Origin: Pseudarthrobacter psychrotolerans | GTDB lineage: Bacteria; Actinomycetota; Actinomycetes; Actinomycetales; Micrococcaceae | Reading direction: 5' to 3' | NCBI RefSeq assembly: GCF_009911795.1 | Contig: NZ_CP047900.1 | Location: forward strand, 48,802 to 112,801 | DNA length: 64,000 bases | Notes under the pieces: model-generated | Told to the model about the DNA's origin: nothing | The model's input: only the letters and a program-made list of their open reading frames with translations | Database searches by the model: none | In this document: one piece after another, positions 1 through 64,000 of the stretch | How positions within the stretch are numbered: position 1 is the stretch's first letter | How the letters are laid out: each line of letters begins with the position of its first letter | Position numbers and translations under genes: made by a program

Positions 1-13
1 CATGACGGAGGTG

Positions 14-460
14 TCAGGGCACGCTGCAGCTGTATACAAGTCCGGTGAATGCAGAGACGGTTCCGGTTACGGGGATTGATGTCCAGCCGCCGGGCCCGGT
101 GGCGGTGAGTGAGAAGGTGCCTGAACCGATGCTCAGGATGCCGGAGGGCAACGTCACGGACGTCGCGCTCGGGGCGAGGGTTCCGTTGCCGGAGGGGCCT
201 CCTGTCGTTGTCGCCGTCACGGTCCAGGCGTATCCGCCCCTGGTGAGTCCGCCCGTAGGGGCGGTCCAGGTGAACTTGGGGGGCGATAGGACTCCGGCCG
301 TGCAGGCGAGTGAGGTTGCCGGGGCGACCGTTCCGGCGGTGAACGACCCGGAGCCGTATTGCGGGTAGGTCCACGAGGCGAGGCTCTGCCGGGGAGGAGC
401 GATTGTCAGTGCGGCGGCCATGACCAGCAGTCCGGCTCCGGCAAGGTACCGGCGCTTCAT
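14..460 (-). CDS. Small exported protein with SipW-type signal
   Basis: Protein of 148 aa starting MKRRYLAG. Residues 1-30 form a signal segment ending in an ASWTYPQYGSGSF stretch, which resembles the SipW-dependent/alternate signal motif (W-x-D/N-x-E...GSF) of the two TasA-like proteins upstream. The rest is Thr/Ser/Gly-rich and looks like one beta-sandwich (fibronectin-III-like) domain with two cysteines. The start is set by the ATGA overlap with the stop of the signal peptidase gene, so the two are translationally coupled and the peptidase probably processes it. A larger frame reading leftward through this gene from 1144 is only an overlap artefact. The function is not recognised; a surface or fibre-associated role is inferred from the cluster. 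Confidence 0.7.
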   Translation of the reverse strand: MKRRYLAGAGLLVMAAALTIAPPRQSLASWTYPQYGSGSFTAGTVAPATSLACTAGVLSPPKFTWTAPTGGLTRGGYAWTVTATTTGGPSGNGTLAPSATSVTLPSGILSIGSGTFSLTATGPGGWTSIPVTGTVSAFTGLVYSCSVP

Positions 461-1692
461 GGCGTCACCCTGGCTCTCCGGCGCTGCCGGGCGCCGGGGA
501 GCCGGGCGGATGAGGCGAGCATGAGCCCCGTGGTGACTGCGCCCAGAGCCGCGAGGAGTGGTGGCCACAGGTCGGCGCCCGTTGATGCGAGGGAGCTGAC
601 ACTTCCGCCGGTGGAGAGTTCGTCGCCGACGCCGCTGGCCGTGAGGTTGAAGGTGGCCGATCCGGTCGGAACGCTTCCCTGGTTGGCGGGCAGGGCCGCG
701 TCGATGAGGATCCAGCGTTGCTGGCCGGAGGGCATCGATGTCAGCACGAGAGGGCCGGGGATCAGGGTGGAGGCCGGGCCGGGCCCAAGCAGTACTGTCC
801 CGCCGCTCTGGCATCTGCCGCCGACCCAGCGTACCTCGCACATGCTCACGGTGATGCGCAGCCCGTTCGGATCCGCGGCGAGGCCACCCTGCGCCGTCAG
901 CGAGATACTGACGACGCCGGGGTTGTCCGGGTGGGCAGCGACTCCGATCTGCCACGGCACGGGCACCGCAGGCACCAGGTGAGCCATGAGTGTCTTGTCC
1001 GCGACCGAGGTCAGTGTCAGGACCGGGCCCTGGATCACCTCGTCCGTGACGGCCGCATTCGCGGGAGCCGCCGCGTTGACGACGGGTGCGGACAGTGTCA
1101 GGAGCACGATCACGGCGAGCCCTCCGGTCCTGGCGGCGTGGCATCGGGTACTGCGCCGCCGGGCGCCGCGCCGCGGGCGGGGTGCCGGGGCGCCGTGGGG
1201 CCAGAACGCCCAGGTTACGAGTCCGGCGGCACCGATGGTGATCGCGCCGAGGGCGAGGGGATTGGAGACGGCATTCACGGCGTAGGCGAGTTGCGGGATG
1301 GAGAAGAGCACGATCCTCACGTTGCTCACGACATAGGGTGCGGGGTCCTCCGCGGGGTTCGCGTCCCCGCGCAGTGTGATGGTCCTGGTGTCGCCGGCTG
1401 CAGGGGATACGGAGGTGACGCGGTGTGTCACTGGCAGGGCAGGGCGCCGGTCGACGGTGACGACGTCTCCGACGCGGATATCGGAGGCGGGAATCTGTTT
1501 GACGATCGCGAGTGAGCCGGCGGGGATCGTCGGGCTCATCGATCCGGTCTTGAACATGATGAGTGTGATGTGGAAGAAGAACGCGATGAGTACCAGAACG
1601 ATGCAGACGGCGCCGCCGATCGCGGCGACGGTCAGCAGGGCGTTGCCGGCGCGGCCCCCAAAGCCGCCCCGATCGGTCACGTGCGAGTCCAT
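457..1692 (-). CDS. ER-type (SipW-like) signal peptidase fused to a LAxTG surface-protein domain
   Basis: 411 aa from the ATG at 1692; a GTG 12 nt downstream is an alternative start. Residues 20-45 are a membrane anchor. The catalytic serine is in GSMSPTIPAG (about S51). A THRV motif (His in place of the usual Lys base) and an RGDANPAED motif mark the ER/SipW class that removes signals from TasA-like proteins. A second membrane span (about 145-165) and a basic loop follow. In the same frame come a signal-peptide-like segment ending NAAAPANA, an exported domain with two Cys, and a C-terminal LASTG motif (about 368-372), a hydrophobic stretch and an RRRAR tail, as in sortase substrates. No stop separates the halves. 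Either this is a real fusion or a lost stop/frameshift joined two genes. Confidence 0.75.
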   Translation of the reverse strand: MDSHVTDRGGFGGRAGNALLTVAAIGGAVCIVLVLIAFFFHITLIMFKTGSMSPTIPAGSLAIVKQIPASDIRVGDVVTVDRRPALPVTHRVTSVSPAAGDTRTITLRGDANPAEDPAPYVVSNVRIVLFSIPQLAYAVNAVSNPLALGAITIGAAGLVTWAFWPHGAPAPRPRRGARRRSTRCHAARTGGLAVIVLLTLSAPVVNAAAPANAAVTDEVIQGPVLTLTSVADKTLMAHLVPAVPVPWQIGVAAHPDNPGVVSISLTAQGGLAADPNGLRITVSMCEVRWVGGRCQSGGTVLLGPGPASTLIPGPLVLTSMPSGQQRWILIDAALPANQGSVPTGSATFNLTASGVGDELSTGGSVSSLASTGADLWPPLLAALGAVTTGLMLASSARLPGARQRRRARVTP

Positions 1693-1702
1693 CTCCGGGG
1701 CC

Positions 1703-2325
1703 CTAGGAGGAGATTCCCGAGAAGAGCCAGGTGAGGGTGCCCGTCCCCCCTGGTAGGTGTTGGCGGCTCCGGACTGGATCCTCACGTCGTAGCAGTATCG
1801 CAGTTCCCCGCTCGGGGATGTGATCGCGGACGCGACGGGTGTGGCCGGAACGGTTGTCACCGCAAGGTAGGTCGATGCCGAGCCCGCGATGTAGGTGGGC
1901 GTTCCGGAAAAAGCGGTGGAGTCGCACGTTGTGCCGGTTCCGGCCGTGCGTACCGCCCGGTATTCGAGCACCGGCACGAGGGTCCCCGACGTGGTCGAGC
2001 CCGCGAGCGTGATCGTTCCGCCGGCCGTCGAGGCGGCCGTCGTGCGGATGTTCACCCAGGCGTACTGCGAAACGGTCGGCGACATGGCCGTGGCGTTGAA
2101 CACGAGCGAAGCCCCAGGGGGAGAGGTGTTGCTCGCCCACACCCCAGCCACGGTGCTGGACTCCGTGTTGAAGATGCTCGCCGTGAACGACCCCGTCGCG
2201 TACTCGGAGTCGGTCCAGGCCGCGAGGGTCACGGTGGCGCCCGCGCCCAGGACGAGGGCGCCGGCGAGAACGGCGCGCACCCGGGTGAGGGCGCGGCCCC
2301 TCACCCGTGCGAGATGCCTGGGCAC
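1703..2325 (-). CDS. TasA/camelysin-like SipW-dependent exported protein 2 (frameshifted)
   Basis: Starts at a GTG (2325) 5 nt after the stop of the preceding paralogue. The N-terminus has the alternate signal pattern: a basic segment, LAGALVLGAGATVTLAAWTD, then SEYATGSF, as in TasA/camelysin-family biofilm proteins processed by a SipW-type peptidase. Beyond the signal it is a Thr/Ser-rich beta domain of about 170 aa with two cysteines. Near 1745-1750 a run of six C (G on the sense strand) breaks the frame. Adding one base restores an ending of GTGTLTWLFSGISS and a stop at 1703, just before the signal peptidase gene. As printed, the frame runs into that gene. A missing base in the sequence is the simplest explanation. 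Confidence 0.7.
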
Positions 2326-2330
2326 GGTGA

Positions 2331-2959
2331 TTACGGAGTAGAGGTCGCGAGGAATTCCCAGGTTCCGACGGCTGAGGTGTCCTGTACCAGCGATGTGCTC
2401 GAGGTGACCTGGATGCACAGGAACACGTCAGCTCCGGTGAGCGTGCCGAGACTGGTCGACCTGGCCAGGTTGAAGGTCGAAGCGCCGGCCACCGAGTTCA
2501 GTGCAGTGCCGGCCGGAACGATCGTGGCCGTACCTGTTGCCGTTGGCGTGCACCCGCGACCGAGGCGACCTTAATGATTTTGTAGGTGAGCTGGCCCGCA
2601 GCCGTGCCGGACGATGCGGCCGAGTTCATCGATACCGTTGCGTCGAAGTTCGTGGTCGTGTCCAGATGAAGGACATAGGGTGCAGCGACGGTCTCGCTGG
2701 GGCTCAGGTTGTTGAAGCCGGTCGTGAAGCTCAGCGCCGCGGGCGAGCCGGCAGCGTGGTCGCCGAAGGTCGTACCGTCCGCGCTGCCCAGCACATTGAA
2801 GTGACCAACGCCGAACGTGCCCGTCACGAACTCCGAGTCGTTCCAGGCCGCGAGCGTGATCGCAGCCCCAAGGCCAAGGACGAGACCACCGGCCAGGATG
2901 GCTTTGACCTTCCGGTTCTTCGAACGATCAACAGTCTGCGTGGTTTCCGAACTGGACAT
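2331..2959 (-). CDS. TasA/camelysin-like SipW-dependent exported protein 1 (frameshifted)
   Basis: First gene of the minus-strand cluster. The ATG at 2959 gives MSSSETTQTVDRSKNRKVK, then the hydrophobic LAGGLVLGLGAAITLAAWND and SEFVTGTF, the alternate-type signal of the SipW system. A purine-rich GGGGGAA lies upstream of the ATG. The frame breaks near 2553-2555 (a C run); restoring one base yields the ending ...SAVGTWEFLATSTP with TAA at 2331, about 209 aa in all. It is a paralogue of the next gene and probably forms or decorates a surface fibre. Whether the break is biological is unknown. Eight other genes here show the same kind of one-base loss, so an assembly error is favoured. Confidence 0.7.
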
Positions 2960-3095
2960 CTGATTCCCCCATGATCTGACCCGTACCCCGGGCCGTGTGC
3001 CAGCGCCGGAACAGCACACCGGTATAAACAAACACAGGGGGCCGCGCGGAACGTAGCCCCTCCACCGCGACTGTACGCCCCAATCCGTCTCTTAA
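2960..3095. other. Upstream region of the SipW/TasA cluster
   Basis: About 136 bp between the first TasA-like start and the left end of the first transposon. It must hold the cluster promoter unless transcription enters from the transposon. No promoter could be assigned with confidence. The host DNA left of 3095 and right of 7086 is not continuous, because no target duplication is seen. Confidence 0.4.
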
Positions 3096-3135
3096 GGGGT
3101 GGACTACAGAAAACGGATTTTTTGTGTCATAAGGA
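3096..3135 (+). repeat. Left terminal inverted repeat of Tn3-family transposon 1
   Basis: Starts GGGGTGGACTACAGAAAACG and ends GTGTCATAAGGA. It matches the reverse complement of 7046-7085 except in the first few positions and for a one-base length difference in the T run. Confidence 0.88.
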
Positions 3136-3356
3136 AGCTTTGAGGCCCGCGGTACCCTCCTTGGATCGTGCGGGGCTCTCGAGGTGCCCTGGTCCGGGGT
3201 GTCTTTTATTCGATCGATTAAGTGACTGGCCGATCTTTGCCCGGACACCACACCCCACTTGTCACATAACCCGTTAATTATAGTATGCTCCTTGAAAGGT
3301 TCTTTTGCTTGGTTATGTGACTGCCTGTCGGGCTGGGGTGTGGATGGAGTTCTTGG

Positions 3357-6308
3357 ATGCCTCGTCGTTCGGTGTTGTCGGCTGCGGAGAGGCAGGGCTT
3401 GGTTGCTGTTCCGTCCGGGGAGGAAAACCTTCACCGCTTGTACGGGTTGAGTGAGCGTGACGTTGGCTTGATCCACGAACGCCGCGGCACTGCAAACCGG
3501 CTGGGTTTCGCTGTCCTGCTGGCCTACATGAGGTATCCCGGGATCGTCCTGGGCGTGGACGAAACGCCGGCAGCGCATGTGGTGGCTTTCCTGGCGGATC
3601 AGTTGGGAGTGCCTGCCGAGGCATGGGGTGGGTATGACCGGGGGGCGGCAACCAGCCGGCGGCATGTTCTGGAGCTTCAGAGGGTGTTCGGTTTCGTGAC
3701 GTTCACTGCCGCGGACCACGAGCCGGCCGTGGAATCCCTAGCCGCCTCCGCGATGGCTAACGATCACGGGGCCGTGCTGGCCGAGGAACTGGTGGTCTCG
3801 TTGCGGCGCCGGAAGGTGTTGTTGCCGGCGTTGCCGGTGGTGGAGAAGATCTGTTCCGAAGCGATCACCCGGGCGAACAGGGCTGTTTACGCGGCGTTGA
3901 CCGAGGGCCTGGATGCGGGACACCGCCGGCGTTTGGACGGTTTGCTGCAGATTGCCCCGGAACGGGACGTGAGCATGTTGGTGTGGTTGCGGCAGTCCCC
4001 GGCGAGACCGAACTCGAAACAGATGCGCGAGCACCTGGACCGTCTGCGAGGGTGGAAAGATCTGGGCCTGCCGGATGGTGTGCGGTTCCGGGTTCATCAG
4101 AACCGTTTGCTGCGCCTGGCCAAAGAGGGCGCCCATATGACCGCGTCGGACCTGGGGAAGTTCGAACCATTCCGGCGTTACGCAACCCTGGTTGCCGTAG
4201 CGGTGGAGTCCATGGCAACGGTCATCGATGAGGTCATCAATCTGCATGATCAGATCTTTACGAAAGTGTTTTCCTCAGCCCGGAACCGCCACAAGGAACA
4301 ATTCCATCAGTCAGGGCGGGAGATCAACGACAAGGTCCGCTTCCTGGGCAGGGTGGGCCAGCTCCTTCTTGACGCCCGGGAGAACGGCACGGACCCTTTC
4401 GAAGACATCGACACGGTCCTGGGGTGGGAGGCTTTTACTGCCGAGGTGATCGCGGCGCAGGCGTTGGCGCGGCCGAAGGAATTCGATTTCCTGGCCGGGA
4501 TCGCCAATAGCTCAACAATGGTCCGCAGATACTGGCCGGGTTTCCTGGATGAACTGGTATTCCGGGCAGCACCTGCCGCAGCGGACCTCATGGCCGGTGT
4601 GGACGTGCTGCGCCGGCTCAGTAGCGGGGGCAGCAGGACTATCCAGGATGGCGCCCCCGAAGGGTTCGTGTCCCGGCGTTGGGTGCCGTTGGTGTTCACC
4701 GAAGCCGGCATCGACCCGGTCTTCTACGAACTCTGCATACTGTCCCGCCTCAAAGACGCCCTAAGATCCGGGGATGTGTGGGTGGAGGGGTCCCGGCAGT
4801 TCAAAGACTTCGAGGACTACCTCATCCCACCCCAGGTCTTCCGCGCCGGTGAGGGTGCTCGGTTCACCCTGCCGGCCGCCGCCGACCCCGCAACATACCT
4901 GGCCGACCGGGTTGACCTACTCAACGAACAACTGGCCATCGTGGACAGGCTCGCTGCCGCGGGCGAGTTGCCGGAGGCCTCGATCAGCACCCTGGGCCTG
5001 AAAACAGCACCCCTGGAAACCATCGTTCCCGAAGAAGCAAAGGACTTGGTCACCCAGCTATCCGGGATGCTGCCCAGGGCGAGGATCACGGACATGCTCC
5101 TGGAACTCGATGCCATCACCGGTTTCACCGATGACTTCCCCCACCTGAAAACCGGTGCCCCACCCAAAGACAAAACCTTGCTACTGACTGCGATCCTGGC
5201 CGACGGCATCAACCTCGGCCTGGTCAAAATGTCCGAAGCCTGCACCGGTGCGACGTATTCAAAAATGTTGCGTACCCAGGCCATGCACATCCGGGACGAA
5301 ACCTACGCCGCTGCCCTGGCCCGGCTCGTCAACGCCCAAGCAGCACACCCCTTCGCCCACCACTGGGGCGACGGGTCCACTTCGTCCTCGGACGGTCAAC
5401 GCTTCCGCACCAGTTCCAAGGCCGAAGCGACCGGGCACATCAACCCGAAATACGGTGCATCACCGGGCAGAATGATTTACACCCACATCAGTGACCAGTA
5501 CTCCCCGTATCACGCGAAGCTCGTCAACGTCGGGGTCAGGGACGCCACCTATGTCATCGACGGACTTCTGCACCACGAATCAGAACTGAAAGTCACCGAG
5601 CACTACACCGACACCGCAGGGTTCACTGACCACGTCTTTGCCCTCACCACCCTGCTCGGCTACCGCTTCGCCCCACGGATCCGTGGCATCGATACCACCC
5701 GGATCTACACCCCCGATAAAACCAGTTACGAGGCCTTGGAGCCTATCGTCGGCGGGACCATCGACACTTCCATGATCGCCGTGCACTGGCCAGAGATCCT
5801 CCGACTGGCAGCCTCGATCAAACACGGCACCGTGACCGCGTCCCTCATGCTCCGTAAACTCGGCTCCTACCCCCGCCAAAACGGCCTCGCGAAAGCGCTG
5901 CGGGAATACGGGCGCATGGAACGGACCCTGTTCATCCTGGACTGGGCCCAGGACCCAGACCTACGTCAGCGCGTCACAGCAGGGCTGAACAAAGGCGAAG
6001 CCCGCAACGCCCTCGCCCGCGCCGTGTTCTTCAACCGCCTCGGCGAAATCCGCGACCGGTCCTTCGAACAGCAAAACTACCGGGCCTCCGGTCTGACGCT
6101 GCTGACGGCGGCGATCGTTCACTGGAACACCATCTACACCCACCACGCCGTCACCACCCTCACCCAGGCCGGCAACCCGCCAGACCCGAACCTTCTGAAA
6201 AACCTCTCGCCCCTGGGGTGGGAACACCTGAACCTCACCGGCGACTACACCTGGCGCCACACCACCAAACCCGGCAAACTCAGACCCCTCCGCTCCACAC
6301 CTCGCTAA
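3357..6308 (+). CDS. tnpA: Tn3-family transposase TnpA (element 1)
   Basis: 983 aa, the normal length for a Tn3-family transposase. The N-terminal domain (SAAERQGLVAVPSGEENL, about 8-25) is the DUF4158-type end-binding region, followed by the long helical region. The DDE catalytic residues are seen as Asp in SSSDGQRF (about 679), Asp in HISDQYSP (about 712) and Glu in NKGEARNALAR (about 881). The start ATG follows a GGAG 8-10 nt upstream. It is similar along its whole length to the second transposase in this window (36597-39563), but the two elements have different terminal repeats, so each probably acts on its own ends. It performs replicative transposition. Confidence 0.93.
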   Translation: MPRRSVLSAAERQGLVAVPSGEENLHRLYGLSERDVGLIHERRGTANRLGFAVLLAYMRYPGIVLGVDETPAAHVVAFLADQLGVPAEAWGGYDRGAATSRRHVLELQRVFGFVTFTAADHEPAVESLAASAMANDHGAVLAEELVVSLRRRKVLLPALPVVEKICSEAITRANRAVYAALTEGLDAGHRRRLDGLLQIAPERDVSMLVWLRQSPARPNSKQMREHLDRLRGWKDLGLPDGVRFRVHQNRLLRLAKEGAHMTASDLGKFEPFRRYATLVAVAVESMATVIDEVINLHDQIFTKVFSSARNRHKEQFHQSGREINDKVRFLGRVGQLLLDARENGTDPFEDIDTVLGWEAFTAEVIAAQALARPKEFDFLAGIANSSTMVRRYWPGFLDELVFRAAPAAADLMAGVDVLRRLSSGGSRTIQDGAPEGFVSRRWVPLVFTEAGIDPVFYELCILSRLKDALRSGDVWVEGSRQFKDFEDYLIPPQVFRAGEGARFTLPAAADPATYLADRVDLLNEQLAIVDRLAAAGELPEASISTLGLKTAPLETIVPEEAKDLVTQLSGMLPRARITDMLLELDAITGFTDDFPHLKTGAPPKDKTLLLTAILADGINLGLVKMSEACTGATYSKMLRTQAMHIRDETYAAALARLVNAQAAHPFAHHWGDGSTSSSDGQRFRTSSKAEATGHINPKYGASPGRMIYTHISDQYSPYHAKLVNVGVRDATYVIDGLLHHESELKVTEHYTDTAGFTDHVFALTTLLGYRFAPRIRGIDTTRIYTPDKTSYEALEPIVGGTIDTSMIAVHWPEILRLAASIKHGTVTASLMLRKLGSYPRQNGLAKALREYGRMERTLFILDWAQDPDLRQRVTAGLNKGEARNALARAVFFNRLGEIRDRSFEQQNYRASGLTLLTAAIVHWNTIYTHHAVTTLTQAGNPPDPNLLKNLSPLGWEHLNLTGDYTWRHTTKPGKLRPLRSTPR

Positions 6309-6375
6309 CCAAAGATGCTCCAAATAGCCGTGGGAAACCACTGAGCACACCATACAAACGACAGGACGAAAACCG

Positions 6376-7212
6376 ATGTTGATCGGATACATGCGGGTCT
6401 CCAAAACAGACGGTTCCCAGACCATGGACCTGCAGCGCGACGCGCTCCTGGTGGCCGGCGTCGACGCCGGACACCTCTACGAAGACCAGGCCTCGGGCAA
6501 CAAAGACGACCGCGCGGAACTCACCGCCTGCCTCAAAGCGCTCCGTGCCAACGAGGACACCCTCGTGGTGTGGAAACTGGACCGTCTCGGACGGAACCTG
6601 CATCACCTGGTCAATACAGTCCACTCCCTGACCGAACGCGGCATCGGCCTCAAGGTCCTCACCGGCCAGGGCGCCACAATCGATACCACCACACCCGCCG
6701 GGAAACTCGTCTTCGGGATCTTCGCCGCACTGGCGGAATTCGAACGCGAGCTCATCTCAGAACGCACCAAAGCCGGGCTCGCCTCAGCGCGCGCCCGAGG
6801 GCGCAAAGGCGGCCGCCCCTACACCATGACCGTCGCGAAACTCAGACTCGCAGCCGCCGCGATGGGCCAACCCGAAACCAAAATCAGCGAGCTCTGCACC
6901 GAACTCGGCATCACCCGTCAAACCCTCTACCGCTATGTCTCGCCCACCGGAGAACTACGCCCCGCCGCCCACCAACTCCTCAACACCCGTAAATCCAGCC
7001 CCGGAAAACGGAACATATTGTGCCGCATAAACCCGGAATATCCCCTCCTTATGACACAAAATAATCCGTTTTCTGTAGCGACCCCTGGTACGGCGTGGCA
7101 GAGTGACGGTGCTTTGCGTGAACTGGCGATCCGGGAACGTGAGGTCTTCCGGTCCTGGGTGGCTGAACTGGACGCCCCTGGTTCATTGGTGCGCAAGCCG
7201 GTGCCTGCATGA
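6376..7212 (+). CDS. tnpR: Serine resolvase of Tn3-family transposon 1, with chimeric C-terminus
   Basis: 278 aa. Residues 1-140 are a serine recombinase catalytic domain (YMRVSK with the nucleophile at S9, then LVVWKLDRLGRN, then EFERELISERT), followed by a C-terminal helix-turn-helix (ITRQTLYRYV, about 178-187). It resolves transposition cointegrates. Resolvases are usually 185-210 aa. Here the frame stays open through the right terminal repeat (about residues 223-236) and continues about 42 residues into flanking plasmid DNA, ending with the stop of the interrupted conjugation gene. The C-terminal third is therefore a fusion tail, probably without function. Confidence 0.88.
   Translation: MLIGYMRVSKTDGSQTMDLQRDALLVAGVDAGHLYEDQASGNKDDRAELTACLKALRANEDTLVVWKLDRLGRNLHHLVNTVHSLTERGIGLKVLTGQGATIDTTTPAGKLVFGIFAALAEFERELISERTKAGLASARARGRKGGRPYTMTVAKLRLAAAAMGQPETKISELCTELGITRQTLYRYVSPTGELRPAAHQLLNTRKSSPGKRNILCRINPEYPLLMTQNNPFSVATPGTAWQSDGALRELAIREREVFRSWVAELDAPGSLVRKPVPA
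7046..7085 (-). repeat. Right terminal inverted repeat of Tn3-family transposon 1
   Basis: The reverse complement begins GGGGTCGCTACAGAAAACGG and pairs with 3096-3135. It lies within the open frame of the resolvase gene. Confidence 0.88.
7086..7212 (+). pseudogene. 3' remnant of a conjugation-operon gene cut by transposon 1
   Basis: The last 42 codons of an unknown gene (reading PGTAWQSDGALRELAI...) remain in frame and end in a TGA that overlaps the ATG of the wall hydrolase gene (7209-7212). The overlap shows that the lost gene belonged to the T4SS operon. Its 5' part is not in the left flank of the transposon, so it was deleted or moved. The residue is too short to name. Confidence 0.55.
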
Positions 7213-8287
7213 AGAAGGCTTCGTCAGGAGCGGCGCTGACTGTGGGGGCTCTTCTTCTGGCCCCCACTTTGATTGTCGTGCTGTTCCTGGGGGCGGGCGG
7301 AGCTAGGGGCGCCGAATCGTGCGGCGTGACGGGTGGCAGCGTTGGAGTGGGAAGTGTCCCGGCGAAAGTGGGTGCTTTCTCGGGCAAGCAGTTGGAGAAC
7401 GCGGCCGCGATCATGAAGGCGGCGAAGGACCTGGGACTTTCCGCCGCTGCGCAGATTCTCGGGGTGCAGGCCGCTCTTGGTGAGTCCACGTTGAACGTCA
7501 TCGATTTTGGCGACGTTGCCGGTCCTGATTCACGGGGTTGTTCCAGCAACGGGACAACGGGGCGTGGGGCTCCTATTCGGACCGGATGGACCCTTACGTC
7601 AGCGCCACAAGCTTTTTCAAGGCGCTGAGCAAGGTTTCCGGGTGGGAGCAGCTGGAGCCCAGCACCGCCATTCACCGTGTGCAGGGCAACGCTGTTGAGA
7701 ACCACTACGCGCAGTTCCGTGCCCCTGCAGCTGAGGTTGTGAAGTCACTGGGCGGGAAAGCCACCGCCGGGATTGATGCCAGCGGAGCATGCCCCAGCGG
7801 CGGGGGAGCGGTCGTCGGTGAACTGTCGGGTAAGTGGGTCCACCCACTGGCCGGCGCAATCATGAGTAGCGGCTACGGCTCCCGTCCCGCCCCGGCCGGA
7901 ACCGTCGGGGGAGTCCTGGCGAACTTCCACTACGGAATCGACTTCGCCACTCCCGGCCGCGCAGGAACCATCGTGGCCGTGACGGATATGAAGATCGTCA
8001 GAATCCGAGCCCTCGACGGCACGTTCGGCACGGGCGTGACCGGACAGACGACGGACGGGAAGCTGACCATCGGCTACTACCACATGGAAGCTGGCTCAGT
8101 CCGGGTCAAGGAGGGCGACGTAGTGGCCGCCGGAACCCCGCTGGGTACCGAGGGCGCCACGGGCAACGTCACCGGCCGGCACCTTCACATGGAGTTCTTC
8201 CCCGGTGCCCTGCCCAACCCCATGGTCCCGATCAACCAGACAACCGACCCAGCACCGATCCTCAAAGCACAGGGAGTGAGCTTCTAA
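7209..8287 (+). CDS. Conjugation-associated bifunctional wall hydrolase, SLT-like plus M23 peptidase (frameshifted)
   Basis: Residues 1-35 are a signal/anchor (MKKASSGAALTVGALLL). Residues about 55-165 resemble a lytic transglycosylase fold (ALGESTL with a likely catalytic Glu, then DSRGLFQQR). The C-terminal half is an M23 metallopeptidase with the zinc motifs HYGID and HLH. Such two-domain enzymes open peptidoglycan for Gram-positive T4SSs. The frame breaks at the GGGG run at 7534-7537; one added base joins DSRG to LFQQRDNGAWG and gives about 359 aa. Start and stop overlap the neighbouring genes (ATGA with the upstream remnant, TAATG with the lipoprotein gene), so it lies within an operon. 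Confidence 0.83.
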
Positions 8288-8778
8288 TGAGCACCAAGAA
8301 TTTCGTCCTTGTCCTAGCCGTCGCGGCCGTCGCCGTCACCGGCTGCACGGCACCCGTATCGAACACCATCCCGGAGCCTGCCGTCACGGCCAGCGCCTCG
8401 GTTGAGCTGCGCGAACACGACGAGGACCACGGCGTTCCCGCCGTGACCTGGGGGGCCTCCACGGATGCGGAAGTCAAGGCCCTTGCCGCCGATCTGATGG
8501 GAAAGTTTGCCACCACGCAGGTCACTTCACGGGCGTGGTTCAACGCGCTCCAGCCGCACATGAGCGCCGACTATCAGGAGTCCGCGCAGTACATCGACCC
8601 TGGCCGCATCCCGGTCACAAAGATTCTTTCTGACCCGGTCCTGGTCCGGGAGAAGGCGAATCCCATGTCGGTCATGGCGGAGTTCGCCACGAACAACGGC
8701 CCGTGGGTGCTGTCCCTTCACCGGTCAGGGCAGGAGGAACCGTGGCTGATAACCCGTATCGCTCCCAAAGATTCCTAA
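8287..8778 (+). CDS. Conjugation-operon lipoprotein
   Basis: 163 aa with a type II signal peptide: hydrophobic VLVLAVAAVAVTGC with Cys at about 19 as the lipobox cysteine. The mature part (about 50-160) is small and mixed alpha/beta, ending in LSLHRSGQEEPWLITRIAP, a pattern seen in the small exported proteins of actinobacterial T4SS operons (VirB8-like accessory folds are possible but not shown). The start overlaps the stop of the hydrolase gene (TAATG). It probably acts on the outer face of the membrane in the transfer apparatus. Confidence 0.7.
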   Translation: MSTKNFVLVLAVAAVAVTGCTAPVSNTIPEPAVTASASVELREHDEDHGVPAVTWGASTDAEVKALAADLMGKFATTQVTSRAWFNALQPHMSADYQESAQYIDPGRIPVTKILSDPVLVREKANPMSVMAEFATNNGPWVLSLHRSGQEEPWLITRIAPKDS

Positions 8779-8814
8779 GCAACATCACCACTCCGAAACG
8801 AAAGAGGTAGGCCC

Positions 8815-10140
8815 ATGGCCATCGAAAAATCGCTGATCCAGCCGGAACCGGTGATCAGCGCCATCATCAACGGTGACAACACCGGAGTCCTGAAGATCAA
8901 CGGGGACGAACACCCCTACGAAGCCCCGGACGTGAACGAACTGCGCCAGGCGCTCATGAAGCGCGTCATCGGGGAAGCAGCGACCCTCGGCCGCCCCGTC
9001 CGCGTGACCTCGATGGACGACACCGGAGTTTCCTACCTGGTGGTCTCACCGGCCGGTGACGTCGAGGAAGAGCAGCCCACAACGGTCCCGGAGGATGCCA
9101 GCGCGATCATTGAGCGCATCCCGTCCGCCCCGGCCGCCACAATCACTATGGCAGCGGCTACGACCGCTACAACCGTCGTCAGGGAGCCAGCCCTTACAGC
9201 TGCACCAGCAGCGGCCACCCGCCGGTCTATCAGGGAAGCCGGAAGTTTCCTTGCGGCTCCCAGCGCTGTAGAGCCTGCCACGCAGGGCATTCGGGGAGTG
9301 CTGAACAGCCTGGGGTTCTCGCTGGGCCCGTCAGAGGATGAGCTGAGCGAACGCGAGGATATCCGGCTGGCATCCAAGCACTTCGCCGGCACCCGCACCA
9401 TTGCCGTAGTGAACCAGAAAGGCGGATCGAACAAGACACCCACCGTGGCCGGCTTGGCTGCCGTTTTCGGCCGCAACGGCGGCAGCGTCGTGGGGTGGGA
9501 TAACAACCCCACGACAGGGACTTTGGGGTGGCGTACAGAGCAGGGTGACCATGCCAGGAGCGCCCTGGATGTGATCGCCGCCGCTGACGCCCTGCTGTCA
9601 CCCACGGCCCAGTCCGCAGACATCAACGCATTCGTCCACCACCAGAGCACCGACAAGTACGACGTGCTGCGCTCTGACGCAGATGTGGACGGCACGCACG
9701 AAGTAACCGCTGAAGAAGTAGACGTCCTGCATCGCGTGGTCTCCAAGTACTACCGGCTGATCCTCATGGATTCGGGCAACAACCACCGAAGCGCCGAGTG
9801 GAACCGCATGATCGATCACGCGGACCAGCTGGTGGTTCCCACCACCAACGAAGAGGACCGGGTAGAGGCTGCCCTCCTGACCTTGCAGGGCCTGGACCTG
9901 AAGGCCGAGCGCTCCGCCGGACTCGCTTCCAACGCCGTCGTGATCGTCTCTGAACGGCAGAGAGGTGAGGCCCGGCTCTCGCAGGAGACGGCAGAGAAGT
10001 TCAGGCCCTATGTCCGGGACGTCGTTGTGGTGCCTTTTGATGAGGCGCTGAAGTCCGGTCAGATCCGTTTCGGCGCCCTCCAGCCTGCTACTCGGAGGGC
10101 GTGGTTGCGGGCGGCGGCTGCGGTGGCTCGTGGGCTATGA
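8815..10140 (+). CDS. ParA/MinD-like ATPase of the conjugation operon
   Basis: 441 aa. The N-terminal about 190 residues are poorly conserved and Ala/Thr-rich. Residues about 195-440 are a P-loop ATPase of the ParA/MinD class with the deviant Walker A NQKGGSNKTPT (about 200-210), GWDNNPTTGTLGW in place of the usual switch I DxDPQ, and LILMDSGNN as Walker B. The start is preceded by GAAAGAGGTAGG. The next gene overlaps by ATGA. Position inside the T4SS operon, and the lack of a ParB next to it, suggest a role in positioning the transfer machinery or its DNA rather than classical plasmid partition. Confidence 0.75.
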   Translation: MAIEKSLIQPEPVISAIINGDNTGVLKINGDEHPYEAPDVNELRQALMKRVIGEAATLGRPVRVTSMDDTGVSYLVVSPAGDVEEEQPTTVPEDASAIIERIPSAPAATITMAAATTATTVVREPALTAAPAAATRRSIREAGSFLAAPSAVEPATQGIRGVLNSLGFSLGPSEDELSEREDIRLASKHFAGTRTIAVVNQKGGSNKTPTVAGLAAVFGRNGGSVVGWDNNPTTGTLGWRTEQGDHARSALDVIAAADALLSPTAQSADINAFVHHQSTDKYDVLRSDADVDGTHEVTAEEVDVLHRVVSKYYRLILMDSGNNHRSAEWNRMIDHADQLVVPTTNEEDRVEAALLTLQGLDLKAERSAGLASNAVVIVSERQRGEARLSQETAEKFRPYVRDVVVVPFDEALKSGQIRFGALQPATRRAWLRAAAAVARGL

Positions 10141-10661
10141 ACGTGACCGAAAAGACCGAGAACGTCAGCCCCTGGGTAACGGCCGCGCAAAGCATCGCAC
10201 CGGAAGTCCGCGCCGCCGCACCTGAAGAGGAACCTACCCCGGCGGCTGAGGAACAGCCTGTCGGTTTCGTTGCCGCACACGGCGGGGCCGGGGCCACGGG
10301 CTGGGCCGCGATCCTGGACGGGACGGACCACGGCCCCCAACTTCCGGCGGACGGGGTCCCCGTGGTGCTCGTCGCCCGCGCCAGCCTGCACGGCATTGAC
10401 GCGGCCAAGGCCGCCATCGCCGCTCACGGGCCGTCCGCGTTCAACGCCGTCCTCATCGTCCCGGCCGTACCGGGACGGACCCCCAAGCTGATCCAAAACG
10501 AACTCAAAGTCCTGGCCGGTGCCGTCCCCCTGATACCCGTTCCCTGGGTGCCGGGGCTGCTGATCAAGCGCTCTGCACTGGCCGATTTCACTGATGTACC
10601 GGCAAAAGACCTGGCAAAGGTCCGCGCCGCACTTTCCACCACTAAAGGAGAATTGAAATGA
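10137..10661 (+). CDS. Conserved T4SS-operon protein of unknown function
   Basis: 174 aa from the ATG that overlaps the upstream stop (ATGA). The first 45 residues are acidic and Ala/Pro-rich. The remainder contains GWAAILDGTDHGPQLP, VVLVARASLHGIDAAKAAI and LIVPAVPGRTPKLIQNELKV, which looks like a Rossmann-type fold without a clear P-loop. No signal peptide or membrane segment is seen. It follows the ParA-like ATPase in the same operon and is probably its cytoplasmic partner. The family was not identified. Confidence 0.65.
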   Translation: MNVTEKTENVSPWVTAAQSIAPEVRAAAPEEEPTPAAEEQPVGFVAAHGGAGATGWAAILDGTDHGPQLPADGVPVVLVARASLHGIDAAKAAIAAHGPSAFNAVLIVPAVPGRTPKLIQNELKVLAGAVPLIPVPWVPGLLIKRSALADFTDVPAKDLAKVRAALSTTKGELK

Positions 10662-10811
10662 CTGTTTTCACCAAGCTCACCGACGTTGCAACCATGGTTG
10701 TAGCCGAGGCCAAGCCGCTCCCCGCCCGGTCCAGGACGGCCTTGACACCGTCCTGTTGTGGGCAAAGATCATCGGCGGTTCCCTCGCCGTGCTGGGCCTG
10801 ATGCTCCTGTT
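10658..10811 (+). pseudogene. 5' half of a pilin-like (VirB2/TrbC-type) gene interrupted by the inositol transposon
   Basis: Starts at an ATG overlapping the upstream stop, with AAAGGAG 6-7 nt before it. It reads MTVFTKLTDVATMVVAEAK. After restoring one C in the run at 10725-10727 it continues as PAPVQDGLDTVLLWAKIIGG and into a first membrane segment ending LGLMLL, where the transposon begins. Removing the transposon and one CTGTT copy joins it in frame to 39602-39728. The restored protein is about 93 aa with two membrane spans, the size and shape of a T4SS pilin or VirB2/TrbC-like subunit. As sequenced, the gene is broken. Confidence 0.7.
10807..10811 (+). repeat. Target-site duplication CTGTT, left copy
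   Basis: The five bases immediately before the GGGG end of the second Tn3-family element. They are repeated exactly at 39597-39601 after its other end. Confidence 0.88.
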
Positions 10812-10849
10812 GGGGTGGCTTGTGAATAAGTGAAATATCCGACGCTAAC
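10812..10849 (+). repeat. Left 38-bp inverted repeat of the inositol transposon
   Basis: Begins GGGGTGGCTTGTGAATAAGT and ends GACGCTAAC. It differs from the right repeat only at positions 16 and 38. Confidence 0.92.
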
Positions 10850-11046
10850 GTCCGGAGATCCTTGTTGCGCAGGGTTTCCCTGCAGATATGTCCTTGGAGG
10901 ATTGTTGGCTGAAGATGGCGGTTTCGAAGACGGTTGTACCGACAGCCGGGAGTGCCAGGCGTTGGCCGTGGCGGGACATCACCCCACAAAAGAGACTTAT
11001 CTGTCCGGCGTCGCTGTTCGGCCCGCCCGAGGAGGTGGGAAGGTTG
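10850..11046. other. Left end of the transposon, no gene assigned
   Basis: About 200 bp between the left repeat and the iolE relic. A plus-strand frame starting at 10888 crosses it, but it runs straight into antisense iolE sequence and has no recognisable domain, so no gene is called. Confidence 0.4.
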
Positions 11047-11421
11047 GCCGGGGTGCCGGGACGAGGCGCGCTAAAGGCCCAGCAGGAAGTCCGCGGAGGC
11101 GCGGACGTCGCCGGCAGGTCCTTCGCCTTCGGGCTCCGCGCTCAGGATTGTGTCCTGCTCCATGACGTACCAGCCGGCGTATTTGACGGTTTGAAGCTCT
11201 GCCACGATTTCGGCGATGCGGCAGTCCCCCTGGCCCAGCGGTACAAACATGCCCGCCTTGACGCCGTCGGTGAAGCCACACTCACCGCGGCCAACCTGCC
11301 CGGCAAGGTCCGCGTTGACGTCCTTCAGATGGGCATGGCCCACCCGGGAAGCGAATTCGCGGACAAGCTCAAGCGGGTCCGTCCCGCCGATCTGCAGGTG
11401 GCCGGTATCCAAGCAGATGTC
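11047..11421 (-). pseudogene. Truncated duplicate of the iolE 3' end
   Basis: 375 bp nearly identical to 20489-20863, the C-terminal part of iolE and the DNA just past its stop. It contains the last about 117 codons, including the CLDTGHLQIGG region (LLIGG in the intact gene), with scattered substitutions. No start codon or upstream half is present. The next segment of iolE is found separately at 16007-16058, so this was once part of a longer copy. Confidence 0.85.
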
Positions 11422-12123
11422 GGGGGTCGAGTAGTAGCCGAACAGTGGTTGGCGCTAAGCCTGCCGGAGCTATCGCTACCGCTGGTTTGTGATAGCTCCG
11501 CGTCAAACCTGTAATCGCGCGGAGAATCAAGCAATTCGTGTATCAAAAGCCACCACAAAATCAAGGTAACAATTCATCAACACTCGGACGAGTTGCGACA
11601 GGCCAGAGCAGGGCTAGCCACATAGCTTCTGCCCTGGAAGCACAACGAACACCGGTCCTTACCGCCAACGGCCGCACGGATCCTACTCAACCCCCGAACA
11701 GAGAAGGTGCGGTAGCCAGCGCCGCCGGCGGGCCCCACGGCGGCGTGGATCAACCAGCCACAGCAAAGCGAGGTCCCCGCACACGCCTAACCACTTGACT
11801 GTGTCTCAAACGCCTTGACAGATTCCGGTGGCTTTTCCGGAGAGCTACCAGCAGGGCGTTGGGACAGAGACCCCGAGGTTTTGGCAACCTCGCTGCACAT
11901 ACACCTGCAAGCCAATCAGGAGCACAGCGGAAGTTAGCCAGGCCCAGATGGAGCTGTTCCCGCAGCCGGGGTCTCGGCCCGGCAGGGTAAGCCGGGGCTG
12001 CGCCAGACGTCTTATCGGGAAGTGTCTCGTCGCTTTATCGGCGGTGAAGCGGTGAGATGCATTGGGACTTTGCCAGCCGATGTCTGCGGAATCCTCCAAA
12101 ACCGTGCGGGGTCGGCGGAGGTG
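11422..12123. other. About 700 bp without a recognisable gene
   Basis: No frame here shows a domain, credible start and codon pattern together. It lies between the iolE relic and the 3' end of the LacI-type gene and begins the 4.6-kb block that separates the two iolE relics. Confidence 0.4.
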
Positions 12124-13095
12124 TTACGTGGCGGGGCGTGCGACGGACGTCGAGCGGCGCACGATTAGCTGTGATTCCAAGCCCACCTCTTTTCTAGCTA
12201 GCGGTCTCCCGGTGATCAGGTCGAGGAGCATTTCCAGGGCGAGTGCGCCGCTGCGATCGACCGCTAGCCTGACGGAGGTCAGTCCCGGTTCCGACACCGC
12301 GGCCATGTCAATGTCATCAATACCGACAATGCTCAGGTCTTCGGGGCAGCGCAGTCCCATGTCCCGGATTCCGGACATAACGCCCAAGGCCACCCGATCG
12401 TTGTAGGCGATTACAGCGGTGGCGCCGCTGGAGACCACTGCTGCTGCCGCGGACATGCCGCCCAGGAGGCTAGCCGTTTGGTTTCCCACCATCACCAAGG
12501 CGACGTCACGCTCCGCGCAGAGCCGGACCAGGACGTCTTGGCGCCGTGCGTTGGCCCAGGAGGTTGCCGGCCCGGGAACGTAAACGATTTTCCGATGGCC
12601 CAACGCCTGGAGGTGCTCTACGGCTTCCCGCAAACCTTGTGTAACGTCCATCAGGACGCACGGGGTATTGGCGACCTGGGCGTCGATGATGACCAAGGGT
12701 ACCGCGCCAGCGGCCGCCTGGATGTCCGAGGGGGACAGCCGTGGGGAGATGAGAACGATTCCGTCCAACTCCCGGGACATGCGCTCCAGGATTTCCTTTT
12801 CCCGTCCGGTATCCTCGCTGGTGTCTGCCAGCACCATCCGGTGCCGCCCGTGCCAGGCCTGGTTCTGGATGGCTTTTGTCTGGGCGGACAGCACTGCGTA
12901 CGACAGGTCCGGAACCACAACTCCAAAGGTCCGGCTGCCGCTGTAAGCCGGAGCGCCATAGCCGACTTCGTGTGCCGCCACCATAACGCGTTGGCGGGTG
13001 TCTGTGGCCAGCATGCTCGGGTCCTTGAAGGCACGCGAGGCCGTTGCCAGGGAGACGCCTGCGCGGGTGGCGACGTCCGTAAGTGTCGCGGTCAT
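12124..13095 (-). CDS. LacI-family transcriptional regulator
   Basis: 323 aa from the ATG at 13095, chosen because it places the LacI helix-turn-helix at the N-terminus (TLTDVATRAGVSLATASRAF, residues 4-23). The rest is a periplasmic-binding-protein-like effector domain ending in ESQLIVRRSTS. A longer frame from 13140 would add residues outside the family pattern. It lies downstream of, and codirectional with, an MFS transporter and a sorbitol/idonate-type dehydrogenase that it probably controls. A palindromic A-rich/TTGCAA-centred sequence in its own upstream region (about 13130-13160) and a related one before the MFS gene are candidate operators. Confidence 0.9.
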   Translation of the reverse strand: MTATLTDVATRAGVSLATASRAFKDPSMLATDTRQRVMVAAHEVGYGAPAYSGSRTFGVVVPDLSYAVLSAQTKAIQNQAWHGRHRMVLADTSEDTGREKEILERMSRELDGIVLISPRLSPSDIQAAAGAVPLVIIDAQVANTPCVLMDVTQGLREAVEHLQALGHRKIVYVPGPATSWANARRQDVLVRLCAERDVALVMVGNQTASLLGGMSAAAAVVSSGATAVIAYNDRVALGVMSGIRDMGLRCPEDLSIVGIDDIDMAAVSEPGLTSVRLAVDRSGALALEMLLDLITGRPLARKEVGLESQLIVRRSTSVARPAT

Positions 13096-13132
13096 CTTCG
13101 GCCCCGTCCTCTCGGTGTAACAGCGGGCTGAT

Positions 13133-13156
13133 GAAAACACTTTGCAAGGTTTTCAA
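13133..13156. promoter_or_regulatory. Candidate LacI-type operator
   Basis: An imperfect inverted repeat, AAAACACTTTGCAAGGTTTT, centred on TTGCAA just upstream of the regulator start. A similar A-run/TTGCAT/T-run sequence occurs near 15740-15760 before the MFS gene. Shared pattern only; no binding data. Confidence 0.35.
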
Positions 13157-13290
13157 TTCTTATCTTAGTTCCGCGTAATCCAAATGCCGCCGGCCGGCGT
13201 TTCCCCGGCGACGCCTGGCGACCGCCGGCCGGATGCTTCACTAATGATGGTCAGCACTCCGGACGGCGGGGGAGGCGCCCTGACAAACTC

Positions 13291-14307
13291 TCAGATAAAG
13301 CTGAGGAGCACCTTCGACGAGCCCGTGCCGCGATCGGCGGCCACGGCAAAAGCCTCCATAACGTCCCCGGCGTCGAACGTGTGCGTCAGCAAGGGCTCGA
13401 CGTCGAGGCCGTCCGCTAGGTACGCGAGGGCGTCGTCCATTTCGTCCGCAAAGCGGAACGTGCCCCGGTAGTCGATCTCCCGGAAGACAAGGGCCGCGAG
13501 CTCGGCGGTTACCGGTCCGGCCGGCAGATTCCCCACTTGGACCACGGTGCCGCCGCGGCGCACGGCCGCAAGGACTCCCCCGATGGCACGAGCCGCGCCG
13601 GAGGCTTCGAAGGCGACGTCCACCTCGGGCAGGACGGCGCCGGAGCCCACCAGCACGACGTCGTCGGCGCCCATGCGCTTGGCGATCGCGAGGGACGTCT
13701 CGGACAGGTCGCTTGCGACGATAGTGGCCGCACCCGCGCGCCGGGCAGCTGCCACCACGAGGGCACCGATCGGTCCGGCCCCGTTGACCAGAACGTCCCT
13801 GCCGTCGAGGCTGCCGGCCCGTTTGACCGCGTGGATTGCGACAGCGAGGGGCTCGGCGACGGCGGCCTGACGGGTGCTGACGCCGGCGGGCAGGCGGAGG
13901 AGCTGGCCTGCTGGGACTGCCTTGCGGGAAACGAAGGCGCCATCGGTGTGGGGCCAGTGTGCGGCGCTGCCAAAGTAGGTGACCTGAGGGCACAGGTTGG
14001 TGCGTCCGGCCAGGCAGTCGGTGCACTCGCGGCAGTAGACGGCAGGGTGGACGGTCACGGCGTCGCCGACCCCGAATCCTTTCACGCCCTTGCCGAGCAT
14101 GGAGATCCGCCCGGCGACCTCGTGGCCCAGGATTATGGGGTCGGCCAGTATGCTGAGCCCGGACGCTCCGTGGCTGACATAGTGCAAGTCCGAGCCGCAA
14201 ATGCCGCCATATTCGACGTCGACAATCACCGAGCCGGCCGGGCAGGCAGGGTCCTGACGGTCTTCTAGACGGAGGTCCCCGGCAGAATGGACTACTACAG
14301 CTTTCAT
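13291..14307 (-). CDS. Zinc-dependent polyol (L-idonate 5-dehydrogenase-like) dehydrogenase
   Basis: 338 aa, medium-chain dehydrogenase/reductase. MKAVVVHSAGDLRLED starts the GroES-like domain. GGICGSDLHY carries the catalytic zinc Cys, and GHEVAG follows. CRECTDCLAGRTNLC is the four-Cys structural zinc loop, and NGAGPIGALVV is the Rossmann NAD(P) site (about 170-180). Closest in pattern to L-idonate 5-dehydrogenase/sorbitol dehydrogenase; the exact substrate is not determined. The start overlaps the stop of the MFS gene by ATGA, so transporter and enzyme are one operon for uptake and oxidation of a sugar acid or polyol. Confidence 0.85.
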   Translation of the reverse strand: MKAVVVHSAGDLRLEDRQDPACPAGSVIVDVEYGGICGSDLHYVSHGASGLSILADPIILGHEVAGRISMLGKGVKGFGVGDAVTVHPAVYCRECTDCLAGRTNLCPQVTYFGSAAHWPHTDGAFVSRKAVPAGQLLRLPAGVSTRQAAVAEPLAVAIHAVKRAGSLDGRDVLVNGAGPIGALVVAAARRAGAATIVASDLSETSLAIAKRMGADDVVLVGSGAVLPEVDVAFEASGAARAIGGVLAAVRRGGTVVQVGNLPAGPVTAELAALVFREIDYRGTFRFADEMDDALAYLADGLDVEPLLTHTFDAGDVMEAFAVAADRGTGSSKVLLSFI

Positions 14308-15680
14308 GCTGCGTCCTCCGCGAGGGTCAGGTCGCGCCCTCTGGTTTCGGGTGCGAAGAAGGTGGCCACAAAGGCGATGGCGGAGTAGAGGACCATCATT
14401 GCGGCAATCGGCCACCACGAGTTGGTGAACAGTGCCAGCAGGCCCGCGGCAATCATCGGGGCCAGACCGCCGGAGAGCACGCCGCCGATTTCCTTGGCCA
14501 TGGCCAGCTGGCTATAACGGTTGCGGGAGCCGAAGAGCTCGTTGACGTAGGCAGACTGTACGGAGAACATTCCCAGCACGGAGACGGACAAGCCGATGAT
14601 TAGGGCCAGCGAGACCAGGAGCGGATCGCGGGACTGGATCATCAAAAGGGCAGGGACGGCGAAGAGCATCTGGAAGCCGGACAGTGCGCGATACATGCTG
14701 CGGCGGCCGAACTTGTCCGAGAGCCACCCGAAGAGAGGCACCGTCGCGAAGCCGATGAGTGAGCCGATCAGCAGGGCGAGCGTGCCGACGCTCTTGTTCA
14801 TTTGAAGGGCGCTGACGATGTAACCGATGAGGAAGGTCTGGATCATGGCCGAGTTGCCGGACTCACCGATCCGCAAGGCAATGGCCAGGACGAATGACTT
14901 GCCCTTGCGCTGTGTCTTAACGGGCTGGCTGACGGCAGTGGCTACCGCACCGGCGGGCGCTGCAGCGGCAACGGCGGCTGCAGCAGTATCGGCGTCATTC
15001 TGCTGGCGGGTGGCTTCGAAGACGGGGCTTTCCTTCAGATTGCGCCGCATCCACATCGCGTAAAGGGTGATGCCAATACTGGCGATAAATGGCAGGCGCC
15101 AGCCCCAGCTCATCAATGCCTCCTCGGGCAGGAGGGTCAACAGGACCCACAGCCCGGAGGCCAGCAGTGTGCCGGAGTTCGTTCCCAGGCAGACGAAGGA
15201 GGCGATCAGGCCGCGCTTCTTCGGCGGGGCGTACTCGGCGAGCATAACGGAGGCGCCGGAGAGCTCGGCGCCGGCGCCAAAGCCCTGCGCTATGCGCAAG
15301 GCGACGAGAAGCAGTGGGGCGGCGATGCCGATCTGAGCGTAGCCCGGCAGGAAGCCGATGAGCATCGTTGAGATGCCCATCAACATGATGGTGATCACCA
15401 GGACCTTCTTACGCCCCACTCGGTCACCCATGCGGCCGAAGAACCAGGCGCCTACAGGGCGGGCGAGGAAGCCGACACCGTACGTCATGAAGGCAACCAG
15501 CATGCCTACTACCGGATCGAAATTGGGGAAGAAAATCTTGGGGAAAATTATTGCCGCAGCCAGCGAGTAGAGCTGGAAGTCCATATATTCCATGGCTGTG
15601 CCCAGCCAACCGGATACTGCTGCTTTGATCAGGTCCTTCGACGACCGCTTCGTCTGGCCGATCTCAATTGTTGCCGACAT
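14304..15680 (-). CDS. MFS transporter, metabolite:H+ symporter type
   Basis: 458 aa from MSATIEIG, with AGAGGGG upstream. Twelve hydrophobic segments are apparent. GRMGDRVGRKK (loop 2-3) and WLSDKFGRRS (loop 8-9) are the MFS signature loops. MDFQLYSLAAAIIF and the PVGAWFFG motif match the metabolite:H+ symporter subfamily (shikimate/proline/alpha-ketoglutarate-type). The central loop (about 220-250) is Ala-rich and long. It is the first gene of the dehydrogenase operon and is probably the importer of that enzyme's substrate. Confidence 0.87.
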   Translation of the reverse strand: MSATIEIGQTKRSSKDLIKAAVSGWLGTAMEYMDFQLYSLAAAIIFPKIFFPNFDPVVGMLVAFMTYGVGFLARPVGAWFFGRMGDRVGRKKVLVITIMLMGISTMLIGFLPGYAQIGIAAPLLLVALRIAQGFGAGAELSGASVMLAEYAPPKKRGLIASFVCLGTNSGTLLASGLWVLLTLLPEEALMSWGWRLPFIASIGITLYAMWMRRNLKESPVFEATRQQNDADTAAAAVAAAAPAGAVATAVSQPVKTQRKGKSFVLAIALRIGESGNSAMIQTFLIGYIVSALQMNKSVGTLALLIGSLIGFATVPLFGWLSDKFGRRSMYRALSGFQMLFAVPALLMIQSRDPLLVSLALIIGLSVSVLGMFSVQSAYVNELFGSRNRYSQLAMAKEIGGVLSGGLAPMIAAGLLALFTNSWWPIAAMMVLYSAIAFVATFFAPETRGRDLTLAEDAA

Positions 15681-16006
15681 GAACCCCTCTGTTCTTTGAG
15701 CCCTCCATTGGGCGTCTTGCTGTCTCTGCAAGCATATGAAAAAGTATGCAATTTTTTCACTGTCGATTCAAGCCCTTTCATGGTGTGCGTCACATTTTGT
15801 GTGGTCTAGAGGATCAGGCCGGCCGGTTGCTCCATGCGGCGGGCAGGATCTAATGCCCCCACCCCGGCCAATAAACGGCACGAGTCAGGTCTGGGAATAG
15901 CAAGTTGATTTGGCCCCGGGTTAGCCCTGGGTTAGCCCGGATTTTTCATGGTGGTCCGGTTAGCGTCCGTGTCCGTGGTTGATGCTGGTCCGGTTTGGAT
16001 TTTGTG
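15681..16006. other. Upstream region of the MFS operon
   Basis: About 325 bp with no gene. It should contain the promoter of the MFS/dehydrogenase operon. An A/T-rich candidate operator lies near 15740-15760. Two close direct copies of GGGTTAGCCC occur at about 15920-15942; their meaning is unknown. Confidence 0.4.
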
Positions 16007-16058
16007 GTCATTGAGTAGACGCCGGACGGTCGCGGCGGACTCGATCATGGTGCCCACG
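16007..16058 (-). pseudogene. 52-bp relic of iolE
   Basis: Matches 20873-20924 of iolE with two mismatches. In the intact gene this segment begins only 9 bp after the end of the segment duplicated at 11047-11421. It overlaps the 3' end of the neighbouring hypothetical gene. Confidence 0.75.
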
Positions 16059-16458
16059 GACTGTTATTGACAGTCGGGTTAGGGCATAGCCAAACCTGAC
16101 CTGAGGAAGTAGCCGCCACCTGGTCAGCCTGTGCGGTTGCCTCCGCGGCGCTTTCCCGAGCTGCCGCCAGTTTCCTGGCTGTGTTCCTGGCGTCCATACC
16201 AAGGTGCCATGCTGCCGTGTACGGGGTTCCGCTTACGGGATGGACGTAATAGCCTTCCTCCCCGGTGATGGACTGCGTTCCACGGCTCGCGTGGATGTGG
16301 TACTGCCGCTGATTATGGACCGTGTATTTCACTTCAATTTCCAGCGTCAAGTCTCGAATGTGCCCGGTGGTGCGCAGTTCCCTTTTCGTATCCGCGAGGA
16401 AAATCAGGGCGAGTGCTTCTTCGAGCTGCCGGGTGGTCGGTTCGGTGTAGCGGGTCAT
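16045..16458 (-). CDS. Hypothetical protein, 3' end replaced by an iolE relic
   Basis: 137 aa from MTRYTEPTTRQLEEALALIF, with AGGAAGG 12 nt before the ATG. Residues 1-60 look well ordered (IRDLTLEIEVKYTVHNQRQYHI), followed by GTQSITGEEGYYVHPVSGTPYTAAWHLG and an Ala-rich helix. The last few residues and the stop derive from the iolE fragment at 16007-16058, so the natural C-terminus has been lost. No family is recognised and no membrane segment is seen. It is probably a plasmid-type accessory gene carried with the transposon cargo. Confidence 0.5.
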   Translation of the reverse strand: MTRYTEPTTRQLEEALALIFLADTKRELRTTGHIRDLTLEIEVKYTVHNQRQYHIHASRGTQSITGEEGYYVHPVSGTPYTAAWHLGMDARNTARKLAAARESAAEATAQADQVAATSSGQVWLCPNPTVNNSPWAP

Positions 16459-16741
16459 TTTGCTTGGCCTTCCTGCAACGCCCGGCTGGGGGTTGTTCCT
16501 GGTTGTCTGTGGGTGCGTGTTGGCGGTGTCACCGGCTTGCCGGCGGGTTGTGAGAGCGCCGCCGGCATCTGCGCAGTGGGCTCACCGCCTCGGATTACGA
16601 GGCGGCCCGCCGGACCACGATCATTGCCCGCAACACCGCAGGGCTCATTCCGGCAGCGGCCGACCGCCGTCGTATCCGCCGATAGTTCGGAGCAATCGTA
16701 GGTACGAGGATGGACGGTATCCACGGATCCGCTGGCTCTTG
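16459..16741. other. Spacer between two hypothetical genes
   Basis: About 280 bp. Open frames on both strands have no domain or ribosome-binding site support. A short plus-strand stretch reading LTASDYEAARRTTIIARN, ending at a stop near 16684, could be a degraded gene tail. Confidence 0.3.
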
Positions 16742-17062
16742 CTAGACGGGGACAATCGCTACCGGATCCCCTTCGGTTACAGCAATCCGGCCCATGCCTT
16801 GATCCAGGAATATCCACACGGTGTTGCCATCGCAGGTACGTGTATCGACTGTCCCGCTGTTGCTGGCTTTCTCTTTATGGACCAATTCGACCCGGTCGCC
16901 ACTGTTCAGCTTCCGCCAGAGACGTGCCTCTCCTGTTTTCGCCAGAGGCTTCTCATAGTCAGGAACCGGTTTGTGCTTGCGGCCCTTGACTCTCAAGGCT
17001 TCGGAATTGGCGCTTTCAGAGTTCAGAGGACGGGCCTCGAGTGGCCGGGATTGAAACCTCAT
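16742..17062 (-). CDS. Hypothetical small basic protein
   Basis: 106 aa from MRFQSRPLEARP, with GAGGAG 7-8 nt upstream; a start 18 codons earlier has weaker support. The N-terminal 50 residues are basic. The C-terminal half (LNSGDRVELVHKEKASNSGTVD and NTVWIFLDQGMGRIAVTEGD) has alternating beta-strand character like a small SH3/KOW-type barrel. No known function. It sits between the hypothetical gene at 16045 and the inositol transporter gene. Confidence 0.55.
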   Translation of the reverse strand: MRFQSRPLEARPLNSESANSEALRVKGRKHKPVPDYEKPLAKTGEARLWRKLNSGDRVELVHKEKASNSGTVDTRTCDGNTVWIFLDQGMGRIAVTEGDPVAIVPV

Positions 17063-17308
17063 TGCTTGCTCCTCTGCTGTAGTTGACCATTCGGTGTCCC
17101 TGCTCCTGACCGGCACACGGTGCCAGGGGCGGGTTCCGTGTGGCGGTCAGCTGTGCGCGACAAGAATCGGGAGTTTCGGGATTCAGCGGACGGCGTGGCT
17201 GTTCGGGATCAATGGCGTGTCCTGGTGGCTCACCCCGTACAGGCCGGCCCCGATTCCGGGTCCATTATTCGCGCCCTTGCCCGCCGGTTTTCACAGCCGG
17301 AGTCTGGC
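17063..17308. other. Spacer before the iolT stop
   Basis: About 245 bp with no supported gene. Plus-strand frames here continue into long antisense shadows of the transporter gene. Confidence 0.35.
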
Positions 17309-18757
17309 CTATTTCTTGCGGACGATGTAGATGGCGCCGGTTGTGACGTCTTCCTCGAGCGCTTCGAGGGTCCGGCCCCGGGTTTCGGGGACCTGGGTAT
17401 AGATGAAGATCAGCGCCAGGATGCCGACGATGCCGAAGAGGAAGAAGGTCCCGGTGATGCCGACCGCCGCCACCAGGGTCGGGAAGAACAGGCCGAGGAA
17501 GGCATTGGCGATCCACAGGCAGAAGATGGAGACGCCGATCGCGAAGCCGCGGATGTGCAGCGGGAAGATCTCCGAGAGCATCACCCACACGGCGATGTTG
17601 AGGAAGGTCTGCATCGAGCCTACGAAGGCAACCACCAGGAAGAGGATCACGAACGGCCGTGCCGGGTCGCCGACCGGCAGGGCGATCGAGGCGATGCCGA
17701 TAAGGAAGTGGCAGATCGTGGTCAGGATAAAGCCGGTAATGAGGGTGGTGCGGCGGTTGATGCGCTGCATCAGGGAGAGCCCGATGGCGCCGCCGACGAC
17801 GGCGATGACGCCGGGGGCGATGTTGGCGATGAGCGCGGCGTCCGAGTCGAAACCCGCTTCGATGAGCACGGACTGGCCGTAGTACATGATCGAGTTGATG
17901 CCGGTGAGCTGCTGCGCGACGCCCAGGCCGATCCCGACGAGCAGGATGCGCAGGATCCACTTGTTCTTCAGCGCTCCCCAGCCGGAGATGTTCATCTGCT
18001 CTTCCTCTTCGGTGAGGTGCTTGACGTCGGCCATTTCCGCGGTGGCACGCTCGGGCGAACGGATTGTGGAGAGAACATCCAGGGCTTCCTGGGTGCGGTG
18101 CTGGGAGATGAGCCAGCGTGGGGACTCGGGCATCCGCAGCATGCCGAGGAACAGGGCAATGGCGGGCAGTGCGGCGACGGCGAGCATGATGCGCCAGGCC
18201 CCGGGGTGTTCGCCCCAGACGTTGCCGATGATGGCGTTGATGACGAACGCCGCGAGCTGGCCGATGACGATCATGAGCTCGTTGCGGCCCGCTATCGAGC
18301 CGCGGATCTCGTAGGGGGCCAGCTCGGCGAGGTATACCGGGACCACCGACGAGGCGCCGCCGACGGCGAGGCCGAGGATGACGCGGCCGACGACCATGGC
18401 CTCGAAGTTGGGTGCGAACACGCAGGTCAGGGTGCCGGCGAGGAACAGGACGGCCAAGAGGATGATCGTCTTTCGACGGCCCCAGGTGTCGGAAAGGCGG
18501 CCGCCGCCCACGGCGCCCGCTGCTGCTCCGAAGAGCAGGGAGCTCGTGACAACTCCCTCCGTGAGCGCGGTCAGGCCGAGTTCGGCGGTCATCGGTCTGA
18601 GCGCGCCGTTGATCACGCCGGTGTCGTAGCCGAACAGCAGGCCACCGAACGTGGCAACAAGGGCAACCATGCCAAGACGCTTGCGGTGCGGTCCGTCGGT
18701 CAAAGGCGGGAGCGCGGCCGGTCTGGACGATCCGCCGTGCACTTGGGCAGTAGCCAT
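17309..18757 (-). CDS. iolT: MFS myo-inositol transporter, IolT-like
   Basis: 482 aa sugar-porter-family MFS. Sugar-porter signatures are clear: GGLLFGYDTGVINGAL in TM1, DTWGRRKTI, PESPRWLI after TM6, QQLTGINSIMYYGQSV in TM7 and PETRGRTLE after TM12. This matches the proton-coupled inositol/sugar transporters of Bacillus and Corynebacterium. It brings myo-inositol into the cell for the pathway encoded from 20 to 35 kb. A site at 18831-18850 upstream matches the operator motif found before the other inositol genes, supporting co-regulation. Confidence 0.87.
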   Translation of the reverse strand: MATAQVHGGSSRPAALPPLTDGPHRKRLGMVALVATFGGLLFGYDTGVINGALRPMTAELGLTALTEGVVTSSLLFGAAAGAVGGGRLSDTWGRRKTIILLAVLFLAGTLTCVFAPNFEAMVVGRVILGLAVGGASSVVPVYLAELAPYEIRGSIAGRNELMIVIGQLAAFVINAIIGNVWGEHPGAWRIMLAVAALPAIALFLGMLRMPESPRWLISQHRTQEALDVLSTIRSPERATAEMADVKHLTEEEEQMNISGWGALKNKWILRILLVGIGLGVAQQLTGINSIMYYGQSVLIEAGFDSDAALIANIAPGVIAVVGGAIGLSLMQRINRRTTLITGFILTTICHFLIGIASIALPVGDPARPFVILFLVVAFVGSMQTFLNIAVWVMLSEIFPLHIRGFAIGVSIFCLWIANAFLGLFFPTLVAAVGITGTFFLFGIVGILALIFIYTQVPETRGRTLEALEEDVTTGAIYIVRKK

Positions 18758-18830
18758 CAGGGACTCCTTTGTCAGGTTTCACGGAAGATGTGATCCGCAT
18801 CTCAGCAATACTAGCGAACTAAACCCTTAA

Positions 18831-18850
18831 ATGTAAGGACAAACTGACAA
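18831..18850 (-). promoter_or_regulatory. Putative inositol-regulon operator upstream of iolT
   Basis: Reads TTGTCAGTTTGTCCTTACAT on the minus strand, about 75 bp before the iolT start. It agrees with TTGTCAGTATGTCAGAACAA before iolC at most positions. Confidence 0.5.
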
Positions 18851-19079
18851 CCGGCGTAACCTGTGCCTCAGACAACCTCTCCGGGACACGCGGCTGCGCA
18901 CCATGTTCAAAGTCCTGGTGGACACGGTCCGAGGTTTTCCGTAGAACGAAGTCGACCGGGTGCCGCCGTTGATGACCGGCCCCGGGCACGGTGCTGTCCG
19001 GAATCCGGACGGGGATACACGTGATGTCGATGCTTTGGGTGCTATTTGGTGGAATGCGTCGCCTGGTGAGGTTCAGCGG
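18851..19079. other. Spacer between iolT promoter and glpX stop
   Basis: No gene or clear hairpin terminator was found. A 63-codon plus-strand frame here lacks support. Confidence 0.3.
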
Positions 19080-20117
19080 TTAGCTCTGGCGGGAATAGGA
19101 TTCCCACTTGTGGGCCTGGTGTTCGCCGTCGACGAAGCGGACGGTGCCTGATTTGGACCGCATCACGATCGACTGGGTCAGCACCTTGTCCTTGGCGTAG
19201 CGGACACCGCGGAGGAGGTCGCCGTCGGTGATGCCGGTGGCCGCGAAGTAGCAGTTGTCGCCGGTGACGAGGTCGTCGGTGGAAAGGACCCGGTCCAGGT
19301 CATGGCCGGCGTCGATGGCCTTTTGCTTCTCGTCATCGTCAGTAGGCCACAGCCGTCCCTGGATCACGCCGCCGAGCGTCTTGATGGCACAGGCTGTCAC
19401 GATGCCTTCCGGCGTTCCGCCGATGCCCATGAGGGCGTCTACCCCGGTACCGGAACGCGCGGCCGCGATCGCGCCGGCGACGTCGCCGTCCATGATGAAC
19501 TTGGTTCGGGCACCGGCCTCGCGGATTTCCTCCACCAGCCCGCGGTGGCGGTCGCGGTCCAGGATCATGACGTTGAGCTGGTTGATTTTAACCCCCTTGG
19601 CCTTGGCGATGAGGTGCAGGTTCTGCTTGACCGGCAGGCGCAGGTCCACGACGTCCGCGGCTTCCGGCCCGGTGACCAGCTTCTCCATGTAGAAGACGGC
19701 GGAGGGATCGAACATGGTGCCGCGCTCGGCCACGGCGAGGACGGCGAGGGCGTTGTTGATGCCGAGGGCAGCCAGGCGGGTGCCGTCGATCGGGTCCACG
19801 GCGACATCACATTCGGGGCCGGTGCCATCACCGACGTGCTCACCGTTGTACAGCATGGGGGCTTCGTCCTTTTCGCCTTCACCGATGACGACGACGCCGT
19901 TGAAATGGACGGTGGACAGCAGGGAGCGCATGGCGTCCACGGCGGCGCCGTCGGCCTTGTTTTTGTCGCCGAATCCGACCCAGTGGCCACCGGCAATGGC
20001 GGCCGCTTCGGTCACGCGGACGAGTTCCAGCGCCAGGTTCCGGTCGGGTTCGTCGTCGCCCACGGCCAGCGCCGGGGACAGGGTTGAATAGCGGGTTGAT
20101 CTGGAAGCGTCAGACAT
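19080..20117 (-). CDS. glpX: Class II fructose-1,6-bisphosphatase
   Basis: 345 aa, full length for GlpX. Motifs include [31 protein letters not shown], the metal-binding [14 protein letters not shown], and [16 protein letters not shown]. It hydrolyses fructose-1,6-bisphosphate to fructose-6-phosphate in gluconeogenesis. Chromosomes of these bacteria normally carry their own glpX, so this is probably an extra copy. In context it makes sense: the inositol pathway ends in dihydroxyacetone phosphate plus acetyl-CoA, and growth on inositol requires gluconeogenesis. It lies 395 bp downstream of iolE in the same direction. Confidence 0.93.
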
Positions 20118-20488
20118 AGCGACCTCATTCTTGAACGGTAGTGGGGGATGCGCGGCAGTTCAGCGGCCGGCGGATCTGTGCTCCGGTTCGGGCGGGGCCG
20201 TTGCCGGAAGCCTTGGCAACACTGGAGCCCCGCCGTCGGGCCGGTTCCGGGCGCGGGGCGTGCAGGTGGCGGCCCGCCGCCGCCGCCTGCACGGTTCGGA
20301 GCTTCATGCGAATACCGCCCGTACGCCGCCTCTTCGGCAGCCGCTAAGTATTCACCCGCCAAGCTCCCTCAATGATCGACGCTAGCCATCGTTGCGATCG
20401 GCTTAATCTCTAGCGTTACTCTTCCGCGGAACGGTCCTCGGCCCCGCGTCGCGCCCGTTGGCGCGCAGTAGGCGCCGCGGCGGTATTC
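20118..20488. other. Gap between glpX and the region downstream of iolE
   Basis: About 370 bp, very GC-rich, with several overlapping open frames but no domain or ribosome-binding site. It probably contains the glpX promoter. Confidence 0.35.
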
Positions 20489-20512
20489 GCCGGGGTGCCG
20501 GGACGAGGCGCG

Positions 20513-21385
20513 CTAAAGGCCCAGCAGGAAGTCCACGGAGGCGCGGACGTCGCCGGCAGGTCCTTCGCCTTCGGGCTCGGCGCTCAGGATAGTGTCCTGC
20601 TCCATGACGTACCAGCCGGCGTATTTGACGGTTTGAAGCTCTGCCACGATTTCGGCGATGCGGCAGTCTCCCTGGCCCAGCGGTACAAACATGCCCGCCT
20701 TGACGCCGTCGGTGAAGCCACGCTCACCGCGGCCAACCTGCCGGGCAAGGTCCGCGTTGACGTCCTTGAGATGGGCATGGCCCACCCGGGAGGCGAATTC
20801 GCGGACAAGCTCCAGCGGGTCCGTCCCGCCGATCAGCAGGTGGCCGGTATCCAGGCAGATGTCCGCCCCGGTGTCATTGAGCAGACGCCGGACGGCCGCG
20901 GCGGACTCGATCATGGTGCCCACGTGCGGATGCAGCACGGCGCGGATGCCGCGGTCGGCGGCGCGCTTGATGGCTTCCTCCAGATTGGCGCCAAAGACTT
21001 TCCACTGCGCGTCGGTCAGTTCCTGCTTCTCGTCATAGGACACCGCGCCGCTGTCCGCGGAGATGACCAGGACCGTGGCGCCGGCGGCTTCAAAGGCGTC
21101 AAGTTCATCCTCGATCGCCGGCAATGGGTCCTGGCCTTCCTGGTGCAGGACTGAGGGGAAGAAGCCGCCGATTGCGGTCAGGGCGAAACGCCGGAGCATT
21201 TCGGCGCGAGGCTGCGGATCAATGGGGAGGAACCCCCTGGGACCGAACTCTGTCGCCTTGATGCCCAGGTCTTTCATCTCCTGAAAAACGCGTTCGGGCG
21301 AAAGCTGGAACCCCCAGTTCTCCGCCTCACACACCCCCCAGGAGATGGGAGCGGCGGCGAGCTGGCTGGCGATGGAAGAAGTCAT
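20513..21385 (-). CDS. iolE: Myo-inosose-2 dehydratase
   Basis: 290 aa TIM-barrel of the xylose-isomerase-like AP-endonuclease-2 family. Seen: PISWGVCEAENWGFQL at the N-terminus, ATEFGPRGFLP, HPHVGTMIE and CLDTGHLLIGG with metal-binding His/Asp, and VGHAHLKDV. IolE removes water from 2-keto-myo-inositol (step 2 of the pathway). The start is 50 nt downstream of the iolG stop, so the two are cotranscribed. Its 3' part is duplicated at 11047-11421 and another piece at 16007-16058. The related IolI/IolH isomerase-type functions are less likely, given the N-terminal motif and pairing with iolG. Confidence 0.85.
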   Translation of the reverse strand: MTSSIASQLAAAPISWGVCEAENWGFQLSPERVFQEMKDLGIKATEFGPRGFLPIDPQPRAEMLRRFALTAIGGFFPSVLHQEGQDPLPAIEDELDAFEAAGATVLVISADSGAVSYDEKQELTDAQWKVFGANLEEAIKRAADRGIRAVLHPHVGTMIESAAAVRRLLNDTGADICLDTGHLLIGGTDPLELVREFASRVGHAHLKDVNADLARQVGRGERGFTDGVKAGMFVPLGQGDCRIAEIVAELQTVKYAGWYVMEQDTILSAEPEGEGPAGDVRASVDFLLGL

Positions 21386-21435
21386 TGGTTTGTCCTTGGT
21401 CGTGACGGGAGAACTCCCGGCGGGAGAGGGCCTGA

Positions 21436-22457
21436 TTAGAGAGCAACTTTGACCGGGGCACCGGCCTCGAGGGATTCCTGGGCTGCGTCGGCCACCTTTG
21501 ATGCGGCGACGGCGTCCTGGGGGTGCAGGGGTTTTCGCGCTTCCCGAGGATCAGTTCCACGAAAGCGGCCAGTTCGGACCGGTATGCCTTCTCGAAACGC
21601 TCGGCGAACGTTTGGTGCGGCACCCCGGACGGGAAGGTGATCCCAGGCTCCGCCGAACGCAGCGCGCTCTGCCCGTCGAGCCCGACCATCACGCTTCCTT
21701 GGGAACCCTGGATCTCCAGCCGGACGTCGTGGCCGGCCCCGTTGTAACGGGTGGCTGAGACGGTACCGACTGTGCCGTCCTCGAACGTGACGACGGCCAG
21801 GGCGGTGTCCACATCGCCCACCGCGCCGATGGCAGGGTCACCGTTGTTGGAGCCCTTGGCGTAAACCTCAACGATTTCGCGGCCGGTGATCCAACGCAAA
21901 ATATCGAAGTCGTGGACCGAGCAGTCCCTGAACAGTCCGCCCGAGCTGGCCAGGAACTCCACCGGCGGGGGCGTCATGTCACCGGTGACCGCACGCAATG
22001 TGTGGATCCAGCCCAGCTCGCCGGCCGCGAAGGCACGCTTCGCCTCCAGGTAGCCGGCGTCAAACCGGCGCTGGTGGCCGATCTGCACCGTGCCGCCCTT
22101 TTCCCGGATGTAGTCCAGCACCGGGAGGGAATCCGCCACGTTCATCGCCACCGGCTTCTCGCAGAACACCGGGATGCCCGCATTGACGCCGGCCTTGATG
22201 AGTTCCGGGTGCGTTCCGGTGCCGGTGGCGATGACCAGTCCGTCAACACCGGAGGAGATCAGCTCATCGACTGAGGGCAGGAATTCCGCCCCGAGGCCGG
22301 CAGCCACGTTGCGCGCGTGGTCCTGGGCCACGTCCGTCAGCTTGAGCCGGACATTGATCCCCTGCGGGTTCAGCGCCTCATTGAGGCCGGCAATGTTGTT
22401 GGCATGCATTACGCCGATGCGGCCGACGCCGACCAGGCCTAGGGTTACGTCTTTCAT
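21436..22457 (-). CDS. iolG: Myo-inositol 2-dehydrogenase (frameshifted near the 3' end)
   Basis: Gfo/Idh/MocA family. The start MKDVTLGLVGVGRIGVMHANN carries the Rossmann GVGRIG motif; then VFCEKPVAMNVADSL with the catalytic EKP Lys, and GHQRRFDAGY. It oxidises myo-inositol to 2-keto-myo-inositol with NAD+ (step 1). A run of five G at 21519-21523 breaks the frame. One added base restores the ending DAVAASKVADAAQESLEAGA and a stop at 21436, about 340 aa. As printed the frame runs antisensically past the iolE start. AAAGGAAC precedes the ATG. Operon: ABC importer, iolG, iolE. Confidence 0.87.
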
Positions 22458-22485
22458 GGTGTTCCTTTGCAACTGGAGTTGGGCG

Positions 22486-22730
22486 TTAGTCCGTGGAGTT
22501 CGCCCGTGAAATTTTTTTGTTGGCCTGCTCCACCATCGTGGGCGGCAATGATGATGGCACCACGTCGCTGGAGCTGGTCAGTTCAGACGGATCGGGGGTG
22601 AAACGGGCACCCGCCGCCCCACCGGTGTCGGGATGAGCCACGACGCTGACCTGCGCCCCGTCGATGGACGTGGACAGTTTCCTGATGTGGTCGGCACCCA
22701 TGATGCCGGCACCGATGACGCCTACCCTGA
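22486..22730 (-). pseudogene. Remnant of a second Gfo/Idh/MocA oxidoreductase N-terminus
   Basis: Reads RVGVIGAGIMGADHIRKLST then SIDGAQVSVVAHPD, the Rossmann start of an inositol-dehydrogenase-like protein. It then degrades into SELTSSSDVVPSSLPPTM and a stop. The very N-terminus has no start codon in frame and the catalytic domain is missing. It lies between the ABC ATPase and iolG, so an additional dehydrogenase gene was probably lost from the operon. Confidence 0.65.
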
Positions 22731-22813
22731 TGGACGTGGCTCTTCTTCCCCTGATGCTACTTCCGCGCGAAACCCCGGCTGCCGAGGGCCGGCAACCGGG
22801 GACGACAGGATTT

Positions 22814-23722
22814 CTAGTCCGGCCGCTGGCTGCCGCTTCCGGCTATTTCGGATTCGACTTCCTGGACGACGTCGGAGTGGCCACCCAGTTCCGCCAGTTC
22901 GTGTGCCAGCTCCTGGAGTTCGGCGCCGCCGGCCATCAGTCCGGTGAGTTCGTCGAGTTTGATGTCCTTTTTGTCGTAGTAGCCGATGCTCTTTCCGCGT
23001 TTAAGGATCAGGAACCTGTCCCCGACAGGGTAGGCGTGGTGCGGGTTGTGGGTGATGAAGATGACGCCGAGCCCGCGGTCGCGTGCCTGCAGGATGTAGC
23101 GCAGGACCACTCCTGACTGTTTCACGCCCAGGGCCGCCGTCGGCTCGTCCAGGATCAGTGCCTTGGCGCCGAAGTAAACCGCGCGGGCAATGGCCACACA
23201 CTGCCGCTCGCCACCGGAGAGCTGGCCGATGGGCTGGTCGACGTCGCGCAGGTCAATGCCCATGTCCGCCAGTTCCTTCTTGGTGACCGTTTTCATCCGC
23301 TTGACGTCCATACGCTCGAACGGGCCCTTGCCAACGGTCAGTTCCGAGCCCAGGAAGAAGTTGCGCCAGATGGGCATCAGCGGCACAACGGCAAGGTCCT
23401 GGTAGACCGAGGCGATGCCAGCATCAAGGGCCTCGCGGGGGCTGGTGAGTTTGCGGTCCTGGCCCATGATCTTGAAGGTGCCCTCGTCGTGCTGGTGCAG
23501 CCCGGCAATGATCTTGATCAGCGTGGACTTACCGGCGCCGTTGTCACCAAGTACACAGGTCACCCGCCCGTTGTCCACCGCCATGGTGACATCACTCAGG
23601 GCGATGATGTTGCCGTAGCGCTTGCCTACACCGTTCAGCTCCATCAGGTGGACCGGGGTGTGGGTCAGCGGGTCTTGTTCATTCTGCAGCAGGGTCTCCT
23701 GCTTGATCGGCTCGGTGCTCAT
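22814..23722 (-). CDS. Sugar/inositol ABC transporter ATP-binding protein
   Basis: 302 aa from [12 protein letters not shown]. One nucleotide-binding domain: Walker [14 protein letters not shown], signature [12 protein letters not shown], Walker [14 protein letters not shown]-loop FITHNPHH. The single domain (not the duplicated RbsA type) matches FrcA/IatA-like inositol importer ATPases. It powers the permease encoded 17 nt upstream. The C-terminal 40 residues are rich in Glu/His and unusual. A longer upstream frame (to 23836) overlaps the permease and is not preferred. Confidence 0.88.
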
Positions 23723-23739
23723 AACGTGCCGGCCCCTTT

Positions 23740-24780
23740 CTATTTCAGTTCCGCGCGGCGTTTGACGATCAGGTTCACGATGGTGGCCAGCAGCAGCATC
23801 AGGCCCAGGAAGAACTTGAACCAGTCCGGGTTCCACTGTGCGTAGACGATGCCTTTGTTGGCCATGCCGAAGATGAAAGCACCAATGGCGCCGCCGATCG
23901 CCGAGCCGTAGCCGCCCGTGAGCAGGCAGCCGCCGATGACCGCTGCGATGATGTAGAGGAATTCGTTGCCGATGCCCTCGCCGGACTGGACCGCGTCGAA
24001 GGCGAAGAGGTTGTGCATACCCAGCACCCAGCCGCAGAATCCGACGCCCATGAACAGGCCGATTTTGGTGGCCTTGACGGGAACGCCCACGGCGCGTGCC
24101 GCGTTCTCATCCCCGCCCGCGGCGAAGATCCAGTTACCTACCTTCGTGCGCAGCAGCAGCCAGGACGCAATCGCCACGAGGATAATCCAGATGAGGATGG
24201 GGCTTTTCAGATCGACGCCGCCGATGATGAAGTCGTTGGCGAAGATGGCCCGGGCTGATTCGAAACCGTCGATGGAGCCAATCGAGGGCGTGGCGACGCT
24301 GCCGCCGATCAGCCTGGTCAGCGCCAGATTCAAACCTGTCAGCATCAGGAACGTTGCCAGGGTGACGATGAAGCTGGGCAGTTTCGTCTTCATCAGGATC
24401 CAGCCGTTGACGAAACCGATCGTAAGCGACACGACCAGGGCCAGGCCGATACCCACCCAGATGTTCGTTGAGAAATACCAGCTGAATAGGGACGCGGTCA
24501 GGGCCGAGCTGATCACGGCGACCCCGGCGGAAAGATCGAATTCCCCGCCGATCATCAGCAGCGACACTGCAACCGCCATGATGCCGATCGTCGAGGAGCC
24601 GTAAAGCACCGTGGCGAAGGAGTTTGGCTGCAAAAAGACAGGGGCCGCGGCTGAGAAAAAGATGAAGAGGACGATGGCGCCCACCAGGGCGCCGACCTCC
24701 GGACGGCCCAACAGATTCTGGACCACACTGCGTTTACCGACACGTTCGTCCAGCTTGGGGACTTGTAACAGAGTTGCCAT
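23740..24780 (-). CDS. Sugar/inositol ABC transporter permease
   Basis: 346 aa with about nine hydrophobic segments, RbsC/IatP class. Family hallmarks are [40 protein letters not shown] and [18 protein letters not shown]. It forms the membrane channel of an importer with the binding protein (24847-25848) and the ATPase (22814-23722). The three genes are arranged binding protein, permease, ATPase with short gaps and run into iolG and iolE, so uptake and the first two catabolic steps are co-expressed. Confidence 0.9.
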
Positions 24781-24846
24781 TTGATTCTCCTAATGTGGGC
24801 CGCTGCCGGGGACCGTTAAGCCCCCGGCAGCGAGCTCATGGCATCC

Positions 24847-25848
24847 TTAGCGGATGCCATCCTTTGCGAACTTGAGCACCTGTGTGGCATTGGATTTGTC
24901 AACGATGGCCGGACCGGTCAGAACCAGCTGTCCGCCACCGACCTTGAATCCGCCGCGGGTGACCTGCCACAGAGCATCCACGGAATCGTAGCCCTGGAGC
25001 CACGGCTGCTGGTCAACAGTGAACTGGACCTTGCCATCGACGATTGTCTGGGCCAGCTCGCCGTTCAGGTCGAAGGAGGCGATCTTGACCTTGTCCCGCA
25101 GATTCAGCGAGTCCACGGCCTTGAGGATGGTCTGGGTGAAGGGTGCCCCCAGCCCGATGATGGCGTCGGCACCCGAGGTCGCCTGCAGCTTCGCGGTCAC
25201 CGTTGAGGAGACCTGCGTCATGTCCGTCCCCGTAACGTAGAGGATCTCACTGCCGGGAACCTTGGATTTCACACCTGCACAACGGGCCTCCAGTGCCACG
25301 TTGCCCTGCTCGTGGATCACACAGAGCGGGTGACTGACGCCCTCTGAAGCCAACTTGGCGCCCACTGCCGCGCCGGCGACGGTTTCATCCGAACCGAAGT
25401 GGGTAAATGCTCCCACCTGTCTGAACACGTCAGCGCCGGCGTTCAAGCTGACGACCGGGATGCCGGCATCGGCGGCCTTTTTCAGCACATCCCTGAGCGC
25501 ATCGGGCTTGGCCAAAGTCACGGCAATCCCGTCAACTTTCTGGTCGATGGCCTGCTGGATCAGCTGGGCCTGGCGTCCGCCTTCGGGGTCCGAGGTGTAC
25601 AGCAGATCCGCGTTGTCCTTGGCCGCTGCCTCCTCGGCGCCTTTGCGCACGATGTCCCAGAAGGTATCGCCGGGACCGGCGTGGGTGATCATGGCAATTT
25701 TGATCTTCGGGGTGCTGGCCACCTGGCCGCCGCCGGCGGCATTGCCGGTGTCCGGTGCCCTTCCGCCCTGTGAGGAGCAGGCGCTCAGGGCCAACATCGG
25801 GACGACAGCGGAAACCAGCACCGCTGTACGCCAAGAGAACTTCTTCAC
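24847..25848 (-). CDS. Sugar/inositol ABC transporter substrate-binding lipoprotein
   Basis: 333 aa from the GTG at 25848, chosen for AGGAGA 7 nt upstream and a standard signal peptide. Residues 1-25 end in a lipobox LSAC (Cys about 24). The mature part is a type I periplasmic-binding protein of the ribose/inositol class: KIAMITHAGPGDTFWDIV, DGIAVTLAKPDAL, GIPVVSLNAGADVF, CVIHEQGNVALEARC. Tethered to the outer membrane face, it captures the substrate. Myo-inositol (or an isomer) is inferred from the operon. An operator-like site lies at 25950-25969. Confidence 0.88.
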   Translation of the reverse strand: MKKFSWRTAVLVSAVVPMLALSACSSQGGRAPDTGNAAGGGQVASTPKIKIAMITHAGPGDTFWDIVRKGAEEAAAKDNADLLYTSDPEGGRQAQLIQQAIDQKVDGIAVTLAKPDALRDVLKKAADAGIPVVSLNAGADVFRQVGAFTHFGSDETVAGAAVGAKLASEGVSHPLCVIHEQGNVALEARCAGVKSKVPGSEILYVTGTDMTQVSSTVTAKLQATSGADAIIGLGAPFTQTILKAVDSLNLRDKVKIASFDLNGELAQTIVDGKVQFTVDQQPWLQGYDSVDALWQVTRGGFKVGGGQLVLTGPAIVDKSNATQVLKFAKDGIR

Positions 25849-25949
25849 GATAAATCTCCTTTGATCACGGGTTAGGTCGGAAGCCACGATGCTCCGATCC
25901 GTAACCCCTTATAGAGAGCATGGTGACCGTTCTCACAATTGTCAAGACT

Positions 25950-25969
25950 TTGTCCTGACATAAGAATGT
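25950..25969 (-). promoter_or_regulatory. Putative inositol-regulon operator upstream of the ABC importer
   Basis: The minus strand reads ACATTCTTATGTCAGGACAA, matching the ATGTCAGAACAA half of the iolC site. It lies about 100 bp before the binding-protein start, in the 320-bp region shared with the divergent regulator gene. Confidence 0.5.
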
Positions 25970-26169
25970 TTTGACGTAACGATTCCGTTGCGGCTGCCGA
26001 TTGAGATCGTTCACAACCGGCTTCCCGGGATGGGATCCGGGAAACATTGACGACCCGCTGCCGACTGCTATTATCAGGAAGAGATGCTATGTCCTATCAA
26101 GCGAACATGGATCTGATAATGCGGTGGCCGACACAGCCGGGTCAGCCGTAGAGCACAAGGGAGAAACCA
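25970..26169. promoter_or_regulatory. Divergent promoter region between importer operon and GntR regulator
   Basis: About 200 bp without genes. An ATGTCCTATCAAGCGAACAT sequence near 26090 has matching ATGT/ACAT ends and may be a regulator site for its own gene. No -10/-35 pair was assigned confidently. Confidence 0.4.
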
Positions 26170-26910
26170 GTGGCGAATCAACTCAATCTCAGCATCGACC
26201 GCTCCTCCCCGGTCCCGCTGTATCACCAGATAGTCCAGGGCATCGAAGCCGCCATCCACGGCGGCGTGCTGGCCCCGGGAAGCAGGCTGGATAACGAGAT
26301 CGCCCTGGCGGCGCAGCTCAACCTGTCACGGCCTACGATGCGCAAGGCGATGGATGAGCTGGTGAGGGCGGGGCTGCTGGTCCGCAAAAGGGGTGTCGGA
26401 ACCCAGGTGGTCTCCAGCCAGGTCAGCCGCCCGCTGGAGCTTTCCAGCCTTTTTGATGACCTGAGCCGGAGCGGCAGCAAGCCCACCACCGAAGTCCTGA
26501 GCTTCTCGCACATCGACGCTGACGATGCCACCCGGGAAGCCCTGCAACTTCTGGCCGGCTCCAAGGTTTATCACTTCACGCGCCTTCGAAAAGTCGGTGG
26601 AAAACCGCTGGCGCTGATGGAGAACTGGGTCCGGGATGACATCACCGCCATCGATGAAGACGCCCTCCGGGCCAAAGGACTGTACAGCATTCTGCGCAGC
26701 GCAGGAGTGAACTTCCGCCTGGCCAACCAGCGGATCGGCGCGGTGATCGCCAATAGCTACCAGGCTCCCCTGCTGGACACCGAGGCCGGCTCCGCGTTGG
26801 TCACCATGGAACGCACCGCTGTGGACGACACGGGCCGGGCGGTGGAGAAAGGGCACCATGTGTACCGGGGGGACTCCTACAGTTTTGAAATGACATTGGT
26901 TCAGCGCTGA
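26170..26910 (+). CDS. GntR-family (HutC/UTRA) regulator of inositol genes
   Basis: 246 aa from a GTG. Residues 1-75 are the GntR winged helix (IDRSSPVPLYHQIVQGIEA, ALAAQLNLSRPTMRKAMDEL, GLLVRKRGVGTQVV). Residues about 95-245 are a UTRA effector domain (LQLLAGSKVYHFTRLRKVGG, ALMENWVRDDIT). It lies divergently from the inositol importer and 18 nt before iolB, so it is probably the local regulator. Known inositol regulators of Corynebacterium/Streptomyces are also GntR type. Candidate targets are the four related sites at 18831, 25950, 35289 and 35758. The effector is not known. Confidence 0.88.
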   Translation: MANQLNLSIDRSSPVPLYHQIVQGIEAAIHGGVLAPGSRLDNEIALAAQLNLSRPTMRKAMDELVRAGLLVRKRGVGTQVVSSQVSRPLELSSLFDDLSRSGSKPTTEVLSFSHIDADDATREALQLLAGSKVYHFTRLRKVGGKPLALMENWVRDDITAIDEDALRAKGLYSILRSAGVNFRLANQRIGAVIANSYQAPLLDTEAGSALVTMERTAVDDTGRAVEKGHHVYRGDSYSFEMTLVQR

Positions 26911-26928
26911 CGGTAAGGACAAAAATTA

Positions 26929-27822
26929 ATGAATGACTGGGTTTACCCGCTGGGGGCCGCCGCCGACCGCGGTTGGGATATTTCACTCGGAACGGCAGAT
27001 TCATCCCTGAAAGTGGAGGGCTGGGCCCACACCGGGCTCAAGGTCGCCACCCTAACTGCCGGGGCGACCATCGAGCTGCCTGCCGCCGCCGAAGAACGGA
27101 TTGTGGTACCTCTGAGCGGCGCGTTCACCGTCACGGTAAACGGGACGGAGCACGCTCTGGCCGGGCGGAAGACAGTCTTTAGCGGCCCGACCGATGTCCT
27201 CTATTCCGGCACGGACACGGGCATGTCCATCAGCTCAACCGACGGCGGCCGGGTCGCCGTCGCCACCGCACCCGCCAAGAGGGCTTATCCCACCCGGCTG
27301 ATCACCGCCGCCCAAATCCCCGTTGAGCTCCGGGGCGCGGGCAACTGCTCCCGCCAGGTCCACAATTTTGGCACGCCTGCCGCGCTGGAGGCTGACAGGT
27401 TCATCGTCTGCGAGGTCATCACTCCGGCCGGAAACTGGTCGTCCTACCCCCCGCACAAACACGATGAGGAGAAAGACGGCGAGACCGCCCTGGAGGAGAT
27501 CTACTACTTCGAGACACAGGTCGCAGCCGGATTCACCGCACCCGCCGGGGCCGATGCGATCGGCTACCAGCGAGTTTATGCCTCGGACAACCGTCCCATT
27601 GATGTGGCCGCAGAGGTCCGCACCGGCGACGTTGTACTTGTCCCGTATGGCTGGCACGGGCCCGCGATGGCGGCGCCGGGCTACGACATGTACTACCTGA
27701 ATGTGATGGCGGGTCCGGGACCGGTGCGCGACTGGCTGATCAGCGACGATCCGCACCACGGCTGGGTACGGCAAAGCTGGGATGGCCAGAAACTGGATCC
27801 ACGGCTGCCCTTCGGGAACTGA
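26929..27822 (+). CDS. iolB: 5-deoxy-glucuronate isomerase
   Basis: 297 aa, IolB family bicupin. NCSRQVHNFGTP, the metal-binding SSYPPHKHDEEKDGETALEE and YYLNVMAGPGPVRDWLISDD are strongly diagnostic. It isomerises 5-deoxy-D-glucuronate to 5-dehydro-2-deoxy-D-gluconate (step 4). It is the only catabolic gene on the plus strand, 18 nt downstream of the GntR gene, so the pair is probably one transcript. Confidence 0.95.
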   Translation: MNDWVYPLGAAADRGWDISLGTADSSLKVEGWAHTGLKVATLTAGATIELPAAAEERIVVPLSGAFTVTVNGTEHALAGRKTVFSGPTDVLYSGTDTGMSISSTDGGRVAVATAPAKRAYPTRLITAAQIPVELRGAGNCSRQVHNFGTPAALEADRFIVCEVITPAGNWSSYPPHKHDEEKDGETALEEIYYFETQVAAGFTAPAGADAIGYQRVYASDNRPIDVAAEVRTGDVVLVPYGWHGPAMAAPGYDMYYLNVMAGPGPVRDWLISDDPHHGWVRQSWDGQKLDPRLPFGN

Positions 27823-28573
27823 GCTGAACCTATGCGCGGCTGCGCCGCGTATAGGTTCACGCGGCCCAGTTGCCCCCGGATCAATAGCAGCGCCATCTCC
27901 TGCCCGAGCACGGGGCCGTGTCCGGGACCAACAGATCCAGGCATAATGTCCTTGACGCCTCTGTCGCAGGGAGACGGTTTCCCCTCCAACCCAGCGGGGC
28001 GCTGCCCATGTCGAAGCTGTGCGCGGTCACGTAGACCTAGCCCACATTTTTTGAGTTCAGCCCCCGGATCACGCACAGTGCGGCCGCGCCGTCTTCGACA
28101 AAGTCAGGGGTGCGGATCGATCAGCAGGTCACTGCCTTCGCACTCACTGTTCGGCTGGAGCTCCTCCATCGAACGGTTGAAGTCCCGCTCGGATTCCTCG
28201 GGCTTTCCCGGGAATCCGTTGAACTCCGTGTTCATGGTCTGTACTCCCGGGCCCACGGCAATCAGGATGGCCCGCCTCCAATACCTCGCGGCGGCTTTGC
28301 CGGCATTTCTCGTCGGGGCCGGGCCAACGCAGCACCGGCCAGGTCGTTGTCGACCTTGGATGGTTAGAACCGGATGAAGTCCGGGCGGGGCGTCATCTGC
28401 ATGTCCTTAAGGCCCGGGCCGCGGCTACCGGGTCCTGAAGCACGCTGTGGCTGTGGTGGAACGGGGTGGGGGCCAGCGCAATCTTCGTCTGGCGCTCCTT
28501 CGGGACATGCGAAAGTGGCCGGTGACCAGGAAGGGTGCCGGCCACCTTCAGGGACCAGTGCGTCACGTTCGCG
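27823..28573. other. 750-bp gap with degraded coding traces
   Basis: No intact gene. On the minus strand short stretches look protein-like (TPDFVEDGAAALCVIRGLN near 28030-28110; MTPRPDFIRF ending near 28371) but are broken by stops and shifts. They may be remnants of one or two further inositol/sugar genes. No family could be named. A short hyphenated inverted repeat just after iolB (27826-27858: GAACCTATGCGCG...CGCGTATAGGTTC) could act as a terminator. Confidence 0.45.
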
Positions 28574-29587
28574 CTAGCTGTAGAGGTCCGGCTTCGGGTT
28601 GAGCCGGACGTTGACCTTTTCGCCTGACTTCTGCGCCTGGACGCCCGCTTCGCAGCACGCGGCGGTGGCGTACCCGTCCCAGGCGGAAGGTCCTCCAATG
28701 CCGCCGCGCGCCGCCGCGTCAACCCAGGCCTGGACTTCGACGTCGTAGGCGGTGCCAAAGCGCTCAATAAAGCTTGGGGTGACCTCCCCGCCCCAACGGC
28801 CTGCGCGGCGGACATACGGGCCGCTGTCCCCGCCAATGTTCACGATGCCGTCCTCGAAGGAGGCCTGTGTGGCCACCTCGTAGCCAAAGCGGGCGTTTAC
28901 ATAGATTTCGACGTCGGCCAGCACCCCGGACGAGGTTTCGATCAACACATGCTGCGGGTCGTGCTGGCCCTGAGGAGCATTTTTCGTCGCCTTGCCCAGC
29001 CGGACCTGGACGGAGGTAATTTCCTCACCGGTCAGAAAACGGATGGCGTCGAATTCGTGCACCACTGAGTCGGTGATCAGCATGGCGTTCGTAAAGCCAG
29101 GCGGGGTGTCAGGATTGCGGTGCGCGCAGTGCAACATGAGCAGTTCACCCATATCCTTGTTCTGCACCAACTCGCCCAGCTTCGCGTATTCGGCGTCGTA
29201 GCGGCGCATGAAGCCCACCTGGATCCGCTTACGGCCCAGCTTTTCCTCGGCCTGGACGATCCGCCACGCAGAGGCGGCGTCCGGTGTGAGCGGCTTCTCG
29301 CACAGGATCGGCAGATCCTGCTCAAGGGCCCGCAGCAGGATGTCCTCGTGCAGGAAGCCGGGAGTGGCGATCAGCACGGCGTTGACGTCGCCGTTGTTGA
29401 GCGCCTCTTCGGCATCGGCCAGGGCTACTGCGTCCGGGATGCCTTCGATGGCCGCCCGGGCACGGGCGAGGTCGACGTCGACGACGGCGGCAACTTCAGC
29501 GCCGTGGATGCGCCTGCTGAGGCGCTGGATATGGTCCGCGCCCATGCGTCCGGCGCCGATGACGGCGACGCGAAGGGTCTCATTCAT
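28574..29587 (-). CDS. Gfo/Idh/MocA oxidoreductase, inositol dehydrogenase-like
   Basis: 337 aa from MNETLRVAVIGAGRMGADHI. The Rossmann GAGRMG motif (about 11-16), LCEKPLTPD with catalytic EKP Lys (about 95) and GFMRRYDAEYAKL (substrate-binding) match the inositol/scyllo-inositol 2-dehydrogenase group. It is distinct in sequence from iolG at 21436 and could act on another isomer (scyllo- or D-chiro-inositol). It is the last gene of the iolC-aldolase-iolD-iolA operon, 82 nt after iolA. Confidence 0.85.
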   Translation of the reverse strand: MNETLRVAVIGAGRMGADHIQRLSRRIHGAEVAAVVDVDLARARAAIEGIPDAVALADAEEALNNGDVNAVLIATPGFLHEDILLRALEQDLPILCEKPLTPDAASAWRIVQAEEKLGRKRIQVGFMRRYDAEYAKLGELVQNKDMGELLMLHCAHRNPDTPPGFTNAMLITDSVVHEFDAIRFLTGEEITSVQVRLGKATKNAPQGQHDPQHVLIETSSGVLADVEIYVNARFGYEVATQASFEDGIVNIGGDSGPYVRRAGRWGGEVTPSFIERFGTAYDVEVQAWVDAAARGGIGGPSAWDGYATAACCEAGVQAQKSGEKVNVRLNPKPDLYS

Positions 29588-29669
29588 GGTTATTCTTTCA
29601 GTCTCGGGATTGGTCGTTGTTTGATGGCCGTCCCGGTACCGGGACGAGGGTGCCCGCAGCGCGACTGAG

Positions 29670-31292
29670 TCAGTCGCGCCGAGCCCTGCCCTCAGAGTCA
29701 TCGTCGGCGCGACCCGGGACGGCGTCCTCTCCGCCGGTGAGCTCGTCCGGGAGTCCGTCGGCGATGCCGTCGTGGCGTACCGCGTGGCTGTCGTCGGCGT
29801 GGGACGGGAAGTTGTAGGAGGCGCCGGAGGCGTGAGTGGGTTCGGGCCAGCGGGAGGTGACGACCTTGCCGCGGGTGTAGAAGGACACGCCTTCGGGGCC
29901 GTAGATGTGCTTGTCGCCGAACAGCGAGGCCTTCCAGCCGCCGAAGGAGTGGTAGGCCACCGGGACGGGCAGGGGGACGTTGATGCCGATCATGCCCACG
30001 GTCACGGAGCGCTGGAACTTCCGGGCTGCGGCGCCGGAGGAGGTGAAGATCGCGGTGCCGTTGCCGTAGGGGTTGGAGTTGATCAGGGCGATGCCTGCCT
30101 CCAGGTCCTCCACGCGGACCACCACGAGGACCGGGCCGAAGATTTCCTCGGTGTAGGCAGTCATTTCGGTCTTGACGTGGTCCAGGACTGTGGGGCCGAC
30201 CCAGAAGCCGTCCTCGTGTCCCGGGACCACCAGATCGCGGCCGTCCACCACCATGGCGGCACCGGCCTGCTCTGCTTCGGTGACGATCCGGATAATCCGG
30301 TCCTTGGCGGCCGGGGTGATGACCGGGCCCATTTCGGCGTCGTGCGCGGTGCCGTTGTTGACCTTGACGGCGAGGGCACGCTCTTCGACCTTCTTGACCA
30401 GCAGTTCGGCGGCGTCGCCGACGGCGACGGCCACGGAGATGGCCATGCAGCGTTCCCCGGCGGAGCCGAAGGCGGCGGCGGCGAGGTGGTCGGCGGCGTT
30501 GTCCAGGTCGGCGTCGGGCAGGATGATGGCGTGGTTCTTCGCGCCTCCCAGGGCCTGGACGCGCTTGCCGTGCTTGGTGGCCGTCTCGTGGACGTACTGG
30601 GCGATCGGGGTGGAGCCAACGAAAGAGATGCCGTCCACGTCCGGGTGGGTCAGGAGCCCCTCCACGGTTTCCTTGTCGCCGTGCAGGACCTGGAACACGC
30701 CGTCGGGCAGGCCGGCCTGCTTCCACAGCTTGGCCAGCAGCATCGAGGCGGACGGGTCGCGCTCGGAGGGCTTGAGGATGAAGGCGTTGCCGGTGGCGAT
30801 GGCCATCGGAGCCATCCATAGCGGCACCATCACGGGGAAGTTGAACGGGGTGATCCCGGCGACGACGCCGAGCGGCTCGCGGAAGGAGAAGACGTCGATG
30901 CCGGTGGAGACCTGGTCGGAGTAGTCGCCTTTGAGCAGGGTGGGGATGCCGCAGGCGAACTCGATGACTTCCAGGCCGCGGCCGATCTCGCCCTTGGCGT
31001 CGGAGAGGACTTTGCCGTGCTCGGCGGTGATCAGCTCGGCGAGTTCGTCCACGTGGGCGGCGACGAGTTCGCGGAATTTGAACAGCACGCCGGTGCGCTT
31101 GGCCAGGGAGATGTCGCCCCAGGAGTCGGCGGCGGCGCGTGCCGCGGCCACGGTGGTGTCCAGATCGGCGCGGTTGGCCAGCCGCAGCTCCGCGGAGACG
31201 GCGCCGGTGGCCGGGTTGTACACGGGCTGGGTGCGGTCGCCTTCGCCGGCGGTCTCGGAACCGTTGATGAAATGATTGATCGTGTGAGTCAT
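29670..31292 (-). CDS. iolA: Methylmalonate-semialdehyde dehydrogenase (CoA-acylating)
   Basis: 540 aa aldehyde dehydrogenase family. ITPFNFPVMVPLWM, SFVGSTPIAQYV and FGSAGERCMAISVAV (catalytic Cys about 286), plus SLFGDKHIYGPEGVSFYTRGK near the end, are diagnostic for IolA/MmsA. It converts malonate semialdehyde to acetyl-CoA, the last step of inositol breakdown. The C-terminal about 40 residues (after KVVTSRWPEP) are longer than usual and acidic. It begins 17 nt after the true stop of iolD. Confidence 0.94.
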   Translation of the reverse strand: MTHTINHFINGSETAGEGDRTQPVYNPATGAVSAELRLANRADLDTTVAAARAAADSWGDISLAKRTGVLFKFRELVAAHVDELAELITAEHGKVLSDAKGEIGRGLEVIEFACGIPTLLKGDYSDQVSTGIDVFSFREPLGVVAGITPFNFPVMVPLWMAPMAIATGNAFILKPSERDPSASMLLAKLWKQAGLPDGVFQVLHGDKETVEGLLTHPDVDGISFVGSTPIAQYVHETATKHGKRVQALGGAKNHAIILPDADLDNAADHLAAAAFGSAGERCMAISVAVAVGDAAELLVKKVEERALAVKVNNGTAHDAEMGPVITPAAKDRIIRIVTEAEQAGAAMVVDGRDLVVPGHEDGFWVGPTVLDHVKTEMTAYTEEIFGPVLVVVRVEDLEAGIALINSNPYGNGTAIFTSSGAAARKFQRSVTVGMIGINVPLPVPVAYHSFGGWKASLFGDKHIYGPEGVSFYTRGKVVTSRWPEPTHASGASYNFPSHADDSHAVRHDGIADGLPDELTGGEDAVPGRADDDSEGRARRD

Positions 31293-31309
31293 TGGACTTC
31301 CTTGTCTGA

Positions 31310-33252
31310 CTAACCGAGCAGCTTGCGCTGGCGGTTCTTGTGGTCGATATAGGTTTGGAAGGCTTGTTTTGTGGATTCAAGCTCGGACACCTGGGAGACG
31401 GGAACGTCCCACCATGACTCGGAGCTCGGAGCGTCCAGCAGGGGGTCGGATTCAACGTGGATCAGGATGGGCCCCCGCGTTCAGGGGCGGCCTTGGCGTC
31501 CCGGATGGCCTGCTCGAGTTCGGCGATGACCTTCTCCCCCGGTTCGATCCGGATTACCTTCACGCCGAGGCTTTCGGCGTTCAGGGCCAGGTCCACCGGA
31601 AGGGTTTCGCCTTCGTCAAAGCTGTGCTGCTCCTCATTCAGAACCCTGTACTGGGTGCCGAACCGCTGCGAACCGAGAGATTCGGAGAGGGAGCCGATGG
31701 AGGCGTAGCCGTGGTTCTGGATCAGGACCACAATCAACTTGATCCGCTCGGCGACGGCGGTGACCAGCTCGGTGTGCATCATCAGGTACGAACCGTCCCC
31801 CACCATGACCACAACGTCGCGCTGCTCACCACCGCGCGCGGCCTCTGCCAGCGCCGCGCGCTTGACGCCCAGGCCGCCCGGGATTTCGTACCCCATGCAG
31901 GAGTACGCGTATTCCACGTGGTAGCCGAACGCATCCCGGACACGCCACATCTTGTGCAGGTCCCCCGGCAGGGAGCCTGCAGCGCAGATAACAACGTCCG
32001 CCGCCTCCATGGCACGGTGTGTGGCGCCGATGATCTCGTTCTGGGCCGGCAGCGGGGTGAAACGGGTGTCGAAGGCCTCGTCCACCGTGGCGTCCCAGCG
32101 CTTCTTCTCCGCGGCGATCGTCGCTTCGAGGTCCGCACCGACGCGGTAGCCGCCCAGGGCCTGGTTCAGCTTGACCAGCGCCTTGCGGGCGTCCGCGACG
32201 ATCGGCAGCGACGTGCCGTGCTTGTACGCGTCGATCGCGGCGACATTGATATTGATGAACTTCACGTCCGGGTTCTGGAACGCGGTCCGGGACGCGGTGG
32301 TGAAGTCCTCATACCGGGTGCCGATCCCGATGATCAGGTCCGCTTCGGCGGCGATGGCGTTCGCCGTCGTCGTGCCGGTGGAGCCGATCGCGCCGAGCGA
32401 GAACTGGTGATCCCAGGGCAGGACGCCCACGCCGGCCTGGGTGTTACCCACCGGGATGCCCGTCAGCTCGACGAACTTCGCGAGTTCATCGTTGGCATAG
32501 GCGTACAGGACGCCGCCGCCGGCGATGATCAGCGGGCGCTTCGCGGCACGGATGGCGTCCGCGGCGCGGCGGATATCCTCGTCGTCGGCTTCCGGGCGGC
32601 GGATGCGCCACTCGCGCTCGGCCAGGAACTCCTCAGGCACATCAAAGGCCTCGGCCTGGACATCCTGCGGCAGTGAGATGGTCACGGCACCGGTTTCGGC
32701 CGGATCCGTCAGCACACGAAGCCCATGGTGGAACGCCGAGAAGAGCTGCTCCGGGCGGGAGACCCGGTCGAAGAACTTGGACAGCGGCCGGAACGCGTCG
32801 TTGACCGTGATGTCGTAGGCATAGGGCTGCTCGAGCTGCTGCAGAACCGGGTCCGCGGCGCGGGTGGCGAAGGTGTCACTCGGCAGAAGCAGCACGGGCA
32901 GGCGGTTCGTGGTGGCCAAGGCCGCCCCGGTGAGCAGGTTGGAGGAACCGGGGCCGACGGAGGTGCTGATGGCGAAGGTCTGGCGGCGGCGGGTGTGCCG
33001 GGCATAACCGACAGCTTGATGTACCTGGGCCTGCTCGTTCCGGCCCTGGTAGTAGGGCATGATGGACGGATCCAGCTGCTGGTACTGCTTCAACGCCTGG
33101 CCGACGCCGGCAACATTGCCATGGCCGAAGATCCCGAACGTGCCCGGAATGAGCCGCTCGCGGTAGCCCTCGGTGCCGATCGTGTCGACGGTGTACTGCT
33201 TGGAAAGGTATTCCACCACGGCCTGGGCCACTGTCATTCGCCGCGTTGCCAT
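31310..33252 (-). CDS. iolD: 3D-trihydroxycyclohexane-1,2-dione hydrolase (frameshifted near the 3' end)
   Basis: Thiamine-diphosphate enzyme. It opens with MATRRMTVAQAVVEYLSKQY; FGHGNVAGVGQAL, GPGSSNLLTGAALAT and VGDGSYLMMHTELVTA (the TPP/Mg motif GDG...) follow. It cleaves the C-C ring bond (step 3). At 31468-31475 a GGGG/CCCCC junction breaks the frame. One added base restores the ending ILIHVESDPLLDAP...RQRKLLG and TAG at 31310, about 647 aa, the normal length. As printed the protein stops at about 596 aa. Operon between the aldolase and iolA. Confidence 0.92.
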
Positions 33253-33255
33253 GGG

Positions 33256-34203
33256 CTAGTCCTGCGCTTTCGGTGTCGTGGAATTGGTGCTTGGGCGGGT
33301 GCTGAACAGCGAGGCTGCGGTGGCGACGGCTGCCGCCACATCACCGTCCTTGGGGTACAGAAGCGTCCGCCCAACAGTGAGCCCGCGCACACCTGGCAGC
33401 GCAAGGGCCGCCTCCCAGCTGGAGAAGACCTCGTCCGGGGAGCCGTCCGGATCCCCGCCCAGCAGCACGGTGGGCATGGTGGTTGCCGCCATCACGCGCT
33501 CCATCTCCGGCACCACCGGAAGCTTCATCCAGGTGTAGGCGCTGGTGGATCCCAGTGCGGAGGCGATGCCCACGGACTTGATCACCGCGTCGGCGCTCAG
33601 ATCGTTCCGTACCCGGCCGTTGTCCCAGACGGACAGGAACGGCTCCAACATGGCCACCAGCCCGCGTTCGGCCAGACTGTCGATGGCCTTGGCGGTCGCT
33701 TCCAGGGTCGCGACGGTGGCCGGGTCGCCCAGGCAGATCCGGGTCAGCATCTTGCCGCCGGTGGCCCCCAGTTCCGCCAGCGCGGCGGCGGTGTGGCCGG
33801 TGAAGCGGTCGTCGATCTCGTTGATGGACCCAGCCAGCCCGCCGCGGTTCATCGACCCGAAGACCAGCTTGCCGTCCAGGGCCCCCAGCAGGAGCAGGTC
33901 ATCCATGATGTCCGGGGACGCCAGGATGCCGTCCACTGCCGGGTTGGCCAGGGCAATCTGCAAGCGGTCAAGCAGGTCCCGGCGGTCCGCCATCGCATGT
34001 TCCTGCGGGCCTACGGCCAGGGCGCCGCGGGCCGGATGATCGGCGGCGACGATGAAGTTCTGCCGGTCGGCACGCAGCCCCGGGTGCGGGGTGCGGGCCT
34101 TCGCGGCCTCGAGGACCGCTCCCGGTCGTTCGAGCCGGAGAGCGCTCAGCTGCTCATAGCGGCGGGGGTCCCGCAGCGCCGCAGGATTCTGGGTATCAGT
34201 CAT
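33256..34203 (-). CDS. iolJ: DKGP aldolase, IolJ-type (Cgl0158-like barrel)
   Basis: 315 aa from MTDTQNPAALRDPRRYEQLS. It is a class I aldolase-like (beta/alpha)8 barrel: FIVAADHPARGALAVG, DGILASPDIMDDLLLLG, GLVAMLEPFLSVW and SAYTWMKLPVV with a likely Schiff-base Lys. In actinobacterial inositol clusters this family occupies the place of IolJ, which splits 2-deoxy-5-keto-gluconate-6-phosphate into dihydroxyacetone phosphate and malonate semialdehyde. The start overlaps the iolC stop by 8 nt, and iolD starts 3 nt after its stop. The symbol is by pathway role. Confidence 0.8.
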   Translation of the reverse strand: MTDTQNPAALRDPRRYEQLSALRLERPGAVLEAAKARTPHPGLRADRQNFIVAADHPARGALAVGPQEHAMADRRDLLDRLQIALANPAVDGILASPDIMDDLLLLGALDGKLVFGSMNRGGLAGSINEIDDRFTGHTAAALAELGATGGKMLTRICLGDPATVATLEATAKAIDSLAERGLVAMLEPFLSVWDNGRVRNDLSADAVIKSVGIASALGSTSAYTWMKLPVVPEMERVMAATTMPTVLLGGDPDGSPDEVFSSWEAALALPGVRGLTVGRTLLYPKDGDVAAAVATAASLFSTRPSTNSTTPKAQD

Positions 34204-35176
34204 TGGGTACCTGCCGTCCTCGTTCTGCGAGCAAACTCTTGACTTCTTCGGGTGTTGGCATCGCGTCCGCGCAGGAGAGCCGGGAAGCGACGATTGCGCC
34301 AGCGGCATTGGCGTAGTCCAGCACCTGCTGCAGCGGCCAGCCGGAGAGCAGACCGTGGCAGAACGCGCCGCCGAAGGAATCCCCAGCCCCCAGACCGTTG
34401 ACCGTCTCCACCGGAAGCGGCGCCGACACGACGCGCTCCGTGCGGGTGGCGGCCATAACGCCGTCGGGCCCCAGCTTCACGACCGCAATCTCTACTCCGG
34501 CCGCCAGCAGACGGTCGGCCTGCTCGTCCGGGGTACCCTCGCCGACCGCAACGGCGCATTCCTTGTCGTTACCGATCGCGACGGTGACATGCGGGAGGAT
34601 CTTCGCCACCTGCACCCGAGCTTCGTCCTCGGAGGCCCAAAACATCGGGCGGTAGTCCAGATCCAGCACCGTGAACTGTCCGTCGGTCAGTGCGGCGCGA
34701 GGGCGCGCCTCGTGTGCGGCTATGTGGGCGCCGCGGCTTGGTTCCTGGCACAGGCCGGTCACGGTGGACCAGAAAATGCGCGCGCCGCGAATCGCATCGA
34801 GATCGAGTTCATCGGCGGCGATCTGCAGATCCGGGGCTGTCGGCGTCCGGTAGAAGTACAGCGGGAAATCGTCCGGCGGCTTGATCGCGCAGAACGTCAC
34901 CGGCGTCGGCCACACCGGAACGGAGCTCACGAAACGGTCATCGACCTTAAACTTGCGCAGTTCCCGGTGCAGATACGTGCCGAAGGGGTCCTCCCCCGTG
35001 CGGGTGATGACGGCGGTGCGGCGCCCGTGCCGGGCGGCGGCAACGGCCACATTGGACGGCGAACCGCCCAGATACTTGCCGAAGCTCGTCACGTCCTCCA
35101 GATCTACTCCAATTTCGTTGGGGTAGATGTCGACGCTGATGCGTCCGATGGTGAGGACATCATGTGTCTCGATCAT
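34196..35176 (-). CDS. iolC: 5-dehydro-2-deoxygluconokinase
   Basis: 326 aa PfkB-family sugar kinase. It starts MIETHDVLTIGRISVDIYPN, with AAAGG upstream. GKYLGGSPSNVAVAAARHG is the N-terminal PfkB signature, GVEIAVVKLGPDGVMA follows, and NGLGAGDSFGGAFCHGL is the C-terminal signature with the catalytic Asp. It phosphorylates 2-deoxy-5-keto-D-gluconate (step 5). First gene of the five-gene operon iolC, aldolase, iolD, iolA, dehydrogenase. Operator-like site at 35289-35308 upstream. Confidence 0.93.
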   Translation of the reverse strand: MIETHDVLTIGRISVDIYPNEIGVDLEDVTSFGKYLGGSPSNVAVAAARHGRRTAVITRTGEDPFGTYLHRELRKFKVDDRFVSSVPVWPTPVTFCAIKPPDDFPLYFYRTPTAPDLQIAADELDLDAIRGARIFWSTVTGLCQEPSRGAHIAAHEARPRAALTDGQFTVLDLDYRPMFWASEDEARVQVAKILPHVTVAIGNDKECAVAVGEGTPDEQADRLLAAGVEIAVVKLGPDGVMAATRTERVVSAPLPVETVNGLGAGDSFGGAFCHGLLSGWPLQQVLDYANAAGAIVASRLSCADAMPTPEEVKSLLAERGRQVPND

Positions 35177-35288
35177 CGTTGACCTTTCTGTCGCAATCTC
35201 AGTTCTGAGGTTCGGTGAAACCTGCTGGGGGTTTGTGACTCCGGCCACAATCACTACTGTGCACTACTTCTCATGTCCTGTCAAAGAT

Positions 35289-35308
35289 TTGTTCTGACAT
35301 ACTGACAA
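35289..35308 (-). promoter_or_regulatory. Putative inositol-regulon operator upstream of iolC
   Basis: The minus strand reads TTGTCAGTATGTCAGAACAA, with inverted TTGT/ACAA ends. It lies about 113 bp before iolC; a TTGACA (-35-like) follows closely on the same strand. It is the best match among four similar sites in the transposon. Confidence 0.55.
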
Positions 35309-35334
35309 TGAGATAAGGGAAGCGAAAAGCAGAC

Positions 35335-35739
35335 CTAGCGGGCCGGAACCGAGAGTTCTCCGGTGATGTACTGCGCGCGGCCAAAGCCGAACGACCAGTC
35401 TCCGGGCCCGTTCTCCACATAGCCAATGAAAACATCGGCACCGTCGACTCCGACGGCTGCCAGTTCCTCGGCGATGCGTTCAAAGAGCTCGCTCTTGGCT
35501 TCCTGGCTCCGACCCCCCTGCGTGAAGATCTGGATCATCACCACCCCCTCAGTGCGGTCAAAGCCCAGGCCGGCATCCTGCGCCCGCAGCTGCCCGGCGG
35601 GGTGCTCCGTGAGGATGTGGAAAAGGTCGCGCTCCGGAATGGCATAACTGCCCAGGATGGCGGCATGGATCCCGTCACTGATCCCGCGCAGCTGGGCCGG
35701 TGTCCGGCCTGAGTTCACATCAATACGCACCAACGGCAT
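35335..35739 (-). CDS. Tautomerase-family protein
   Basis: 134 aa from MPLVRIDVNSGRTPAQLRGI, with GAGGAGA upstream. The Pro directly after the initiator Met is the catalytic base of the 4-oxalocrotonate tautomerase/MIF superfamily, and VVMIQIFTQGGRSQEAKSEL is typical of the group. It would tautomerise a keto/enol intermediate; in this context perhaps an inositol-derived diketone, which is inference. It stands alone between iolC and the resolvase gene, with its own operator-like site at 35758-35777. Confidence 0.8.
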   Translation of the reverse strand: MPLVRIDVNSGRTPAQLRGISDGIHAAILGSYAIPERDLFHILTEHPAGQLRAQDAGLGFDRTEGVVMIQIFTQGGRSQEAKSELFERIAEELAAVGVDGADVFIGYVENGPGDWSFGFGRAQYITGELSVPAR

Positions 35740-35757
35740 TTTGTCTCCTCGAATAGT

Positions 35758-35777
35758 TTGTATTGACATACTAACAA
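35758..35777 (-). promoter_or_regulatory. Putative inositol-regulon operator upstream of the tautomerase gene
   Basis: The minus strand reads TTGTTAGTATGTCAATACAA, an inverted TTGT/ACAA frame around the same TATGTCA core seen upstream of iolC. It lies 19 nt before the start codon. Confidence 0.5.
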
Positions 35778-35778
35778 A

Positions 35779-35948
35779 TAGTTTTTGGATTGGGCAAGTG
35801 TCTTGTCGGGATGGGGGTACGGTAACGATCGTTCGCGAGACACTTCAAACCCGGTTTTGGGAACCGTGGAACTACGGGGCTCATTCTGTAACGCTTCCCG
35901 TGTACGCGGCTATGTAACGTTCTACCAGGTTAGTGATACATTCTGGGT
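35779..35948 (+). other. Probable res site and promoter region of the resolvase
   Basis: 170 bp directly upstream of the resolvase start, where Tn3-family res sites usually lie. It contains the palindrome AACGATCGTT (about 35824-35833) and repeated TGTAACG and GTAACGTT words. Subsite borders were not defined. Confidence 0.5.
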
Positions 35949-36521
35949 ATGCGAATCGGATACGGGCGTATCTCAACGCGCGATCAACACCCCGAGGCCC
36001 AACACGACGCCCTGCGCGCGGCCGGCTGCGAGCAGGTGTTCCTCGACACCGCCTCGGGGAAACTCGCCCGCAGGCCCGAACTCGACAAGGCGCTGCTCTC
36101 GGCCAACCGGTCCGGCGATCAGCTGGTTGTCACCAAGCTGGACCGGCTCGGGCGATCGCTGGAAAACCTCATCGAGCTGTCCAAGACACTGCAGGAGCGT
36201 GGCGTGGACCTGGTGGTCCTGGACCAGGGCGTCGACACGTCCACACCCGCCGGGCGGATGTTCTTCCAGATCATCGGCTCGATCGCCGAGTTCGAACACG
36301 CGCTGATGTCCGAACGGACCCGTGACGGGCTCGCCGCCGCCCGAGCACGCGGGCGGACTGGCGGGCAGAAACCAAAACTCGGCCCCCGCCAGGTCAAGCT
36401 GGCCCGCGAAATGTATGAGGAAAAGGACGCCGACGGGAAACGTGCCCACACCGTCGAGCAGATCGCCCAGGAATTCGGCGTCACCAGGCCCACCATTTAC
36501 CGGCACCTGGCCAACCCATAA
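35949..36521 (+). CDS. tnpR: Serine resolvase of the inositol transposon
   Basis: 190 aa, standard resolvase length. MRIGYGRISTRDQ carries the nucleophile at S9; LVVTKLDRLGRSLENLIEL and AEFEHALMSERTRDGL complete the catalytic domain; and EFGVTRPTIYRHL is the C-terminal helix-turn-helix (about 177-189). It resolves cointegrates at the upstream res site. It differs in sequence from the resolvase at 6376, as expected for a separate element. Confidence 0.93.
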   Translation: MRIGYGRISTRDQHPEAQHDALRAAGCEQVFLDTASGKLARRPELDKALLSANRSGDQLVVTKLDRLGRSLENLIELSKTLQERGVDLVVLDQGVDTSTPAGRMFFQIIGSIAEFEHALMSERTRDGLAAARARGRTGGQKPKLGPRQVKLAREMYEEKDADGKRAHTVEQIAQEFGVTRPTIYRHLANP

Positions 36522-36596
36522 TCCGTGGGCCTCGCGCATCACAGTGCTACGGCATGTCCGTAAGCCGCTGTCATCCAACTGAAAAGGACTTCTGAA

Positions 36597-39563
36597 TTGG
36601 CCCTACGATCCTTGCTCACGGCCGCCGAACGCAGCCAGGTCTTGGCAGTGCCTACCGGAGACGAGGATCTGGCAGCCCATTACACACTCGGCGAAGCGGA
36701 CATGTCATTGATTCGGCAACGCCGTGGAGAGGCGAACAGGCTGGGCTTCGCCATCCAGCTGTGTCTGCTGCGGCACCCGGGAATCGCGCTGGCCGAAGAC
36801 AGCGAAGTGCTTCCTGAACTGGTTACCTGGATCGCGGACCAGCTGGCCATCCCTGCCGAGGCCTGGGGTGAATATGGGACACGTGAGGAAACGCGGCAGG
36901 AACACGGAAGAGAGATCCGCGCGTATCTGGGCATGTCCACGTTCGCAATCGCCGATTTCCGCCAGCTCGTGGAGCACGTGTGCGATGTGGCCGCGCAAAC
37001 AGACAAGGGCCTACTCTTGGTCGAAAGCGCGATGGACTTCCTACGGGCAAGGAAGGTCGCCGCGCCCGTGGTGGGGATCATCGAAAGGGCCTGCGCGCAG
37101 GCCCTGACCAAAGCGAATCGTCGAATCTACGCCACAATATGCGACAACCTTTCGCCAGAGCACCGGCGGCGCCTGGACGGACTGTTGCTTCGCCGCCCCG
37201 ATAGTCCATTGACCGAAATCGGCTGGCTGCGGCAGGCGCCGCTGCGCCCCAACGCACGGGCGATGAATGAGCACATCGCCCGGCTCACTACGTGGCGTGC
37301 GCTTGACCTTCCCTGGGCCGCCGGCAAGCTGGTGCACCGGAACAGGTTGCTGAAGCTGGCCCGCGAGGGCGCATCCATGACCGCGGCAGACCTGGCCAAA
37401 TTCGAGCCCGGACGCAGGTACGCGACCCTCTTCGCCATGTCCGTCGAAAGCATGGCTACCGTCACCGACGAAATCATTGAGCTGCACGACAGGATCATTG
37501 GCCGGATCATTCGTACCGCCCAGAACAAGCAAAACCAGAATACCCTGGCCTCCCGCGCCACCATAGCAGCCATGATGCGCCTGCACTCCAGGCTCGGTGA
37601 TGCCCTGATTGAGGCCAAGGAAACCGGCGAGGATCCCTTCGCCGCGATCGAAACAGCCATCGGCTGGGAATCCTTGGCCGAAAGCATCGCCCAAGCCAAG
37701 GAACTGACACGGCCGGCTCTCGAAGACCACCTCGCCCTCGTCAGCGCCCACTTCACCACGCTGCGCCGCTATACCCCGGCATTCCTTGCAATCCTCGACT
37801 TCCAGGCAGCCCCCGCCGCGCAGGACCTGCTGGCAGCGATTAATGTCATCCGCGCCATGAACGCCGCCGGCACCCGAAAAATCCCGGACGATGCACCCAT
37901 TGCGTTCATCCGGCCCCGGTGGGGGCCACTGGTATTCACCGACAATGGCGCAGACCGGGGCTTCTACGAGTTCTGCGCCCTCGCGGAACTCAAGAACGCG
38001 CTTCGGTCCGGAGACATGTGGGTCACCGGCTCCAGGCAATTCCGCGACTTCGACGACTACCTTCTTGCAAACCCCGACTACACGGCCATGAAGAACGCCG
38101 GGAAACTGCCTCTTGTCACGGCCAACGGCGGCGAACGCTATCTCCAGGACCGCCTCGCCCTGCTCAGCGAACGGCTGCACCAGGTCAACGTGCTCGCGTC
38201 CCGCGACGAACTGCCCGGGGTTCTGATCACGGACAAAGGCGTGAAGATCACCCCTCTCGAGACGATCGTGCCACAACACGCGCAACCCCTGATCGACCAG
38301 GCAAGCGCCATGTTCCCGCGGATCCGGATCACCGACCTGCTGATGGAAGTCGATGGCTGGACCGGGTTCACCCGCCACTTCACCAACCTCAAATCAGGAC
38401 AACCCTCCAAAGACAAGCAACTCCTGCTTACCGCGATTCTGGCCGACGGAATCAATCTGGGACTGACCAAGATGTCCGAGTCATGCACCGGCGTAACCTA
38501 CGCCCAATTGGACCGTCAACAGGCCTCCTACATCCGGGATGAAACCTACAGCGCCGCCCTGGCGAAACTGGTCAATACCCAGCACGGGCACCCCTTCGGC
38601 GCGCACTGGGGCGATGGAACCACCTCGTCCTCGGACGGGCAGCGTTTCCGCGCCGGCAGCCATGCCGAATCCACCGGGCACGTGAACCCGAAATACGGCA
38701 CCGAGCCCGGACGGATGATCTACACGCACGTCTCGGACCAGTACTCGCCCTTCCACAGCAAACTCATCAATGTCGGGGACCGCGACGCGACCTACGTCCT
38801 GGACGGGCTGCTTTATCACGAGTCCGACCTGGCAATCCAGGAGCACTACACCGATACCGCCGGGTTCACCGACCATCTCTTTGCCCTCATGCACCTGCTC
38901 GGATACCGGTTCGCGCCCCGGATCCGCAACATCGGCGATACCCGCCTCTACACACCCGCCAACGGCACTGAACTGTCGACGTTGGCTCCGCTGATCGGCG
39001 GCACCATCAACACCAAAACCATCGCTGCGCACTGGGATGAGATCCTCCGACTGGCCGCATCAATCAAGACCGGCGCCGTGACCGCATCCTTGATGATGCG
39101 CAAGCTCGGCGCCTACCCGCGCCAAAACGGGCTCGCCACCGCGCTGCGGGAGCTCGGCAGACTGGAACGGACCCTCTTTCTGCTGGATTGGCTCCAAGAT
39201 CCCGGCTTGCGCCGCAAGGTGACTGCCGGGCTGAACAAGGGCGAGGCCCGGAACACCCTGGCCCGTGCGGTCTTCTTCAACCGTTTGGGAGAGATCCGCG
39301 ACCGCAGCTTCGAGCAGCAGCGCTACCGGGCTTCGGGGCTGAATCTTCTCACCGCGGCCATCGTTCTCTGGAACACGGTCTACCTCGACCGCACCGTCAC
39401 CACCCTGACTAGCAACGGCGGTGACGTCGATCCGGACCTCCTGCGGTTCCTCTCGCCCCTGGGTTGGGAACACATCAACCTGACCGGCGACTACACCTGG
39501 CCCCGCGCCAACCAGATCAAACCCGGCAAATATAGGCCGGTAAGACGCTCGTCTAAACCTTAG
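36597..39563 (+). CDS. tnpA: Tn3-family transposase TnpA (inositol transposon)
   Basis: 988 aa, starting at a TTG with AAAGGAC upstream. The DUF4158-type N-terminus ([19 protein letters not shown]) is followed by the helical region. DDE residues: Asp in SSSDGQRF (about 681), Asp in HVSDQYSP (about 714), Glu in [11 protein letters not shown] (about 882). The stop codon lies inside the right terminal repeat, so the gene fixes the element's end. Full length and apparently functional. It probably also recognises the relic ends at 47914 and 51812, which resemble its own repeats. Confidence 0.95.
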
Positions 39564-39596
39564 CGTCGGATATTTCACTTTTTCACAAGCCACCCC
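39559..39596 (-). repeat. Right 38-bp inverted repeat of the inositol transposon
   Basis: The reverse complement begins GGGGTGGCTTGTGAAAAAGT. It contains the tnpA stop codon. Confidence 0.92.
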
Positions 39597-39601
39597 CTGT
39601 T
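39597..39601 (+). repeat. Target-site duplication CTGTT, right copy
   Basis: Identical to 10807-10811. Confidence 0.88.
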
Positions 39602-39728
39602 CATCGGCTTGTTCTTCGCTCACCAGCGCGGCCGCGGTGAAGAGTTCATGGGCAAGGCCGGCTGGTGGCTCACAGGCGCTATCGGTCTGGGTACCGCCGG
39701 GCTCCTCGGCGCACTGTTCGTCGGATAA
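39602..39728 (+). pseudogene. 3' half of the interrupted pilin-like gene
   Basis: Reads (F)IGLFFAHQRGRGEEFMGKA, then a second membrane segment GWWLTGAIGLGTAGLLGALF and a TAA at 39726-39728. It is in frame with the 5' half at 10658-10811 once the transposon and one CTGTT are removed. It has no start signal of its own, so the pilin-like protein should not be made from this copy. Confidence 0.7.
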
Positions 39729-39738
39729 GGAGACACCC

Positions 39739-40437
39739 GTGAGTAAGGTACAGAACCCCCAAACCTTGAGGGGCAAGGTCGCGCTGTGGGCGTCAGTCGC
39801 GTTGGTCTTCTTCGTCGCCATTCTGTTGTTTCTGATCCTGGTCAAACCAGCAGGAACAACACCGCCCACCCCGATAGCGGTAGAAACCACCAAAGCAACG
39901 GGTGCTTGCGACGTGCCCGAGGGGGACACGTCCTCCAAGCCGGCCATGCCCAAAGACCTCCGCTGGGAAGCTGCGAAGGGCTGGACGTGGCCCGTCTCAG
40001 ACACCTACGGCCCCACTAAAACCAAGGACGGCTACGGCGTCTGCTTCGCCCGCTCACCCCTCGGAGCAGCACTCACCGCCGTGTCCATGAACTCCTCAGC
40101 GAACCTCAAGAGCGCAAAGGGTGCGGGGGAGCTTTACGTCGTGGATTCCAAGGGGAAAGACGTTTTGCTCGACAGAACCCCCAACGAACCTGCGGCCACT
40201 AGCCCGGCCTCATTTGCGGGATTCGTCGTGGACAGCTTCAGCGGAGACGAAGCCTCCATCACCCTGGTTATCGCCACGCCGATAAGTAGCACAGGATACA
40301 CAGGCCTCCCCATGACCTTCCGCTGGGTTGACGGGGACTGGAGGGTCAAGATTCAGGACGACGGTTCATTTTTTGTGGGCCAGCCTCCGGTGGTCGTCAA
40401 GGGCGGCTTTGTGGAGTGGAGTGGTTCAAATCGCTGA
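39739..40437 (+). CDS. T4SS-operon membrane-anchored protein
   Basis: 232 aa from the GTG at 39739, chosen for AAGGAGA 6 nt upstream, 10 nt after the pilin-like stop. Residues 14-37 (VALWASVALVFFVAILLFLI) are one membrane span. The exported domain contains EAAKGWTWPVSDTYGPTKTKDGYGVCF and ends FRWVDGDWRVKIQDDG, a pattern of small VirB8-like (NTF2-fold) exported domains in Gram-positive T4SSs; this assignment is tentative. The next gene starts 17 nt before its stop. Confidence 0.7.
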   Translation: MSKVQNPQTLRGKVALWASVALVFFVAILLFLILVKPAGTTPPTPIAVETTKATGACDVPEGDTSSKPAMPKDLRWEAAKGWTWPVSDTYGPTKTKDGYGVCFARSPLGAALTAVSMNSSANLKSAKGAGELYVVDSKGKDVLLDRTPNEPAATSPASFAGFVVDSFSGDEASITLVIATPISSTGYTGLPMTFRWVDGDWRVKIQDDGSFFVGQPPVVVKGGFVEWSGSNR

Positions 40438-41716
40438 TTGCAACGGGATTGCCGCTGCGGCCTGCGCCGCCGCGAACGTGGTTGGCGGTGTTCAAAACGC
40501 GACCAAAGGCGCGGTGAATTCTGCCGTCGATTCCGGGGCCAACAACCTGGGTGAAGCGATGATGGGTGCCTGGGATTCGATTATGAAGGGTTTCCTGACG
40601 TCCTGGCTGGATGCCGGGATGTTGGTCAGCCTGGACGGTGCTTCCATGCAGTGGCTGACGGATCAGTTGCAGGTCATCAGCATCTTCTTGACGACTGTGG
40701 GCATCATGATCGCCTGCATCTGGACGATGGTCCACGCCCGTGGCGATCAGGCAGTGAAGGCCTCCAAGGCCCTGTTTATGGTGTTCATGGTGACCACGGC
40801 CGGGACGGCGTTCATGCAGGTCGCCATCCCTGCCGGGGACGCGTTCGCGAAATACATCCTCGACGAAGCCGGCGTGACGGTCAACGGGTATGACCAGTTC
40901 GGCCCGGCCGCCGGGGTAGTCAGCCAAATCGGTCCAGGGTTGGCGATTGTGGCCGGAATCTTCGGTGTAATCGCCACTTTGCTGCAGTGGATCATCATGA
41001 TCGTCCGTGCCACGGTGCTGCCTCTGCTGATCGCAGTTTGGCCGGTAGCGGCTGCGGCCGCCATGATCCGCGGTGCTGAGGGTGGCTTCTCGACGGGCAC
41101 CAAGTGGCTGATCGCTTTCCTGATCTACAAGCCCGTCGCGGCGATCATCTACGCGTTCGCATGGAAGTTGAAGTCGGGTGGTGACGGGATTGGAGGCGTC
41201 ATCAACGGCATGTTGCTGCTGGTGCTGGCTGTTGCTGCCCTTCCGGCGCTCATGAAGCTACTCAGCCCGGCCACGGCCGCGATGGGCTCAGCGGCTGGGG
41301 GGACCATGGCCATGGCTGCCGGCGCTGCTGTCGTGTCTGCCGGTGTTGCTGCCGGCGCTGCTGTGGCTACAGGTGGTGCGAGTGCTGGTGCTTCCGCTGG
41401 CGCTGCCGGCACCGCAGGGAGGGCCGGTTCCGGGATGTCCATGGCGCAGGGCGCTTCGGCATCTTCGGGTTCCTCCGGCACGTCCGGCGGGTCAACCTCG
41501 GGCGGTGGTGGATCGGCAGGACCTACCGGCTCCGCTGGTGGCAGCGGACCGTCCGGGTCCAGTGGCGGCAGAGGTACCGCTGGATCCTCCAGTGTGCCTT
41601 CCTCGGGCGGGGCTTCCGGTAGCAGCGCGGGGGTTCAGGCGGCTTCTCAGTCTTTGGGCGGCGCCGTCGCTCAGGGAGCTAAAGACTCTGATGGAAAGGG
41701 CGTGTTGGGCGCATGA
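40421..41716 (+). CDS. TrbL/VirB6-like conjugal transfer membrane protein
   Basis: 431 aa from the GTG at 40421, with GGAG just upstream. Residues about 80-310 hold several membrane spans (VISIFLTTVGIMIACIW, LFMVFMVTTAGTAF, IVAGIFGVIATLLQWIIMI, LLLVLAVAALPALM). An amphipathic region with TGTKWLIAFLIYKPVAAII is typical of TrbL/VirB6 in actinobacteria. The last about 120 residues are Gly/Ser/Ala-rich. It forms part of the translocation channel. The stop overlaps the next start by ATGA. Confidence 0.85.
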   Translation: MVQIADCNGIAAAACAAANVVGGVQNATKGAVNSAVDSGANNLGEAMMGAWDSIMKGFLTSWLDAGMLVSLDGASMQWLTDQLQVISIFLTTVGIMIACIWTMVHARGDQAVKASKALFMVFMVTTAGTAFMQVAIPAGDAFAKYILDEAGVTVNGYDQFGPAAGVVSQIGPGLAIVAGIFGVIATLLQWIIMIVRATVLPLLIAVWPVAAAAAMIRGAEGGFSTGTKWLIAFLIYKPVAAIIYAFAWKLKSGGDGIGGVINGMLLLVLAVAALPALMKLLSPATAAMGSAAGGTMAMAAGAAVVSAGVAAGAAVATGGASAGASAGAAGTAGRAGSGMSMAQGASASSGSSGTSGGSTSGGGGSAGPTGSAGGSGPSGSSGGRGTAGSSSVPSSGGASGSSAGVQAASQSLGGAVAQGAKDSDGKGVLGA

Positions 41717-43221
41717 GCGACAACGCTGCACAGGAAAAATTCGGTAACTGGCTCCAGCCTGCTTCACCTCGTCTTTATGGCCTCAGCATTCCCGCGCTGG
41801 TCGTCTCGGCCGCGGGCCTGATGTTTGCGCTGCTGCTCATGATGAAGAGCCTGTTCGTGGCGGCCTTGATCGTGCTGCTGATCGCGGTCTTGGTCGTGCT
41901 GCTGGCCATGGTGAAATTTGGCGGCCGGACAATCATCGGCAAAATCACCGATTCACTGTCCCTGGCGACCCGGAAATCTTCCGGGTCGGCGTTCTACGTC
42001 ACTGGGGCACTGTCCACGCTCCCGCCCGAAGACGCCGAGCGTCTGCCCGGTGCCCTGCTGGACGTCGAGACAATTTCAGGCACTGATGGCCTGGGCCGGA
42101 ACTACTCCCTGCTGCACCACAAAGCGGTGAACCAGCTGGCAGCCGTTTTCGGCTGCTCCCCGGACGGGGCGTCGATGCAGGAACAATCCATGGTCAACGC
42201 CCAGGTCTCCAAGTACGGCAGCTGGCTCTCTTCACTGAGCGTGGAAGAAGGCTTGACCGGGGCCACGGTGGTGGTCGATTCAGCCTCGGAATCCTCAGCC
42301 GGGACGTGCGCGGCGATCCGTGAGGACGTCGCCCCTGGCGCCCCGGCATTCGCCAAGGAAGTCCTGGATCACGCGGTGGGAACCTTGCCCGCACGCTCGG
42401 CCGTGCTGAACGTCTACGCCACGATGGTCTGGGATGCTGCCACTCTGGGCGGAACCGACAAGGACGTATCCTCTGCCGTTGCTGAGGTCGCCGCCCGACT
42501 TCCGGGCCAGAGCGAAATGCTCCGCGAGGCCGGGGCCGGCTCACCGGAACCACTGGTCGAAGGAGAACTCGCCCACGTCGCGCAGCTGGCGTACCAGCCG
42601 ATGCGAGATCAGGAGATGGCTTTGGATGCTCTCCAAGGCCGCTTGGCGGTCAATGACTGGGAGCATGCAGGCCCGGGGTTCTTCGATGACTCACAAGGCC
42701 GCGTGGTGTTCCATGATGGCGTTGCATCGATGACGCTGATGATGACCGTCCCTCCCGGGGCGCACATCACTTCGCGCAGTTTTGACCGGATTTTCGGGCC
42801 GAACGCGAAGTTCCTCCGCAAACGGGTCGCACTGTTCTACCGTCCCGTGGACCCCGGCAGCGGGGCCAGGATCGTGGACAAGCTGGTGAAAACCGCTGAC
42901 TGGAAGATCAGCACCCGCAAGGGCCGGCCCACCTCCTGGGACCGGGCGGCCAAGCTTGTAGCCGAAAAGACCGAACAGGAGCTGGCGCAAGGTGCCCGGC
43001 TGTCGCTGTTTTCGATGATGGTCACCGTGACCTTCGCCCCGGATCAGAAGTCCTACCGGGACGCACTGAACCAGGTGAAGTCCCTGATGAACCAGCTGAT
43101 CATGCCCTACCGGTTCGTGGAGCACGCCGGTTCGGCCGCGTTCCACACCACCCTCCCGTTCGGCGTCCTTCCCTGGCGGTACAGCACCACCCCCCTCTGG
43201 ATCGGAAGTGGCACCAAATGA
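41713..43221 (+). CDS. SCO6880-like T4SS membrane protein (PrgI/VirB3-VirB4 N-domain type)
   Basis: 502 aa. Two N-terminal membrane spans (about 25-70: LVVSAAGLMFALLL, VLLIAVLVVLLAMV) precede a large cytoplasmic region resembling the N-terminal domain of VirB4 (RKSSGSAFYVTGALSTL, PPGAHITSRSFDRIF, LFSMMVTVTFAP). In actinobacterial T4SSs this SCO6880 family supplies the inner-membrane part, and the next gene the ATPase part. It starts in an ATGA overlap and ends in another with the ATPase gene, so the two are translated together. Confidence 0.83.
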   Translation: MSDNAAQEKFGNWLQPASPRLYGLSIPALVVSAAGLMFALLLMMKSLFVAALIVLLIAVLVVLLAMVKFGGRTIIGKITDSLSLATRKSSGSAFYVTGALSTLPPEDAERLPGALLDVETISGTDGLGRNYSLLHHKAVNQLAAVFGCSPDGASMQEQSMVNAQVSKYGSWLSSLSVEEGLTGATVVVDSASESSAGTCAAIREDVAPGAPAFAKEVLDHAVGTLPARSAVLNVYATMVWDAATLGGTDKDVSSAVAEVAARLPGQSEMLREAGAGSPEPLVEGELAHVAQLAYQPMRDQEMALDALQGRLAVNDWEHAGPGFFDDSQGRVVFHDGVASMTLMMTVPPGAHITSRSFDRIFGPNAKFLRKRVALFYRPVDPGSGARIVDKLVKTADWKISTRKGRPTSWDRAAKLVAEKTEQELAQGARLSLFSMMVTVTFAPDQKSYRDALNQVKSLMNQLIMPYRFVEHAGSAAFHTTLPFGVLPWRYSTTPLWIGSGTK

Positions 43222-44705
43222 AGCGCGTGAGCGAAGTGAAGCACATCAAAACGTCCAAGGGCTTTACCGGCTTTGGCGGCGGCCGCTGGGGCAAGCGTCC
43301 CGCACCGCCGCAGTGGTATTCCTCCTCAACCCAGCTGTGCGGGATCTATCCGTTTTCAGCCGGAACGTCACGGCCGAACGTCGGGACACCTTTGGGCCGG
43401 GATATGAACGTGGGCACCGCCGTGGCTGGGGATATGAAGACCTGGTACGACGCGGGCCTGATTTCCTCCGCCTCGATGATGCTCTTTGGTTTGAACGGGA
43501 ACGGTAAGTCCTCGGTCGCGCAGCGGTTCATTTACTCCATGGCCGCACGTGGCATCGTCCCGATGGTTTTTGACCCGCTTAAAGGCGAGTACCGCGAACT
43601 GATCGAACTCCTCGGCGGCAAGGTCTTCAGTATTGGGCCACGCGGGAAGGACAAGATCAATCTCCTGCACCTCGGGGCATTGGGGGAGGCCGCTGCAAGG
43701 ATCGGCGGCGTCCTGGGTGAGGAAATGCGGCAGGAGGCCATCAACAAGGCGGTAGACATGGTTGCCCTGGTCGTCCAGATCAACCGTGGCCTGCCGTTGG
43801 CTGACAGTGAAGATGCGGCCCTGGCCCTGCTGGTGCGCTCGGTCGTCAACCGGGTCCGCAAGCCTTCGCTCTATGACATGAAAGCGGCGTTCCTGAACCC
43901 GCCCCCGGAAGTCCTCTCGGCCGTAGCCTGCAACGACGCCGCCCAGTTCCTCACTGAGTACCGAAAATTGCACCTGTCCGTGCTGGCCGTCCTCAACGGT
44001 GAAATGGGTCCGCTGATCGGCGGCAGCGAGTCCATGAGCATCCCGGTCGGTAACCCCGGCGGGTTCTGCTTCGATACCTCATCCATTCCCTCCTCGAACA
44101 CGAAGCTGCTCTCGGCCGCGATGCTGGCAACCTGGAACATCGGCTTCTCAGCCATCGACGCCCACTGGGAGCTCTCCCGGCATGACCCGGACGTTCACTG
44201 GGGCGGTTACCTGTCCGTACAGGATGAGTTCTGGTACCCGATGCGCGCCTGTGAGGGCATCATCGACCGTGTAGACCGCGTGGGCCGGACCAATCGCGGC
44301 CTGGGCGTGAGTGAACTTAAAATCACGCACAGCCCCAAGGACTTCCTCTCCCTGCCCAACGTCAAAGACCGGGCCACGGCCAAGGGCTTCGCGCAGCGCA
44401 GCGGCGTCCTGGGCCTCATGGCTCTGTCCCTGGATGACCTGAACGAGCTCAGCGCAGTCCAGCCGCTCAATGCCAAGGAAATCGAGACTGTATCCGGGTT
44501 CAACGCACCGCCGGACTGGAAGCCGAAGTTGAACGCTGACGGCACCCCGGCCGCACCTCCGGGTGCGGGAAAGATCCTGTTGAAGGTTCCTGGCCGGGTG
44601 GGTATTCCCGTCAAAATGACCCTGACTGACATCGAGAAGAAGTACCACAACACCGACGAACGCAGTAACCGGTTCGTGCCGACGGAAGAAGAGGAGGCTG
44701 CCTGA
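43218..44705 (+). CDS. VirB4-like conjugation ATPase
   Basis: 495 aa P-loop ATPase. Walker A is LFGLNGNGKSSVAQRF (about 90-105), MVFDPLKGEYRELIELLGG follows, and SVQDEFWYPMR (about 333-343) is Walker B with its acidic pair; it has the AAA-10/HerA-FtsK-like layout of VirB4 C-domains. It is thought to power pilus assembly and substrate transfer with the preceding SCO6880-like subunit. It overlaps the previous gene by 4 nt and the next by 1 nt. Confidence 0.87.
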   Translation: MKRVSEVKHIKTSKGFTGFGGGRWGKRPAPPQWYSSSTQLCGIYPFSAGTSRPNVGTPLGRDMNVGTAVAGDMKTWYDAGLISSASMMLFGLNGNGKSSVAQRFIYSMAARGIVPMVFDPLKGEYRELIELLGGKVFSIGPRGKDKINLLHLGALGEAAARIGGVLGEEMRQEAINKAVDMVALVVQINRGLPLADSEDAALALLVRSVVNRVRKPSLYDMKAAFLNPPPEVLSAVACNDAAQFLTEYRKLHLSVLAVLNGEMGPLIGGSESMSIPVGNPGGFCFDTSSIPSSNTKLLSAAMLATWNIGFSAIDAHWELSRHDPDVHWGGYLSVQDEFWYPMRACEGIIDRVDRVGRTNRGLGVSELKITHSPKDFLSLPNVKDRATAKGFAQRSGVLGLMALSLDDLNELSAVQPLNAKEIETVSGFNAPPDWKPKLNADGTPAAPPGAGKILLKVPGRVGIPVKMTLTDIEKKYHNTDERSNRFVPTEEEEAA

Positions 44706-46535
44706 TGGGTGCACCAACACGGGCGCGGTACCTGCGCCGTAAGAACGCTGCAACGACAGCCGGCATGGCCGTGCTGATCGGAGTGCTGGCCTCCGTGCTG
44801 GGCGGCCTGAGCGTCGGCGGGTTCTACACCACCGGGACGTGGACCAACCCGCCGACCATCATCCAAGAGCTGGTGAAGGGCCCCGTCAGCTCTCCGGCCT
44901 CTACGTTGCCGGGATCGGCACCGTTGCGGTGGCTCTGGCCGCCCTGATCGTGGGTGCTTGGCTGCTGCTGCGGAAGATCGCCCCTCGGTCCTCGTGGGTG
45001 GACGCGGCTGCCCGGCACATGGCAACGGCCAAGGAGGTCAAGTCACTCTCGGCCAAGAGTGCCCTTGCTGATAACCGGAAGATGAAATGCCAGGCCGAAG
45101 GATGGCCCGGCTTCGAACTGGGCAAGATCATCCCCACCGCCCAGCCGCTCTATGCGAACGCTGAACTTGTCGGGCTGATCTTCGCCGGCCCCCGCGCCGG
45201 GAAGTCCGCCTCCTACGCCGTGCCGTTCATCCTCGAATCCCCTGGCGCGGTGATCGTCACCGAGAACAAGCGGTTCCTCACCGACGCCACCCGCGACGTA
45301 CGAGCCCAAAACGGCGGCAACATCTGGGTCTTTGACCCGCAACGAATCGTCGGGGAGAAGCCCACCTGGTGGTGGAACCCGCTCTCCATGGTCCACGACG
45401 CGGCCAGCGCCTGGACCCTCGCGGACACGTTCGCGAAAGCCGAAATGGAATCCGTAGGAGAGAAGGGCTTCCAGTTCTTCGAGCTCCGCGCCACGCAACT
45501 GCTACGCGGGTTCTTCCTCGCGGCCGCCGTGAAAGGCCTGCCCCTGTCCACCGTGCAGGCCTGGATATCTGACCGGGACGTGCGCGAGCCCGAGGCGATT
45601 GCCATCCTGAACGAAACCCGCCACGTGGAAGTCCTGAACCAGTTGGCGAGCATCTTCTCTCCGGACTCGCTGCCCGAACGCTCTGGTGTCTTCTCCACAG
45701 CCCAGATCATGACCGAATGCCTGACCAACCAGGAGATTTCCCGGTGGGTCAATCCTGCTGAGGGTGATGTAGTGGCGTCCCCCGAGGTTCAGGGCTCCGT
45801 GTACCGGGGCCGGCCCCATTTCAACCCGGCAGAGTTCGTCCGGGGCAACGACACCCTGTATTCGCTCTCCAAGGACTCTGCCGGCGGCGGGCGCGCCCTG
45901 GTGACGGCCATGGCCGTGGCCGTTCTCGAAGCAGCCGTCGAGTACGCCACAGAATGCCCTGGCGGGCGTTTGCCGGTGCCCTTGGCGGCCATCCTGGATG
46001 AAGCGGCCAACGTGTGCCGCTGGTCCAAGCTCCCCAAGGAATACTCCCACTTCGGCTCGCGCGGAATCCTCGTGGCCACCATCCTGCAGTCCTACTCCCA
46101 GGGCGAATCCGTATGGGGCGAAAAAGGCATGGAAGCGCTTTATCAGGCCGCGAACTGGATCCTGTACCTGGGCGGGAACAAACCTGGGCCATTCCTGTCC
46201 AAAACCTCCGAAGCCGTTGGGGATTACTACTACACGACCCCTGGTTCCCCCGGATCCAGAAACTCTCCCCGTGGCCCGAGCAGGAGCATCGGGACCGGAT
46301 CTTCGATGTGGCCGAACTCGCCGCCCTTCCCAAGGGCCGGGGCATCCTCATCACCGGCCAGAACCGCGCCGCCCTGGTCAAGTCCACCCCGTGGATGTGG
46401 ACCAAGCACGAGGAAGCCGTCAAGGCCTCCCTGCACGCCCATGACCCGCAGGCAGAACGCACCATCAGTGACGCCGAGACGGAAGCTGACGCCGTGCGCC
46501 GCAACCCCGATATGACTCCGGTACCGGCAGCGTGA
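44705..46535 (+). CDS. VirD4/TraG type IV coupling protein (two frameshifts)
   Basis: Starts MGAPTRARYLRRKNAATTAG. Two membrane spans in the first about 100 residues (MAVLIGVLASVLGGLSVGG; GTVAVALAALIVGAWLLL) anchor a cytoplasmic ATPase with Walker A IFAGPRAGKSASYAV (about 160-174) and Walker B PLAAILDEAANVCRW. It docks the relaxase-DNA complex onto the channel. The frame breaks in the CCCC runs at 44881-44884 and 46238-46241. Adding one base at each restores a single 610-aa protein ending in TISDAETEADAVRRNPD and a stop at 46535. As printed it appears as three pieces. Confidence 0.87.
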
Positions 46536-47398
46536 GCGACACCCAGTCAGTCTCGGAGCGGTTCCCGGAGGACGATCTTCCGGGAACCGGCCTGTTCTTC
46601 GATGACACAGCCAACGAACCTGAATCCTCCGTGCCGGCGGCCGCCGATCCCATTCCAGACGAAGCACCCGGCCCGGAGGAGCCATCGGCTCACAGGGTGT
46701 TGAGTACTGGCGGTGCCGCCCTGGCGGGGCTGGACCCGGCAGCCGTGGAGAAGTTGCTGACCAAAGTTGCCCTGCGCCGGTACACCAAGCGCATCGAGGA
46801 GGCAGTGGACGCCCGCCTCGACGACCTGGACTGGTCAGAAGTGGCCGCCGGCATCGAAACCCGCATGGCCGCCCACGTGGCAGAAGCCGCCGGGGTCAAC
46901 ACCGAAACCGGCGAAATCAGCGATGACCCGGCGGCGGCCGTCCCGAAAACTGCAGAAGCGGCACCCGTCACTGATGAGACGGAGGAGGAGGCTTCCGAGC
47001 CGGCGTTCCGTACCGTGTACGACTTCTACGAAGGCATCTACGGCCCCCTGTATGAGCACTATGATTCCGCACCCGGCGTCATGGCCCAGCGCGGCACCAC
47101 CGAGATCAGGTGGTGCCGGCAGTGGTGGAACCACCAATCGGTGATGATGCGCATGACCGCCCTCTGGCAAGGCTATGAGGTCGCCTACGCCGAAGGCGGC
47201 GGGGCCGTCAGTACCTGGGTGCTCGATCACGCAGACCGCCACTTCGACCGAATCATGTCCGATGGCGGGCCGCTCTCTGAATGCCGGGCTGACCACGGCA
47301 ACCAGATGGTCCGCTACCCCACCGACCCTCTGCCCGAAGGCCTGAATCTCGATGCAGCAACCGTCCCGCCCACACGACCTGTCAACGACTCAAAGTAG
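46532..47398 (+). CDS. DUF4913-like protein of the conjugation operon
   Basis: 288 aa from a GTG overlapping the coupling-protein stop. The N-terminal 150 residues are acidic and Pro/Ala-rich, with helical IEEAVDARLDDLDWSEVAAG. The C-terminal 130 residues (YDFYEGIYGPLYEHYD, RWCRQWWNHQSVMMRMTALW, HADRHFDRIMSDGGPLSEC) match the tryptophan-rich pattern of the actinobacterial DUF4913 family found next to conjugation genes. Cytoplasmic; role unknown. Confidence 0.75.
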   Translation: MSDTQSVSERFPEDDLPGTGLFFDDTANEPESSVPAAADPIPDEAPGPEEPSAHRVLSTGGAALAGLDPAAVEKLLTKVALRRYTKRIEEAVDARLDDLDWSEVAAGIETRMAAHVAEAAGVNTETGEISDDPAAAVPKTAEAAPVTDETEEEASEPAFRTVYDFYEGIYGPLYEHYDSAPGVMAQRGTTEIRWCRQWWNHQSVMMRMTALWQGYEVAYAEGGGAVSTWVLDHADRHFDRIMSDGGPLSECRADHGNQMVRYPTDPLPEGLNLDAATVPPTRPVNDSK

Positions 47399-47578
47399 TG
47401 CCCGGGAACGAGAAGAACGCCGCCGACAGGAAAGAGCCAACCGCCGGACAGAGTACGAATACAGAAGAAGGATCGTCAGCGCAGCGCGGAAAGGTCCCAT
47501 CCGGACCGGGTCAATGGCCTCATTCCCGAAGCGGTCGCCAAGGACCAGGCCGAGGCAGCCGCTTCGGGAACCCACTGA
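47352..47578 (+). CDS. Small basic protein, last gene of the T4SS operon (frameshifted)
   Basis: Starts inside the 3' end of the previous gene (MQQPSRPHDLSTTQSSARER). A highly charged helix (EERRRQERANRRTEYEYRRR) follows. A GGG at 47507-47509 breaks the frame; one added base gives VNGLIPEAVAKDQAEAAASG and a TGA at 47576-47578, about 75 aa. The same kind of one-base loss as in other genes here supports the reconstruction. Function unknown. Confidence 0.45.
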
Positions 47579-47583
47579 CCAGA

Positions 47584-47898
47584 TTAGTTGCGCAGTCCCA
47601 CCCCACGGCTCATGACGTTGTACCCGAGCGGGCACCATTTCGTTGCGGTCTGTCCGCTTCCAGCCCGCTTCCAGTCGCTCTCGACGAACGCACTGAAGTA
47701 GGGCCAGAAAGTCTGCTTACAGACGGCGTACGCCTGATAGTAGCCATTCCCGCCGGAGCAGTACGCGGTGGTGTAGGTGTACCCTCCCCCTGCCCAGCAT
47801 CCGGTAGGGGCGGCTGCCGCCGGCCCGGCCCCAAGGGGGATCATCAAGGCTGTGAAAAGGCTAGTAGCAAGGGCAAGTGACGCGATTCTGCGCTTCAT
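47584..47898 (-). CDS. Small secreted cysteine-containing protein
   Basis: 104 aa. Standard signal peptide MKRRIASLALATSLFTALMI with an AAAA-P cleavage region at about 29-31. The mature about 75 residues contain four Cys and many aromatics (CWAGGGYTYTTAYCSGGNGY, FWPYFSAFVESDWKRAG). GGAG lies 5-8 nt before the ATG. It is convergent with the T4SS operon and just inside the relic transposon end at 47914, from which its promoter may derive. No family recognised. Confidence 0.6.
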   Translation of the reverse strand: MKRRIASLALATSLFTALMIPLGAGPAAAAPTGCWAGGGYTYTTAYCSGGNGYYQAYAVCKQTFWPYFSAFVESDWKRAGSGQTATKWCPLGYNVMSRGVGLRN

Positions 47899-47913
47899 CC
47901 GGGACTCCTTTAT

Positions 47914-47950
47914 CGGGTGGCTTGTGAAAAAGTGAATATCCCACGCTAAG
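47914..47950 (+). repeat. Relic terminal repeat related to the inositol transposon
   Basis: Begins CGGGTGGCTTGTGAAAAAGT and ends CCCACGCTAAG. It matches the 38-bp end of the 28.8-kb element at all but a few positions (first G changed to C, one A missing). Orientation is that of a left end. There is no transposase next to it. Confidence 0.75.
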
Positions 47951-48076
47951 GACACCGGGCGCGCCTTCCAGCTAGCTCAGGGATGCGGTTCGTAGTGGGA
48001 TCTCGAGGCAGCGGGATTGACAGTGGCCTCATAGTGACAAGTGGGAACGACAGGGTCTGCTAAGCCTGTTATCGAG

Positions 48077-48349
48077 TTACGCCCGCATACCACCATCTAG
48101 GTACACGGCTTTCCGCATCAGACCGCCCCAATCACGGAACCAAAAGTTACGAGCCGGAAACTTCGGGAACCAGGCTTGCGGCTGTGCCTCTTCATTCACG
48201 GTTACAGCGGCGCCACTAAAAGAGTCGCTTGAAGCGTATGTTCCGACGACCAATCCCACGAACAGAACTACTGCAACAAGGGCCAACGAAATAACTTTCC
48301 GGAGCCCAAAACGCCCTGCACTCCGGAGACCAACATTTCCAACACTCAC
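48077..48349 (-). CDS. Small membrane-anchored or exported protein
   Basis: 90 aa from a GTG with GGAAGG 9-10 nt upstream. A basic N-terminus, then one hydrophobic segment (VISLALVAVVLFVGLVVG, about 19-36) and an exported tail rich in Trp/Phe (PKFPARNFWFRDWGG). Start and size are uncertain. No homologous family recognised. It lies with the two-component system between the two relic transposon ends. Confidence 0.45.
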   Translation of the reverse strand: MSVGNVGLRSAGRFGLRKVISLALVAVVLFVGLVVGTYASSDSFSGAAVTVNEEAQPQAWFPKFPARNFWFRDWGGLMRKAVYLDGGMRA

Positions 48350-48613
48350 GGCAATTCCTTCCCTTTCGACTGTGCCCGGCGGAGCAATAGCTCACTCCGA
48401 TACGGGCAGCTATTCAACTTTGTACGAGAGGTAGTACTCCTGGAGCCAGCTCGGCTGGCCCCGTGGTGTGCCTCGACGATGCTTGAAGACTATGTGTCCG
48501 GGCGCTGATGAAGTGCTGTGCGTTGGGAATTGTCACCCCAACAAGTGACAAGGGCTCCCCTGTCTCGGCGCTGAATGGATTGGAGGCTCAACGCCGATTG
48601 AGATTGAACGGAC
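48350..48613. other. Spacer downstream of the two-component genes
   Basis: About 260 bp with no gene. It contains the upstream region of the small protein at 48077-48349 and the 3' flank of the sensor operon. Confidence 0.3.
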
Positions 48614-49627
48614 CTACGGCGCACCGGTAAGAGTGACCCTTGGCAAGGGTTCTCTGATCTCGAGGAAAAACTCAGGTAGGGGCGAATCTTGAGTAGATGC
48701 CAATATGGTCACGGCAACATCGGATCCGGCGGGAAGGGCCCTTACCCGGACCACCCCACTTCTCGACTCGAGAAGTACCTTTGTGAGTGCTTGCACGGCC
48801 TGTTGTCGGACGGCGTCGGGCAGCTCGGCGCCTCGGTTGTCCAGAATATCCACTTGCACTCCCCGTTGGCGTGCGAGTCTGGCAGCCTGTTCTACCTCAG
48901 GCGAGGCGAGGGATCTGCCACGGATTCTGTCACGAAGCAGAGCTTCTATGAGTCTGCACTCGTCGCGATCTTCATCCAAAAGAGGGGCCCTGGCGATCCG
49001 GTCGAGCATTGGCCTTGATGCGTGGACCAGCTCCGCCGTCCATTCATTACGTGCCAACTGGCGTGCTTCATCGGCTGCGATGTCTGCTGCGGATGCACGT
49101 CGCTGTGCCGCATACGAGCGCACTTGGTCATCGCACCGCTGGAGGACCATGCTGACGGCCGTAGCGATACCTACCCAGAGAAGGGGTGTTGCTACTAGAG
49201 CAAGTGCATCGAAGGTTCCGAGACCGTGCGCGAGGGATCCAACCAGGTCGATTACAGCGAAAATCCCGATGCCTATCCATGCGGTGGTTATGCGGTTTCG
49301 AATGGCCACCGTGACCATAAGCATCTCAATGGCCCCGTTTTGCCAGGCGGCGTATCCTGGATGGCTTCCTGCCGGCAGGACTGACATGACGGACAGTTCC
49401 ATCAGGACAATTCCAGCGACCGCCAGACGGGCGTTGAGCTGACTCAACGTCCGATGCCCTGGACTCCAGGTAACTACAAGCATCAGGACCACGCACAGTG
49501 TCATACCGGCCAAGGTGGGCCACGGAGACGTGATGCGCCCAAGGTTGGCCAAGCCGAGGAGTATATGCACGACGGGGAAGGGTATCCCGAAGGCCAGAAT
49601 CAACGAGCGAGTGATGGCATCTTTCAT
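48614..49627 (-). CDS. Membrane sensor-like protein with degenerate kinase domain
   Basis: 337 aa from MKDAITRSLILAFGI, overlapping the stop of the histidine kinase gene by ATGA. Residues 1-155 form five or six membrane spans. The cytoplasmic part has a helical region (NEWTAELVHASRPMLDRIA) where a dimerisation/His box would lie, and a C-terminal part shaped like an HATPase domain but without clear N-box or DxGxG motifs. It is probably a catalytically inactive partner of the adjacent kinase. This pairing is inferred from layout and topology. Confidence 0.6.
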   Translation of the reverse strand: MKDAITRSLILAFGIPFPVVHILLGLANLGRITSPWPTLAGMTLCVVLMLVVTWSPGHRTLSQLNARLAVAGIVLMELSVMSVLPAGSHPGYAAWQNGAIEMLMVTVAIRNRITTAWIGIGIFAVIDLVGSLAHGLGTFDALALVATPLLWVGIATAVSMVLQRCDDQVRSYAAQRRASAADIAADEARQLARNEWTAELVHASRPMLDRIARAPLLDEDRDECRLIEALLRDRIRGRSLASPEVEQAARLARQRGVQVDILDNRGAELPDAVRQQAVQALTKVLLESRSGVVRVRALPAGSDVAVTILASTQDSPLPEFFLEIREPLPRVTLTGAP

Positions 49628-50829
49628 GAGGTGAACGACCGCTGCCAATCGAGGCGAATGAGAGTGCCGTGTCCGTGGTTAGAAATGACAGATGCTTGGC
49701 CGCCCTCCTCCGCCATTCGCTGAATAATTGATATGCGCAGCCCGAGTCGCTCGGGAGAGATCGCTTCGGCGTCAAAGCCAGGTCCGTCATCTCGAATTTC
49801 GACTCGGATGCCCATACCCCCCATCTCGATCGAGAACTGGGTCGTTATTTCACAGAGCGAGTTTGGTGCATGGATAGTGCTGTTGCGGACCGCTTCGCTA
49901 GTAGCTTGGACTAGCGCCCTGGCCACTGTGAGAGGAATCTGCAGTTGTGGTATTGGGGCAACACTCGGCGCAAAAACCGGTTGAAACTGTGCTGTAGCCG
50001 CTCGAATACGGTTCATCAACTCCCGGGTGGTGATTGGCCCGGTCTTATCATCGTTTTGCACGAGGTTCTGCAGTTGCAATAGGGCTTGACGGGCAGACTG
50101 CTGAGTAGCCTCCGTAAGGTCGGCGGAGTCTGCCCGACTGGCAGCAATCAGTGTGGCCAGCACCGTGTCGTGCGTCAGCCCGTCAATACGGCTCCTCTCA
50201 ACCTGAATTGCTTCAGCCTTGGCAGCTGCATCGAATCGAGCCATCGCCTCAGTGGCTGCCTGATCTGTCGCAGAAGCCGCATGCCTAAGCGCAGTAATTG
50301 GGGCGATAATTACAACCGCTAGCACCGCCGTCAGCAGGGCGTCTTGAGCCGTGTCGAACCACGATCTCACGCTGCCGGCTGTCGTGATGGGGATCGCGAT
50401 AATGAGTGCGCAGAATAAGGCGCTATAAATCGCGGATAAGCGCGCTGGCCCGGCGACGGCTGCCAGCGCGATGCCAATGCCAGCGATACCCCATGACCAT
50501 GGGCGTGACTCCACTTGCGAGCCGTCTCCCACAAAGCCGATGTGCCAAAGAAGATAACTGCAGAGCAGGAGCATTGCGGCGGTACCTGCACGCGCCCTGA
50601 GCCTGCGCCCAGGGTGGGGAGTCAACGCGGTCCAAAGGATGACGGCCGGGATCCCGGCCATGAATGTGAGGTCCCATACCGGATTATGTAGCGGTATCTG
50701 AGCGATCACATCGGGCATCGAAATGCCATAGAGGACGAGTGCGTATGCGCTGGTGCAACGCGCTACTGCGAGCTCAATCTTAGAGCGAGTTATGGACATC
50801 CCCGCATTCGGGTTACTGCTCGTGCTCAT
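49624..50829 (-). CDS. Membrane histidine kinase, NarL/LiaS-like
   Basis: 401 aa (starts at 50829 or ten codons later). Residues about 20-180 are five or six membrane spans. The cytoplasmic domain has a putative phospho-acceptor in RIDGLTHDTVLATLI (about 212-226), an N-box-like ATSEAVRNSTIHA, and a G-box IRDDGPGFD. This is the HisKA_3/HATPase type that pairs with LuxR-type regulators. Downstream partner gene at 48614; regulator gene 172 bp upstream in the same direction. Confidence 0.8.
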   Translation of the reverse strand: MSTSSNPNAGMSITRSKIELAVARCTSAYALVLYGISMPDVIAQIPLHNPVWDLTFMAGIPAVILWTALTPHPGRRLRARAGTAAMLLLCSYLLWHIGFVGDGSQVESRPWSWGIAGIGIALAAVAGPARLSAIYSALFCALIIAIPITTAGSVRSWFDTAQDALLTAVLAVVIIAPITALRHAASATDQAATEAMARFDAAAKAEAIQVERSRIDGLTHDTVLATLIAASRADSADLTEATQQSARQALLQLQNLVQNDDKTGPITTRELMNRIRAATAQFQPVFAPSVAPIPQLQIPLTVARALVQATSEAVRNSTIHAPNSLCEITTQFSIEMGGMGIRVEIRDDGPGFDAEAISPERLGLRISIIQRMAEEGGQASVISNHGHGTLIRLDWQRSFTS

Positions 50830-51001
50830 CTACTTCAGCTCCGGTAGGCCGACCCAAGCCCAAAACCATCCCTAGCGGCAAACGGCCTTTGGGCGGATCG
50901 AGCACTATGGCGAACACTAGGCGGCCTGGGAAGCGATTCACAGCCCGGGAGCCTCCGATCAAGCGCTTTGTCATTCAAAGAGGTGACAGCGGCCGAGTCT
51001 G

Positions 51002-51718
51002 TTACCTATGCGGAATGATTAACCCGTCCTCCTGCGCACGAATATGAAGTAAAAGCTTCGTTCGAGCTTCGCGTCCCACTGCCGCGTATTTTTTGCGGAT
51101 CCGGAAGATATTCTTGTCCACCGTGTTATCGGTGATGTTCATGGCGACTGCCGCCTGCTTGTGTGTGTAACCGGCCGCAATAAGACTCAACGTCTCTTGT
51201 TCCCTCGGGCTTAGATTTGCCGAGACAAATTTCGTGTCCGTTTCAATGGCGGCGGCTATCTCTTGATTGTCAACAGTTTCTCCGGCCGCCACACGGCGGA
51301 GACAGTCGAGCGTGTGTTCCACACTGTCCGTTTTCAGGGCTATGCCGGCAGCGCCCGCCGCCAGGGCTTGACGCAGGTAATCTACGTTAGTGCCGCCAGT
51401 ATAGATAAGCACGGGGTATCCTTCGTCAACTAGGCGCCCGACGTTGTCAGCTGGGCTGGACCCATCTTCAAGGGACAAATCCAGGGCTACCACGTCGAAG
51501 ATGCCCGGCTCGCCCCGGAGGAGAAGGTCCACTGTTTCAGAGAGTTTTACGACCTCAATAGGTGGTTTCCATTTTTTGGTGAGTTTCCACGCTACCGCCG
51601 AAAATCCGATCAGGGTGATTGGGTGATCATCGATGACGCCAACCCTGATACTGCGTGTCTTCAAAGTGCCCCCCGACGAACTCCCTAAGGAGTTTCCCAA
51701 CGCAATATGACTTGCCAC
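51002..51718 (-). CDS. LuxR-type response regulator
   Basis: 238 aa. The receiver domain (about 25-140) shows VGVIDDHPITLIGF, the phospho-acceptor in VVALDLSLEDG, VLIYTGG (Thr switch) and GIALKTD (Lys). The C-terminal HTH is SPREQETLSLIAAGYTHKQA, then AVAMNITDNTVDKNIFRIRK. The family start would be near residue 18 (LKTRSIRVGV), so the true start may be downstream of the one given. It is cognate to the kinase at 49624. Confidence 0.85.
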   Translation of the reverse strand: MASHIALGNSLGSSSGGTLKTRSIRVGVIDDHPITLIGFSAVAWKLTKKWKPPIEVVKLSETVDLLLRGEPGIFDVVALDLSLEDGSSPADNVGRLVDEGYPVLIYTGGTNVDYLRQALAAGAAGIALKTDSVEHTLDCLRRVAAGETVDNQEIAAAIETDTKFVSANLSPREQETLSLIAAGYTHKQAAVAMNITDNTVDKNIFRIRKKYAAVGREARTKLLLHIRAQEDGLIIPHR

Positions 51719-51760
51719 ATTGCTCCGGAACAGTCTATAGACCGATCATGCTTGGGCCGG

Positions 51761-51820
51761 CGACTCTTAGGGGTGGCTTGTCGGACATTCGACTAATTCG
51801 ACAAGCCACCCTAAGAGTCG
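51761..51820. repeat. 60-nt palindrome built from two abutting Tn3-type ends
   Basis: A 22-23-bp stem (CGACTCTTAGG, then GTGGCTTGTCG) around a short loop. Read leftward from about 51812 it resembles the 38-bp end of the inositol transposon (GGGTGGCTTGT, then about 15 of 20 positions to TCCGAC). Read rightward from 51770 it starts GGGGTGGCTTGT. It lies in the upstream region of the response regulator. It could also function as a bidirectional terminator between the regulator gene and the relaxase operon. Confidence 0.65.
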
Positions 51821-51921
51821 CTGCGTACGCACAACCATGAGCTTGTGCAATGCTCGGGCCGTTAAGAAGAAGGAGCCCCGCACACCAACGGTGTGAGGGG
51901 CTCCTCTACGCGCGGCCGGGG

Positions 51922-53187
51922 TCAGCGGCCACGTGTGCGGTTCTTGCTTTGCGCTTGTGCCTGGCTGGCGTTCGCGCCACGGGTTTTACCGGCCTTCGCG
52001 CCCTTGCCGGCGGCCGCGTGGGTGATGGGGTACTTCTGGATTTTCTCGCCCTGCATGCGCGCTTTGACCGCCTCGGCGGGTACCCCTGCGGTCACGAGCT
52101 GCTGTTCCAGCGCTGCACGATGTTCCGCGGTCCCGTAGGCAGCCTCCGCACGGTCGGCCGCGACGTTGCCCGCCCGTTCGTGGCTGGCCCCCTCGTGAGC
52201 CGCCCTGTCGGCTTTGACCTCTGAATCCACGGCGTCGGGGTGGTTCGCAAGGAACTCATCCCGATACCACTCCTCCTCCGGGTGAGAAGGCCCGCTCAGT
52301 TTTTCGCTTGCGGCTTCGTCCTTGGCCTGGTCAGCGCGGGCGTACTCGGCCGTGGCAACAGCCTTGTACCCCTCGGCGTCTTTCCTGGCCTCGGTGGAAC
52401 CGGCCGTATTCGGCTGGGCAAGGGCCTGTTCCGGGGTGCGTCCCTGACGGGCAAGGAACTCCTGGCGGCGCTGCTCTGCCTCCTGTTCACGCGTCTCGGC
52501 GCGGGCAGGTTCGCGGCCATTGAACCTCTTCTGCGCTGCAAGGAACTCCGGATCGAACGGCAGGACTTCCGGTGAGCCGGCGGCCATCCAGTCCTTCACC
52601 AGCTGGTCCTTGGCCTGCGGGTTGTGGGTCCGGACCTGCCCCAACAGGTGGTCCTGGTAGTCGGGGCTCTGATGCATGATGGCCCACCGCTGGGCGGCAG
52701 CCTGGACGGCTTCCGGGGCCTGCACGGTGGACCGTTCCCCGGGTGCCAGATTCATCCAGGCTTCCACGGGAGCTTCCGGCGCGTGGGCTGCGTCGATCCG
52801 CTGCTGATCCCGCACGACGTCGGTAATGTCGAACCCGAAACGCTCCTGCAGCTGGGTCCGGAGGTTCTGCTCGGCCGAGGCGGCCATCGGGTCGTGATCC
52901 TTCCACGCCGTGGCGATCCGGTAGGCGTCCACAATGTCTGCCTGCCCGGCCGATTCCCACCACTGGTTTTTGGCTGTCGGGGCCAGCGCGGTCACGGCCG
53001 CCAGCTTCTCCGAATCGAACGCCAACCGGTCCATGGCACCGCGCCGGCTGTTATCGGCCCGCGCCCGTTCGGCATGCTGGCCCCACATCCGGGCCGCGCT
53101 GGAACCAATCTGCGCTGCCATCGCCAACGCATGCTGGAAACTCTCTTCAACAAACCCATCAACGCCGTCAGTTTCACTCAACGTCAT
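51922..53187 (-). CDS. Conjugation accessory protein encoded after the relaxase
   Basis: 421 aa, charged and Ala-rich, with no membrane segment. The N-terminal half is helical (SFQHALAMAAQIGSSAARMW). The C-terminal end (ALEQQLVTAGVPAEAVKARM then QGEKIQKYPIT) resembles the end of the relaxase next door (LEEQLRAAGLPEQAIRARLQ then GEKIMP), so the two share a short C-terminal module. The start overlaps the relaxase stop by 4 nt. Function unknown; probably acts with the relaxosome. Confidence 0.7.
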   Translation of the reverse strand: MTLSETDGVDGFVEESFQHALAMAAQIGSSAARMWGQHAERARADNSRRGAMDRLAFDSEKLAAVTALAPTAKNQWWESAGQADIVDAYRIATAWKDHDPMAASAEQNLRTQLQERFGFDITDVVRDQQRIDAAHAPEAPVEAWMNLAPGERSTVQAPEAVQAAAQRWAIMHQSPDYQDHLLGQVRTHNPQAKDQLVKDWMAAGSPEVLPFDPEFLAAQKRFNGREPARAETREQEAEQRRQEFLARQGRTPEQALAQPNTAGSTEARKDAEGYKAVATAEYARADQAKDEAASEKLSGPSHPEEEWYRDEFLANHPDAVDSEVKADRAAHEGASHERAGNVAADRAEAAYGTAEHRAALEQQLVTAGVPAEAVKARMQGEKIQKYPITHAAAGKGAKAGKTRGANASQAQAQSKNRTRGR

Positions 53188-55034
53188 CCCCCACCTTTCA
53201 GTTGATCCCTGCTCTGTTGTGCCTTCTGGTCTGGTCCCTGCGTCGGCGCCCTGGACGCTTTGGGCGCCGCCGTCTTCCCCTGGGCGGGGCCCGGGCCGGC
53301 CGGCATGATCTTCTCGCCCTGGAGCCGTGCCCGGATGGCCTGCTCAGGCAGCCCGGCAGCCCTCAGCTGCTCCTCCAGTACCTCGAGGCGCGGCCGTGGT
53401 TTTTGCACCTGCTCCGGTGCGTCACCGGGCGCGGCTGCCACGGGCCGGTCAAGCACGGCCACGGTTGCGTCAGCTGTGCCCTTCATGGGCGCGGTGCCTC
53501 CGAAGTGGGGCCGGATCGGGTTGCCATCGACGGAAAGGTAAGCCCGCTGCACGGCCGTCAGTTTCTCCCGGACTTCACGGGCCAGCCGGTCAGATGTGTG
53601 CCCGTAGTCATGGGCCTTGAATGCCTTCCCCAGCTGGGCCCCGAAATCACTCCATGCGGCCAGAACCGCCGACGCCCCGGCACGCCTGGACAGGCTGATG
53701 GCCTGGTGCGTTGCGATCCCGGCAATAATCTCGCGGGTGGGAAGCACAGCTCGTTTAGGTTCTTCGGCCAGCTGCGCATGCCGGGCGAAAAGATCGGCGG
53801 CCGACGCAAGGTTCTTGGCCGCTGCGTCTCCATCCGCCCCGGCCGCTACACTCCATGCCGAGAGCACTCCTGCACCCTGACGGGCGATCTGCGCGAACCG
53901 TGCCGGATCGGTTCCATTCACGTCGCGGAAAAGCGTTGCCACCTCTTTCATTTCGCGGAAGAAAGCGTTTACAAGCTCGGCGGACACAACCTCCGAACCG
54001 GCCGGGACGGCGGTAGCGAATGCCTTGTTCTTCCCGGCGGCTTTCCACTCCGGAACAGCTGACGCGGGGTCTGTTCCAGGCCACTGCCGGCGCAGCGCCG
54101 GCAACGACAAATCCCTAGCCAAGGTCCCGCCGCCGTACCAGATAGGACGCTCGCCCGACAGCGGCCGGAACGCCACAGAGTATCCGGCAACTGCTGTGGT
54201 GTTGCCCTTGGCGAAGTACGGCCGGACCAACAGTCCTGAGCCACGGAGCCGCTGCACATACTCAGCTTCCGAACGTGCGCCAGCGCCGGCACCACGCAAC
54301 CGGCGGGCAAGCTCCACGCGCGGCTGTTCGATAGTCAGCTGCGCACCGATCAGGTGATCCCGTGCGGCCTTGTCCAGCATGGCCCAGGGCACCATGGACT
54401 GGTTGTTCTTCGCCTCTCGCCCGTACGCTGCTTCGGCGCGTCTGCGGGCCAACGATTCAAGCTCTCCCGGCTTGGTTCCCTTAGTCTTCAGTCCTTGCCC
54501 GAGCACGCGCAGGCCGAGGTCTTTCTCGATCACGCGGGCGGCTTTCTGGGACTTGAACTTACTCTTGTAATCGCTCCACCATGTACCGTCCTCGCGGATC
54601 ATGGAGATAGCCAGGTGAATGTGGTCGTTGCCGTTCTTGCTCAGCCCGTGTCGGATGGAAACCCACCGGCACTCGGCCTTCCCGTCCGCCCCATCCAAGC
54701 CCATTTCGGAGACGAACTTCCGCGACACAGTTTCCCAAAACTCATCGTCACGCTGGCCGGACTCCCCCAGCTGGTCAGGGTCCAATGACAACGAAACATG
54801 CAGCACATGGTCACGGTTGTCATCGGAGACCCGAAATGCCCTCTTGGCGAAGTTCATCTCGTGCCCCAGGGCGCGGGAATTTTCGGTATCGAGTTCCTGC
54901 CGGTCAAGCACGGACACGATCTGTTCCGACGCGCAGACCACATGCATGTTGGTGTGTTCGTTGGCCCGGCCGGGACCGGCAAGGTACTGGACGAGTCCGA
55001 ACATGCGGCTGCCGGTGCTGACGTTGGGAATCAT
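53184..55034 (-). CDS. Relaxase / mobilization nuclease
   Basis: 616 aa. The N-terminal about 200 residues are a PF03432-type relaxase: FGLVQYLAGPGRANEHTNMH, DHVLHVSLSLDPDQ, and the metal-binding histidines in SIRHGLSKNGNDHIHLAISM (about 130-150). It nicks one strand at oriT and leads it into the recipient. The remainder is a long helical region with repeats of Ala/Arg and the C-terminal LRAAGLPEQAIRARLQGEKI module. It overlaps the mobC stop by 4 nt. Confidence 0.92.
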   Translation of the reverse strand: MIPNVSTGSRMFGLVQYLAGPGRANEHTNMHVVCASEQIVSVLDRQELDTENSRALGHEMNFAKRAFRVSDDNRDHVLHVSLSLDPDQLGESGQRDDEFWETVSRKFVSEMGLDGADGKAECRWVSIRHGLSKNGNDHIHLAISMIREDGTWWSDYKSKFKSQKAARVIEKDLGLRVLGQGLKTKGTKPGELESLARRRAEAAYGREAKNNQSMVPWAMLDKAARDHLIGAQLTIEQPRVELARRLRGAGAGARSEAEYVQRLRGSGLLVRPYFAKGNTTAVAGYSVAFRPLSGERPIWYGGGTLARDLSLPALRRQWPGTDPASAVPEWKAAGKNKAFATAVPAGSEVVSAELVNAFFREMKEVATLFRDVNGTDPARFAQIARQGAGVLSAWSVAAGADGDAAAKNLASAADLFARHAQLAEEPKRAVLPTREIIAGIATHQAISLSRRAGASAVLAAWSDFGAQLGKAFKAHDYGHTSDRLAREVREKLTAVQRAYLSVDGNPIRPHFGGTAPMKGTADATVAVLDRPVAAAPGDAPEQVQKPRPRLEVLEEQLRAAGLPEQAIRARLQGEKIMPAGPGPAQGKTAAPKASRAPTQGPDQKAQQSRDQLKGGG

Positions 55035-55402
55035 CGCTGACCGAGTTCCAGCAACGTGTCATTGATACGGGCGGCGGTGCGCTGCACGGCCTTGATCGAG
55101 GCGGCCGCTTCGGCGGGAAACTCCCCCGTCGCGTTCGCGTGCTTCGCCAGCTGGTTGATGTTGTTACCCAGCGCCCGCATCATGTTTCGGATCGCGGTCA
55201 GCTCCTCGCGAACCTCAACATCAAGAACAAACTGTTCGGCCGTGCCCTGGGTCATTGCCGCGTCAAAGAGTAACGCCGGCACCGTTTTACGGGCCTGCTC
55301 AGCTTTGACAACCAAAGCAGCGGCCTCCTCATCGGAAGCCGTGACCTGCCACGAATGAGGGCGTCCGCCCTTCACGTTCGCACGACGACGACGATCCGAC
55401 AC
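55031..55402 (-). CDS. mobC: MobC-like relaxosome accessory protein
   Basis: 123 aa. A basic N-terminus (MSDRRRRANVKGGRP), then a ribbon-helix-helix-like stretch and the MobC signature AIRNMMRALGNNINQLAKHAN (in two parts, about 71-91). It binds near oriT and helps the relaxase open the DNA. It is the first gene of the mobC-relaxase-accessory operon, and the oriT-like repeats lie immediately upstream. Confidence 0.9.
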   Translation of the reverse strand: MSDRRRRANVKGGRPHSWQVTASDEEAAALVVKAEQARKTVPALLFDAAMTQGTAEQFVLDVEVREELTAIRNMMRALGNNINQLAKHANATGEFPAEAAASIKAVQRTAARINDTLLELGQR

Positions 55403-55442
55403 GGTTCCCCCTCAACTCTCCTCGATATGCCCAGCGCAGCGA

Positions 55443-55530
55443 CCCCCAGACCTGGGGGACGCAAACACCAGTTTGCCACCAACCGAGAGCGAAAGCCAGG
55501 TTGAAGCGCACTTATCGTAGATAAGTGCCC
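55443..55530 (+). other. Candidate oriT with two inverted repeats and a nic-like core
   Basis: Repeat A is CCCCCAG (55443-55449) paired with CTGGGGG (55452-55458). Repeat B is GCACTTATC (55508-55516) paired with GATAAGTGC (55520-55528). Repeat B is followed on the plus strand by CCCAGC, so the sequence ATAAGTGCCC resembles the TAAGTGCGCCCT nic core of RSF1010/pIP501-type origins. Placement directly upstream of mobC supports the call. If the plus strand is cut after repeat B, DNA to the right enters the recipient first. Confidence 0.6.
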
Positions 55531-55632
55531 AGCTTGCTCCGCACGGTTGGCTTCGAGGGTTTTCGGCCCTTTGCGGGGCAACGCCCTGCAGCCTTCCCCT
55601 TAAGTGCATTGCTCACCGATAGAGTCGGGCAT

Positions 55633-55968
55633 ATGGACATCAACGACATTGCCGCTAAAGCCGCCGCCAAAATCGACGCTGCCCGCGACGTGAGAGTGAA
55701 CGCAGTGAAGACCGCTGCTGCCAGCAGTGTGGAGCTCCTCGAGGCAGCACAACTGCTGGCTGTCGCCGAGCAAAAGTATGCAAAGGACTACCAGTCCGCG
55801 CTGCGAGCAGACTGGACTGAATCAGACCTTCGAGGTTTTGGTCTGGACGCTCCCGCCAAGAGGACTGGCGGCCGTCCCCGAGGGGGCAAGGCCACACGGC
55901 AGACAAAGACGGCCGACGAGTCACACGTGCCAGCATCCACTCAGACAACGGGCACCGACAGTCAGTAA
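55633..55968 (+). CDS. Small helical protein beside oriT
   Basis: 111 aa from MDINDIAAKAAAKIDAARDV, the only plus-strand gene immediately right of the oriT candidate. The N-terminal about 75 residues are predicted helix (ELLEAAQLLAVAEQKYAKDY). The C-terminus is basic and disordered (APAKRTGGRPRGGKATRQ), suggesting DNA binding. A larger frame from 55525 crosses the oriT repeat and is not preferred. No known family; a relaxosome or plasmid DNA-binding role is possible. Confidence 0.6.
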   Translation: MDINDIAAKAAAKIDAARDVRVNAVKTAAASSVELLEAAQLLAVAEQKYAKDYQSALRADWTESDLRGFGLDAPAKRTGGRPRGGKATRQTKTADESHVPASTQTTGTDSQ

Positions 55969-56232
55969 CCCCTCGCCCACATGTGCACGGCAAAAGCTAA
56001 AACCTTCGGGCTTTTCCCGCACACATCTGGACGACGGGACCCACCCGTCCGGCTGTACACAACCACCACGTCACCTCGGTCAGGTATCTCACCCCTGGGT
56101 GAGCGGTGGCTGTGCACAGCCTCGGTTAAGTGCGGGGCTGAGTACGAACAGGTTTCCTATGGTCAACACCACGATCTGCCCGGCTAACCATTCGTAAAGG
56201 GCCGGCTTTCTTCAGCCGGGAACACCATTTTT
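55969..56232. other. Gap right of the oriT-proximal gene
   Basis: About 260 bp without a supported gene. It contains a small palindrome CTCACCCCTGGGTGAG near 56088-56103. Confidence 0.35.
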
Positions 56233-56263
56233 GAGGCTCCGCACCGGTCAGGTGCGGAGCCTC
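56233..56263. terminator. Strong hairpin terminator
   Basis: A 13-bp perfect stem, GAGGCTCCGCACC (56233-56245) with GGTGCGGAGCCTC (56251-56263), and a 5-nt loop. T-rich runs lie just before and after. It separates the oriT side from the leading-region genes. Confidence 0.7.
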
Positions 56264-56610
56264 CTGTGTTTCTGTGGAGCTTCAAAAGCTGGCCACAAAC
56301 GTGGAGAGCGGGCGGTCGGGACGGAGGGTCTTGAACGGTTAAACAAAGAAAGGCCGGCACTTGGCCGGCCCATCTCCGCTCCTCGGCAAAGGAAATCTAT
56401 CGGCTTCAGCTTAGCTGAAGATAATCGGTGGTCCGCAACGGATCTGGGGTACGTCATTGTCCCTGGTGGCGCGGCACCCGGTTGAGCGGTCAGTGGTGGT
56501 GCGTTACTTGGCGGTCCGTCGCTGGTGAGTGGCTGCTGTGGTTCGCCCTGGGCGGCGGACCGCCCGACTTTTGGGAGTTTCCTGGCCCTGTCGTGGTGAG
56601 TGGTCGGGGG
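56264..56610. other. Gap with minor hairpins
   Basis: About 350 bp. It holds GGCCGGCACTTGGCCGGCC (56352-56370) and CTTCAGCTTAGCTGAAG (about 56403-56419) inverted repeats. No supported gene. Confidence 0.35.
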
Positions 56611-56644
56611 CCTTGCCGGGCGGTGGGGGTTCCGCCCGGCAAGG
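56611..56644 (-). terminator. Terminator of the ParB-like gene
   Basis: A 13-bp stem, CCTTGCCGGGCGG with CCGCCCGGCAAGG, 5 nt past the stop codon. The same stem sequence recurs after the gene at 62731 (62681-62717). Confidence 0.75.
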
Positions 56645-56648
56645 GTTC

Positions 56649-58001
56649 TTATGCTGCCGTTTCGTCCACGGTTGGCTTACCGCTGTCGATGATGATCAGC
56701 TCCACCGCGCTTGGGGTGTATCCCCAAAGAACCAACTCGTTGAGGTAATCCCGGTGGGTCTGGGACGGGGACCGCCATGAGTCCTTGGCGATCGTCTTTT
56801 CGTAACCGGCGCACACGAGTGCCATCAGGGAGAACTCGGGCCGTGCCGTGGATTTGCCCACGTGATCCCGCAGTGGGTTCCATCCCCACCGGCCGGACTC
56901 TTCCGACTTCGCGCCGATCATTTCTGCGGCCACCGTTCCCTCGTAGCCGCTGGCCGTTTCGGAATGGTGCGTGATCGCGTGAACGGTGAAGTACTGCCAG
57001 CCCTTCGGTGCCTGCTTCTTCGACAGCAGAGTTTTGACGAAATCGCGCCGCACGGTGGTGGCCGACACCATGGCCTTGTTGTTCTCGATCAGTGTCTTTC
57101 GCTCGGCCTTCTGCTCGTCGGTCATGGGGCCTTTTTGAACGTTGCTTCCGCCGTCGTAGCGTTCGTACTTCGGTGTGAAACCCAGTTCCTTCCATCCGGT
57201 GATGGCCGGAGTGGCGTTGTGCTGGCCCCGGTAGTCGGTGCTCACCACATAGGCGGTGGCGTCCTCGTCGGTGGCAGGTTCCCCGTCTGCCCGTTTGGCC
57301 GCCGAGACGTAAAGGTTCTCTTCGTCGGCGTAGTGTCCGGCGTCCTCAACGACGGTCTTGCTCTGGGCTTCCAGTTCCGCGATCAGCGTGGCGAGTGCGG
57401 CGGCGCTTTCGCGCCGGTCGCGCAGCAGCTGGGCGACGTGGAGCAGCTGGTCCGGTTCGTCCAGGATGACCGATTCCAACTCAGCGGTGGCGTCCTCGTC
57501 CCCTTCGAACTCGGCCACGATGAGAGCTTCGTCGATGCTCCACCCTTTGCCCAGGGCGGCATCTCCGGCCTGTGATGCCTTGGCCTTCAACGCTCCCTCG
57601 ACGGTCGTCTTGGTCCGTCCGGTCTTTTTCGCGATTGCTGCCGCCGAGACCCCGATCAGGGACAGCTGGTGGTACGCCTCGGCTTCGTCTGCCTCGGTCA
57701 GTTCCGCGCGCTGGATGTTCTCCACCACCTGCGTCACGATCCTTTCCGCTTCGTCCGGGCTGTCGGTGACCATGACAGGGATCAGAGGGCGGGCGGCTTC
57801 CACCGCGCCACGGGTGCGGCGCTGTCCCATCAGCACGTGCACGGTGCCGTCGTCCTTGCGGTGAGCGATCACCGGTTCCAGTACGCCGTGTTCCTTGATG
57901 CTGGCTACGAACTCCTTGGTCAGTCCGACGTCCTTGCGGACGTTGGTGTCCACGGTCAGGGTTGCCGGATCGAGCCATTCGAGTACGGGTGTTGCGTTCA
58001 T
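56649..58001 (-). CDS. ParB/RepB/Spo0J-type nuclease-domain protein of the leading region
   Basis: 450 aa. Residues 10-110 are a ParB N-domain (VRKDVGLTKEFVASIKEHG, PVIAHRK, LMGQRRTRGAVEA, the ParB box). A helix-turn-helix follows (LIGVSAAAIAKKTGRTKTTV). The large C-terminal region (YRGQHNATPAITGWKELGF onward) is not ParB-like. No ParA gene is adjacent, so this resembles the ParB-like proteins often found in conjugative leading regions rather than a partition protein. The start codon is the end of the first long repeat (57995-58560), with AGAAGGAG 7-8 nt upstream. Confidence 0.8.
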   Translation of the reverse strand: MNATPVLEWLDPATLTVDTNVRKDVGLTKEFVASIKEHGVLEPVIAHRKDDGTVHVLMGQRRTRGAVEAARPLIPVMVTDSPDEAERIVTQVVENIQRAELTEADEAEAYHQLSLIGVSAAAIAKKTGRTKTTVEGALKAKASQAGDAALGKGWSIDEALIVAEFEGDEDATAELESVILDEPDQLLHVAQLLRDRRESAAALATLIAELEAQSKTVVEDAGHYADEENLYVSAAKRADGEPATDEDATAYVVSTDYRGQHNATPAITGWKELGFTPKYERYDGGSNVQKGPMTDEQKAERKTLIENNKAMVSATTVRRDFVKTLLSKKQAPKGWQYFTVHAITHHSETASGYEGTVAAEMIGAKSEESGRWGWNPLRDHVGKSTARPEFSLMALVCAGYEKTIAKDSWRSPSQTHRDYLNELVLWGYTPSAVELIIIDSGKPTVDETAA

Positions 58002-58560
58002 GGTGTTGCTCCTTCTTGCCGAGAAGTTGGGTGAGTGGGGCGACGAATGGTGACCGGCCAGCGTCCCCTCTCCCCCGTTGTTTTTTGGTTGCTGGCAAGC
58101 TTGCTTGCTCGGCGGCCGACGGAGCCCTGTCTACCCGCAGGGCAAGGTGGGGGAAATTCCCGAAGGAAATCAGCGACGAAGGAGCACCGTAGGGAAATTC
58201 CCGGACCGCAGGCCCCGACGAAGGAGGGGCTAGACGGGGTGGAGCGGACGCCTAGAATCCGAAGGACAGCAACCAAAAAACGTCGTAGACAAACAGGGCC
58301 AGGGTCTCCGGAGCTCTGCGACGGCGCGCCCTGGACCCAACAGCCGGCCGCGAAGCGGACGCCCATCCACTGGTTGAAGCGCAGCGGAAACCAGGGCGAG
58401 CCCTGCGAGCCTGCCTTTGCCCTGGTCCCACGGATCCCGCCCAAGGCCGTCCCCACACAAGTCTTGCCGCCGACACCAGGTGACCCGTCCGGATCCAACG
58501 GCGGTCCGCCGCCGGCAACCACCCACCCGTGCCGGCCACTAGCGGCGGACCGCCCGCCCA
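57995..58560 (-). repeat. Leading-region structured repeat, copy 1
   Basis: Begins at the codons ATG-AAC of the ParB-like gene and extends about 565 bp upstream of it. It contains a long-range stem GTTTTTTGGTTGCTG (58080-58094) with CAGCAACCAAAAAAC (58267-58281), an inner pair of GGGAAATTCCC arms (58151-58161, 58192-58202), a GCCCTG/CAGGGC hairpin and a GCCCC/GGGGC hairpin. Its distal 135 bp are shared only with copy 3. It acts at least as leader and promoter of the gene. Confidence 0.85.
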
Positions 58561-58584
58561 CGCAGGGCGAGCGTCCCACCGGTG

Positions 58585-58896
58585 CTATGTGGGGGTGTCG
58601 ATGATTGCCCGGATGGTGCGCTCGGCGGCTTCTGCGTGCCGCTGAAGCTCCTTGACGTCCTGGGTGTCCGGAGCGGCTTCGATCTCCTCGACCCGGAGCC
58701 GCCACGTATCCAGTAATGCGAGAAGTTCGGCCGTGAACGTCGATTCCGTGCTGCCCTGCAGGCCGAAGTAGTGGATGACGTCAGTCAGTCCGGGGTAACC
58801 GATGCCCTCGGCCGTGGCGGCGGCATTCTCGCGCTGGCCTGCCTCGAAGTGGGCCTCGTAATCGAAATCGCCGTCAGCGTCCCAAAAGTTCGTCAT
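58585..58896 (-). CDS. Hypothetical acidic leading-region protein
   Basis: 103 aa from MTNFWDADGDFDYEAHFEAG, with GGAGGCAGG upstream. Mostly helical and acidic, with no membrane segment (GIGYPGLTDVIHYFGLQGST, LLALLDTWRLRVEEIEAAPD). Not preceded by its own long repeat; it lies between repeat copy 1 and the dprA-like gene's terminator. Small acidic proteins in leading regions can mimic DNA and block restriction enzymes, but that is speculation here. Confidence 0.6.
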   Translation of the reverse strand: MTNFWDADGDFDYEAHFEAGQRENAAATAEGIGYPGLTDVIHYFGLQGSTESTFTAELLALLDTWRLRVEEIEAAPDTQDVKELQRHAEAAERTIRAIIDTPT

Positions 58897-58924
58897 GGTC
58901 CTGCCTCCTTCTCCAAAACTAGGG

Positions 58925-58950
58925 GGTGGCCGGGACGGGTTCCGGCCACC
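58925..58950 (-). terminator. Terminator of the dprA-like gene
   Basis: A 9-bp stem, GGTGGCCGG with CCGGCCACC, 9 nt past the stop, with TTT after the stem on the plus strand. Confidence 0.6.
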
Positions 58951-58958
58951 TTTGGGGT

Positions 58959-59882
58959 TTAGCTGGCGAGCAGTTCGGCCACTTCCGCCGCGTCACTGAC
59001 CAGTGCCGCCGTCCCCTCTTTCAGGAGCCGGTGGCAGCCTGCGGAGTTGGCGCTGTGGACGCTGCCGGGCACTGCGGCGACGTGCCGGGCGATGGTCTCG
59101 GCGTGGTGCGCGGTGTTCAGCGCACCGGAGCGCCACCGGGCTTCCACAACACAGGTGACCCCTGCGAGGGCTGCAATGATGCGGTTCCTCTGCAGGAAGC
59201 GGTACCGGGTCGGTGCCGTTCCTGGGGGCTGTTCGGAGACGATCAGGCCGTTGCCCTTGATCGCGGCCGCGAGGTCCGCGTTTCCGGAGGGGTAAACCCG
59301 GTCAAGGCCACCGGCCGCGACTGCGATTGTCGCCGGTCCGTTGCCGGTGCTGCCTGCGAGGGCGCCGCGGTGGGCGTGGGTGTCGATGCCGTAGCCAAGT
59401 CCGGAGATCACGCAAATTCCGCGCTGTGCCAGTCCGTGGGCCATGTCCCCGGTGACGGCTGCGCCGTAGCTGGTGGAGTCGCGGGAGCCGGTCAGGGCGA
59501 TGGAGCGCTGCGGGGTGGGGATCCCGTGGGCGAGGTTGCCGACGTACCAGAGCCCATACGGGGCGTCGGGCAGGTCTTCCAGACCAACTGGCCAGTGCTC
59601 GTCGCCGGGGACCAGGAACCCGCCGCCCAGGCGTTCGATGGTTTCCAGATCGGCCACGGGGGCGTGGGTATCAACCTCGCGGGGGTACGGTGCCCAGCGG
59701 GACAGACCTTCGGACAGTTCCTCTGCGGTGATGTCCCAGAAGGGGGCCACGGGGCGGGCTCCGAGGGCCATCCTGTAGGCGGCGTGGGCGCCGTGGCGGG
59801 CTACAAGGCCACGGGCCACGTGGTCGCTCGGGGCGAATATGCGGGTAAGGGCCGCGCGTGCGATGCGATTTTCGTCGTTCAT
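58959..59882 (-). CDS. DprA-like DNA-processing protein
   Basis: 307 aa, Rossmann-type DprA/Smf core: IALTGSRDSTSYGAAVTGDM, CVISGLGYGIDTHAHRGALA, TIAVAAGGLDRVYPSGNADL, and the ssDNA-binding SEQPPGTAPTRYRFLQRNRI. Chromosomal DprA protects incoming single strands and loads RecA. A plasmid copy just after oriT would meet the incoming T-strand. The start codon overlaps repeat copy 2. Confidence 0.85.
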   Translation of the reverse strand: MNDENRIARAALTRIFAPSDHVARGLVARHGAHAAYRMALGARPVAPFWDITAEELSEGLSRWAPYPREVDTHAPVADLETIERLGGGFLVPGDEHWPVGLEDLPDAPYGLWYVGNLAHGIPTPQRSIALTGSRDSTSYGAAVTGDMAHGLAQRGICVISGLGYGIDTHAHRGALAGSTGNGPATIAVAAGGLDRVYPSGNADLAAAIKGNGLIVSEQPPGTAPTRYRFLQRNRIIAALAGVTCVVEARWRSGALNTAHHAETIARHVAAVPGSVHSANSAGCHRLLKEGTAALVSDAAEVAELLAS

Positions 59883-60270
59883 GGTGTTGCTCCTTCTTGC
59901 CGAGAAGTTGGGTGAGTGGGGCGACCAATGGTGACCGGCCAGCGTCCCCTCTCCCCCGTTGTTTTTTGGTTGCTGGCAAGCTCGCTTGCTCGGCGGCCGA
60001 GCCGGCCCGTCTACCCGCAGGGCAAGGGCCGAAAAATCTTGCGGGATCGGCGCGGAGCGTTGATCCCTGGCTGAAGAATTTTCGGCACGCAGGCCCCCGG
60101 AGGGGGCTAGACGGGTTGGAGCGGTCGCCTAGAATCCGAAGGACAGCAACCAGAAAACGTCGTAGACAAACAGGGCCAGGGGGTCCGGAGCTCTGCGACG
60201 GCACGCCCTGGACCCTACAGCCGGCCGCGAAGCGGACGCCCACAGGGGTGCGAGCCCTGCGAGCATGCCT
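59876..60270 (-). repeat. Leading-region structured repeat, copy 2 (diverged)
   Basis: About 395 bp starting at the ATG-AAC of the dprA-like gene. It keeps the long-range stem (59961-59975 with 60144-60158, one G-T wobble) but replaces the GGGAAATTCCC arms by GCCGAAAAATCTT (60028-60040) and AAGAATTTTCGGC (60074-60086), which pair with each other apart from one mismatch. The GCCCC/GGGGC hairpin has a shorter loop. Confidence 0.85.
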
Positions 60271-60277
60271 TAAGACA

Positions 60278-60308
60278 AGAGAGCCGGCACCTGGGGTGCC
60301 GGCTCTCT
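60278..60308. terminator. Strong bidirectional hairpin terminator
   Basis: A 14-bp perfect stem, AGAGAGCCGGCACC with GGTGCCGGCTCTCT, and a 3-nt loop. It lies between repeat copy 2 and the 50-aa gene. Confidence 0.75.
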
Positions 60309-60360
60309 GGTTTCCCTCGGCAAGAGGAATCTGTGGCGCAGCGTCATCGCTGCGTGGAGG

Positions 60361-60513
60361 TTACGGCTCGACGAGCCTGTGGTCTTCCAGGGGGAAGTCC
60401 ACAGGTCCGGTGGTTGGGCCGGCGGTCAGCAGGCTCAGCTCCAGGATGTCTTCAAGGGGGCTCGCGTCAGCGGCAACGGTATCGTCCTCGGTCATGCGGA
60501 AGTGATCGGCCAC
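60361..60513 (-). CDS. Small acidic protein of 50 aa
   Basis: Starts at the GTG at 60513, with AAGGAG 8 nt upstream. Reads MADHFRMTEDDTVAADASPL and ends VDFPLEDHRLVEP. Strongly acidic with a hydrophobic centre (LEDILELSLLTAG). Below the usual gene-calling length. Its downstream neighbour is a strong terminator, which supports a real transcription unit. Unknown family. Confidence 0.5.
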   Translation of the reverse strand: MADHFRMTEDDTVAADASPLEDILELSLLTAGPTTGPVDFPLEDHRLVEP

Positions 60514-60673
60514 GCGTGGAGCTCCTTGGCTGTGTGGAACGGCGGTGTCCTTTCACAGTATCGGCAGTTCCTGCGGGCTGGCTGGAAGCGGCTGCGCCCG
60601 CGACAGCGTTAATGCGGCCGGCGGAGCGAAGCGGGGGAGGCCGCCGCCCACCTGGGAGAGATCCCCAAGGGGA
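60514..60673. other. Spacer upstream of the 50-aa gene
   Basis: About 160 bp, presumably with the promoter of the small gene. No clear element. Confidence 0.3.
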
Positions 60674-60702
60674 AGGCCGGATCCGCGGGTGGGGTCCGGC
60701 CT
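60674..60702 (-). terminator. Terminator of the DUF4192-like gene
   Basis: An inverted repeat, AGGCCGGATCC with GGGTCCGGCCT, 8 nt beyond the stop codon. Confidence 0.6.
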
Positions 60703-60709
60703 CCTTCGG

Positions 60710-61723
60710 TTAGCGGCTCAGCTGACGGTCATAGGACTTCTTGGGGTCCCGCACGCAGTCAGCCAAGAGTCCTCGGTTGACCAGTTCGGCCAGCAGTTCA
60801 GCCAGCCGGTACTCGGCGACGTCTTCCAGCGCCAGTTTGAAGTACCGGGCGGCGAAACTGGACTTTCCTTTGAGCCATTCCAGCCAGCCAATCAGGCACA
60901 GCATAGGGGCGCGCTGCCCTTCGGGGGTTGCTTTCATCAGTTCGAAAGCGACTTCCTGGGCGGTGTCCACGCGTGCCCAGTCCGGGCGGATGGGGAACAC
61001 GCCGAGCATCACGGAGGTGAACTGGTCCGGGGCGTTGGTGATGATGTCGGTCATCAGGTAGTCCCGGATGGTGGGGTGCTGGAGTGCTCCTGCGAGTTCC
61101 TGCGCGGTCTGCGTGGTGAGGGTCTTGGGGTTGTCCAGAACCTCGGCCCACGTGGCGCGGGAGGCTTCCAAGTCCTCGGGCCATCCGTCCGGTTTGTGGG
61201 CGGCGATGGTTTCGCGGGCTCCCGCTTCTCCGGTGAACGGCGCCGGTGGGGTGAATCCGGTGACGTTGCTCCCCCGGTAGATCATGGCGGCGTTTCCGTT
61301 GCTGGTGGTGATGGCGTCCAGCGGCTTGTCGGGGCAGCAGCTGGTGTACTCGCACAGGTAGTTCCTCCACAGTTCGGAGGTCACCAGCCATGCGTCCTTC
61401 AACGGCATCCCTGCCGTTTCCAGTTCGACGCGCAGCGCCTGCACGTGCTCGGAGTAGGGGCGCTGGTTGGGGGCGGTGTTTTCGTCCGTGTAGATCACCA
61501 GAATGGTCCCCGTCGCTGCCACGTCAGCGGTCAGGTAGCTGACCAGCGTCTGGGCGAAGGCCACCGGTTCCAGACCGAACGGGGCGTCTACGCGGAGCGT
61601 GGCACCGAGCTTGTTTCCCTGCATGGTTACAGCGACGAAGGATTCCTTCGGGGCCTCCCCCAGCGTGTGGGGAATGAAGGCCAGGATGTCGGCCGGGCCG
61701 GTGAATTTGATGAAGTCGTTCAT
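60710..61723 (-). CDS. DUF4192-like protein
   Basis: 337 aa. The N-terminus (FTGPADILAFIPHTLGEAPK, ESFVAVTM, TLRVDAPF, LVSYLTADVAATGTILVIYT) is typical of the actinobacterial DUF4192 family. The C-terminus is helical (APMLCLIGWLEWLKGKSSFA, ARYFKLALEDV). Chromosomal DUF4192 proteins have no settled function. The start codon lies in repeat copy 3. It is one of four genes with this repeat, so it is probably expressed together with the ParB-like and DprA-like genes. Confidence 0.75.
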   Translation of the reverse strand: MNDFIKFTGPADILAFIPHTLGEAPKESFVAVTMQGNKLGATLRVDAPFGLEPVAFAQTLVSYLTADVAATGTILVIYTDENTAPNQRPYSEHVQALRVELETAGMPLKDAWLVTSELWRNYLCEYTSCCPDKPLDAITTSNGNAAMIYRGSNVTGFTPPAPFTGEAGARETIAAHKPDGWPEDLEASRATWAEVLDNPKTLTTQTAQELAGALQHPTIRDYLMTDIITNAPDQFTSVMLGVFPIRPDWARVDTAQEVAFELMKATPEGQRAPMLCLIGWLEWLKGKSSFAARYFKLALEDVAEYRLAELLAELVNRGLLADCVRDPKKSYDRQLSR

Positions 61724-62290
61724 GGTGTTGCTCCTTCTTGCCGAGAAGTTGGGTGAGTGGGGCGACCAATGGTGACCGGCCAGCGTCCCCTCTCCCCCGT
61801 TGTTTTTTGGTTGCTGGCAAGCTTGCTTGCTCGGCGGCCGACGGAGCCCTGTCTACCCGCAGGGCAAGGTGGGGGAAATTCCCGAAGGAAATCAGCGACG
61901 AAGGAGCACCGTAGGGAAATTCCCGGACCGCAGGCCCGACGAAGGAGGGGCTAGACGGGGTGGAGCGGACGCCTAGAATCCGAAGGACAGCAACCAAAAA
62001 ACGTCGTAGACAAACAGGGCCAGGGTCTCCGGAGCTCTGCGACGGCGCGCCCTGGACCCAACAGCCGGCCGCGAAGCGGACGCCCATTCACTGGTTGAAG
62101 CGCAGCGGAAACCAGGGCGAGCCCTGCGAGCCTGCCATTGCCCTGGTTCCCACGGATCCCGCCCAAGGCCGGCCCCACCCAGGTCTTGCCGCCGGCACCA
62201 GGTGACCCGCCCGGATCCCACGGCGGGAACGGCGGTCCGCCGCCGGCAACCACCCACCCGGGACGGCCACCGCGGCGGACCGCCCGCCCA
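61717..62290 (-). repeat. Leading-region structured repeat, copy 3
   Basis: About 574 bp, nearly identical to copy 1 over its whole length. Stem arms GTTTTTTGGTTGCTG at 61802-61816 and CAGCAACCAAAAAAC at 61988-62002; GGGAAATTCCC arms at 61873-61883 and 61914-61924. It begins at the ATG-AAC of the DUF4192-like gene. Confidence 0.85.
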
Positions 62291-62318
62291 ATTTCAGGTT
62301 CCGTTGGTCGGGAAAGCA

Positions 62319-62362
62319 GGGTACTCACTTACTCATTTGAGTATTTGAGTAAGTGAGTACCC
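62319..62362. other. 17-bp perfect hairpin with TGAGTA repeats
   Basis: GGGTACTCACTTACTCA (62319-62335) pairs with TGAGTAAGTGAGTACCC (62346-62362). The loop continues the same TTGAGTA phrase. It could be the terminator of the 62369 gene (6 nt past its stop) or an operator made of repeated TGAGTA half-sites. Confidence 0.6.
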
Positions 62363-62368
62363 CGTTTG

Positions 62369-62644
62369 TCAGTTCATCGTGGGGCGGTGTTCCGCGGCGA
62401 AGAGGACGGCCACGATCTCGTTGTGCCAGTCCAGCGCGGCGTATTGCCGGGTTGTCTCCAGCAGTGCGGGGTTCACGTGGGCGTCGCTGGTGACGACGTC
62501 GGCCATGCCCCTGATGTGCGCGGCGAGGTCTTGGGCGGCTTCGGGGCTGTAGGTCACTGGGGACTTCGCAACGAGGTCGGCCAGGGTTTCGAGGAACACT
62601 ACGGTCTGGGCGGTGGTTTCAGCGGTTCGGTTTGTCTCGGTCAT
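62369..62644 (-). CDS. Hypothetical leading-region protein
   Basis: 91 aa from MTETNRTAETTAQTVVFLET, with AAGGA upstream. All helical, acidic, no Cys or membrane segment. It ends EIVAVLFAAEHRPTMN. Without its own long repeat, it lies between repeat copy 3 and the gene at 62731, and may be read through from the promoter of the latter. Unknown family. Confidence 0.55.
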   Translation of the reverse strand: MTETNRTAETTAQTVVFLETLADLVAKSPVTYSPEAAQDLAAHIRGMADVVTSDAHVNPALLETTRQYAALDWHNEIVAVLFAAEHRPTMN

Positions 62645-62680
62645 CGTTCTTGGTCCTTAGCTGTGGATCGGTGGGGGTGG

Positions 62681-62717
62681 GGCCTTGCCGGGCGGAGGCT
62701 GTCCGCCCGGCAAGGCC
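62681..62717 (-). terminator. Terminator of the gene at 62731
   Basis: A 15-bp perfect stem, GGCCTTGCCGGGCGG with CCGCCCGGCAAGGCC, and a 7-nt loop. It is almost the same stem as after the ParB-like gene. Confidence 0.75.
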
Positions 62718-62730
62718 GTTCGGCTGAGGG

Positions 62731-63162
62731 TTAGGCCGCTTCCTGGTACATGGAGGGAATCCGGTAGCGGCTGGGCAGTTCGGCGGCGGCTTCGGGCAGG
62801 TCTGCCGGTCCTTGGGCCTGTCCGTTCTTCCAGTGGTAGAACGCCTGTTCGCTGATCGCTTCCCAGAACCGGGCCTTGGTCCGGTAGAACGTGCATGTCA
62901 CGTCGCCCTCGCAGTACGTGGCCATGCCGAACAGGTTGCCGATGCCGTCGGCGGTGCGGATCCCGGCGACCATGACATAGGGCCACTGGCCCAGGTCCCA
63001 GCCATCGCTTCCCCAGCTGGGAATCACGGACCAGCCGTGTTCGCCGATGAGTTCCATCCAGTCGTAGCCGCCGTTCATGTGGTAATCGCCCAGCACGGTA
63101 ACCCCGTCGATCGTTTCGCCGGTGTCCACGGTGGTCACCGTCTTGATGGTGATTGCGTTCAT
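62731..63162 (-). CDS. Hypothetical leading-region protein with repeat leader
   Basis: 143 aa from MNAITIKTVTTVDTGETIDG. Beta-rich and Trp-rich (GGYDWMELIGEHGWSVIPSW, GSDGWDLGQWPYVMVAG), then TYCEGDVTCTFYRTKARFWE and a helical C-terminus. No recognised domain. The start codon lies in repeat copy 4. The shared leader places it in the same expression class as the ParB-, DprA- and DUF4192-like genes, which makes it a candidate early-acting or anti-defence protein; this is inference. Confidence 0.65.
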   Translation of the reverse strand: MNAITIKTVTTVDTGETIDGVTVLGDYHMNGGYDWMELIGEHGWSVIPSWGSDGWDLGQWPYVMVAGIRTADGIGNLFGMATYCEGDVTCTFYRTKARFWEAISEQAFYHWKNGQAQGPADLPEAAAELPSRYRIPSMYQEAA

Positions 63163-63586
63163 GGTGTTGCTCCTTCTTGCCGAGAAGTTGGGTGAGTGGG
63201 GCGACCAATGGTGACCGGCCAGCGTCCCCTCTCCCCCGTTGTTTTTTGGTTGCTGGCAAGCTTGCTTGCTCGGCGGCCGACGGAGCCCTGTCTACCCGCA
63301 GGGCAAGGTGTGGGAAATTCCCGAAGGAAATCAGCGACGAAGGAGCACCGTAGGGAAATTCCTGCGCCGCAGGCCCCGACGAAGGAGGGGCTAGACGGGG
63401 TGGAGCGGACGCCTAGAATCCGAAGGACAGCAACCAGAAAACGTCGTAGACAAACAGGGCCAGGGTCTCCGGAGCTCTGCGACGGCGCGCCCTGGACCCA
63501 ACAGCCGGCCGCGAAGCGGACGCCCATCCACTGGTTGAAGCGCAGCGGAAACCAGGGCGAGCCCAACGAGCCTGCCATTGCCCTGG
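63156..63586 (-). repeat. Leading-region structured repeat, copy 4
   Basis: About 430 bp. Stem arms 63241-63255 and 63428-63442 (one G-T wobble); GGGAAATTCCC arm at 63312-63322 and a slightly altered partner at 63353-63362. It diverges from copy 3 after CCCTGG at 63586. Confidence 0.85.
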
Positions 63587-63614
63587 GACTTGTCAGACTG
63601 GGTTGGTACGGTGG

Positions 63615-63655
63615 GATTGTCCCGCCTGGTTCCCCCAATCCCAGGCGGGACAATC
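63615..63655. terminator. 15-bp hairpin before the plus-strand gene
   Basis: GATTGTCCCGCCTGG (63615-63629) pairs with CCAGGCGGGACAATC (63641-63655), followed by TTTG. It sits directly before the ribosome-binding site of the next gene, so it may be an attenuator or operator rather than a plain terminator. Confidence 0.5.
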
Positions 63656-63678
63656 TTTGTCAGAAGGAGAGATGGACT

Positions 63679-64000
63679 GTGGGACTGCGAAGCTTCTTCA
63701 CCCGGCGCCGGGCACCGGCCGCAGCGGAGCCCTCCGCCGTCGTGGTGGCCACGGCACGCGAGCCGCTGACGCCCGCGCAGCTGGCAGACCTGGAAGCGGC
63801 GTGGGCCGAACTGCAGCATGCGGCCAAGGAAGCAGGTGTGTCGTTCCATACCTGCACGCGGGACGGCAGCCGCTGGCAGGACGACCCGCAGTCCGTACGG
63901 GCTATGGCGGAGACCATAAGGCGCACCCAGAAGTACACCGCCGAGGGCATCCATGGACGGCCCGCAGCGCTAGAAACGGCCCGTCCTTTAGGCTGGGCCC
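63679..64000 (+). CDS. Hypothetical protein, 5' part only
   Basis: Starts at the GTG at 63679, with AGAAGGAG 9 nt upstream, and runs off the window (107 codons seen). Reads VGLRSFFTRRRAPAAAEPSA, then a helical region (LTPAQLADLEAAWAELQHAA) and QSVRAMAETIRRTQKY. It is the first gene after the repeat-led block and points away from oriT. No family recognised. Another plus-strand frame (ATG at 63672) is also open but has Arg/Gly-rich shadow composition. Confidence 0.5.
   Translation, partial: MGLRSFFTRRRAPAAAEPSAVVVATAREPLTPAQLADLEAAWAELQHAAKEAGVSFHTCTRDGSRWQDDPQSVRAMAETIRRTQKYTAEGIHGRPAALETARPLGWA

Follow-up and report, generated by a model that had tools for sequence, protein, structure and literature searches.

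A repeated, folded element before leading-region genes of an actinobacterial plasmid as a candidate single-stranded-DNA promoter

The Frpo/ssi sequences of F and ColIb-P9 in Enterobacterales lie in the leading region, are repeated before several genes and use the transferred strand as template, the folded strand carrying a -10 box (PMC9849209, PMC11541004). Two surveys sought Frpo by BLAST with Frpo-derived sequences, an approach unlikely to have found the elements reported here, and the single-stranded promoters in the literature that we found were enterobacterial or Frpo-derived candidates. The pLS20-type plasmids of Bacillus carry EGeRS1, 400–600 bp structured repeats directly 5′ of establishment genes on a Gram-positive conjugative plasmid (PMC8708921). 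For Arthrobacter plasmids, Mihasan and Brandsch (2016) are cited for repeats 5′ of DUF4192, DprA and ParB (PMC10494377, PMC6305408); PMC10494377 gives the number of plasmids as 12. The cited repeats are very likely those studied here, to judge from the citing passages, which mention neither a promoter nor a single-strand function; pAO1 is among the BLAST matches of our element. The first-pass annotation had held this job of the repeats to be, to its knowledge, undescribed in Actinobacteria; the repeats themselves were reported in 2016, whereas a single-strand promoter function was not found in print.

Here we analysed a 64,000-nucleotide stretch of Pseudarthrobacter psychrotolerans DNA (the window). 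We propose, with a probability of roughly 0.84, that each copy of the element is a Frpo-like single-stranded-DNA promoter that would drive a single gene of the leading region in the recipient for as long as the plasmid is single-stranded.

Element copies, led genes and transferred strand

The window holds four copies of an element of about 370–570 nt, each starting at the ATG of the gene that it leads (Table 1). BLAST and a repeat search bore out the earlier claim of four copies starting at ATG-AAC: GTTCAT, its complement, forms the first letters of every copy, and an AAGGAG ribosome site precedes ATG-AAC in the gene direction in all four. Over the aligned part, identity to copy 1 is 87% for copy 2, 96% for copy 3 and 98% for copy 4 (BLAST). 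The led genes, previously read as ParB-like, DprA-like, DUF4192-like and unknown, were recognized as such by Pfam and NCBIfam, neither of which matched the 143-aa protein, and all of them do read toward the oriT at 55.5 kb. A relative of the 103-aa gene, at locus L064, is preceded by an element copy. Two further copies were found on contig C2 and none on contig C1 (search at E 0.001); Rfam gave no match in the window at gathering score, and none up to E 1 on 57990–58700.

Table 1. Coordinates of the features in the window
Feature	Position	Strand	Remarks
Relaxase, MobA/VirD2-type	53184-55034	-	PF03432 E 2.7e-11; beside oriT
MobC/NikA-like accessory gene	55031-55402	-	beside oriT
oriT core	55508-55541	+	inverted repeat 55508-55528, then CCAGCTTGCTCCG 55529-55541, the predicted nic region
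ParB-like gene	56649-58001	-	PF02195 (ParB_N) E 3.3e-10; TIGR00180 (parB_part); ATG 57999-58001
Element copy 1	57995-58560	+	leads ParB-like gene; T-strand orientation; BLAST and repeat search
P1 near (template) arm	58082-58094	+	pairs with 58267-58279
Predicted +1 (G in RNA)	58096	-	inferred from fold
P2 near arm	58111-58120	+	pairs with 58244-58252 (spacer duplex)
P3 near arm	58124-58133	+	pairs with 58231-58240 (-35 duplex)
P4 arm	58142-58209	+	most covarying helix; both-sided changes in 13/14 pairs (helix 7)
-35-like TAGACG	58231-58236	+	16 nt upstream of -10, in duplex P3; weakly conserved
-10 TAGAAT, copy 1	58253-58258	+	far arm; predicted unpaired
P1 far (non-template) arm	58267-58279	+	+3 to +15 of predicted promoter; 13-bp duplex
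103-aa leading-region gene	58585-58896	-	no assigned function
DprA-like gene	58959-59882	-	PF02481 E 1.5e-62; TIGR00732
Element copy 2	59876-60242	+	by BLAST/repeat search; ungapped family to 60306; leads DprA-like gene
DUF4192 gene	60710-61723	-	PF13830 E 1.4e-36
Element copy 3	61717-62290	+	leads DUF4192 gene
143-aa gene	62731-63162	-	family adjoins element in other plasmids too
Element copy 4	63156-63586	+	leads 143-aa gene
-10 equivalents, other copies	60130-60135, 61974-61979, 63414-63419	+	

In 22 of 24 MOBP regions, the oriT inverted repeat is directly followed on its 3′ side, the one facing away from the relaxase gene, by AGCTTGCTCCG. We take this conserved side to hold nic, as in the general MOBP/MOBQ oriT layout, so the + strand is predicted both to be transferred and to act as template for the led genes; in MOBF plasmids the transferred strand would also be the template, judging from geometry. 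Wherever a contig carried at least two distinct copies, all lay on one strand (31/31 contigs, matches of at least 60 bits), and inclusion of every weak match (all 144 rows) left 33 of 34, the sole exception being part of the outer hairpin on G039:C2 (55 nt, 41.9 bits). Among contigs with copies and a relaxase, 26 of 29 (20 MOBP, 6 MOBF; stronger BLAST rows) had the expected geometry, with the element in the leading region and the genes downstream of it pointing to oriT; the other three are chromosome-sized, with no relaxase within 60 kb. Copies scattered with random orientation, which the first-pass annotation had named as refuting its reading, were looked for and did not occur. Genes for ParB-like proteins rank among those most often led by a copy.

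The folding strand and the predicted promoter

A pattern scan with a 21-mer found at least 118 loci, 19 of which had no BLAST match to six core copies and were discarded as chance matches. The set comprised 82 non-redundant copies, of which 72 uninterrupted ones were counted; these are relatives of one another, and conversion may act between copies on the same plasmid, so that the counts overstate independence. The ten interrupted or truncated copies that were excluded still have the -10 hexamer in eight cases, the arm that carries it being lost in L113 and L119. Among 30 diverse copies, with a structure derived from the same copy set as that tested, 95.2% of cells at 60 pairs were paired (89.3% after shuffling, 34–48% with slid partners), and 23 pairs changed on both sides, against a shuffled mean of 11.3 and with 0 of 500 shuffles reaching 23. 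The wobble pairs were asymmetric: helices P1–P3 of the 72 copies contain 141 G·T and 10 A·C cells on the + strand, G·T occurring in at least two copies at 11 of 31 pairs and A·C at 2 of 31. In helix P4 the asymmetry was milder (67 G·T, 31 A·C), and the outer helix P0 showed none (5 of each). Mutational strand bias was considered as a source of artefact and rejected, C-to-T and G-to-A changes standing at 5.7% and 4.6% in unpaired and 5.75% and 5.85% in paired positions.

Covariation and wobble asymmetry together mark the + strand, and not the mRNA strand, as the folding strand; at the level of sequence comparison, it is shown to be the strand selected to fold into a conserved structure that joins two distant arms. 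The repeats had been called structured at the outset, a description that holds by covariation across copies and is not apparent in one sequence alone, as a single 566-nt copy folds barely better than shuffles (z -1.04 on +, -0.99 on -). Folds of the 72 copies with DNA parameters and insertion columns removed recovered P1 in 69, P2 in 65 and P3 in 61 on the T strand, with the -10 open in 61; the complement gave 69, 51, 53 and 27, respectively.

In the fold, the far arm supplies a -10 box of the form TANRAT, conserved in 72/72 copies. The -35-like TAGACG is exact in 27/72 and otherwise present as variants, unrecognisable in three. In the predicted fold, the unpaired junction that holds the -10 spans about -12 to +2, an extent that would match the usual polymerase bubble, and the leader from the predicted +1 to the ATG is 94 nt in all four window copies. 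On the gene-sense strand no -10 is conserved: over 420 nt in 74 copies, TANNNT occurs about 0.2 times per copy, and no position is common to more than 7%. A gene-directed -10 exists only via the fold; read from duplex DNA, this -10 would direct transcription away from the gene.

These features support the earlier suggestion that the repeats do the same job as Frpo, in that the folding strand coincides with the predicted transferred strand. In the mechanism that we propose, the near, gene-adjacent arm would act as template and the far arm as non-template strand, contributing the -10 and, less clearly, TAGAC(G) within duplex P3/P2. With the -10 in an unpaired junction followed by P1 from +3, the promoter would be pre-melted where polymerase needs opening. 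A SigA-type holoenzyme of the recipient would bind, initiate at the G opposite 58096, leave P1 and follow the single-stranded template toward oriT, yielding a transcript with the 94-nt leader. After second-strand synthesis, the near arm would pair with a complement lacking the -10, ending gene-directed initiation, so that the genes would be expressed early and transiently. Priming of the second strand is a further possible role of the structure. The likeness of junction and bubble makes for a sharp prediction about mutations: single-strand transcription should be abolished by altering -11 or -7 or by breaking P1 pairs, and restored when P1 pairing is restored.

Alternative explanations

The location of the element 5′ in the genes, and the fact that most of its helices are possible on either strand, would suit a structured mRNA leader (an attenuator, riboswitch or insulator) that folds as - strand RNA downstream of an ordinary double-stranded promoter. 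EGeRS1, which is likewise long, structured and repeated ahead of establishment genes and has no recognised promoter (PMC8708921), lends this some plausibility; there, however, the transferred strand is non-template, whereas here it is predicted to be template. The G·T pairs common on the + strand would become A·C mismatches in mRNA, an asymmetry on which we rejected folding of the leader, and the gene-sense strand lacks the conserved -10, leaving this explanation unlikely. The reverse possibility, that a double-stranded TAGACG-N16-TANRAT promoter fires away from the gene or that a + strand RNA folds, gains from a motif that, in that direction, is a fair match to the actinobacterial promoter consensus, and from G·T pairs that suit + strand RNA equally well. 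But such a promoter would leave unexplained why the near arm, upstream of it, covaries with the far arm, and an RNA over the whole fold would need a promoter near the ATG, where no TANNNT is shared; we regard it as very unlikely.

Identical anatomy would also serve an ssi/sso site at which polymerase primes second-strand synthesis on the folded T-strand, gene expression being incidental, and both roles are given to Frpo by Masai and Arai (1997), to go by their title in the reference list of PMC11541004. One such site per plasmid would be enough, yet there are several here, each tied to a start codon, with 94-nt spacing in all four window copies, and to a few gene families. Priming and promoter roles are compatible with each other; priming as the sole role we consider quite unlikely. 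The frequency of ParB-like led genes could point to a partition site (parS/centromere) for the adjacent protein, and the close similarity of many within-plasmid copies to neutral backbone repeats kept by recombination. Both are barely credible given an orientation that is fixed and a distance that is nearly fixed relative to the start codons of several unrelated genes, covariation, and a fold that distant plasmids share with different sequence.

Distant relatives and comparison with known systems

Relatives found with a covariance model reach other families, Mycobacteriales less surely, and in several cases precede ParB, DUF4192, DprA, ArdC-operon or 143-aa-family genes. A class-wide scan under strict filters found matches in 4 of 394 genomes, all Micrococcales; for Mycobacteriales the claim therefore depends on scans directed at them and on BLAST. 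In the Mycobacteriales set of 15 copies, A-11 and T-7 were kept in 15/15 (alignment read by eye); the consensus fold pairs the -10, so an open junction is not a feature of every set of copies, and on pairs common to both strands the ratio of G·T to A·C was only 37:26. A directed-scan match at E 0.05 before DUF932 carries no weight alone, as most chance-level matches fall on the same strand as real ones. One distant match (G196:C36) lies on the wrong strand with respect to its relaxase, three (G158, G130, G153) show the expected order only on the assumption of circular contigs, and those in G128, G237 and G261 and a 34-nt match on G099:C38 were left out of the geometric comparison. We lean toward a class of single-stranded promoters in conjugative plasmids of Actinomycetes, spanning Micrococcales and Mycobacteriales, with several sequence subfamilies and one architecture, in which template and -10 would come from distant arms to make a promoter only while the transferred strand is single. 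The Arthrobacter subfamily would have its bubble pre-formed from -12 to +2, and the class would be an independent or very ancient Frpo counterpart across MOBP and MOBF plasmids.

Homology to Frpo was not apparent, covariance model R1 reaching at best 10.6 bits on the F leading region (E 0.027, chance level). The internal layout of the element could not be demonstrated in F Frpo either, with one T-strand TANNNT in Frpo2 and none in Frpo1. RNA polymerase makes short primers on sso/ssi sites, which resemble the present element in that polymerase recognises folded plasmid single strands; none is known that lies in front of the start codons of several genes. Unlike EGeRS1, for which the transferred strand is non-template and no promoter was found (PMC8708921), the present element has a conserved -10 on a predicted template strand. 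It differs from Frpo in occurring in another phylum and in holding its -10 open in a junction, as predicted. Both the F and the present leading regions contain a ParB-like gene, and F further shares genes for DUF932, SSB and anti-restriction proteins with actinobacterial relatives of the present region (PMC9849209 and PMC11541004 for F). If our reading is right, the element marks leading regions in which anti-defence genes can be sought, and zygotic expression from single-stranded DNA serves actinobacterial plasmids as well.

Repeat copies, led genes and mobilisation geometry

The genome of the window comprises 5.17 Mb in three contigs, with the window (bases 48802–112801) at the right end of contig C3 (112,801 bases). 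The coordinates bear out the first-pass annotation's claim of four long copies, each beginning at the start codon of a minus-strand gene. Contig C2 has two more, within a few kb of a MOBF (TrwC) relaxase, and no copy was found on contig C1. Counted from CAT, the conserved core of the element spans positions 54–370, and positions 503–566 form a GC hairpin 3' of the preceding gene. Two similar GC-rich hairpins in the window, with common ends GGCGGTCCG...CGGACCGCC, each follow a stop codon, one that of the ParB-like gene and the other that of the 58585 gene; they are terminator-like, without a T run.

Coordinates of repeat copies and associated features
Feature	Location	Strand	Description
Copy 1	57995–58560	+	starts at ATG of ParB-like gene (−)
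Copy 2	59876–60242/60306	+	starts at start codon of DprA-like gene (−)
Copy 3	61717–62290	+	starts at start codon of DUF4192 gene (−)
Copy 4	63156–63586	+	starts at start codon of 143-aa-protein gene (−), protein without family
143-aa protein	62731–63162	−	
GC-rich hairpin	56510–56564		
GC-rich hairpin	58500–58554		
L244	G056:C22:26200–28950		interrupted copy
L245	G017:C2:41900–43900		interrupted copy
L246	G022:C1:985000–1000000		chromosome-sized contig; copy L103 with ParB-like gene start
L247	G059:C1:4505000–4520000		chromosome-sized contig; copies with ParB- and DprA-like genes
L300	17921–26150		second repeat, Mycolicibacterium plasmid

The element was matched in 35 of 99 genomes (its own and 98 relatives), 33 of which, counting its own, belong to the same genus; the two matches outside the genus were short and weak. 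BLASTN of plasmid records returned 190 places in 63 records (56 records typed as conjugative or mobilizable), with hosts exclusively Arthrobacter, Paenarthrobacter, Pseudarthrobacter or Citricoccus. Recurrent led genes encode ParB-like, DprA and DUF4192 proteins, the 143-aa family and relatives of the window ORFs at 58585 and 62369. The 143-aa protein, which has no Pfam or NCBIfam match and whose family is repeatedly led by the element (35% identity to a relative in another genus), is a candidate establishment or anti-defence protein.

Random orientation, named in the first-pass annotation as evidence against its reading, was not seen. When all 144 match rows on 57 contigs were counted, weak ones included and pieces of one copy merged, 33 of the 34 contigs with at least two copies carried them on one strand; the sole exception (G039:C2) comes from an outer-hairpin fragment of 55 nt and 41.9 bits, and at 60 bits or more the count was 31/31. 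Mapping the repeat against mobilisation genes across relatives, as had been proposed, gave the expected geometry, with led genes reading toward the start of a relaxase gene directed away from them, in 26 of 29 contigs with stronger matches and a relaxase (20 MOBP, 6 MOBF), although in five of these (G009:C21, G024:C6, G025:C23, G040:C3 and G055:C2) all copies fit only on a circular contig. The relaxase of the window's own contig was located from gene and domain calls, the family scan having missed it. The three contigs that do not fit (G017:C1, G022:C1 and G026:C1) are of chromosome size and lack a relaxase within 60 kb. The copies in two regions of chromosome-sized contigs, L246 and L247, perhaps represent decayed integrated plasmids or ICEs; no oriT motif was found in the 15 kb of each, and no relaxase was found in the genome of L247.

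Upstream of mobC, 24 MOBP regions were compared (20 fetched, the window and three named plasmids). AGCTTGCTCCG lies a few bases 3' of an inverted repeat (computed in three regions, judged by eye in the rest) in 22 of them, in every case on the side facing away from the relaxase gene; the exact motif is absent from L263 and L267. In MOBP/MOBQ oriT layouts, nic is expected beside the inverted repeat, in its conserved flank, in which case the plus strand would be cut and transferred 5' end first into the repeat region, and in MOBP plasmids should be the template of the led genes. For MOBF plasmids, we infer the transferred strand from geometry only. Copies are consistently placed relative to relaxase and oriT; relaxases are typically in the lagging region, according to passages of PMC11541004.

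A conserved plus-strand fold with an open −10

The plus strand has a conserved, covarying fold. RNAalifold on 82 non-redundant copies (<90% identity to one another) gave −196 kcal/mol for the plus strand and −176 for the minus strand, with large covariation terms. Across 60 pairs in 30 diverse copies, 95.2% of cells were paired, compared with 89.3% when shuffled and 34–48% when slid, and 23 of the 60 pairs had changes on both sides. Counting against a structured reading, a whole 566-nt copy alone had a single-sequence fold of unexceptional stability.

Wobbles in 72 uninterrupted copies distinguish the strands. Read on the plus strand, G·T and A·C cells numbered 21 and 0 in helix P1, 43 and 3 in P2, 77 and 7 in P3, 67 and 31 in P4, 3 and 0 in P5, and 5 and 5 in P0; P1–P3 together had 141 versus 10, and wobbles recurred in at least two copies as G·T in 11 of their 31 pairs and as A·C in 2. 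Deamination bias as the cause of this asymmetry was ruled out, because transition rates differ little by strand (C-to-T 245/4293 and G-to-A 227/4901 at unpaired positions, 165/2872 and 185/3160 at paired ones). With DNA energy parameters, P1, P2, P3 and an open −10 were predicted in 69, 65, 61 and 61 of 72 copies on the plus strand versus 69, 51, 53 and 27 on the complement.

The far arm, distant from the gene, carries TANRAT on the plus strand in 72/72 copies (TACAAT 40, TAGAAT 20, TAAAAT 5, TATGAT 5, TACGAT 2). TAGACG stands 16 nt before it, exact in 27 of 72 copies and otherwise variant (CAGGTG in three). Duplex P2 ends one base ahead of the hexamer, at −12; a TCC–GGA mini-hairpin, all Watson–Crick in 72/72 copies, comes next, and P1 begins after it, at +3. 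The junction is one base longer in some copies. Transcription bubbles usually span about −11 to +2, which the stretch left open between P2 and P1 matches. On the near arm, the template side of the junction, the C at 58096 faces the predicted +1; transcripts would then start with G and have a leader of 94 nt in each of the four window copies.

Aligned copies show no conserved −10 for the gene-sense strand, and initiation toward the gene is therefore not expected from duplex DNA, in which the far-arm motif would direct transcription away from the gene. The −10 is fixed in the open junction of the plus-strand fold, to which, if the element is a single-stranded-DNA promoter, polymerase would bind, starting at the predicted site, with transient expression.

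In L244, L245, L092, L108, L111 and L115, copies are interrupted by elements encoding transposases that are IS110-like by eye. The insertions recur at two places: one follows position ~187, in the P4 loop, and the other is ~268–272, the mini-hairpin adjoining the −10.

Distant relatives

A covariance model built on the 198-nt promoter core had matches at E 0.01 in 15 of 297 genomes of Micrococcales, and in several matches P1 differs in sequence and still pairs. Eight of 16 distant copies examined directly precede genes of already known led families: ParB and DUF4192 (G158), the 143-aa family (G172), DUF4192 (two copies in G242, one in G330), and ParB and DprA (G353). One more precedes a glutaredoxin-like gene; for the rest, the next gene was of no recognised kind or none was found. 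Read by eye and with some freedom of placement, 15 of the 16 (all but L297) retain A at −11 and T at −7, a conservation not fully independent because the model itself rewards −10 columns; T at −12 is frequently lost. On 11 distant contigs, strand relation to the relaxase was right in 10 (the other, G196, is a weak match) and order, without assuming circularity, in 7; in G330 the relaxase is near only the second of two copies.

Further out, model matches on the expected strand precede DUF3846-ParB (E 5e-12) and a small gene followed by ArdC (E 4e-8) on a Curtobacterium sp. C1 plasmid, and nrdH (E 7e-6) and ParB (E 3e-5) in Mycolicibacterium gilvum Spyr1, where a match before DUF932 (E 0.05) was not above chance. 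BLASTN with the Curtobacterium leader returned 72 plasmid records (Clavibacter 25, Curtobacterium 20, Microbacterium 7, others) and with the Mycolicibacterium leader 109 (Rhodococcus 43, Mycobacterium 28, Prescottella 26, others). Of the latter, 12 from Rhodococcus and Nocardia were inspected; in each, a gene on the other strand reads outward from the match, its start close to or at the gene-side end (no more than about 40 bases off in 11 records, about 200 in L312), and those annotated are one ArdC-like and two DUF4192. Aligned with three Mycolicibacterium copies, these favour a template-strand fold (−155 versus −132) and keep A−11 and T−7 in 15/15 by eye; here the predicted fold pairs the −10, and shared pairs have just 37 G·T versus 26 A·C. 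Breadth beyond Micrococcales is probable, not certain, because a class-wide scan with strict filters matched 4 of 394 genomes, all Micrococcales.

The Mycolicibacterium plasmid region L300 holds a second, distinct multi-copy repeat 5' of more same-strand genes. Five annotated actinobacterial leading regions (L042, L124, L269, L298 and L299) all have a glutaredoxin/NrdH gene; four have an SSB gene (none annotated in L299), ParB-like genes recur, ArdC occurs in L299, and most of these genes are on one strand.

Comparison with known leading-region elements

The first-pass statement that such promoters are not described for Actinobacteria holds for the role, on which we found no relevant paper in the open-licence PMC literature, and not for the repeats, known since 2016 5' of DUF4192, DprA and ParB in Arthrobacter plasmids (Mihasan and Brandsch 2016, as relayed in passages of PMC10494377 and PMC6305408). 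To search leading regions, Samuel et al. 2024 ran BLAST with known Frpo/ssi sequences and the island candidates of one figure; in the main text available to us, Actinobact-, Actinomycet- and Arthrobacter do not occur, though a Streptomyces island appears in an extended-data legend (PMC11541004, in part). Plasmids of the pLS20 type likewise have structured repeats before establishment genes; unlike here, where the transferred strand is the predicted template, theirs is the non-template, according to passages of PMC8708921. Frpo1 and Frpo2 of F are stem-loops with −10/−35 boxes, required for early expression in the recipient (PMC9849209, in part). The element's function, as we infer it from sequence, is of this known kind; new, as far as could be seen, are its sequence family, its pre-opened design and the phylum of its hosts.
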